From an uncultured Sulfurimonas sp. (GTDB taxonomy: Bacteria; Campylobacterota; Campylobacteria; Campylobacterales; Sulfurimonadaceae): a stretch of 33,562 nt of DNA. Position 1 is the first letter of the stretch, and every line of letters starts with the position of its first letter. The position numbers were made by a program, and so were the translations under genes. The stretch is from the NCBI GenBank assembly GCA_937900945.1, contig CALCGG010000087.1:1-33562 (forward strand), read 5' to 3'. The notes under the pieces are model-generated. The model made no database searches and had not been told where the DNA came from. It saw only the letters and a list, made by a program, of their open reading frames with translations. Of this stretch, positions 1 to 33,562 are shown one piece after another.

Positions 1-1836
1 ATTTAAATGCTCTATCCTCTCACTGAGTACAAGAACTTTTCTATCTTGTAATTTTACAATCTCGCTGATTATTAATTCATTCCTGTCAAAGTCTTCTATA
101 ATTTCACCGAGAATCATGGTAAATTCATTTTCATATGCTTCAAATTTAGTGCGGACACTTCTCAAGACATGTGTTTGTTCTTTCTCTCTTTTTACTTCAT
201 GTACTATATCTCCACATTGCATCGACATAATTGGATGCATGCCATCTTGCCTTTTTGGTGTAGCACTTAAAGCAACAACATATTTACCTCTAAAAAATTT
301 TAGTGGCACTTCAAATGAAACTGCTGGAATGTGATGCGCTTCATCTATTATGATTTGCGAATAATCTTCGATAAGTTCAGGTCTATTTTTTAGTGATTGC
401 AGCATAGCAATGTCAATATTTGATGTTAATTTCTTTTTACCTTTGCCAAGCTGTCCAATTGTTTTTTTATCAATTTCAAAATATTCGCTGAGTCTATCTG
501 CCCATTGTTCTAGTAAATTGATTTTATGCACCAAAATCAGAGTATTAACGCTCCTCTTTGCAATAACAGCAGAAGCGATTGCTGTCTTTCCAAATCCCGG
601 AGGTGCTATCAAAATAGCATAATCATTTTTCAAAATTTTATCAAAAGCCATTTTTTGATTATCTCTTAATTCTATAGTTGATTTTGGTTTATCAATCTTT
701 TTAGTAAATCTTTTATCTTCAATAGTGAGCGTTGCTTTATTGGATGCGAATAATGTTTGTACTTTTGTAATTAATCCCCTTGGTAAAATAACATATCTCT
801 CGTTCATATCAAAGAGAGTAATAATCCTAGGAATGTTAAATGTTGATTTTCTAAGGTTTTGGCGAATATAAAATTCTGGATTCGTAAAAGAGGCTAGTCT
901 TTGAAGCGTATTTAAAAGTATTTTTGATAACTCCATTTTTTCAATATAAAGTGCTTCATATATAATTGCTTTAGTAGTTTTTGGAAAAGAGATAGGTTTA
1001 TTTTGTTTAATCTCCCATGGCATGAGCGAATCTAGAGCATTTATATTTGAAACTATATTTGTTTGCAAAAGATTTAGCAGGTTGGTGGAAGATATTTTTG
1101 TTGTAAATTTTAAAATATTCCACTGATCTGGAAACGCTTGCATCGTATCAATATCGATAAACACCGTTTTATATTCAGTTCGTGAAGTATATTGAAGTGG
1201 AAGTGCGACTAAATTACCAAGTGCGTCTGGAGCTACAAAATCTTGATTAGGAAACATCCTGTCATAACTGCTCATATCGATACCATTTCCAATATCCATA
1301 GCTTTAGTTATTAAAATATCCCCAAGTTTTCTAGCACTGCTAGCCAGCACTAAACCATCAAAGAAAAACCAGAGATGAATACCGTTACCTGATTTTGAGA
1401 GTTCTATCAATGGAATAATCTTCAACTCTTTACAAATCTGATTTATAGCTCTTGTATCTTCAATAAAACTTGCTTTATCTAAATCAATCACCAGAAATTT
1501 AGCCATTGTTTGGTTTATAACAGCATAACTGCCAAGTCTTATTTTTCCTTCTAAGTGTTTTTGGATTATGTTATCATCTATGGGAACATAATCGTTGCCC
1601 CTAAAAGTGTATGCTACAGGAGAGTATCCTTTTTTAGTGCCATCTTTACTTATCCAGTAAGTTGGATATACATCTTCGCGAGCAACAAAAAGTGATTTAA
1701 ATAAGGAGATTTTTTGTTCTTTGGAGAATGGGGATAATTTTTCTATAGTTTGTTTGGTTTTAAGTATCTCTTTTTCGATTGACTGCTTTTGTGATTCTAG
1801 TAAGCTTAGCTTGGAATAGAGTTCAGGTAGTTGCAT
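1..1836 (-). CDS. TOTE-type primase-like / SF2 helicase defence protein (C-terminus off window)
   Basis: Open for 612 codons from the ATG at 1836 to the left edge with no stop, so the C-terminus is missing. Seen in the translation: a helical N-terminus (about residues 1-35); an archaeo-eukaryotic-primase-like region with the acidic pair VIDLD (D118, D120), SGNGIHLWFFF (149-159, H154) and SYDRMFPNQ (190-198); then an SF2 helicase with Walker A APPGFGKT (411-418), DEAH box (498-501), motif III SATP (524-527) and the beginning of the second RecA fold at the edge. This order and these motifs match the primase-helicase proteins called TOTE conflict systems, predicted from comparative genomics to act in anti-invader defence. 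The role here is inferred. It is the last visible gene of a minus-strand unit, 14 bp after a 61-residue ORF and behind a zeta-like kinase. No strong ribosome binding site precedes the ATG, so translation may depend on the upstream gene. Confidence 0.87.
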   Translation of the reverse strand, partial: MQLPELYSKLSLLESQKQSIEKEILKTKQTIEKLSPFSKEQKISLFKSLFVAREDVYPTYWISKDGTKKGYSPVAYTFRGNDYVPIDDNIIQKHLEGKIRLGSYAVINQTMAKFLVIDLDKASFIEDTRAINQICKELKIIPLIELSKSGNGIHLWFFFDGLVLASSARKLGDILITKAMDIGNGIDMSSYDRMFPNQDFVAPDALGNLVALPLQYTSRTEYKTVFIDIDTMQAFPDQWNILKFTTKISSTNLLNLLQTNIVSNINALDSLMPWEIKQNKPISFPKTTKAIIYEALYIEKMELSKILLNTLQRLASFTNPEFYIRQNLRKSTFNIPRIITLFDMNERYVILPRGLITKVQTLFASNKATLTIEDKRFTKKIDKPKSTIELRDNQKMAFDKILKNDYAILIAPPGFGKTAIASAVIAKRSVNTLILVHKINLLEQWADRLSEYFEIDKKTIGQLGKGKKKLTSNIDIAMLQSLKNRPELIEDYSQIIIDEAHHIPAVSFEVPLKFFRGKYVVALSATPKRQDGMHPIMSMQCGDIVHEVKREKEQTHVLRSVRTKFEAYENEFTMILGEIIEDFDRNELIISEIVKLQDRKVLVLSERIEHLN

Positions 1837-1850
1837 TAAATGATAAAACT

Positions 1851-2036
1851 TTAATGACTTCCTACATAGGATACAAATTTTTGGTGAACACTCTCTTCAA
1901 ATATAACAATATCACCAATGATTTTATCAGCCTTTTCTATAACTTCCTCTTGTCTTTCAGACATAGACTTCATTGCCTGGGCAATAAACTTTTTCCTATT
2001 CTCTGGTTTTAATAATGGGCTTATTGGTTTCGTCAT
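1851..2036 (-). CDS. 61-residue helical protein between kinase and TOTE gene
   Basis: A short, charged, mostly helical protein (the middle reads SMSERQEEVIEKADKIIGD) with no signal peptide, membrane segment or cysteine. I recognise no family. Its ATG overlaps the stop of the upstream zeta-like kinase by 4 bases, the usual sign of translational coupling, and the TOTE gene starts 14 bp after its stop. The position and size suit a kinase antitoxin (epsilon-type antitoxins are small helical proteins) or a small accessory subunit of the defence operon. Both readings are inference. In classical epsilon-zeta and PezAT loci the antitoxin gene comes first, so the order here would be reversed. Confidence 0.7.
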   Translation of the reverse strand: MTKPISPLLKPENRKKFIAQAMKSMSERQEEVIEKADKIIGDIVIFEESVHQKFVSYVGSH

Positions 2037-2704
2037 TTCAAACCTTCATACTTTGGTATTATTTTTTTAAATTCATCACAACTAATATCTTCATGATAAC
2101 TATCATCTCTTTTATCAATCACATTCAAAATGATACCATCGTGAAAATTTTTTTTAATGTCAAAAGCTGTACTTCTTGATTTTATTACACTATTAAAAAA
2201 CACATCTTCTGGAACAACTCTTTTTGTTACTGATTCTCTTTTTTTAGTATAAAGAAAACATGTTTCTAAATCATTATAAATATAAAATATCTCTACTTTA
2301 TAGTTTTGCTTTAATAATTTTACCATATTTTCTTTTGCTGTTTGAAAATGAGATAAATTGGAATCAACTACCAAGGAGAGTTCTCTATTGATTATAGCTT
2401 CATCGAATAAGAACTGAACACCCCAACTTGCAGGTTTTTGAAATATATCACTGTTGCTTCCATCATAGCCAACAGGTATAAAAAAATCTCTAACTTTATC
2501 TATATCTAAATGCACCAAATTACTTTCAACCTCTAAAAATTGTTGAATAAATTCCGTTTTACCAACACCACTTGGTCCTGCAGTAAAATAAGCTACTTTT
2601 TCTTCTATAGGAAAATATTTATCAAGATATGTCTCGAATAAAAATTTTCTATTGACTTTTAAATATTTTATAGCTTCTTTCTCAACTTCGACTTTGCTTT
2701 TCAT
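2033..2704 (-). CDS. Zeta-toxin-like P-loop kinase
   Basis: 223 residues, with Walker A GPSGVGKT at 43-50, then HLDIDKVRDFF (66-76), the position of the catalytic Asp/Arg segment in zeta toxins, a strand-loop VVDSN, and a basic C-terminal segment TKKRESVTKR resembling a lid. Zeta/PezT enzymes phosphorylate UDP-N-acetylglucosamine and block wall synthesis, although many relatives use other substrates, so the substrate here is unknown. It is the first gene of the minus-strand unit that continues into the 61-residue ORF (4-base overlap) and the TOTE protein. Its coupling to a predicted anti-phage helicase suggests an abortive-infection effector rather than a plasmid-maintenance toxin; this is inference. 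It could also be a non-toxic nucleotide or nucleoside kinase of the same fold. Confidence 0.8.
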   Translation of the reverse strand: MKSKVEVEKEAIKYLKVNRKFLFETYLDKYFPIEEKVAYFTAGPSGVGKTEFIQQFLEVESNLVHLDIDKVRDFFIPVGYDGSNSDIFQKPASWGVQFLFDEAIINRELSLVVDSNLSHFQTAKENMVKLLKQNYKVEIFYIYNDLETCFLYTKKRESVTKRVVPEDVFFNSVIKSRSTAFDIKKNFHDGIILNVIDKRDDSYHEDISCDEFKKIIPKYEGLK

Positions 2705-3112
2705 AAGGTGATTATACCTAAAATAAAATTCAAAAATGAGAACTCTAAATTACTCCAAAATATGTAGACCATCTCACGAAGCTAACTTATATTAAATGAT
2801 TGGAAAGGCCAACTTTTTGTAAACTATTTTCAATTAAGTCAACCACTCATATTGTCTTCAAAAAAGATAATTATTCCTTATCATGATTATTCAGACTATC
2901 AAGAAGTTCACAACCCGATTCAAGTAGCTGCTCAAACCTCTTTCAAACCATTTATATACAATACTTCTCTGCTCTTTTTTAATTTAATATTTTTCGATTT
3001 GATAGCCTAATGGCGGCTTGATTTATTGATTCCTATTTAACTATATTTATAATACTCGTTTAATTTATTTAACTTATACTTTAGTAATGAAAAATTTACT
3101 CAGGAGTATATA
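2705..3112. other. Intergenic region between divergent defence-island genes
   Basis: About 400 bases between the divergent zeta-like kinase and the 375-residue protein. It must hold both promoters; the plus-strand one is given separately. No tRNA, CRISPR repeat or convincing ORF is visible. A 23-codon open stretch on the minus strand (2871-2942) is acidic and helix-like, as a decayed gene end would be, but is too short to call. The sequence is very AT-rich. Confidence 0.6.
3026..3053 (+). promoter_or_regulatory. Putative sigma70 promoter of the 375-residue protein gene
   Basis: TTGATT (3026-3031), a 16-bp spacer and a perfect TATAAT (3048-3053) on the plus strand. The leader to the ATG at 3113 would be about 50 nt and carries AGGAG at 3102-3106, six bases before the start. 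In an AT-rich genome TATAAT alone is weak evidence; the spacing and downstream ribosome binding site support it. Confidence 0.5.
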
Positions 3113-4240
3113 ATGATTAAGTTTATAAATAGAGAGCAACTATATAAACAAGTTTGGAGAGAGCCTTTTACAAAGTTAGCTCCTAAGCATAATGTATCGG
3201 CAACAGACCTCAGAAAATTATGTAATAAATTCTTAATACCTGTACCACAACTTGGTCATTGGCAAAAAATAGCCTTTGGTAAGATAGTAGAGATGCCAGC
3301 ACTACAAAGTTATAAATATTTTAGTTTACGAATCAAAAAGAAAAAAGCTATACCTAAAATAAAAGAAATAGTAGCAGCTATAAAATTAGCAAAGCCTATT
3401 GTTCGACCCCCTAAGAAGCATAAAATTACTGTAAAAAATACATTAACAAGCCCACATCCTATTATCACAAAAACAAGAGATAGGTTGAAATCTCAAAAAC
3501 CAGATGAGTATGGAATGATAGTATCAGGAAGAGACTGCGCAGATATTAGAATATCACCAGTTAATTACAAACAAGTGCTTAGAGTCTTAGATGCTCTATT
3601 TAAGTGGTTTGAAAAGAAAGGCTATAAGGCCGATGTTGCTAATGGATATGGTACTTATATTATAATAGATGAAGAAAAAGTACAGATTGCAGTAGAAGAA
3701 AAAGCACAAGTCACAAAGACAACTTTGGTTAATAATGGATATTGGACACATACCGAGCGTGAATATACTCCAAGTAATAAAATATCTTTACTTATTAAGA
3801 GTTATGGTGGCAATTCTCGGAGAACATGGTCAGCTGGGAAACTATATACACTAGAAGAGCTTTTACCAAGTTTTATAGATGGAATATTTGACTTTGTAAC
3901 TGCAAAAAAAGAAAATAAGATTAGAAGAGAAAAGGAAGAAAAAGAACGAGAAGAAGCTCGTATTTTAAAAAAATATAATTTACACTGTGCAGAGTTAGAA
4001 AAAAACATGATAGAGCAACTTGAAAAGCAAGCTAAAGATTGGAACTTTACTATGCAACTTCAAAGTTATATATTAGCTGTGGAAGCTAAAGCGAAAGATC
4101 AAAATAAAAATATCCCTATAGATACTTTCAAATGGCTAGAATGGGCAAATCAACATCTAGATAAGATTAATCCTTTAAAAGGTGCTCTACCATCTTATAC
4201 TAAAGCAAAAAAGCTATTAAAGATAGAAGATATTGAATAA
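3113..4240 (+). CDS. Uncharacterised protein with HTH-like N-terminus
   Basis: 375 residues. The first 60 residues (NREQLYKQVW, TKLAPKHNVSATDLRKLC, IPVPQLGHWQKIAFGK) resemble a conserved N-terminal module seen in hypothetical proteins of bacterial genomic islands. Its alternating helices with a short turn suggest a helix-turn-helix DNA-binding unit. A basic linker follows (about 73-110), then a middle alpha/beta region, a strongly charged coiled coil (about 262-310) and a C-terminus with W-L-E-W-A, LDKINPL. No enzyme motif, signal peptide or membrane segment is visible. The ATG has a good AGGAG. It stands alone between the TOTE/kinase unit and an integrase stump, which suggests island cargo. 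Its function is unknown. Confidence 0.75.
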   Translation: MIKFINREQLYKQVWREPFTKLAPKHNVSATDLRKLCNKFLIPVPQLGHWQKIAFGKIVEMPALQSYKYFSLRIKKKKAIPKIKEIVAAIKLAKPIVRPPKKHKITVKNTLTSPHPIITKTRDRLKSQKPDEYGMIVSGRDCADIRISPVNYKQVLRVLDALFKWFEKKGYKADVANGYGTYIIIDEEKVQIAVEEKAQVTKTTLVNNGYWTHTEREYTPSNKISLLIKSYGGNSRRTWSAGKLYTLEELLPSFIDGIFDFVTAKKENKIRREKEEKEREEARILKKYNLHCAELEKNMIEQLEKQAKDWNFTMQLQSYILAVEAKAKDQNKNIPIDTFKWLEWANQHLDKINPLKGALPSYTKAKKLLKIEDIE

Positions 4241-4250
4241 GACACTCTGA

Positions 4251-4421
4251 TTTTCAATCCATTCTCTCCGTTATACTGCGGCATCTCACCTTGCTATCAA
4301 TGGCGTAAGCTTACTTAAAATTAAAGCTATTTTGAATCACAAGTCTATTCAATCAGCCCTAATTTATGCCAAGCTTCAGAATAAAGATACCTTCTCAGAA
4401 ATAGACAATTTGTACATTTAA
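4251..4421 (+). pseudogene. Tyrosine recombinase (integrase) C-terminal remnant
   Basis: A 56-codon open stretch ending at TAA (4419-4421) and bounded upstream by an in-frame TGA at 4248-4250; it has no start codon and no N-terminal domains. Its translation carries the C-terminal catalytic signature of phage-type integrases: SLRYTAASHLAINGVSLLKI, then ILNHKSIQ and IYAKL. These correspond to the family's R-H-x-x-S box, the (G)H segment and the nucleophilic Tyr. The usual LRHT is LRYT and the usual GH is NH, consistent with decay. It starts 10 bp after the stop of the HTH-like gene and marks a former mobile element at the edge of the defence island. The fragment is clearly non-functional by itself. 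Confidence 0.78.
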
Positions 4422-4624
4422 AGGCTAAAATTTTGACAGCCTATATACAGCCACAACTCAAATTATCACACTGTTTTACTATTATTCTCAATCTAAAGCA
4501 AAAATACAAAATGAATCCCTTAAGCACTTCATTAGCATTAATTACATAGACTACAAACAATAAAATAGACTTCATATGAGATAGAAAATCAGAAGTTGTA
4601 AAATTTAAATACAGAGAAATTATT
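4422..4624. other. Gene-free stretch between integrase stump and DUF255 gene
   Basis: About 200 AT-rich bases with several in-frame stops in all frames. A 44-codon open stretch (roughly 4435-4563, plus strand, no start codon) may be further integrase-element debris, but I cannot assign it. No terminator hairpin, tRNA or obvious attachment repeat is visible. Confidence 0.45.
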
Positions 4625-6559
4625 ATGCCAAATAGATTAGCTACAGAAGATTCACCCTATTTACAACAACACAAAAACAACCCGGTTGATTGGTATCCTT
4701 GGGGCGACGAAGCGTTTGAGAAAGCAGCGAACGAGAATAAAGCAATTTTCATCTCTATAGGCTACAGCTCTTGTCACTGGTGTCATGTTATGGAAGAGAC
4801 TGTTTTTGAAAATCAGGAATGTGCAGATATTTTAAACAAAGACTTTGTTTGCATCAAAGTCGACCGCGAAGAGCGACCGGACATAGATAAGCATTATCAG
4901 GAAGTTCATATGATGCTCAACCGCCGCCCCGGTGGTTGGCCCACTTCTATTTTTTGTACACCCGAGAACAAACCGTTTTTTGCAGGAACTTACATACCGC
5001 CAGAATCAAGAACAGGCAGTGTTGAGGGGATGGGGTTTATAGAACTTACAAATATCATCGCAGATAAAATAAGCTCACATGACCCAAAACTTTTTGAAAA
5101 TGCGGATGAAATAGAGAAGTTTTTAGAACACAAAGAACAACCAAAAGAAGCAACAGTTTTAAAAGAGGATTTTGTAAAAAACTTTATGCTTCAAGTCAAA
5201 AACAATTATGACACAAAAAATGGAGGATTTTCTAGTGCACCTAAATTTCCACATGCCAGCACCTTAAACTCACTCTTAAATATCGATAGACTCTATGATG
5301 ATCCATCAGCTAAATCGATGCTTTTAGACACTCTCGCTTCCATGAGAAAAGGCGGCATGTATGATTTGATAGATGGTGGATTTTGCCGTTACTCGGTTGA
5401 TGACATGTGGAAAGTTCCCCACTTTGAGAAAATGCTTTATGATAATGCCCTGCTTTGTGAACTGTACTCTCAGGCTTATTTGACATATGGTGATGAGAGT
5501 TTTTTAGAGACTTCCAAAGAGATTGCAGATTTTTGGTTTAATTTCATGAGCGAAGATAATCTTTTTTACTCTGCCAGTGATGCAGATAGTGAGGGGGAAG
5601 AGGGAACTTATTTTGTTTACACTTATGCTGAGGTTTATAAAATTTTAGCAGAAAATGGCTATGAAAATATCGAGGCTAAGATGCAAGAGATGGAAGTGAC
5701 TCATCATGGAAACTTTGAGGGTAAAAATATCATTCGTCTTGAGAGTGGAGAAAAACCTGCCTATTTTCAAGATGTAAAAATTTTACTTCAAGATTTACGA
5801 AATACAAGAGAATATCCATTTATAGATAAAAAGATTCAAACTTCCTGGTCTGGCATGATGATTAAAGCACTCTTTACCTTAGGCGCAATTGACAACAAAT
5901 ATAACAAAAAGGCTGTCAAAAGTTTAAATGCCCTGCTCCAAACTATGGTTATCGATGGAAAGCTTTACCACACAACGCTTATACATAAAAAGCCTAAGAT
6001 TGAGGCTTTCTTGGAAGATTATGCATTTCTTGGAACAGCTTTGATTCAAGCTTATAAATTTACACAAGATGAGATTTATCTTATCCATGCCCAAAGATTT
6101 GCGAACAAAGCACTCGAAGAGTTCTATAACAAAGGGGAATGGAGTTTCAGCAGCGGAGAGTTTGTGACAAAAGCCGAAACATCAGACAACACGTACACAA
6201 GTTCCATATCTGTCATGATTGATCTGCTCATCTCTCTTGGAACTTTACTTGAAGATGAAAAGTACACTCACTTTGCTTTTAAGACATTGGAATACAATTC
6301 CTACGAACTTGGAAGAAAGCCTGTTTATTCGTCTTACATGTTAACTCAAATGTTGAGATATTTGAAGGGAGACAGAGTTATAAAAGCAAGTGTAGACAAC
6401 TTAAAGTCGAACTCTTTAAACATGGTGAAACTTCAGTATCCGTTTGTGCAACTAAAACAAAGCGATGAAAAAGGATACATGATTTGTGGAGATAAAAGCT
6501 GTTTTTCAAACACCACTGATATCAGTGATTTAAATAGTTTAATTCAGAAATCTTTATAA
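4625..6559 (+). CDS. DUF255 / thioredoxin-domain protein (YyaL-SPATA20 family)
   Basis: 644 residues, normal for the family. The N-terminal thioredoxin-like domain opens with [19 protein letters not shown] and carries the CxxC centre SSCHWCHVM (C50, C53). The rest is a long helical region of the six-hairpin (alpha/alpha barrel) type, with patterns such as [20 protein letters not shown] and [17 protein letters not shown]. No signal peptide, so it is probably cytoplasmic. The family is widespread in bacteria and animals, but its reaction is not settled; a redox or glycan-related role has been proposed. The gene is monocistronic. Its last 6 bases overlap the convergent CHAD gene, so transcription must read into that gene or stop inside it. 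There is no strong ribosome binding site, only AGAGAAA upstream. Confidence 0.92.
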
Positions 6560-7447
6560 CCATGGCTGCTTGATTTGGATAAATGCTTCCCATTCCATTT
6601 TGAGCAGTTTTTTTATTTCTATTGACTTTTCTTTTTGTTTCATCTCTAACTTTTGTGCAAATTTATGAAGTTTTTTATTCTTTTTTCCTTTAAGCAAAGT
6701 TTTATGGAGCTCTTTTATGACACTTTGGTCATGTAAGACACCCAAAACATCTTGCAGTTTTTTAAGCTTATCTGTAAAGAGTGACATTTTTGTATCAAAT
6801 AAAGTGGCAAAAAAGTCTGTTGAATAACGAAGTTTTTTGCACAGTATGCGTAATTTATGCAAAGATTTATCATCAAGGTTCTCAATATCAGTACCCAAAG
6901 AAATAAGTCTTTTTTGGTATAACTCAATAACTTCTATAGCAAAAGGGAGGATATTTTCTTGCAATCTTTCTCGTTCTTCTGTATTAATATCATCTTTCCA
7001 CCCTTTTGATGAGATCCAATGTGCAATAGATTTATGAAATTTTTTAAACCGTTTGCTTTTAATGAGTCTGGCAACTTTTTTATATTCTTCTTTTTGGTAC
7101 TTTTTAGCAATCTTATACATTACTTTTTCTGTATCTGTAAGTTCTTTTTTTTGAAAATGCTCTTCAATATAGACATCAAGATCACGAGCCTTCGTTAGCT
7201 CCAATCCGGCATATTGCATATCTTTAGACAAAAAACATGTTACTTTTTTAGAAAATATTGGTTTAAAAATGGATAACAATGAGCGCATTTTCCTAAGAGA
7301 TACACGCATCTGGTGTACTCCCTCATTATTCTCAATATTCAGAGCCATTGGTTCAAATTTTTTCAGCAAAAGAAAATTAGCATGAAGGATTGTCTCAAAC
7401 GCTTCCTCAATCGTTTGTTGAGCATTTATATTGTATTCAATTGACAT
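6554..7447 (-). CDS. CHAD-domain protein
   Basis: 297 residues starting at the ATG at 7447, chosen because GGAGGA (7454-7459) sits just upstream; an ATG 60 bases earlier in frame lacks one. The protein is all-helical and rich in Lys, Arg and His, with the CHAD signatures [17 protein letters not shown] near the N-terminus, [13 protein letters not shown] in the middle and [18 protein letters not shown] in the C-terminal half. These conserved basic helices form the polyphosphate-binding surface; CHAD proteins bind inorganic polyphosphate and are often found with polyphosphate granules or enzymes. A PPK2 kinase is encoded divergently 126 bp away, which supports a polyphosphate role here. The 3' end overlaps the convergent DUF255 gene by 6 bases. 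A TATCAT hexamer at 7474-7479 (minus) may be its -10. Confidence 0.9.
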
Positions 7448-7523
7448 GATAAATCCTCCGTCATAGTTTAAGAATGATAGCACAAAACGTAAGCTAAATA
7501 GTTTCAATACAAACTCTTTTTAA

Positions 7524-7541
7524 TATAATATAAATTATAAT
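7524..7541 (+). promoter_or_regulatory. Putative -10 elements for ppk2
   Basis: Two perfect TATAAT hexamers, 7524-7529 and 7536-7541, lie 32-50 bases before the ppk2 ATG in the divergent spacer shared with the CHAD gene. No good -35 is visible. GGAG at 7564-7567 provides the ribosome binding site. Confidence 0.45.
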
Positions 7542-7573
7542 AAATCGAATAAACAATATGCATTGGAGTTTTT

Positions 7574-8530
7574 ATGGGTTCAAAGAGGTTGATGCTAGAT
7601 GGCGAGCTAGAAGAAGGTGAAGCGCTAGAAACTCTCATTCATGACGACAGAAGAAAAAATGAAGATGAACAAAAAGAAGAGTTTGAGCAAAGAAACAAAG
7701 AAGGCAAAAAAAAGAGAGTAGCTGTTTGGGTAAAGGAAGATGTTCTCGAGTATGAAAATGAATTAAAAACCCTTCAGATAGAGCTTCTTAAAATGCAAAA
7801 TCATATCAAAGAAATGGGAATGAAGGTGCTCATGATTTTTGAAGGTCGTGATGCTGCCGGAAAAGGCGGAACAATAAAGAGAATCACGGAACACTTAAAT
7901 CCTCGTGGTGCCAGAGTAGTGGCTCTTGAAAAGCCTAGTGATATAGAAAAAACCCAGTGGTATTTTCAAAGGTATTCTCACTATCTGCCCTCTGCCGGTG
8001 AAATAGTTCTTTTTGACAGAAGCTGGTATAATCGTGCCGGTGTTGAGCCTGTTATGGGTTTTTGTACACAAGAGGAACATGAAGAGTTTTTACGTGAAGT
8101 TCCGGAATATGAAAAGATGCTAATAAACTCTGGTATTATACTTATTAAATTTTATATTTCTGTTTCAAAAGAGGAACAGGAAAAAAGATTTAATAAAAGA
8201 AGAACAGATCCTTTAAAGCAGTATAAGCTCTCACCTATTGATGAAAAATCACAAGGTCTTTGGGATCAGTATACACTTGCAAAATATTCTATGCTTTTAG
8301 CATCTAATACAGAAATTTCTCCGTGGACTATCATCCGCTCAGATAATAAGAAAAAAGCTAGGATTAACTGCATCAAACATATCTTGAATACTGTGGATTA
8401 CCCTACTAAGATTAAAGAGGATAAGCTAGAAGCCGATGATAAAGTCAGAATATCTGCAAAAGATGAAATTAAAGATTTAGAATCTGAAATAGCACTCAAA
8501 CAAAATAATAAAAAGGAAGAAAACAAATGA
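7574..8530 (+). CDS. ppk2: Polyphosphate kinase 2 (PPK2 family)
   Basis: 318 residues. The P-loop kinase core has Walker A GRDAAGKGG (91-99), the lid/catalytic DRSWYNRAGVEP (148-159) and KFYISVSKEEQEKRF, followed by KRRTDPLKQYKLSPID, all typical of class I PPK2 enzymes. These transfer phosphate between polyphosphate and nucleoside di- or triphosphates (ADP to ATP, GDP to GTP). A charged 50-residue N-terminal extension precedes the core, and a charged Lys/Glu tail ends it. The start at 7574 has GGAG seven bases upstream. The stop overlaps the start of a 33-residue lipoprotein ORF (ATGA), and the divergent neighbour is a polyphosphate-binding CHAD protein, so the locus looks devoted to polyphosphate. 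Preference for synthesis or use cannot be read from sequence. Confidence 0.95.
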   Translation: MGSKRLMLDGELEEGEALETLIHDDRRKNEDEQKEEFEQRNKEGKKKRVAVWVKEDVLEYENELKTLQIELLKMQNHIKEMGMKVLMIFEGRDAAGKGGTIKRITEHLNPRGARVVALEKPSDIEKTQWYFQRYSHYLPSAGEIVLFDRSWYNRAGVEPVMGFCTQEEHEEFLREVPEYEKMLINSGIILIKFYISVSKEEQEKRFNKRRTDPLKQYKLSPIDEKSQGLWDQYTLAKYSMLLASNTEISPWTIIRSDNKKKARINCIKHILNTVDYPTKIKEDKLEADDKVRISAKDEIKDLESEIALKQNNKKEENK

Positions 8531-8628
8531 AATCACTCATATTAACAGCACTTGTTGCACTTAGCGTTGCTACATTTTTTACTGCATGTGAAAGAAATGA
8601 CTATCAACATCCACTACATAGAAAGTAA
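8527..8628 (+). CDS. 33-residue putative lipoprotein coupled to ppk2
   Basis: Very small ORF whose ATG overlaps the ppk2 stop (ATGA). It encodes a Lys-led hydrophobic signal (MKSLILTALVALSVATFF) followed by T-A-C, so cleavage before Cys21 would leave a 13-residue lipidated peptide. The residue three before the Cys is Phe, where lipoboxes prefer Leu, Val or Ile, so processing is uncertain. A strong hairpin and a terminator follow within 60 bases, which fits its being the last gene of the ppk2 unit. Tiny lipoproteins of this form are common and hard to name. No function can be assigned. Confidence 0.72.
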   Translation: MKSLILTALVALSVATFFTACERNDYQHPLHRK

Positions 8629-8630
8629 TA

Positions 8631-8685
8631 TTAATATGTCTTTATAAAAGACATATTAATTAGCCTCTAATTTTGAGGTTTTTTT
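8631..8685 (+). terminator. Double hairpin ending the ppk2 unit
   Basis: First stem: perfect 13-bp arms 8631-8643 and 8647-8659 with a 3-nt loop. Second stem: CCTC (8664-8667) pairs with GAGG (8675-8678), followed by seven T (8679-8685), a canonical intrinsic terminator on the plus strand. The first, AT-rich stem could protect the 3' end or act as a reverse-direction structure. Confidence 0.85.
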
Positions 8686-8713
8686 CATTACAACAACTTA
8701 CAAGAGGTGTTTT

Positions 8714-9415
8714 ATGCTAAAAAATATAGGTAAATATATATTTATGATTGAACTTGGATATAAATATATACGTATCTTTAAAAAAACTTTCTTCCATCCA
8801 TTCATATCTTTAAAACCGGCGTACCAGCAGCTTTCAATTGCTAGACAAGCGTACTCAAACAGTGTTTTAGAATTTTTAAATATAGAAGTAAAAGTTATTG
8901 GCAAAATTCCACAAAGAGATAAAATTCTTTATGCTATAAATCACCGCTCGCTTCTTGACATGATTGTCATGGAAAATATATTTTCCAAGTACCATAAAAA
9001 TGGAACCTGGATAGCTAAAGAGGAACTTTTTACTGCAATTTATGGTGATTTTTTTAAATACAGCGGCTGCATAAGTGTAGATATTGAACATGGAAAAGGT
9101 CTTTTAAAGTTTTTTAAACAAATAAAGAAAACATTAGCAAAAGTTGATGACATAAATATCTATATATTTCCTGAAGGTGAGAGAAACAAACAAGACACTC
9201 TTCTGCCGTTTCAAAACGGAGCTTCAAAAATTGCAATCGCAAATAATCTTGATGTTATTCCTGTTTTCATCAACGACAGACTCGAAGAGATATTTAAAAA
9301 TGCTCCGTACAAAGATAAAAAAACTGTTGAAGTACATATAGGTGAACCTATAGATGCAAAAAATTTAGAAAATGAGTATAGTAACTTTATGAAAAATATA
9401 AAAGGAAATAAATAG
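8714..9415 (+). CDS. plsC: 1-acyl-sn-glycerol-3-phosphate acyltransferase
   Basis: 233 residues with the acyltransferase block I NHRSLLD (76-82; H77 and D82 of the HX4D catalytic motif) and block III FPEGER (152-157), followed by GASKIAIANN and a PVFIND segment. PlsC acylates lysophosphatidic acid to phosphatidic acid at the inner membrane, the second acylation in phospholipid synthesis. The hydrophobic and aromatic N-terminus (1-30) probably anchors it. AGAGG sits just before the ATG. It is the first gene of a plsC-pdxJ-pdxA run: its TAG shares one base with the pdxJ GTG. The pairing with vitamin B6 genes is organisational rather than metabolic. A closely related glycerolipid acyltransferase is possible. 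Confidence 0.9.
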   Translation: MLKNIGKYIFMIELGYKYIRIFKKTFFHPFISLKPAYQQLSIARQAYSNSVLEFLNIEVKVIGKIPQRDKILYAINHRSLLDMIVMENIFSKYHKNGTWIAKEELFTAIYGDFFKYSGCISVDIEHGKGLLKFFKQIKKTLAKVDDINIYIFPEGERNKQDTLLPFQNGASKIAIANNLDVIPVFINDRLEEIFKNAPYKDKKTVEVHIGEPIDAKNLENEYSNFMKNIKGNK

Positions 9416-10206
9416 TGAGTAATTTAAAACTAGGTGTAAATATAGACCATGTAGCTGTTTTAAGAGAAGCTAGACGTGTAAATGATCCAGATATATTACA
9501 GGCTCTTTATGTGGCATGTGCAAATGGTGCGGACCAGATAACAATCCATCTAAGAGAAGACAGACGCCATATTCAAGACTCTGATGCGAAAAATATCATA
9601 CATCACTCAAGTGTTCCTGTCAATTTGGAGTGTTCAATCAACAGAGAAATTTTAAACATTGTATGCGATTTAAAGCCTCACAGAGCTACTCTAGTTCCTG
9701 AAAAAAGAGAAGAAGTGACAACGGAGGGTGGACTTGATGTGTTTAGCTTTTCAGATGAAATATCTTATGCGGTTGAACAGCTACATGACAGCCTCATACC
9801 TGTTTCACTTTTCGTAGACCCTACTCTTGAAGCTATGACTAAATCAAAACAGTTAGGCGCTGAGATGGTTGAACTTCACACCGGAACGTTTGCAAATCTT
9901 TTTGCTATGCTGAATTCTTCTTTGCCTTATTCAAACCACTCTGTTAAAGAGCTTGAACTGCCACGGTATGAACTCTCACAAAGACTTGAGCAGTCATTAG
10001 AAGATATTAAACTATCAGCTGTACATGCTAATAAACTTGGACTTGAAGTCGCAGCAGGTCATGGTCTCAACTTCCACAATGTTGCAGAGATGATGAAAAT
10101 ACAAGAGATAGTGGAACTAAACATTGGTCAAAGCATTATTGCCAGAAGTGTTTTCACCGGATTGGCGGACGCTGTTAAAGAGATGAAAAGATTGACAACT
10201 CGATGA
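9415..10206 (+). CDS. pdxJ: Pyridoxine 5'-phosphate synthase
   Basis: 263 residues, full length for the family. It opens with KLGVNIDHVAVLREAR (the His acts in ring closure) and carries QITIHLREDRRHIQD, VNLECSIN, ATLVPEKREEVTTEGGLD, VELHTG and a C-terminal AGHGLNF plus ELNIGQSIIARSVF phosphate-binding stretch, all hallmarks of PdxJ TIM barrels. It condenses 1-deoxy-D-xylulose 5-phosphate with 3-amino-2-oxopropyl phosphate, the last step of DXP-dependent vitamin B6 synthesis. The start is GTG, overlapping the plsC stop by one base; the stop overlaps pdxA (ATGA). The next gene makes its amino substrate, so the two enzymes work in sequence. Confidence 0.98.
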   Translation: MSNLKLGVNIDHVAVLREARRVNDPDILQALYVACANGADQITIHLREDRRHIQDSDAKNIIHHSSVPVNLECSINREILNIVCDLKPHRATLVPEKREEVTTEGGLDVFSFSDEISYAVEQLHDSLIPVSLFVDPTLEAMTKSKQLGAEMVELHTGTFANLFAMLNSSLPYSNHSVKELELPRYELSQRLEQSLEDIKLSAVHANKLGLEVAAGHGLNFHNVAEMMKIQEIVELNIGQSIIARSVFTGLADAVKEMKRLTTR

Positions 10207-11123
10207 AGCCGACCATTGCCGTAAGTGTTGGTGATTTAAATGGTGTTGGTATTGAGATAGCGCTAAAAGTGCATGCCGAAATCTCTAAGATATGCACCCC
10301 ACTTTACTGCATAAATGAAACTATGTTACATCAGGCGGTGGAACTCTTAAACACTAAAATTCCTCATGATTTTAAGCTAAATCCGGTGGAAGGTCAATTT
10401 GAGATAAAAGCTGGACAGGTGAGTGCTTCGAGTGGAAAATATTCCTATGATTCTTTTATGAGTGCAATCTCATTGTGTGAAAATAAAAAAGCTGATGGAG
10501 TTGTCACCATGCCAATCCATAAAGAAGCATGGATGATGGCAGGCTTAAAATTCAAAGGTCACACGGACCTGCTTCGACATCATTTTAAGAAAGACGCTAT
10601 CATGATGCTCGGATGTGAGGAGATGTTTGTGGCACTTTTTACTGAACATGTACCTTTAAAAGATGTGGCTTCGTTCGTACAATATAAAAAATTAAAACAA
10701 TTCTTTTTAGATTTACATGTGTCTATCCCAGAAGAAAAAATAGCTGTTCTTGGTCTCAATCCACATGCAGGTGACAACGGAGTGCTCGGACACGAAGAAC
10801 TGAGAATAACGAAGGCAATAAAAAGTGCGAATAAGAAAATAGGTTTCGAGCAGTTTATAGGACCCATTGTTCCCGATATTGCTTTTACCCCACACTTTCG
10901 AGCTAACTTCAGATATTTTGTAGCGATGTATCATGATCAAGGCTTAGCACCCTTAAAAGCGCTCTATTTTGATGAAAGTGTAAATATCTCTTTGAACCTG
11001 CCTATAATCAGGACTTCAGTTGACCACGGAACTGCTTTTGACATCGCGTATCAGGACAAGGCAAAAACACTCAGTTATATCAATGCCATAAAGAGTGCTC
11101 TTGTTATGATAAATACAAAATGA
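10203..11123 (+). CDS. pdxA: 4-hydroxythreonine-4-phosphate dehydrogenase
   Basis: 306 residues. The N-terminus reads VSVGDLNGVGIEIALK (the usual GDPAGIGPE motif with changes), then VTMPIHKEAW, FKGHTDLLRHHF with metal ligand H120, GLNPHAGDNG, and YHDQGLAPLKAL with a second conserved His. PdxA oxidises 4-phosphohydroxy-L-threonine with NAD(P)+, giving after decarboxylation the amino ketone used by PdxJ. It overlaps pdxJ by 4 bases, so the pair is translationally coupled. It is slightly shorter than the Escherichia coli enzyme, as is common in Campylobacterota. No terminator hairpin is obvious in the 26 bp before the convergent YceI gene. Confidence 0.97.
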   Translation: MKPTIAVSVGDLNGVGIEIALKVHAEISKICTPLYCINETMLHQAVELLNTKIPHDFKLNPVEGQFEIKAGQVSASSGKYSYDSFMSAISLCENKKADGVVTMPIHKEAWMMAGLKFKGHTDLLRHHFKKDAIMMLGCEEMFVALFTEHVPLKDVASFVQYKKLKQFFLDLHVSIPEEKIAVLGLNPHAGDNGVLGHEELRITKAIKSANKKIGFEQFIGPIVPDIAFTPHFRANFRYFVAMYHDQGLAPLKALYFDESVNISLNLPIIRTSVDHGTAFDIAYQDKAKTLSYINAIKSALVMINTK

Positions 11124-11149
11124 CGAATATACTCTTTAAATTACGATAA

Positions 11150-11776
11150 TTACTTGTCTACATGACAAAGCGAATATGAAACTTTAGTAGTAAATCCTAT
11201 GGAAACATCGCTCCAAGTTTTACCGCCATGCAAATCATAACATGCTTTGTTGATTGATGAAAGTGCTTCATTCGCACTAAAGTCTAAAATATCTATCACA
11301 CCGTTTGCCACCATGACACCGGCATCAAAACTATAATTCATAGGCACAGTTTTAGTTACACCGTTCATGGTCACTTCAACTATAAAAACACCAGTCTTAG
11401 GTTTACCTTTAAATAGTTTATTTGGTTTATAATCTGAAATTTTTGCCGTAATATTTTTACCGGTCATCGTATCGAAGAAGAATTTTACAAGTTTATCATC
11501 ACGAGTTTCATTTTTTGAATTTACACTTGCGGTATCAATACTCACTTGTGAGCCAACAAAAATCTCACGAAAGTTTTTGCCGCTTGGCGCAGTTGGTGTA
11601 TATTTAACGCTATCAAACACTCCGCCAACACCTACTTTAGCTGGTGTTTTATATGCTTCAAAACTAACAACAACAGCACCTTCCTGAGCCAGTGTGCAAC
11701 TGCCTCCCTTTAAGCCCATTTCCTCTGCATTTAAAACTGTCATGAACAGAAATATAGAAAGAAGTATTTTAACCAT
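11150..11776 (-). CDS. Secreted YceI-like protein
   Basis: 208 residues beginning with a signal peptide (MVKILLSIFLFMTVLNA, cleavage likely before EEM). The mature part is beta-rich with the YceI-like segments VSFEAYKTPAKVGVGGVFDS, IDTASVNSKNETRDDKLVKFFF and a C-terminal VSIGFTTKVSYSLC. YceI proteins are lipocalin-like periplasmic barrels that bind isoprenoid or other amphiphilic lipids; the ligand here is unknown. Three Cys residues are unusual for the family and could form a disulfide or bind a ligand. AAGGA precedes the ATG. It is a single gene, convergent with pdxA and divergent from the metallophosphoesterase. Confidence 0.82.
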   Translation of the reverse strand: MVKILLSIFLFMTVLNAEEMGLKGGSCTLAQEGAVVVSFEAYKTPAKVGVGGVFDSVKYTPTAPSGKNFREIFVGSQVSIDTASVNSKNETRDDKLVKFFFDTMTGKNITAKISDYKPNKLFKGKPKTGVFIVEVTMNGVTKTVPMNYSFDAGVMVANGVIDILDFSANEALSSINKACYDLHGGKTWSDVSIGFTTKVSYSLCHVDK

Positions 11777-11865
11777 AGAAATCCTTTTAACATGTATTTT
11801 TATATCGTGAGTCTATCTGTTAATATCTAAATACAAATTGAAACAATTTTTTTAGTTACAACTGA

Positions 11866-11871
11866 TATAAT
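11866..11871 (+). promoter_or_regulatory. TATAAT directly upstream of the phosphoesterase ATG
   Basis: A perfect -10 hexamer that ends 7 nt before the ATG at 11879, placing transcription start at or next to the start codon. No Shine-Dalgarno sequence exists in between, so the message may be leaderless. No good -35 is present. Confidence 0.5.
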
Positions 11872-11878
11872 TACGTTT

Positions 11879-13009
11879 ATGCAAGCACTCATATTTAGCA
11901 CCATTTTTTCAACTGTTTTTTTGTTGTTGAACCTGTATATTTATAAAAGATTAATATTAAAACTAGATGTAAGAAAGAGTACTAAACACTCCTTAAACAT
12001 TTTTTTAATTGTAAATTTTTTAGGAGTTGTCGGATACATGCTGGCACGATATTATGTCGGTATACCAAACTGGCTTTATTTTTTACTATCTCTTCCTATC
12101 GGTATACTTTTTCTTCTTTTTTGTACAACTCTGATTTATGACATTTCCAGGCTGATACTTTCAAAAGCACCATTATCAGATTCAAGAAGAAAGTTTTTTA
12201 AAAAATCATTAGATATCTCATCATTACTATTGGCAACGTCTCTTAGTGCAAGAGCCATGTATGAAGCAAAGTTTGTCAAACTTGAACATGTAAATATAAA
12301 GATAAAGAATCTTCTAAAGCCCTACAAAATAGTCCAACTGAGCGACATCCATATAGGCGGGCTTATAGATGCAGAATTTATGAACGATATTGTTCAAAGA
12401 GTCAATATTCTCAAACCTGATTTGGTAGTAATTACCGGGGATTTAATAGATATAGATGTAGATTCTGCAAAAGATACCCTCGATATCCTTAAAAGCTTAA
12501 AGTCCACATACGGAACATATTATATCGTTGGAAATCATGAATATTTTCATGGAATAGAAAAAATAATAAAAGCAGTAAAATCATTGGGAATAAGAGTGTT
12601 GGAAAATGAAAATGTATATATAGGAAGTGATGGAAAAGGTTTTAACCTTGCCGGTGTTTATGACGTTTTTGGGTACAGAACCAAGTCCCACATGCCAGAC
12701 TTAAAAAAAGCACTTTTAAATACTAAAGACTCACCAATTATACTTTTAGCTCATCAGCCAAAATATATAGAAGAAGTAGCAGAAGAACATGGTGTTGACT
12801 TAGTATTGAGCGGGCACACGCATGGCGGACAGATATACCCTTTCAGGTTTTTAGTAATGTTAAAGCAGCCATACATTAGCGGTCTCCATCATCACAATGA
12901 AAATCTACAAATCTATGTAAACAAAGGCACCGGTTTTTGGGGACCGCCTATGAGACTCGGTGCCAGTTCTGAAATAACTGAGATAAATCTAGAGCCAAAA
13001 ACTTTATAG
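11879..13009 (+). CDS. Membrane calcineurin-like metallophosphoesterase
   Basis: 376 residues. The N-terminal third has about three hydrophobic membrane segments (roughly 3-22, 41-56, 66-90). The catalytic domain follows with every metal-site motif of the YkuE-like branch: LSDIHIGG (D156, H158), ITGDLID (187-188), VGNHEYFHG (N219, H220), AHQP (H292) and SGHTHGGQIYPF (312-315). It is expected to be a dimetal hydrolase facing one side of the inner membrane. Relatives act on phosphodiesters or on lipid pyrophosphates such as UDP-diacylglucosamine, but the substrate cannot be set here. The start has no ribosome binding site. The 3' end overlaps the convergent HicA-like gene by 6 bases. Confidence 0.9.
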   Translation: MQALIFSTIFSTVFLLLNLYIYKRLILKLDVRKSTKHSLNIFLIVNFLGVVGYMLARYYVGIPNWLYFLLSLPIGILFLLFCTTLIYDISRLILSKAPLSDSRRKFFKKSLDISSLLLATSLSARAMYEAKFVKLEHVNIKIKNLLKPYKIVQLSDIHIGGLIDAEFMNDIVQRVNILKPDLVVITGDLIDIDVDSAKDTLDILKSLKSTYGTYYIVGNHEYFHGIEKIIKAVKSLGIRVLENENVYIGSDGKGFNLAGVYDVFGYRTKSHMPDLKKALLNTKDSPIILLAHQPKYIEEVAEEHGVDLVLSGHTHGGQIYPFRFLVMLKQPYISGLHHHNENLQIYVNKGTGFWGPPMRLGASSEITEINLEPKTL

Positions 13010-13264
13010 ATTATCTGGGACTAAACCAACCTTTTCAAGAAAATGACGTAACTTCGTAACTGAATCAATTGAGAGTTCATTTCTATGAGAAAGGCTGAGT
13101 ATAATTTCCTCATTATTTATTGACATTTTCGCCCTATGATGTTTAGTAATCTCTATGATTACTCCATAATGTTCTAAAGCAGACATCAATCTTTTGACGT
13201 CAATATTACCTGATATTGGGTGCTCAAACAATTTCTCTATTTTTGCTTTATGTTTTTGACTCAT
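13004..13264 (-). CDS. HicA-like small protein without HicB
   Basis: 86 residues. The sequence (KHKAKIEKLFEHPISGNID, then VKRLMSALEHYGVIIEI, an HRAKMSINNEEIILSLSHRN core and a C-terminal LRHFLEKVGL) follows the layout of the HicA-like family often found alone: KH-K-IF-P-S-I...G...G-R...F-HRP...FLE-G. HicA toxins are double-stranded-RNA-binding-fold ribonucleases with a catalytic His. Here the usual HRPH reads SHRN, keeping a His. No HicB antitoxin ORF is next to it, so toxicity is doubtful. AAGGGA precedes the ATG. It overlaps the convergent phosphoesterase by 6 bases. Confidence 0.65.
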   Translation of the reverse strand: MSQKHKAKIEKLFEHPISGNIDVKRLMSALEHYGVIIEITKHHRAKMSINNEEIILSLSHRNELSIDSVTKLRHFLEKVGLVPDNL

Positions 13265-13353
13265 ATGTATCCCTTCTTATCTAAATATATTCTGCCTTAT
13301 TGTACTACCTCTTATATAAATAATAGTTTTAGTTTATTTTATAAATTCTAATG

Positions 13354-13359
13354 TATAAT
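13354..13359 (+). promoter_or_regulatory. -10 element for the 54-residue membrane protein
   Basis: Perfect TATAAT 28 bp before the ATG at 13388, with AAGGG (13373-13377) between them. The region upstream is T-rich, as is usual in Campylobacterota promoters that lack a clear -35. Confidence 0.5.
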
Positions 13360-13387
13360 TGTTTAAATAAGAAAGGGTAGATAACAA

Positions 13388-13552
13388 ATGAATGATTTCC
13401 AATTAAAACTTATTCTTAGCATGTTGGCTGGAGTAATGTTCTCTTTTATTTTTATTTTACTCGCTTTTTCACTGCCGCCGGATAAAGAAACGTACCGAGT
13501 AGTAACAAAAAGTAAAGTGGGGAAAATTGCTGAAGCTGCAAGAAATAGGTAA
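13388..13552 (+). CDS. 54-residue single-pass membrane protein
   Basis: A small ORF with its own TATAAT and an AAGGG ribosome binding site. It encodes a short polar start, one hydrophobic helix (about residues 8-29, LILSMLAGVMFSFIFILLAF) and a basic tail with PPDKETYRVVTKSKVGKIAE. It has no Cys, so it is not a lipoprotein. The tail sequence looks conserved-protein-like rather than random, but I recognise no family. A bidirectional hairpin separates it from convergent htpG. It may be a small envelope or stress protein; function unknown. Confidence 0.65.
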   Translation: MNDFQLKLILSMLAGVMFSFIFILLAFSLPPDKETYRVVTKSKVGKIAEAARNR

Positions 13553-13583
13553 CAGTTAGAAAAAAAAGTTTTTACTTCTGGAA

Positions 13584-13608
13584 AATATGAGTGCGAAGCA
13601 CTCATATT
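13584..13608. terminator. Hairpin between convergent genes
   Basis: Perfect 11-bp arms AATATGAGTGC (13584-13594) and its complement (13598-13608) with a GAA loop. On the minus strand the stem runs into TTTTCC, so it best serves as the htpG terminator; the plus side lacks a T tract but has an A tract upstream at 13560-13567. Confidence 0.75.
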
Positions 13609-13612
13609 AAAT

Positions 13613-15505
13613 CTATATTGCTTTAGTGATTATTCTGTTTAATCTTGCAATAAAATCTGCAGTATCACTCAACTCCTGACCATCAAAAAGTTTTGCCTGA
13701 TCTAGAAGAACATGTGCCGCATCATTAATGAGGTTCACATCAGAAGAATCTTTCAACTTCATCAATAGTTCATGCTTAGGATTTATCATTAAAATCGGAG
13801 CTGGCTCTGGAGTGTCGCCACCTTGTCCCATTTGCTTCATCATTTGTGCCATCATATAAGACGGGTCTTCTTTATCAATCTTGATAGCCACAGGAGAATC
13901 AGTCAAATCAGAAGTTGTCTCAACAGATTTTACACTCTCGCCAAGTGCATCTTTAAACTGTTTTGCTAAACCTTCATAAGTTTTTGCAACTTCTTCCTCT
14001 TGCTTTTTCTCTTCTTCGCTCTCTTCAAATTTTGCATCTGAAACTGGAACCAACTTGTACTCTTTATACTCAGTTACCATTGGGAAAATGATAGTGTCCA
14101 CTTCATCATTGAGAACTAAAACATCGATTCCACGAGACTTAAATCTTTCTAATGCCGGAGAATTTTTTAGTAATGCCAAAGAAGTTTTACCAGTGATATA
14201 GTAAATCTCTTTTTTCTCTGCATCTACATTTTTAACAAACTCTTCAATCATCACTTTTTCAGGTGAGTTAATTGTGTTGAATTGTAAAAGCTCTAAGATT
14301 CTTTCACGATTAGCGAAGTCATTGTAAAGACCTTCTTTTAAAACATTTCCAAATTCACCGTAAAATTTATTGTACTTTTCTTTATCATTTTTGCTAATTT
14401 TAGCAAGTTCTGAAAGTACTTTTTTTACAGATGCATTTTTGATTTTTGCCATAACTGCATTTGATTGTAAAATCTCCCTAGATACGTTTAAAGGTAAATC
14501 TTTTGAATCAATTACACCGCGTAAAAATCTCAGATAAGTTGGCATAAGCTCTTTTTCATCATCTGTAATAAAAACACGGTTGATATAAAGTTTAATACCT
14601 GTTTGGTAATCAACTCTGTATAAATCCATAGGTGCTTTGCTTGGGATGTAAAAAAGTGTAGTGTATTCTATGGCACCTTCAACTTTGTTGTGCATCCATG
14701 TCAATGGTTCTTCAGATGAGTGAGCGATTGAGCTGTAAAAGTCTTTATACTCATCATCTTTAATCTCACCCTTGCTAATTGTCCAAAGCGCATTTGCACG
14801 GTTGATTTGTGTATTTTCTATATCAGTTCTTGATGGTTCAATCTCTTTACCGTCATCATCTTTTACGGCTGAAACATATTTCTCTTTATCCATGAAAATT
14901 TTGAATGGGATGTGATTTGAATATTTTTTAATAATACTCTCAATTCTATGCGTTTCTAAAAATTCATCTTCATCATCATTTAGGTACATAACAATAGTAG
15001 TTCCATGACCATCTTGAGTTGTATTTTCTATATCAAACTCGCCATCACCTTTGCTTGTCCACAAATATGCCTGCTCTTCGCCAGCTTTTTTCGTTGTAAC
15101 TTCAACTTTGTGAGCCACCATGAAAGAAGCATAAAAACCAACACCGAACTGACCGATAAGGTTAGAATCTTTTTTCTGATCGCCTGTAAGATTTTCTAAA
15201 AATGCTTTCGTACCTGACTTTGCTATTGTTCCAAGATTGTTCATCAAATCTTCTTCATTCATACCGACACCGGTATCTTTGATGGTTAATGTCTTAGCCT
15301 CTTTGTTAGCAACAATGTCGATACGAGGTGCAAAAGTTACACCCTTATATTTATCTTCTGTTAGAACTAACATGTTTAGCTTATCAAGTGCATCTGAAGC
15401 ATTTGAAACAAGTTCACGAATGAAAATCTCTTTATTTGAATATAATGAATGAATCATTAGGTGTAAAATTTGATTTGCTTCCGTTTGAAACTGATGTTTT
15501 GCCAT
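13613..15505 (-). CDS. htpG: Molecular chaperone HtpG (Hsp90)
   Basis: 630 residues from the ATG at 15505, chosen because AAGGAA precedes it and the family starts with MAKHQFQTEANQILHLMIHS; an in-frame ATG 72 bases upstream adds a sequence unlike HtpG. GHKL ATPase motifs are all visible: EIFIRELVSNASDALDKL, IKDTGVGMNEEDL, GTIAKSGTKAFLE and GQFGVGFYASFMV, followed by the middle-domain LRGVIDSKDLPLNVSREILQ with the catalytic-loop Arg. HtpG is the cytosolic ATP-dependent Hsp90 chaperone. The gene is monocistronic. No CIRCE element (HrcA target) is seen upstream, so heat control, if any, acts through another factor. Confidence 0.98.
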   Translation of the reverse strand: MAKHQFQTEANQILHLMIHSLYSNKEIFIRELVSNASDALDKLNMLVLTEDKYKGVTFAPRIDIVANKEAKTLTIKDTGVGMNEEDLMNNLGTIAKSGTKAFLENLTGDQKKDSNLIGQFGVGFYASFMVAHKVEVTTKKAGEEQAYLWTSKGDGEFDIENTTQDGHGTTIVMYLNDDEDEFLETHRIESIIKKYSNHIPFKIFMDKEKYVSAVKDDDGKEIEPSRTDIENTQINRANALWTISKGEIKDDEYKDFYSSIAHSSEEPLTWMHNKVEGAIEYTTLFYIPSKAPMDLYRVDYQTGIKLYINRVFITDDEKELMPTYLRFLRGVIDSKDLPLNVSREILQSNAVMAKIKNASVKKVLSELAKISKNDKEKYNKFYGEFGNVLKEGLYNDFANRERILELLQFNTINSPEKVMIEEFVKNVDAEKKEIYYITGKTSLALLKNSPALERFKSRGIDVLVLNDEVDTIIFPMVTEYKEYKLVPVSDAKFEESEEEKKQEEEVAKTYEGLAKQFKDALGESVKSVETTSDLTDSPVAIKIDKEDPSYMMAQMMKQMGQGGDTPEPAPILMINPKHELLMKLKDSSDVNLINDAAHVLLDQAKLFDGQELSDTADFIARLNRIITKAI

Positions 15506-15537
15506 TTTGTAATTCCTTTTAAAATAATTTGACGGGA

Positions 15538-15567
15538 AGTATAGCAAAAAAAAGTTAATAGCTGCAA
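15538..15567 (-). promoter_or_regulatory. Putative htpG promoter
   Basis: On the minus strand TTGCAG (15567-15562), an 18-bp spacer and TATACT (15543-15538), about 32 bp before the ATG. A palindrome AGTCT-N3-AGACT lies further upstream near 15585-15597 and could be an operator. Confidence 0.4.
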
Positions 15568-15665
15568 ATGATATCAAGTTAGTTTAGTCTATAAGACTCA
15601 TATTTTCTTAGTCTCAAACAATATTTTTATTTTAAATCCAAAAATACTTTCAAAAAAAAATTATA

Positions 15666-15698
15666 TGATAAAATTGTGAAGAATTAATGATTTTATCA
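15666..15698. repeat. Inverted repeat just upstream of the HerA-like ATPase gene
   Basis: TGATAAAAT (15666-15674) and its exact complement (15690-15698) around a 15-nt centre. It ends 12 bp before the GTG start, so it could be an operator or a leader stem-loop that hides the AAGG ribosome binding site at about 15700-15703. Confidence 0.5.
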
Positions 15699-15710
15699 CA
15701 AGGCAAATGA

Positions 15711-18050
15711 GTGAAAGATATTTATGAAAAAATGGGACTTTTTTATTTAGGCAAAAACAGCGAAGATGACACTTTAACGCTTTACAAATCAAACCACTTA
15801 ACCACACATGCGATGATTATAGGCATGACCGGCTCCGGCAAAACCGGGCTTGGTATTGGGCTTATTGAAGAGGCTGCAATTGATAATATCCCCTCCATCG
15901 TCATCGACCCTAAAGGTGACATGGGAAACCTATGTTTGGCATTTCCCAAACTCGATGCTAAAGAATTTGAACCGTGGATGGATTCTTCTGATGCCGCAAA
16001 TAAAGGCAAAACTGTATCTGAGCTGGCAAGCGATACTGCTGACATGTACAGAACTGGACTGAGCTCATTTGGACAAGATGCATCAAGAGTCGAGAAGTTT
16101 GCCAAAATCGAGAAAACTATCTATACTCCTGGGAGTTCTGCCGGTGTCGGTGTCAATATTTTAGGAAGTTTTGAAGCCCCCTCAAAAGAGATTTTAGAAG
16201 ACAGCGATACATTCTCATCCCTCATTAACTCTACAGTTTCATCACTTTTAGCACTTGTATCCATAGATGCTGACCCTATAAATTCTAAAGAACATCTACT
16301 GCTATCAAACATATTCCACTACTATTATTCAAGAGAGATTTCACTGACTCTAGAAGATATTATAGGCTATGTAGCTTCTCCCCCTTTTGAGAAAATCGGG
16401 ATGCTGAGCCTGAAGAATTTTTACAATCAAAATGATAGAATGAAATTAGCCATGGCACTCAACGGTGTCATCTCCTCTATTACATTTTCTTCATGGATAC
16501 AGGGTGAAGCACTCGACATCCAAAATATGCTTTATGATGAAAATGGCAAAGCCAAGATAGCCATTTTCAGCATAGCCCATTTAAACGATAACGAGAAGAT
16601 GTTTTTTGTTACCATACTTCTAAACGCCTACATAAGCTGGATGAGAAAACAGAGAGGCTCTTCATCGCTCAAAGCCATACTCTACATGGATGAGATATTT
16701 GGCTTTTTTCCTCCTACAAAAAATCCACCCTCAAAAGAACCAATGCTTTTACTGTTAAAGCAGGCTCGTGCCTTTGGAACCGGTGTTATTTTATCTACTC
16801 AAAATCCTATTGATTTGGATTACAAAGGACTCTCTAACATAGGAACCTGGTTCGTAGGAAAGCTGCAAACCAAGCAGGACATAGAAAAAGTGATAGACCC
16901 GCTCTTGGCAAAATCTAAACTAAGCAAAGAAGAAATAGCTAAAAAGTTGACCACGCTCAAAGGCAGGCACTTTTTCATGAAAAATGTCCATGCTGAGGAA
17001 ACAGTCGAATTCACTACAAGATGGGTGCTTTCCTATCTTAAGGGACCTATGACAAAAGATGATATTAGAATCCTCATGCATGAGAAAAAAGCTAACATGC
17101 AAGAAAGTGAACCTAAGAAAAATATTAAAATAAACGATGAAAATAATGCCTTAGACTATAAAAAACCGATAATTTCTGAAGCTGTAAAAGAGTATTTTCT
17201 AGATACAAACATCAATGCACAGACTCCATTTTATCCCTACATGTACGCATCTGCAAAGGTACGATTTTACAACCAAAAACGTTCTATTGACATAGAGGAA
17301 AACTTGGAGTTTAAACTTGAACTGGATGTAAAACAGAGCCTCATAGATTGGGGAAAAGCCAAAGAAGAAATATGTGAAGGTTTTACAAATAATCCAACTA
17401 ATAATGCTTCCTATTCTGAACTTCCCTCTATAGTTACACAGGCAAAATCATTAAAAGAGTTTGAAAAAAATCTATCAGATTATCTTTATGGATCTAAAAA
17501 GCTGGAGCTCTTTACATGTAGTGCTCTCAAACTGGAATCAAACCTAAAACAAAGTAAACGAGATTTTATAGTGGAGGTTGAAGATACTTTAAAAGAGTTG
17601 CGGGATGAAAAGACAGAAGCACTTAAAGAGAAATTTCAACTCAAGTTTAATCGTTTAGAAGATAAGTTAAAACAGCTGGAATTCAAACTCCAAAAAGAGG
17701 AGAATGATGTCAGCTCAAAAACAACAGATACTATCATCGATATCGGTTTAGCAGTCATCGGCGCATTTTTTGGAAGCAAAACCATTTCAGCCGGCACTAT
17801 GAGAAGCGGTGCATCAGCTTTTAAAAAAGGAAAAGGTGTTTTTAAAGAGAGAGATGATGTCCAGAATGTTGAATCACTTCTACAAAACACCCAAGATGAT
17901 ATGCAAGAGTTACATGTAGAACTTAAAGAGGAGATTGAAAGAATAGAAAATGAACTAAATATCAAGAACTATGAAATTCTCCCTGTTTTCATAACCCCTA
18001 GAAGAAGTGACATAATCATCAAAGATATAGCACTTTTATGGGAAAGGTAG
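15711..18050 (+). CDS. HerA/FtsK-superfamily ATPase with coiled-coil tail
   Basis: 779 residues from a GTG that AGG precedes at the right distance; the nearby ATG at 15707 is out of frame and stops after six codons. The N-terminal ATPase carries Walker A GMTGSGKT (38-45), the strand VIDPKGDMGNL and Walker B LYMDEIFGFFPP (D327, E328), then STQNPIDLDYKGLSNIGTWF, a sensor segment typical of HerA-like pumping ATPases. The second half has long charged coiled coils (about 590-680 and 720-760) around a Gly/Ala-rich stretch, IDIGLAVIGAFFGSKTISAG, that could be amphipathic or insert in a membrane. Related proteins are widespread and annotated only as ATP-binding; their substrate is unknown. Convergent with the metallopeptidase, 6 bp apart. 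Confidence 0.85.
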   Translation: MKDIYEKMGLFYLGKNSEDDTLTLYKSNHLTTHAMIIGMTGSGKTGLGIGLIEEAAIDNIPSIVIDPKGDMGNLCLAFPKLDAKEFEPWMDSSDAANKGKTVSELASDTADMYRTGLSSFGQDASRVEKFAKIEKTIYTPGSSAGVGVNILGSFEAPSKEILEDSDTFSSLINSTVSSLLALVSIDADPINSKEHLLLSNIFHYYYSREISLTLEDIIGYVASPPFEKIGMLSLKNFYNQNDRMKLAMALNGVISSITFSSWIQGEALDIQNMLYDENGKAKIAIFSIAHLNDNEKMFFVTILLNAYISWMRKQRGSSSLKAILYMDEIFGFFPPTKNPPSKEPMLLLLKQARAFGTGVILSTQNPIDLDYKGLSNIGTWFVGKLQTKQDIEKVIDPLLAKSKLSKEEIAKKLTTLKGRHFFMKNVHAEETVEFTTRWVLSYLKGPMTKDDIRILMHEKKANMQESEPKKNIKINDENNALDYKKPIISEAVKEYFLDTNINAQTPFYPYMYASAKVRFYNQKRSIDIEENLEFKLELDVKQSLIDWGKAKEEICEGFTNNPTNNASYSELPSIVTQAKSLKEFEKNLSDYLYGSKKLELFTCSALKLESNLKQSKRDFIVEVEDTLKELRDEKTEALKEKFQLKFNRLEDKLKQLEFKLQKEENDVSSKTTDTIIDIGLAVIGAFFGSKTISAGTMRSGASAFKKGKGVFKERDDVQNVESLLQNTQDDMQELHVELKEEIERIENELNIKNYEILPVFITPRRSDIIIKDIALLWER

Positions 18051-18056
18051 CTTAAA

Positions 18057-18932
18057 CTAAATCCCTGTTTGACAAGCTTTTAGAGTTCCATATTTGTAAC
18101 CTTGAGTAAACCAACGAACTCTGTCTTTAGAGCTTCCATGTGTAAAAGCATCAGGAACAACGTAGCCTTGCGCTTGCTTTTGCAGAGTGTCATCACCAAT
18201 GGCACTCGCTGCGCCGAGAGCTTCTTCTATATCGCCTTCTTCCAAAACATTCCCCAAATAATGTGCCCAAACTCCGCTGTAACAATCTGCCTGAAGCTCA
18301 ACCATGACCTGAACTGCGTTTGCATCTTTTTTGGCAGAAGATGTTTTTGCTTTATGAGATTTATCGAGTGTTCCTAAAATATTTTGGACATGATGCCCTA
18401 CTTCATGTGCTATGACATAAGCCTGCGCAAAATCTCCAGGTGCATTATGGCGATTTTTCAGCTCATCGAAAAAGCTCATGTCCAAATATACTTTCCTGTC
18501 CTGTGGGCAGTAAAAAGGCCCTGTCTGTTTTGTTGCATAACCACAGCCGCTCTCAACCGAACCGCGAAACAAAACCAGCCTAGGTTCTTTATACCCCAGA
18601 CCCTCTTTAGCAAAAAGTGTATGCCAAACATCTTCAGTTTGTCCCAAAACAACTGAAACAAACTCAGCAGTTTTATTGTCTTTGGCGCTCGGAACGCTTA
18701 AGCTCTTCCCTTGTTGTGAAGACGGCTCCAACACAGATAGTAAAGCAAGAGGATTGTAACCCATAAAATAAGATATTACACCAATGACTAAAATAATACG
18801 ACCATATTTATTTCCCATCAAGAACCTAATTAAAGGGACCAAGAATCTCATCCCGCTTCTTGAACGACCTCCGCCACTGCTGGCTCTAAGATCTTCTATA
18901 TTACCGCTTCGTCGTAAATCTTCCCATTTCAT
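18057..18932 (-). CDS. Neutral zinc metallopeptidase (YpfJ family)
   Basis: 291 residues. The N-terminus MKWEDLRRSGNIEDLRASS is the family's conserved opening; a Gly/Arg/Ser linker and a single membrane helix (about 46-62, IILVIGVISYFMGYN) follow, so the catalytic domain probably faces the periplasm. The zinc site is HEVGHH (176-181), with VELQADCYSGVWAHYLG providing the downstream ligand helix. Cys pairs SGCGYA and FYCPQD may form a disulfide. AGGAT precedes the ATG. Substrates of this family are not known. Single gene, divergent from the small membrane protein at 19016. Confidence 0.93.
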   Translation of the reverse strand: MKWEDLRRSGNIEDLRASSGGGRSRSGMRFLVPLIRFLMGNKYGRIILVIGVISYFMGYNPLALLSVLEPSSQQGKSLSVPSAKDNKTAEFVSVVLGQTEDVWHTLFAKEGLGYKEPRLVLFRGSVESGCGYATKQTGPFYCPQDRKVYLDMSFFDELKNRHNAPGDFAQAYVIAHEVGHHVQNILGTLDKSHKAKTSSAKKDANAVQVMVELQADCYSGVWAHYLGNVLEEGDIEEALGAASAIGDDTLQKQAQGYVVPDAFTHGSSKDRVRWFTQGYKYGTLKACQTGI

Positions 18933-19015
18933 AATCTATCCTAAAAAATTTATATAGAATTATATCTCAGTAAAATAATTCAAGTATAATATCAGCAAAG
19001 ACATAGGATAAAAAA

Positions 19016-19345
19016 ATGCAAAATGATTACATAGACTTGGTAGAACCGACGCCGAAGCTACACTCTAAAAAATGTAGAATTATCTCTTTTTTATTAAGAA
19101 TTTTTTTACAATTTTCCATATATTTAATAACAGTCATAGTTTGGGTTATCTCTGATTTTTTTATTGCCTTACTGTCTTTAGTACTTAGTTTTATTATTAT
19201 CGGTATAGTACGCTCAAAAATAAGAAACAGCGTTATTCCGACAAAACAAAGAGAATATCAGTACAATGACCAAGGAATAGCAGACTGGTATACAGCCAAA
19301 GAGATATGTAATGATGAACTTGAGCAAAAATTAGAAAGCTTATAA
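19016..19345 (+). CDS. 109-residue membrane protein of unknown function
   Basis: A polar, basic start, then a nearly continuous hydrophobic stretch (about residues 22-68, likely two membrane helices: FLLRIFLQFSIYLITVIVWV and a following IALLSLVLSFIIIGIV), then a soluble C-terminus with NDQGIADWYTAKEICNDELE. GGAT with a longer spacer precedes the ATG. No family is recognised. The next gene starts 125 bp later with its own translation signal, so it is probably a separate unit. Confidence 0.65.
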   Translation: MQNDYIDLVEPTPKLHSKKCRIISFLLRIFLQFSIYLITVIVWVISDFFIALLSLVLSFIIIGIVRSKIRNSVIPTKQREYQYNDQGIADWYTAKEICNDELEQKLESL

Positions 19346-19470
19346 TTATTTAGTTTTCAATTAACTGTAATCATCTTAAGCGAATGTAAACATAAGATTT
19401 TTTAATGTTCCATTTATTTTAGTTCATATACAATCGTAAGATATATTAAGTTCTGATGGAGAAGTTTCAC

Positions 19471-20352
19471 ATGTATAAAAAATTATTACTTATTTTCATT
19501 ACAATGTTTTCATTAACGTCTTGTTCTTCTCCACAAAATGAAAAACTTAAAATTTCTACGACAACGTGGATAGGCTATTCTCCACTTTTTTACGCAAAAG
19601 AAAAAGGCTGGTTAGAGCCTTTAAATATTAAACTGCTTCATGTTACTTCACTAAGTGAAAATTTGTATTTATATCAAGCTGGAAAATCAGATGCTTTTGT
19701 AGGGACGCAATACGAATATAATATATTGGTTAAACAAAAAGATTCACTTATTCCCGTCATGCTTTTTGACCGCTCAAATGGTGGTGATGTTATCATGAGT
19801 AATGTATCAGTTGAAGAATTACAGAAAAGTGAAAAGACCGTTGATGCTTATTTAGAGATGGATTCTGTAAATAACACTCTTATAAAAGATTTTATAAAAA
19901 AATATGGACTTAAAAACAAAACAATCAATTATATTAACCGTGATCAGACACAAATATCAATTCTCGATGCAAAAAATATCAAAAAACCAACTATTATTGC
20001 TACCTACATTCCCTATGGTATAGCTCTCCAAAAACAAGGTTTTACAAATATTGCATCCACAAAAGATAATTTAGACCTTTTGGTAGTCGATGCACTTTTT
20101 ACGACAAAAAAAGTATTTCAAAACCATAAGAATCAATTTACAGCCTTAAAGAAACTCGTTGATGATGCCCTAGCTGCACTTGAAAAAAATCCGAAAGAAT
20201 TTTATGAAACAGTAAATCCCTACATGTTGGAATTAAGTTACGAGGAATTTACCAACTCTCTGAAGGATATCATTTGGATCAATAAAAAAATATCCGCAGA
20301 ACTAGAAAGACGAATGAAAGAGTCTTCATTTCCTTCTAGGCATTTGATTTAA
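19471..20352 (+). CDS. NMT1/THI5-like substrate-binding lipoprotein
   Basis: 293 residues from the ATG at 19471, chosen because GGAGAAG lies nine bases before it and because this start gives a clean lipoprotein signal (MYKKLLLIFITMFSLTSC, lipobox L-T-S-C, Cys18); an ATG 15 bases upstream would add a non-signal extension. The fold is that of ABC-type periplasmic binding proteins for thiamine precursors, taurine or nitrate (STTTWIGYSPLFYAKEKGWL, SDAFVGTQYEYNI). No permease or ATPase gene is nearby. The following gene, one base away, is a membrane GGDEF-EAL protein, so this protein probably feeds ligand binding into cyclic-di-GMP signalling; this is inference from context. Confidence 0.85.
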   Translation: MYKKLLLIFITMFSLTSCSSPQNEKLKISTTTWIGYSPLFYAKEKGWLEPLNIKLLHVTSLSENLYLYQAGKSDAFVGTQYEYNILVKQKDSLIPVMLFDRSNGGDVIMSNVSVEELQKSEKTVDAYLEMDSVNNTLIKDFIKKYGLKNKTINYINRDQTQISILDAKNIKKPTIIATYIPYGIALQKQGFTNIASTKDNLDLLVVDALFTTKKVFQNHKNQFTALKKLVDDALAALEKNPKEFYETVNPYMLELSYEEFTNSLKDIIWINKKISAELERRMKESSFPSRHLI

Positions 20353-20353
20353 C

Positions 20354-22345
20354 ATGCTATTAACTATCAAAAATTTTACCTTTCTTATGGTTTTTATATT
20401 ACTAAGTATTGCAGCTTTAATTTTAACAAAACAGTATTTAGAGCAAAGAGAGGAAACATCCTTCATTATTTCAAAAACTCTCCAAGATGATATGGCTGAA
20501 CTTACTTATATTCTCTCAAAAAATATAACAAAAGATGCGACTATTAGAAGTTCACACGCTATTTTAGATAGAGCTACATTAACTAATGATTACATTGCAG
20601 CTATATTTGTCCTAGATGACAATGATATTTTGATTACGACAGACCCTCATTACAATACTATCCCCTCCATGGAAGAAATATATCATGATGAAACTCTTTC
20701 ATTCTATGACAGGCTGTTATTCAAAAAAGGAATCGAAGGATATATTAGATTTTATCAGGGGGAAACACTCCATCAGTTAAAACTTATATTTATATTTGAT
20801 CATGATGAAATAGAAAAACATTTTCAAAAAAGCAGATCGAATTTTGTAATATATTTTGGCTTATTACCTATACTGATTTTGTTTTCTTCTTTGATTATAA
20901 TACGCTATGTCATCTCCCTTCCATTAGAAAAATTACGTCAGTTTGCATATTACCAAACTAGCATTCCAAAAGCATTTAAACTCAAAGAACTCGAAGCCAT
21001 CCGTTCATCTATGGTTCAGACATTTTCAAGACTTGATGAAGAACAAAAAGAACTTTATAAAATGGCACGAACAGACCGTTTAAGCGGACTTGCAAATCGT
21101 AATGCCTTAAATGAATACCTCGAACGCTTAATTGCGGATTCTTTACATGCAAATCAAGAGTTTGCATTTCTTTTTTTGGATATAGACCATTTTAAAGCGA
21201 TTAACGATGAGCTGGGAAATCCTATTGGAGACGAGCTGTTAAAAAAGGTATCTGCAAAGATTAAAGCAGTCCTTCCTTCAAATGATTTTGTTGCTCGTGT
21301 TGGCGGTGATGAGTTTGTAATAGTCCTACACCAATATGAAACACTTACAGAATTGACTACGATAGTAGATAGAATTCAGCAGTCTATACAGGACCAATGG
21401 ATTATTGAAAATAATCCTATCAATATATCCAGCAGTGTAGGAATTGCACTCTATCCAAAAGATGGAGTTGAAGTTACTTCACTTATTCAACACTCAAATA
21501 TTGCGATGTACGAGGCGAAGAAAAAAGGTCGTGCACAATACTACTTTTTTACAGATGATCTCAATACAAAAGTTCAAGACACCATTGCTCTTGACAAAGC
21601 GATGCGTCAGGCACTTGAAGATGATGAATATGAACTTTATTATCAACCAAAAACTGATGTTCAAACAGGTGCTATAGAAGGAGTAGAAGCATTGATTAGA
21701 TGGATAAGTCCAACACATGGAGTTATTTCTCCTGCTATTTTCATACCGCTTGCTGAAGAAAATGGTTTTATCGTAAAACTTGGAGATTGGGTACTCCAAG
21801 AAGCAATTTATCAGCAAATAAAATGGAAAGAAAAAGGATTGGATATCCAAATATCCATAAATGTAGCGACAAAACAACTCCTTGATTCAAATTTTGAATA
21901 TAAATTTACAAACTTGCTTCAAGAGAGCAGAGTGGATGTTTCTAAAATCAAGATTGAAATTACAGAATATCTGTTTCTAGAACACAACAACAAAAATTTA
22001 CATGTTTTACATTTTATACATGACAAAGGTATAGAAATTTCACTAGATGATTTTGGAACCGGTTATTCGTCACTATCATATTTGAAAAAATTTCCTATAG
22101 ACACCTTGAAAATAGATAAAATATTTATGGATGATTATAATACACCTGAAGGCGCTATATTTCTTGAAACAATTGTAAAGATGGGGCAAACCTTAAATAT
22201 GAAAGTAATTGCAGAGGGTGTAGAATCAAAAGAACAGGTCGAATATTTAAAGAGTATTGACTGCAATACTTATCAGGGTTTTTACTGTTCAAAACCATTG
22301 CCAGTCAAAGATTTTGAACTATTTTATACAACCTATGATATCTAA
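20354..22345 (+). CDS. Membrane GGDEF-EAL cyclic-di-GMP enzyme
   Basis: 663 residues: membrane helix 1 (about 7-25), a periplasmic sensor region (26-163), helix 2 (164-186), a HAMP-like linker, GGDEF (317-321, intact) and EAL (445-447). The inhibitory site normally RxxD reads PSND (308-311), so product inhibition is probably lost. EAL catalytic residues are present: E445, N503, E535, DDFGTGYSS (565-573) and K586, so both diguanylate cyclase and phosphodiesterase activity are possible. It starts one base after the substrate-binding lipoprotein, which likely presents ligand to the periplasmic domain. The stop is 4 bp from the convergent acyl-carrier-protein gene. Confidence 0.93.
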   Translation: MLLTIKNFTFLMVFILLSIAALILTKQYLEQREETSFIISKTLQDDMAELTYILSKNITKDATIRSSHAILDRATLTNDYIAAIFVLDDNDILITTDPHYNTIPSMEEIYHDETLSFYDRLLFKKGIEGYIRFYQGETLHQLKLIFIFDHDEIEKHFQKSRSNFVIYFGLLPILILFSSLIIIRYVISLPLEKLRQFAYYQTSIPKAFKLKELEAIRSSMVQTFSRLDEEQKELYKMARTDRLSGLANRNALNEYLERLIADSLHANQEFAFLFLDIDHFKAINDELGNPIGDELLKKVSAKIKAVLPSNDFVARVGGDEFVIVLHQYETLTELTTIVDRIQQSIQDQWIIENNPINISSSVGIALYPKDGVEVTSLIQHSNIAMYEAKKKGRAQYYFFTDDLNTKVQDTIALDKAMRQALEDDEYELYYQPKTDVQTGAIEGVEALIRWISPTHGVISPAIFIPLAEENGFIVKLGDWVLQEAIYQQIKWKEKGLDIQISINVATKQLLDSNFEYKFTNLLQESRVDVSKIKIEITEYLFLEHNNKNLHVLHFIHDKGIEISLDDFGTGYSSLSYLKKFPIDTLKIDKIFMDDYNTPEGAIFLETIVKMGQTLNMKVIAEGVESKEQVEYLKSIDCNTYQGFYCSKPLPVKDFELFYTTYDI

Positions 22346-22349
22346 GTCC

Positions 22350-22592
22350 TTATAACCGTTTTAAAAAATAATCTGCCATTTTTTCTAAAGTAGCAACTTC
22401 TGAGTAATCAGACTCTGGAACTTCAACCTCGAGTTCTTCATTCAAAGCAGTAAGAATTTTTAAAAAATCAAACGAATCAATTTCCAAAGAGCGCTGTATA
22501 TTTGCATCTGCTGCAATCTCATCCGCCGTTATATCTGGTGCAATCTCTAATATCTGTTTGATAATCACATTTTTAATTTCATCTTTTGTCAT
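22350..22592 (-). CDS. Acyl carrier protein at the end of the acs-pdh operon
   Basis: 80 residues, acidic and helical, with the phosphopantetheine site LEIDSFDFLKIL (Ser40) and helix III region LEVEVPESDYSEVATLEKMADYF, as in ACPs. The site reads DSF rather than DSL, and the protein looks distinct from a fatty-acid-synthase AcpP, so it is probably a specialised carrier. Its ATG overlaps the E2 stop by 4 bases, so it is made together with the dehydrogenase complex. A carrier here could supply octanoyl groups for lipoylation of E2 (LipB uses octanoyl-ACP) or accept acyl groups from the complex; both are inference. Confidence 0.88.
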   Translation of the reverse strand: MTKDEIKNVIIKQILEIAPDITADEIAADANIQRSLEIDSFDFLKILTALNEELEVEVPESDYSEVATLEKMADYFLKRL

Positions 22593-23788
22593 AATAACCC
22601 CTCCGGATTTTGTAAAAATTTATTGAGCCTGTCTAAAAACAGCGCTCCTGTACGACCATCCGTTGCGCGGTGGTCACCGGCTAAAGTTGCCTGTAGTACT
22701 TTTCTCACACTAAGAGCATCACCTTCAGCCCAAGGCTTATCCATAATAGCTCCAAGCCCAACGACCGCTAATTGAGGAGGATAAATAACTCCATAAACAC
22801 TTTCTACTCCCAAATCACCTAAGTTTGTGATTGTTATAGTTTGCTTGGTCATCTCACTGCCGCGGAGTTTGCCTGAGCGTGTTCTGGTTATCAAGTCACT
22901 TATTGAGTTCATAGTGTCGTTTAGACTCATATCTTGCGCATCTAAAAGTGCCGGAGTAATCAATCCACCCTTTCTCAGTGCAATAGCAATGCCTGGATGA
23001 ATCTCTTTGCTTATCTGATGTTCATTCTCCTGCCAAAAACCGTTTAACTCCGGAACTTCTACCAGAGAGAGGACAACAGCACGAATCAACATGGCAACCG
23101 GCAAGATTCTATCCTTGATACTGCGCTGTTTATTTAACTCTTCCAAGTACGCTAAAGAGGGTGTCATGTTAATGGAAGTGGATAAATAATAATGAGGTAT
23201 TTCAGCATTTGAGCGACTCATGGCAGCGGCGATTGCTTGGCGCATTCCGTCTTTTGGAGAGCTTTTTACTTCCTCTTTTTTCTCTACATGTAGAGGAGCT
23301 TTTACTGCAGAAGAAGAAGCATCTTCTACTTGATTCAGCTGTATCACTCCGTCTTTGGGAGTAAGCTTATTCAAATCCACACCTAACTCTTCAGCCCTTT
23401 TACGAGCAGCCGGGGAAATTTTCACACGCTCTTCCTGAACTATTTTCTGTTCGTGTACTATCGGCTCTTTTTCAGCTGACTCCACTTTAGAAGTTTCTTC
23501 TCGAGGCTCAGATATACTCTCAGTCTTAGGTTCCTCTTTTACAACATTCTCACCCTCAGAGCGGATGAGGGCTAAGGGCATACCGACTTTACACTCAGTC
23601 TCAGGTTCAACCAATAGTTTATCAACAATGCCGTCCTCAAAAACTTCAATCTCTATAACCCCTTTACTTGTCTCAACCTCAGCGACAACCTGATTCTTTT
23701 TTACAGAATCGCCCTCTTTTACAAGCCACTCCATTAAAATGGCTGACTCCATATCCGCGCCTAAACTCGGCATTAAAAACTCTTTCAT
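22589..23788 (-). CDS. pdhC: Pyruvate dehydrogenase E2 (dihydrolipoamide acetyltransferase)
   Basis: 399 residues. One N-terminal lipoyl domain has the lysine in [11 protein letters not shown] (K42); a Pro/Glu/Lys-rich linker (78-120) follows, then an E3/E1-binding domain ([20 protein letters not shown], 121-154), and the catalytic domain ending in [13 protein letters not shown] with catalytic H373 and D377. E2 moves the acetyl group from E1 to CoA in the cytosol. It overlaps E1 beta and the ACP by 4 bases at either end. No E3 (dihydrolipoamide dehydrogenase) gene is in the operon. A branched-chain or acetoin E2 is possible; its partners favour a pyruvate or pyruvate-like substrate. Confidence 0.9.
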
Positions 23789-24768
23789 GACACCCCCATC
23801 ACTTTTTTTGCCATAGCAACAATTTTTTCAGCTTGCGGTATGGCTGCATCCTCAAGATGTTTGGCGTAAGGAAGTGGAACTTCTACAGTACACACACGCT
23901 CCATTGGAGCATCCAACTCATAAAAAGCCTGCTCATTTATACGAGCCATAATCTCAGCGGAAATACTTCCGGATTTCCATCCTTCATCCACTATGAGTAC
24001 TCTGTGCGTTTTCTTGATGGATTTCATAATTGCCTCATCATCCAAAGGTCTGAGTGAACGTAAATCAATAACCTCGACATCGATTCCCTCTTTTGCTAAA
24101 GTCTCGGCAGCTTCAAGTGCTTTAAAAAGACTTATCCCGTAAGTCAAAAGAGTTATATCCTTTCCCTCTTTATGTACTAAAGCTTTTCCGATAGCCAAAG
24201 GTGCAGCCTTAGTATCGAGAAAACCTTTAGCGTTATATAGCAGTGCGTTCTCAAAAATAAGTACCGGGTCAGGGTCAGCCAAAGCCAGACCTACCATGTC
24301 ATAAGCATCCTGCACGGTTGCAGGTGTCAAGATTTTCAATCCCGGAATATGTGCAAACCATCCCTCAAGAGAATGGGAATGCTGAGCTGCCAATTGTTTA
24401 CCGCCACCTGTAGCCATACGGATGACCAAAGGAACATTGAACTGTCCGCCTGACATGTGAAGCAGAGTTGCAGCATTATTCATAATCTGGTCAAGTGCCA
24501 AGAGACTGAAATTTACAGTCATTATCTCAACAATAGGACGCATGCCGTTTAAAGCCGCTCCGATTCCTGCACCTGTAAAAGCTGATTCGCTTAGAGGCGT
24601 ATCAATAATTCTCTGATCTGTAAACTCAGATAAGAGTCCCATGCTCACAGCATAACATCCACCATAATGACCGACATCCTCACCCATCAAAAAAACTCGC
24701 TCATCTTCAGTCATTGCCTTGCGCATTGCCTCTCGGACTGCTTCACGATATGTGGTAGTATTATCCAT
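23785..24768 (-). CDS. pdhB: Pyruvate dehydrogenase E1 beta subunit
   Basis: 327 residues with the transketolase-type signatures [42 protein letters not shown], and a C-terminal transketolase domain with [20 protein letters not shown]. It pairs with E1 alpha to form the thiamine-diphosphate site that decarboxylates pyruvate and acetylates the lipoyl arm of E2. Its start overlaps the E1 alpha stop by 8 bases and its stop overlaps E2 by 4, so the three are coupled. GGAGG lies a few bases before the ATG. Confidence 0.93.
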
Positions 24769-25735
24769 GACTTACCTCCGAATAAACAAATTTCTCTAAA
24801 TCCTCGAGAGGCTCAAGAGTACCATTTTCTGCAAATTCTACCGCTTCATCTATGGTGGTTTTTATCTCCTGCTCAATCTCTTTTATATCTATCTCAGACC
24901 ACAATCCCATCTCATCCAGTTTATTTTCAAAAACTATTAAAGGGTCTTTTTTCTTCCACTCTTCAACTTCTGTTTTTTCACGATACAGTTCAGCATCAAA
25001 CATAGAATGAGCTCGAAAACGGTACGTCAGGCACTCAAGAAACATAGGTCCGCCGCCATCTTTGATGTCTTCAACAGCCCTTTTAGCCGCTTTGGCTACA
25101 TCTATAACATCCATCCCATCTATCTGTTTTGAGTTTATCTTATATGCGGCGGCTTTCTTATAAATCTCTGTCTCCGATTCGGTAAACTTCAAGGCAGTTC
25201 CCATTGCATACCTGTTATTTTCGCAAACAAACAAAACTGGAAGCTGCCACAGTGCAGCTAAGTTTAAAGACTCATGGAATTCACCCTCAGCCACAGCTCC
25301 ATCACCAAAGACGCAAACTGTTACGCGGTTTCTTTTCATCATCTTGTCTGCCAGTGCCATGCCTACTGCAAGAGGCAGAGCGCCGCCGACAATAGCACTG
25401 CCGCCGTAAAATCTTGTCTTTGCATCAAAAAGATGCATAGAACCACCTCTTCCTCGTGAACATCCCTCTACTTTTCCGAACATCTCAGCCATTATACTTT
25501 TTGCGCTTATCCCTCGCGCAAGGGCATGTCCATGTTCTCTGTAAGTGGCAAATACAGCATCTTCAACACTCAACATATTCATAAGCCCTACGGCTATTGC
25601 TTCCTCTCCATTGTAGAGGTGTAAAAAACCGCGAATCTTCTGATTGCTATAGAGTTCCACACACCTCTCTTCAAATCTCCGAATCAAAAGCATCTGGAAG
25701 TAAAACTCTCTTGCTTTGGTTAAATCAAGTTCCAT
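24761..25735 (-). CDS. pdhA: Pyruvate dehydrogenase E1 alpha subunit
   Basis: 324 residues from the ATG at 25735, supported by AAGGAA just before it; a 12-residue upstream extension would overlap acs. Motifs: [25 protein letters not shown], and the thiamine-diphosphate site [15 protein letters not shown] (144-158) ending with [11 protein letters not shown]. The region [15 protein letters not shown] corresponds to the phosphorylation-loop region of E1 alpha. Together these point to an acetyl-transferring pyruvate dehydrogenase of the two-subunit E1 kind, with acetoin dehydrogenase as the main alternative. It follows acs by 10 bp. Campylobacterota often use a ferredoxin-linked enzyme for this step, so its presence is notable. 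Confidence 0.9.
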
Positions 25736-25745
25736 AACTATTCCT

Positions 25746-27497
25746 TTAATCTTCGAGTGTCGAAGTATCACCTTCAGGCAAGCCCATCTCTCTTGCTTTA
25801 AGAAGTCTGCGCATTATTTTTCCACTTCTGGTCTTTGGCAGGTTTTCCTGAAACTCTATCTCTTTGGGTGCTACGGCACTTCCAAGTTTTTTACGCCCAA
25901 AACCTATAAGCTCATGCTTCAGTTCTTCACTTGGTTCATAGCCTGCTTTGAGTGATACAAAGGCTTTTACCAGCTGACCTATCATCTCGTCAGGTTTACC
26001 GATAACTCCGGCTTCTGCCACCGCAGGATGCTCCATAAGAGCACTCTCAACTTCAAAAGGACCAACCATATGTCCAGATGTCTTGATGATATCATCCGCG
26101 CGCCCTACAAACCAATAGTATCCGTCTTCATCTTTGTAAGCCAAATCACCGGAAATATACCAATCTCCTACAAAACTTTTGTCATATTTTTCTTTGTTAT
26201 GAAGATAAGCGCGAAACAGAGATGGAAATCCGACTTTAAGAGCTAAATCCCCCTCTTTGTTTGGTTCAGTGACTTCCGTTACAGTTCCGTCGTCATTTTG
26301 ATGAACGATTCCGGCTTCGATGCCGGGGAGTGGTCTGCCCATAGAGCCTGGACGGATTGTCTGAGAGATAAGATTTGCTATCATAATTCCCCCTGTCTCC
26401 GTCTGCCACCAGTTGTCATGGATTGGCAAGTTGAGTTTCTGCTCTCCCCAAACAACCGCTTCTGGATTTAACGGTTCCCCTACACTTTGGATAAGGCGAA
26501 GATGTGAAAGGTCATACTCTTTTGTAGGTTCAGAATCTATTCTCATGAGACGGCGAATCGCTGTTGGAGCCGTGTACCAAACACTGACTTTTTCATCTTG
26601 GAGTGTCTTGTACCAGCGAGCGGCATCAAACTCACCCTCATCGACAATATTTGTAACCCCATGTATCCAAGGTGTGATAATCCCATACGAAGTTCCAGTA
26701 ACCCAGCCAGGGTCGGCGGTGCACCAGTAATTGTCATCAAAGTGAAGGTCTAGTACATATTTTCCGCTCATCCAGTGGGTATACATGGCTTTATGCACAT
26801 GTACAACTCCTTTTGGCATTCCTGTAGTTCCACTTGTGAAATGGAGAATTGACATATCTTCAGGATCTGTATAGGGTATCTCAAATGTGCCTGAGGCTTC
26901 GTTCATCAGACGAGAAAAAGAAAGCACGTTTTTACTGTAATGTTCATCCCCGTCAAGGAGAATTACAAAACGAAGTTCAGGAAGTTCATCCAAAATGGGA
27001 ATTACTTTTTTATCATACAGTTTTTTAGTAGTTAAAAGTACTTTCGCATCACCTCTCTGCATGCGCTGAAGTATGGGTTCTGGTCCAAACTGAGAAAAGA
27101 GCGGACATACTACATTTTGGTTTTTGAGTATCCCTATAACAGAGATGTAGAGTTCCGGGATACGCGAAGATAGTGTAAAAACTCTTTCCCCTTTTAAAAT
27201 ACCAAGAGTCTTTAAAACATTGGCAAATTTTGCCGTCTCTATTTTCATGTCAGCAAAAGAATATGCTTTGCGCTCACCGTTTTGACCAAGCCATAATAGA
27301 GCAGTTTTGCCTGCTGACACACCATTTGCATGCCTGTCAATAGCTTCATGCGCAATATTTAAGCCTCCACTTGGAAGCCCGTCGAACTCACTTGCAACAT
27401 TTTCCCAAGTAAACTTTTTATACGCATCATCATATTCAAGAAGATTCGGCGTAACTAAAAATTCATCTACTTTTTTTTCAATCCACTTCTCATTCAT
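25746..27497 (-). CDS. acsA: Acetyl-CoA synthetase (AMP-forming)
   Basis: 583 residues, the shorter AcsA form. The adenylating signatures are intact: [10 protein letters not shown] (221-230), [42 protein letters not shown] and the C-terminal [10 protein letters not shown] with catalytic Lys560, the Lys that protein acetylation usually switches off. It activates acetate to acetyl-AMP and then acetyl-CoA. It leads a minus-strand operon with E1 alpha, E1 beta, E2 and an ACP, joining two routes to acetyl-CoA in one unit. The promoter has tandem 9-bp boxes and the leader a stem-loop, so expression is probably controlled at both levels. Relaxed relatives can also use propionate. Confidence 0.93.
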
Positions 27498-27512
27498 CGT
27501 ACATCCTTTATG

Positions 27513-27544
27513 ATACCAAATGCAGCTAACTATGCATTTGGTAT
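27513..27544 (-). promoter_or_regulatory. Stem-loop in the acs leader
   Basis: Perfect 12-bp inverted repeat, ATACCAAATGCA (27513-27524) and its complement (27533-27544), with an 8-nt loop. If transcription starts about 7 bp after the -10 at 27554, the stem begins within a few bases of the 5' end of the message and stops just before the AAGGA ribosome binding site. It has no T tract, so it is not a terminator of the upstream gene. It could stabilise the message, act as an operator, or be a translational switch. Confidence 0.65.
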
Positions 27545-27553
27545 AGGTCTCTA

Positions 27554-27587
27554 ATCTTAATAAAAAAGTATGGAGAAAGTATGGAGA
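27554..27587 (-). promoter_or_regulatory. Tandem-box promoter of the acs-pdh-acp operon
   Basis: On the minus strand the box TCTCCATAC occurs twice (27587-27579 and 27576-27568), one helical turn (11 bp) apart. The second box ends 8 bp before the -10-like hexamer TAAGAT (27559-27554), so it occupies the -35 region, as a class II activator site would. The promoter at 30906-30939 has the same layout and box. Confidence 0.7.
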
Positions 27588-27598
27588 TTCTAAAGTTC

Positions 27599-28330
27599 TT
27601 ATTTTCCCAAGATAAAGAGATTGTTACTTTCATGTGTAGTTTCTAAAAATCTTTCTTTTAGTTCCCTGTCAAAAGTGAGTATATAAACATCACTGTTTTT
27701 GATATTTAATCGTATAAATTCTTCGAGTAGAACATCATCAGCTACATTTTTTCCATGGTCACATTTTATAAAATTAAATGAATGGAGTGTTTTTCCATAA
27801 TCAAATAAGTTTGCTTCCCACTCTGCTTTTTTCAGATAAAGAGAGTCTGGATTTGCAGCGAGATATATGAAGTTATCTTCAATTTCAAAAGGTTCAATAA
27901 CATCGCTGAATATGGAGGATATGACAGAGAAATTTTCTATATCCCAAAAAAGATAGCTTTGTTTTGTCTCACTCTTTTTGTCTTTATTTATAAGTTTTAT
28001 CCGCTTTGTTATGTTGAAGTTTGTATGAGCACTATCATTTGTAAGCAAGATTGATTTTTTTAACTCTTGTGCATCTTTCGTATCAAAACCTAAAATTTCA
28101 CCCATTTGTATATAAAAGTCCAAATTATTCAATTCTTCGGACGAACCGCCTTTTTGGTATTTTTGCAGCTTTTTTAATTTTGAATCTAAAAACACAAGCT
28201 TAACGCTCATTTGTTCATGATTGGCATACGCTTGTTTAGTCCGAAAAAAAATGTTTTTTGCATCTTTGGTATCAGGGAGTTCTATTGAGCCTCTGGGCTT
28301 TTTCTCTATATATATTGTTTGTATTTGCAT
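27599..28330 (-). CDS. NYN/PIN-like domain protein
   Basis: 243 residues. The first 120 residues are charged and helical and unassigned. The second half looks like a NYN/PIN-type metal nuclease fold: LFWDIENFS with the first acidic site (D130 with N133), a middle strand region, [17 protein letters not shown] with D198/D199 and [15 protein letters not shown] with D221, the spacing and order of acidic residues expected for a four-Asp metal site. NYN proteins cut structured RNA. Some substitutions (LTFD where LTGD is usual) leave activity open. Start has no clear ribosome binding site; it follows mltC by 26 bp on the same strand, so it is probably co-transcribed. Confidence 0.62.
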
Positions 28331-28356
28331 CCGGCATTGTAACTTATTAACTTCAT

Positions 28357-29538
28357 TTATAAATTAACAAAATCCTTTTTAGAATCTACAACTTTTTTTA
28401 AATAACTTCTAGTTTCTTTATAGGGCAAATCCCTTCGTAATTTGTCATAAACTACTGACGGTGTTTTGGAGTTTATATTTTCTTGTGCTTTGGCTCTGTC
28501 CTTATCAAAAGTTTTTAACACATTGCCGCTTCCTGTGTTGTAAGCGCTTATGATGCAGTATTCCTTTGATATAGGATTCGTAATGCCGAGTAAATATTTC
28601 TCACCCAGTATGTGGATGTAAGCAACGCCTAGTTCTATGTTGTTTTGTGCGTTAAAAAGGTATGTTTTTGTGGGTGTTGTGCTTGAGTTTTTTACAAGCT
28701 GATAGGCATCTTTGCCGGCGCTTGCAGGCACTATCTGCATGAGTCCAAATGCTCCGGCACTGCTCACTGCGTATTGGTTAAAATTGCTCTCCGTTTTTAT
28801 AATCGCATATACAAGATTTTCGCTGATATTATATTGTTTTGCATATTTTTGAACATAGGGTTTAAACTTTTTCACTCTGACATCTGCATTGTCTTTGACC
28901 ATATCAAAAGTCACATAATGGACTTGTATGCTCTTTTTATCTTTGATTATAGTTTTTACTTTATAGTTTTTTTTCAGAAGTATATTTGCATATCGGGTGG
29001 CTCTCCAAGAGTAGCGTATAATCTTGTCTTGGTCATCCTTGACTTCGCCAAGCAGATACGGAGTCTCACCCAGTTTTATCGTTTTAGCACCAAACAAATC
29101 CGCACTTCTTGGGTCATCCGGAAGCAAAAGTGTTGTGACTATAGCATTTTTAAGGCTCTCTTTGGAGTTATTTACATCAAGAGTCTCAACTGTTATTACA
29201 CCCTTATCAAAATCCACAAGTGCCCTGCTTTTGTAGTTGTGCATGTATTTTACATACTCTTTTTGCTTTGGCACTTTTACATTATCTTTACCCCAGGTTT
29301 TTGAAGCACCTTTAACAAGAGAGAGAAGAGCACCTATGATATCTTTATCAATACTTTGCAAATCACGCGACAGCTGTTTTGGATTTGCTGCATATCCAAT
29401 GGATTTATTTTTTGCCAAAACACCAAAAGCAGCGGAGGGGTCTTTACTGATTGATGCTCGAAGAATAGAGTTATAATCACTTGTACCGCAGCCAGTGAGT
29501 GAAAATAGCACAGCTGTGGATATTAGATATCTTTTCAT
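28357..29538 (-). CDS. mltC: MltC-type lytic murein transglycosylase lipoprotein
   Basis: 393 residues. A lipoprotein signal ends in LTGC (Cys17). A MltC-type N-terminal region follows (FDKGVITVETLDV), then an SLT domain with the catalytic Glu in IKTESNFNQYAVSSAGAFG (E250), the LMQIVPASAG motif and AYNTGSGNV with the conserved Tyr-Asn. It cleaves the glycan strands of peptidoglycan, giving 1,6-anhydromuramyl ends, at the periplasmic face of the outer membrane. A TATAAT lies 7 nt before the ATG and no ribosome binding site does. It is the first gene of a two-gene unit with the NYN-like protein. Confidence 0.93.
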   Translation of the reverse strand: MKRYLISTAVLFSLTGCGTSDYNSILRASISKDPSAAFGVLAKNKSIGYAANPKQLSRDLQSIDKDIIGALLSLVKGASKTWGKDNVKVPKQKEYVKYMHNYKSRALVDFDKGVITVETLDVNNSKESLKNAIVTTLLLPDDPRSADLFGAKTIKLGETPYLLGEVKDDQDKIIRYSWRATRYANILLKKNYKVKTIIKDKKSIQVHYVTFDMVKDNADVRVKKFKPYVQKYAKQYNISENLVYAIIKTESNFNQYAVSSAGAFGLMQIVPASAGKDAYQLVKNSSTTPTKTYLFNAQNNIELGVAYIHILGEKYLLGITNPISKEYCIISAYNTGSGNVLKTFDKDRAKAQENINSKTPSVVYDKLRRDLPYKETRSYLKKVVDSKKDFVNL

Positions 29539-29545
29539 GAGTAAA

Positions 29546-29551
29546 ATTATA
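29546..29551 (-). promoter_or_regulatory. TATAAT directly upstream of mltC
   Basis: A -10 hexamer on the minus strand that ends 7 nt before the ATG at 29538, so transcription would begin at or near the start codon. There is no Shine-Dalgarno in between. A leaderless mRNA is the simplest reading. Confidence 0.5.
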
Positions 29552-29620
29552 TCAGATTAGACTTTCAGCTAATAAATTATCCAAAGGGCAGTCTATTACA
29601 TGTGGTTTAATTACTTTTGT

Positions 29621-29890
29621 TTACTCGCCATAATGAGTCCACATTCGAGATATTCTAACGACTTTATCGATTTCTCTAACTTCATAGACAATTCTATGTT
29701 TAATATTTATTCTCCTTGAGTAAGAACCAGATAAATTTCCAACCAATTTTTCATAAGGAGGCGGTTTTTGAAAAGGATCATTTTTTATGAGTTCAATTAG
29801 CTCTTTAGCTTTTTTATCTAAGCCGGCTGATGACAGATTCTTTGCATCTTGTAAAGCTTGTTTAGAATAAATAACCTTATAGACTACCAT
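29621..29890 (-). CDS. yoeB: YoeB/Txe-family mRNA interferase toxin
   Basis: 89 residues, the normal size. Family pattern: YSKQALQDAKNL at the start, PYEKLVGNLSGSYSRRINIKHRIVYEV in the middle, and the diagnostic C-terminal MWTHYGE with H86 and Y87; E47 and R66 match the other catalytic residues of Escherichia coli YoeB. YoeB binds the ribosome and cuts mRNA at the A site. Its ATG overlaps the antitoxin stop by 7 bases, the usual arrangement that keeps antitoxin in excess. Confidence 0.94.
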   Translation of the reverse strand: MVVYKVIYSKQALQDAKNLSSAGLDKKAKELIELIKNDPFQKPPPYEKLVGNLSGSYSRRINIKHRIVYEVREIDKVVRISRMWTHYGE

Positions 29891-30129
29891 TCAATATTTT
29901 CACTAAATTCACTGTCGGGAGCGCCCATAGCTTTTTTTATAGAGTCTGCCATACCGTGGACTGAATTTAAATATAAAGTCTCTTCAATTGCATTCCAGTC
30001 TTCTTCTGAAATCATCACAACATTATTTCTTTTTCCTGTAATCATAATAGGCTGATGCGTCTGGGATGTTTCATCCATAATTTTATATATATTTGTTCTC
30101 GCTTGGCTCACTGTCATAACTTTAGTCAT
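29884..30129 (-). CDS. yefM: YefM/Phd-family antitoxin
   Basis: 81 residues from the ATG at 30129, preferred because AAGGAG sits five bases upstream of it; an ATG 18 bases earlier is upstream of that site. The N-terminal DNA-binding/dimer domain shows VMTVSQARTNIYKIMDE, then HQPIMITGKRNNVVMISEEDW, and the acidic C-terminal tail (SEFSENIEW) that wraps the toxin. YefM neutralises YoeB and represses its own promoter, with the complex acting as a better repressor. First gene of the pair. Confidence 0.94.
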   Translation of the reverse strand: MTKVMTVSQARTNIYKIMDETSQTHQPIMITGKRNNVVMISEEDWNAIEETLYLNSVHGMADSIKKAMGAPDSEFSENIEW

Positions 30130-30149
30130 AAAAGCTCCTTTTTTCATAT

Positions 30150-30166
30150 AGTACTAAATATAGTAC
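30150..30166. promoter_or_regulatory. Putative YefM-YoeB operator
   Basis: Two AGTAC cores, 30150-30154 and 30162-30166, repeat with a 12-bp period, about 20-35 bp before the antitoxin ATG. The E. coli operator uses paired TGTACA cores with the same 12-bp centre spacing, so this is a likely autoregulatory site with a GTAC core. Confidence 0.55.
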
Positions 30167-30224
30167 GGTTTGTCAAGCTATATTCATTAATATGCTGGGA
30201 ATTATGCAAAAAGCTTCATGATAC

Positions 30225-30267
30225 TTGACACTACTTTTCCACTTGGATGTAATTTATAGTGTATAAT
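30225..30267 (+). promoter_or_regulatory. Promoter region of the esterase gene
   Basis: Consensus TTGACA (30225-30230) with a 17-bp spacer to TGTAAT (30248-30253) would give a leader of about 13 nt; a second, perfect TATAAT (30262-30267) ends 5 nt before the ATG at 30273. No ribosome binding site is present, so either way the leader is very short or absent. Confidence 0.55.
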
Positions 30268-30272
30268 TCGCT

Positions 30273-30899
30273 ATGAAAAATTTAGAATTAGATAATATTT
30301 TTATACCATCAAAAACCCCTTCAAAAAAGTTGATGATTATTCTTCATGGGCGTGGAGATTCTGCTGAAGGATTTGTCTCATTCCCGGAATTTTTAAACAT
30401 TGATGAGATGAACTACCTTTTATTGGATGCGCCTTTTGAGTACTATACTGGATTCTCATGGTATCAGTTACCTCCCAACCAACTGCCAGGTATCGAGTAC
30501 TCTTCCATGCTCCTTACAAAAATTTTAGATGAGCTTTTTGAAGAAGAATTTAACGCTGATGAGAGTTTCCTGTTTGGTTTTTCACAGGGTTCCCTTTTAA
30601 CGTTTGAGTTTGGTGGTAGGTACCATAAAGTGCTGGGAGGTTACATCGCTGTAAGCGGATATATTTATGATGCTCCTAAATTGCTCCAAGAGATGAATCA
30701 TGATGTAATCAGTTCAAACTGGCTTTGCACACATGGAACGCAGGACACTGTTTTACCTTTAAGCACATCAAAAGAGCAGGTAAAAATACTTCAAGACGGC
30801 GGCTTTGAGATAGAGTTTAGAACTTATGAAAAAGACCATAGTATTGATAAAGATGAACTAAACATGATCTCCGAGTGGGTGCAAAAAATTCTGCACTAA
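30273..30899 (+). CDS. Phospholipase/carboxylesterase-type serine hydrolase
   Basis: 208 residues with an alpha/beta hydrolase core: LMIILHGRGDSAEGF (oxyanion region), nucleophile elbow GFSQGS (Ser104), acid in THGTQDTVLP (Asp158) and KDHSI (His189). This is the small carboxylesterase/acyl-thioesterase branch (acyl-protein thioesterase-like), with no signal peptide, so cytoplasmic. Substrate cannot be inferred. It lies divergent to the toxin-antitoxin pair and starts without a ribosome binding site. Its 3' end is directly followed by the tandem-box promoter of the next gene. Confidence 0.88.
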   Translation: MKNLELDNIFIPSKTPSKKLMIILHGRGDSAEGFVSFPEFLNIDEMNYLLLDAPFEYYTGFSWYQLPPNQLPGIEYSSMLLTKILDELFEEEFNADESFLFGFSQGSLLTFEFGGRYHKVLGGYIAVSGYIYDAPKLLQEMNHDVISSNWLCTHGTQDTVLPLSTSKEQVKILQDGGFEIEFRTYEKDHSIDKDELNMISEWVQKILH

Positions 30900-30905
30900 C
30901 CCTTC

Positions 30906-30939
30906 TCTCCATAGATTCTCCATACTTTTTCAATACTAT
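30906..30939 (+). promoter_or_regulatory. Tandem-box promoter of the 387-residue protein gene
   Basis: TCTCCATAG (30906-30914) and TCTCCATAC (30917-30925) repeat with an 11-bp period; 8 bp later comes the -10-like TACTAT (30934-30939). Orientation, period and distance to -10 match those of the acs promoter exactly. The leader would be about 24 nt, ending in GGAAAGA before the ATG at 30970. Confidence 0.7.
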
Positions 30940-30969
30940 TTCATAAAAGTATAAAAGTTGGAAAGAATA

Positions 30970-32133
30970 ATGAACAATAATGAAACTTTAGAATTAATTA
31001 TGGGCGCGTTTTCCAGCAGAACAGGTTTGGCGGAGTTAAATAAACCGGGTAAACTTTACTTATGGACGGATGCTTTTGCTGTATGCAATTTTCTTGAACT
31101 GTATCACCAAACAAAAAATGAAGATTTCAAGGAAATGTCTCTGCTACTCATCGATGCAGTTCACTCCGTTCTTGGACACTACCATAACGATGACTATCGC
31201 GAAGGATGGATCAGCGGTCTGGATAATGGAAGAGAACATCCGACCATGGGAGGGTTGCGCATCGGCAAGAAACTTCTGGAACGTGCACCCGGTGAACCGT
31301 ATGATGAAAAAAAAGAGTGGGATCGTGACGGTCAGTATTTTCATTACCTGACAAAATGGATGCATGCCCTGCATCAGGCAGCAATAGTGACCAAAGATGT
31401 CAGATATATCCGTTGGGCCATTGAGCTTGCCAAAACTGCGCACAAAGCTTTTACATACGAATTAGCCGACGGAACAAAGCGGATGTACTGGAAATTGAGT
31501 ACGGACCTCTCCCGACCGCTGATCTCGTCGATGGGACAGCATGATGCACTTGATGCTTACATCACCTATCTGGAACTTACCTCGACTGCTTCCGATTTTA
31601 GTGAAAATGCTGATCTTTCTTCAGAGATTGAAGAAGTATCTGTGATGGCGGCATCAATCTCAATGGAAACGGAAGACTCTTTGGGTCTAGGCTGTTTACT
31701 GATTAATGCGGCTAAAGCAACACAGCTTATTATCATGTACAAATTACCGCTTGAAAAGCTTTTGACCTCATTACTTGATGCCGCACATAAAGGAATTGAG
31801 CGTTTTCTCCAGATTGGGACATTAGAATATTCAGCGGAGTACCGACTCGCTTATCGCGAACTGGGTCTCTCTATCGGACTTCATGGCGTTAAAATGGTGA
31901 GAAATCTGCTAGATGCACATGCAGAAAAATTTGAGCAAAAAGAGGTGATAAACGAAGCTCTCTTGAGAGTGGAGAAATATATATCCTTAGCAGATACTAT
32001 TGAAGATTTTTGGATGATTCCCAAACATCAGCAGAGTACAACATGGGATGAACATGTAGATATCAACAGTGTCATGCTCGCCACAAGTCTGGCACCAGAA
32101 GGATTTTTGAAAATACAAAGGAAAGGACTATAA
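30970..32133 (+). CDS. Uncharacterised alpha-helical protein (alpha/alpha-barrel-like)
   Basis: 387 residues from the ATG at 30970; a TTG 12 bases upstream is also in frame but overlaps the ribosome binding site. The sequence is almost entirely helical, with conserved-looking aromatic and acidic motifs: YLWTDAFAVCNFLELY, GREHPTMGGLRIGKKL, WDRDGQYFHYLTKWMHAL and DFWMIPKHQQSTTWDEHVD. Repeated paired helices suggest a six-hairpin (alpha/alpha) barrel like glycosidases and epimerases, but no catalytic motif is certain, so no function is given. No signal peptide. Its promoter shares the tandem-box element with acs-pdh, suggesting a place in the same carbon regulon; this is inference. Confidence 0.8.
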   Translation: MNNNETLELIMGAFSSRTGLAELNKPGKLYLWTDAFAVCNFLELYHQTKNEDFKEMSLLLIDAVHSVLGHYHNDDYREGWISGLDNGREHPTMGGLRIGKKLLERAPGEPYDEKKEWDRDGQYFHYLTKWMHALHQAAIVTKDVRYIRWAIELAKTAHKAFTYELADGTKRMYWKLSTDLSRPLISSMGQHDALDAYITYLELTSTASDFSENADLSSEIEEVSVMAASISMETEDSLGLGCLLINAAKATQLIIMYKLPLEKLLTSLLDAAHKGIERFLQIGTLEYSAEYRLAYRELGLSIGLHGVKMVRNLLDAHAEKFEQKEVINEALLRVEKYISLADTIEDFWMIPKHQQSTTWDEHVDINSVMLATSLAPEGFLKIQRKGL

Positions 32134-32181
32134 AGAAATTATCACATATAGCTGATATTCTATCTTTCGTTTTGAGAGATG

Positions 32182-32982
32182 TTAGTTCTCTGAGTTTGGC
32201 ATAAAATAAGCGCTCACATAACCGACAACTCGATTCGTATCGTCACTTGCATCTGCACTTGTTCTATAATCCAATATAGTGGAGTTTAAGTCTAAACCTC
32301 TAGCGCTGAGTAACATCGCTTCTACTCCTATCATTCCACAGGCTTCACATCCATGATGAAGTTGATTGATGTCTAAATTTTGTATGGCACTTAGACAAAT
32401 TGCATCTAGTTTATTTGCATCTTCAAGTGTATAGAAATGACTGAGGTCGGTACTGATAATAACTCCGCATTCCTCTTTTTCTAAAATAAAATCTATTATC
32501 TCTGAGATAAATTCCGGCTCTACACGTCCATAAACAAGCTCAACAATATTGGCATCTTTTAAATAGTGTTTAATAAAAGGAAACTGCACTTCAGTACTGT
32601 GTTCTGCATGCGGATGCAAAATAGTTGAAAGGTTAAATCTCTCTCTTAACTCTTCTACCAATATCTGAGAACTTTGGATCTCTCCAAAAGGGGTTGCATA
32701 ACTTTGTGCATCGCAAAGACTGACTCCTTCAAAAGCAGCTCTATGTGAGGGACCAATCACTACAAAGGTTTTAATGTTGGAGTTTTGTAAAACCCTATAC
32801 GCTATGCTGGCTGTATATCCTGAGTAAATATACCCTGCATGTGGAACTATCACAGCCTTGCTTTTCACCTTTGGCAGGGAAGCGTTCTCATCGTAAATTG
32901 TCTCAAAGTGTTCAAAATATCTCTCAAGCTCAACTTCTCTTGCTGGATAAAATGCTCCAGCCACACTCATTTCTCGTGTCAT
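32182..32982 (-). CDS. amrB: AmmeMemoRadiSam system protein B (MEMO1 family)
   Basis: 266 residues. It opens with MSVAGAFYPA and carries VPHAGYIYSGYTA (H48), VVIGPSHRAAFEG (H80), HAEHSTEVQFPF, STDLSHF and CEACGM (C215). These His and Cys residues match the metal-binding site of human MEMO1 and place it in the MEMO1 family. In bacteria it is encoded with an AMMECR1 protein and a radical-SAM protein; their joint function is unsettled. It follows amrA by 11 bp on the same strand with AAGGAA before the ATG, so they are co-transcribed. Confidence 0.95.
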   Translation of the reverse strand: MTREMSVAGAFYPAREVELERYFEHFETIYDENASLPKVKSKAVIVPHAGYIYSGYTASIAYRVLQNSNIKTFVVIGPSHRAAFEGVSLCDAQSYATPFGEIQSSQILVEELRERFNLSTILHPHAEHSTEVQFPFIKHYLKDANIVELVYGRVEPEFISEIIDFILEKEECGVIISTDLSHFYTLEDANKLDAICLSAIQNLDINQLHHGCEACGMIGVEAMLLSARGLDLNSTILDYRTSADASDDTNRVVGYVSAYFMPNSEN

Positions 32983-32993
32983 TTGAAAATTCC

Positions 32994-33562
32994 TTACAGT
33001 ACTAATATCTTATCAAAATCATCTTCTACAGCCTCAACTCTATATCTGTAAATAGTAGGCTGTTCGTTATATATAGATGGATTGGAGCCGGCTTTCATGC
33101 TGAGATGTTCTAAAAAATCCTTTGGCAGAGGAAGCTCTTCCCAAACCTGAGGTAAAAAAGTACCCTGATATGCCCCATGCTTTAAAATAAGTCCATCAAT
33201 ATTTGGTTGAATCTTCTTCGCTAAATCATCAAAATCAGTATATTCTAAAATCTCAGGGGCAGTTAAAACAGAGACTTCCAGTGTAAGATGCGGGAATTCA
33301 TCGTTTTTTAAAGGATGAAATCTTGGGTCACCAAATGCGGCTGATTTGGCATTGTGTATGACATCATCAAGAAGTTTTCCATGCGCTATAATGGAGCCGA
33401 TGCAACCTCTCAGCTGATGGTCATACTTCAGTGTAACAAAGGCGGCGCCATTTTTGTCCAAAAAAGGATATTTATCAGTCAGTTCTTCTCTTTTTAAAAC
33501 ATAATTCTTATCAAACTGAGACAAAATTGCACTTTTGGCAATCCGTAATAAAACCGTATCAA
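32994..33562 (-). CDS. amrA: AmmeMemoRadiSam system protein A (AMMECR1 family), 5' end off window
   Basis: The reading frame stays open from the stop at 32994-32996 to the right edge, giving at least 188 codons. The TTG at 33524 is not the start: sequence upstream of it in frame reads DTVLLRIAKSAIL, the conserved first helix of this family, so the true start lies beyond the window. Motifs: KNGAAFVTLKYDHQLRGCIGSI, AAFGDPRFHPL and LTLEVSVL, all typical of AMMECR1 domains. It precedes amrB. Function in bacteria is not established. The radical-SAM partner, if present, would be to the right. Confidence 0.94.
   Translation of the reverse strand, partial: DTVLLRIAKSAILSQFDKNYVLKREELTDKYPFLDKNGAAFVTLKYDHQLRGCIGSIIAHGKLLDDVIHNAKSAAFGDPRFHPLKNDEFPHLTLEVSVLTAPEILEYTDFDDLAKKIQPNIDGLILKHGAYQGTFLPQVWEELPLPKDFLEHLSMKAGSNPSIYNEQPTIYRYRVEAVEDDFDKILVL

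Follow-up and report, generated by a model that had tools for sequence, protein, structure and literature searches.

The window analysed here, a stretch of 33,562 nucleotides from an uncultured, sulfur-oxidising Sulfurimonas sp., begins with three genes that lie head to tail on the minus strand. The leading gene (2033..2704) encodes a 223-aa zeta/PezT-like kinase (Pfam Zeta_toxin PF06414, E=4.4e-23); it is followed by a small ORF of 61 aa, a candidate antitoxin (1851..2036), whose start lies 4 nt inside the kinase frame and, after a gap of 14 nt (1837..1850), by a gene for a PrimPol (AEP-TOTE) protein with an XPB-like SF2 helicase (1..1836; PF22548, E=1e-66; PF04851 (ResIII), E=1.5e-22). Because base 1 of the window is the end of the contig (G000:C87:1), the helicase frame continues beyond it, so that 612 of ~738 residues are present and the last ~126 are missing; the Helicase_C part was supplied by full-length helicase relatives. 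The three reading frames, the 4-base overlap and the 14-bp spacing agreed with the preliminary description, and its proposal of a single transcription unit was supported by the common orientation of the genes and by the fact that no terminator-like site was found in window positions 1-3400. Six nucleotides upstream of the kinase ATG lies a TATAAT box (2711..2716, minus strand), which from its sequence would be the -10 element of a kinase promoter. The string TTTTAGrTATAAT was also present immediately 5′ of the kinase start in loci L043 and L049, within different flanks. On the other side, a divergent ORF of 375 aa (3113-4240) adjoins the kinase gene and was not matched by any Pfam, NCBIfam or PADLOC family.

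The kinase has the Walker A motif, the catalytic Asp and the Arg of the zeta family at the sequence level. Twelve kinase relatives showed invariant residues at Walker A (G43..GKT(E)), at an HxDxDxxR motif (H65, D67, D69, R72) and at R156 and R162. The nearest solved relative was PezT (2p5t), which was matched by the kinase profile (E=6e-9) and by the profile only, since a phmmer search of the PDB with the single kinase sequence returned no match. An AF2 model of the kinase built from two sequences reached a pLDDT of 57.5 and was set aside. Taken together with the type of helicase, this family assignment bears out the earlier view that a kinase of the growth-inhibitor type lies next to a helicase of the defence type. 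From its sequence the kinase is a probable toxin and, by analogy with characterised zeta toxins, it would probably phosphorylate a nucleotide-sugar such as UDP-GlcNAc. No kinase-encoding viral contigs were found.

The 61-aa protein matched no family, either in Pfam at the family cut-off or in the other family searches. In every kinase relative of at least 43% identity whose 3′ end was available, an ORF of 61-72 aa overlapped the kinase stop by 4 to 20 nt. The small partner proteins fell into two alignable types and one unlike both; the 61-aa and the 67-70-aa types have in common the core AxxxhxxxQxxxhxKADxIxG. These features point to the 61-aa protein as the probable antitoxin of the kinase. 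An additional ORF of 80-95 aa (MQTKFQPMLLLTVNNSI...) was seen 5′ of the kinase in L044, L045, L165 and L168, with a remnant in L169, and was absent from the window; it could be a third component or the real antitoxin.

The product of the third gene carries an AEP/PrimPol domain (aa 41-254; 1075..1716, minus strand) with intact DxD and SxH catalytic motifs, which appear as DLD and, within the pattern SxSGNGxHxW, as SKSGNGIHLW. The N-terminal lobe of the SF2 helicase (aa 388-529; 250..675, minus strand) contains Walker A (PPGFGKT), DEAH and SAT motifs. The AF2 model of its full-length sister in L060 (pLDDT 86.6) matched the folds of XPB/UvsW and of CAPP Prim-Pol, and the predicted Prim-Pol domain gave TM values of 0.78-0.80 to CAPP structures 7nqe/7nqd. 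Both the helicase and the PrimPol active-site motifs are intact in TA-linked copies.

The order zeta kinase, small gene and helicase was also found in three further Sulfurimonas genomes (L044/L062, L045/L061 and L049). The DNA homology between the window and L049 begins 24 nt before the kinase start and continues through the helicase gene. Because the same three-gene order recurs, the arrangement is more than chance. Recurrence of the kinase beside TOTE genes, on which the first interpretation of the locus depended, was therefore seen in four Sulfurimonas genomes and did not extend to other TOTE genes, which had a chemically unrelated TA, an AAA_14/DUF4143 gene or nothing at that place. In two of the loci a second TA, composed of a small gene and a VapBC-like PIN-domain toxin, lies downstream of the zeta-small-TOTE unit (L045:14985-15616 and L049:6779-7413).

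The kinase and its small partner also occur as a pair away from TOTE genes, in nine loci (L043, L046 and L165-L171). A further pair, a zeta kinase with a 67-aa protein, is found inside a Wadjet operon, inserted between the JetA and JetB genes (L172:6520-12674; PADLOC JetA 2.7e-145, JetB 2.7e-62, JetC 0), and the module is therefore present in two different defence-type operons. The kinase/small pair is thus independent of the helicase and is not its dedicated partner. In L046 (9807-13396), adjacent to a type I restriction locus, inspection by eye showed parts of the pair twice, flanking two AbiE-like genes; one TA has apparently been inserted into another.

In other loci, different modules occupy the slot upstream of the helicase gene. 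These were RelB-YafQ in L051/L060 (Pfam YafQ 1.4e-26, RelB 1.2e-16), AbiEi-AbiEii in L052, L053/L066, L055, L065, L067 and L070 and in plasmids L158 and L159 (AbiEii 2.8e-32), a different zeta pair in L014 (Pfam zeta 1.1e-10) and the single-gene partner AAA_14/DUF4143 in L050/L078, L069, L077, L082 and L054 (AAA_14 6e-31). Among more distant relatives the partners were HipBA in L138 and plasmid L160 (HipA 1.3e-49), VapBC in L110 (Pfam PIN 1e-15), AbiE in L112, L130 and L132, MNT-HEPN in L131 (Pfam NTase_sub_bind 1.7e-34), HigBA in L256, a DUF1016 nuclease in L114 and L136, and AlbA_2 proteins in L115 and L123. The gaps between helicase and partner were mostly 2-38 nt in Campylobacterota and the polarity was fixed in most loci; the TA sometimes lay 3′ of the helicase gene, as AbiE does in L157 and VapBC-like genes do in L045 and L049. 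Some helicase genes had no upstream partner at all. Directly before the helicase gene of L068 we found what is left of an AAA_14/DUF4143 protein, 11 residues of its C-terminus; L073 keeps 26 residues of such a protein before its contig ends. In L061 the kinase frame is broken and the small gene and the helicase gene are intact; the break lies in a T-run and may be an assembly error. We count the remnant in L068 and the broken kinase in L061 in favour of a partner that would be dispensable to the helicase.

The history of these exchanges could be read from a maximum-likelihood tree, in which the helicase of the window was sister to that of L060, which carries RelB-YafQ (support 100/97), within a zeta-bearing clade. 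Similarly, L078, with AAA_14/DUF4143, was nested among AbiE-bearing helicase genes. Over 22 Campylobacterota helicase genes at least 10 partner changes were required, with the lack of a partner counted as a state. Comparison of the window with L060 placed the breakpoint precisely: 1836 nt are homologous at 86% DNA identity, starting from the A of the helicase ATG (base 1836), so that the 14-nt gap marks the junction between the exchangeable module and the helicase gene. In the comparison of L078 with L066, homology began 1 nt before the helicase ATG. These results show that unrelated TA modules have been exchanged at the same place on one helicase gene.

Enrichment was evaluated in the 54 loci whose 5′ side could be read; 62 genes taken from the same neighbourhoods served as controls, with genes called by a simple longest-ORF script and some rows classed by eye on top of Pfam. 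The upstream chain contained a classical TA in 17 of the 54 helicase loci and in 3 of the 62 controls (p=1.4e-4); when any TA or toxin-like gene was considered, the figures were 27/54 and, counted generously, 6/62 (p=1.3e-6). Both counts include related, non-independent loci, and after collapsing to distinct acquisitions (11/48) the enrichment was still observed (p=5e-3). Nineteen of the 54 loci had no same-strand gene of at least 55 aa within 250 nt upstream.

The PrimPol-helicase itself is widespread. Its relatives were found in 90 plasmid records at E<=1e-60, and a DNA search of 5426 complete E. coli genomes gave matches in 868 of them. Copies in this species (L161, L261) lie within AlpA/YfjI/Gp2 elements, the L261 copy having DprA and Zorya genes beside it; in PGAP annotation the E. 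coli relatives are called TOTE AEP protein. A phage origin was rejected, the fused protein being nearly absent from viral contigs: among the best 80 matches in viral contigs only one ran far enough along the protein to enter the AEP domain, and no phage record had a match that covered at least 80% of the query. A tRNA as general insertion site was also rejected, as tRNA-Asn lies nearby in L049 and L061 only. The Arcobacteraceae homologue has a fixed place in a leuS-folC-type neighbourhood (folC and leuS named by eye) and lacks a TA. Housekeeping-like fixed loci of this kind were seen in Arcobacteraceae and near relatives (L056-L058, L083-L104, L106, L111, L120 and L126), and Arcobacter vandammei has both kinds of gene (L070, L103). 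Three aligned Arcobacteraceae copies (L056-L058) have lost the PrimPol motifs (DLD to ELN, SGNGIHIW to SYNSLFAW); because these residues are replaced and the helicase motifs kept, the sequences suggest a domesticated helicase. Apart from this, about 60 members of the genus encode a ~180-aa protein with a weak AEP-TOTE profile match (E 1e-4 to 1e-6), seen for example at L032:1387-1929, next to a glyA-like gene, and at G000:C50:40944-41354; it is possibly a degenerate stand-alone AEP-like domain.

We consider it reasonably probable that the locus combines an exchangeable, self-contained TA with a defence-type PrimPol-XPB helicase gene transcribed behind it, and that the TA serves mainly for addiction or as a fallback growth arrest. 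One unit would be a two-gene TA, made of the zeta/PezT-like kinase and a small antitoxin encoded downstream, that moves independently; the other would be the gene for a PrimPol-XPB-type double-stranded DNA helicase, which resides on plasmids and in regions that are mobile or rich in defence genes. The TA would fill the slot immediately 5′ of the helicase gene, with the helicase start codon as the junction, and its promoter would drive the helicase gene. While the locus is expressed, the antitoxin would restrain the kinase; if the locus were lost, or if an invader shut off its transcription, the labile antitoxin would decay and the kinase would stop growth. Addiction is assumed here from other TA systems. 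The helicase would act on invader DNA, viral or plasmid, independently and with no contact with the toxin required. It would not be needed to hold the toxin in check, because the partners as a rule come with antitoxins of their own.

The preliminary description had proposed that the helicase senses invader nucleic acid and that the kinase is its effector. As a dedicated pair this was rejected, because partners are exchanged and kinase pairs stand alone. In a broader form, the PrimPol-helicase would detect invader DNA and free whichever toxin lies upstream, leading to abortive infection with the different toxins as alternative plug-in effectors, an arrangement like that of retron or CBASS operons. 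In its favour are the tight coupling and largely fixed polarity of the genes, the way in which different toxic activities have repeatedly taken each other's place at this position, and the intact helicase and PrimPol active sites of TA-linked copies. Against it, most partners are complete TA pairs that include an antitoxin, and their toxins are chemically so unrelated that a common protein interface is unlikely; a sensor-effector link would have to work for kinases, ribonucleases and nucleotidyltransferases alike. Moreover, the same kinase pair exists without TOTE and some TOTE genes have no partner or a mere remnant, although a trigger shared through antitoxin decay is possible. We therefore regard this explanation as unlikely, and a direct sensor-effector link as less likely than an addiction or fallback module. 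Its strongest version, in which the PrimPol-XPB helicase is a common core that gates any TA docked at its 5′ side and unrelated toxins are interchangeable effectors of one DNA-sensing machine, seems to us quite improbable.

It could also be that the two kinds of gene merely gather in mobile islands, where the TA lends its promoter and no joint role exists. TA modules are common in such islands, so that shared insertion sites may explain some of the adjacency. Some loci do lie in TA-rich surroundings, including L170 and L171, where zeta pairs adjoin other TA modules (by eye), plasmid TOTE genes without TA adjoin a resolvase gene and Tn3-type transposase sequences, and the 19 loci with an empty upstream chain fit this explanation as well. 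Yet the enrichment of TA modules was measured against controls from the same neighbourhoods, their placement was repeated independently on the same side and at the same junction, and several species of the zeta clade have kept the arrangement, all of which make mere neighbourhood an unlikely explanation. Under the preferred reading of an exchangeable TA ahead of a defence-type helicase, an odd single operon becomes a testable rule, namely that the start codon of a widespread PrimPol-helicase gene is a repeated docking site for different TA modules, with a toxin that looks like a plug-in unit and not like a dedicated partner. This bears on the open question of what TA modules do in defence islands, where they might act as selfish addiction devices, as immunity backups or as effectors, and close helicase homologues with different partners represent natural swap experiments.

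With respect to known systems, the kinase resembles epsilon-zeta/PezAT in its P-loop kinase fold family (PF06414), Walker A and the positions of the catalytic Asp and Arg, although its overall identity to PezT is too low for phmmer alone. It differs in that the partner gene lies downstream, encodes 61-72 aa among relatives and matches no antitoxin family; no epsilon/PezA-related antitoxin is encoded upstream in the window. Toxin-first order is known from few TA systems, among them AvrRxo1-Arc1, in which a zeta-like kinase gene is followed by that of a small antitoxin (PMC4938570). The likeness to it, compared for gene order only, lies in the small gene directly after the kinase, whereas AvrRxo1 is a secreted effector of ~420 aa. 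The acronym TOTE stands for TPR, OB, TBP and Effector (PMC12458937). The label holds for the window insofar as the AEP-TOTE domain (PF22548) is present, and fails for a TOTE system proper: a canonical system was ruled out, since no TBP (PF00352) gene was found in the 99.95% complete genome. No TPR-OB/CSD gene was seen in the operon or among the scanned neighbour proteins, the gene 3′ of TOTE being off the contig. Our searches found no literature on TOTE with primase and none linking PrimPol-helicases of this type with TA modules; the original TOTE review lay outside the search, so priority is uncertain. The modelled Prim-Pol fold is like that of CAPP and the helicase matches archaeal XPB and phage UvsW, but, unlike CAPP, the Prim-Pol of the window is fused to a helicase in one chain and none was seen in a CRISPR locus. 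Finally, CreTA is a TA nested in a CRISPR-Cas locus and proposed to enforce retention of that locus (PMC12737573). The loci described here likewise have a TA nested in a defence locus; CreTA, however, consists of two RNAs, and its antitoxin depends on Cascade, whereas the helicase loci carry ordinary protein TA modules that have been exchanged.
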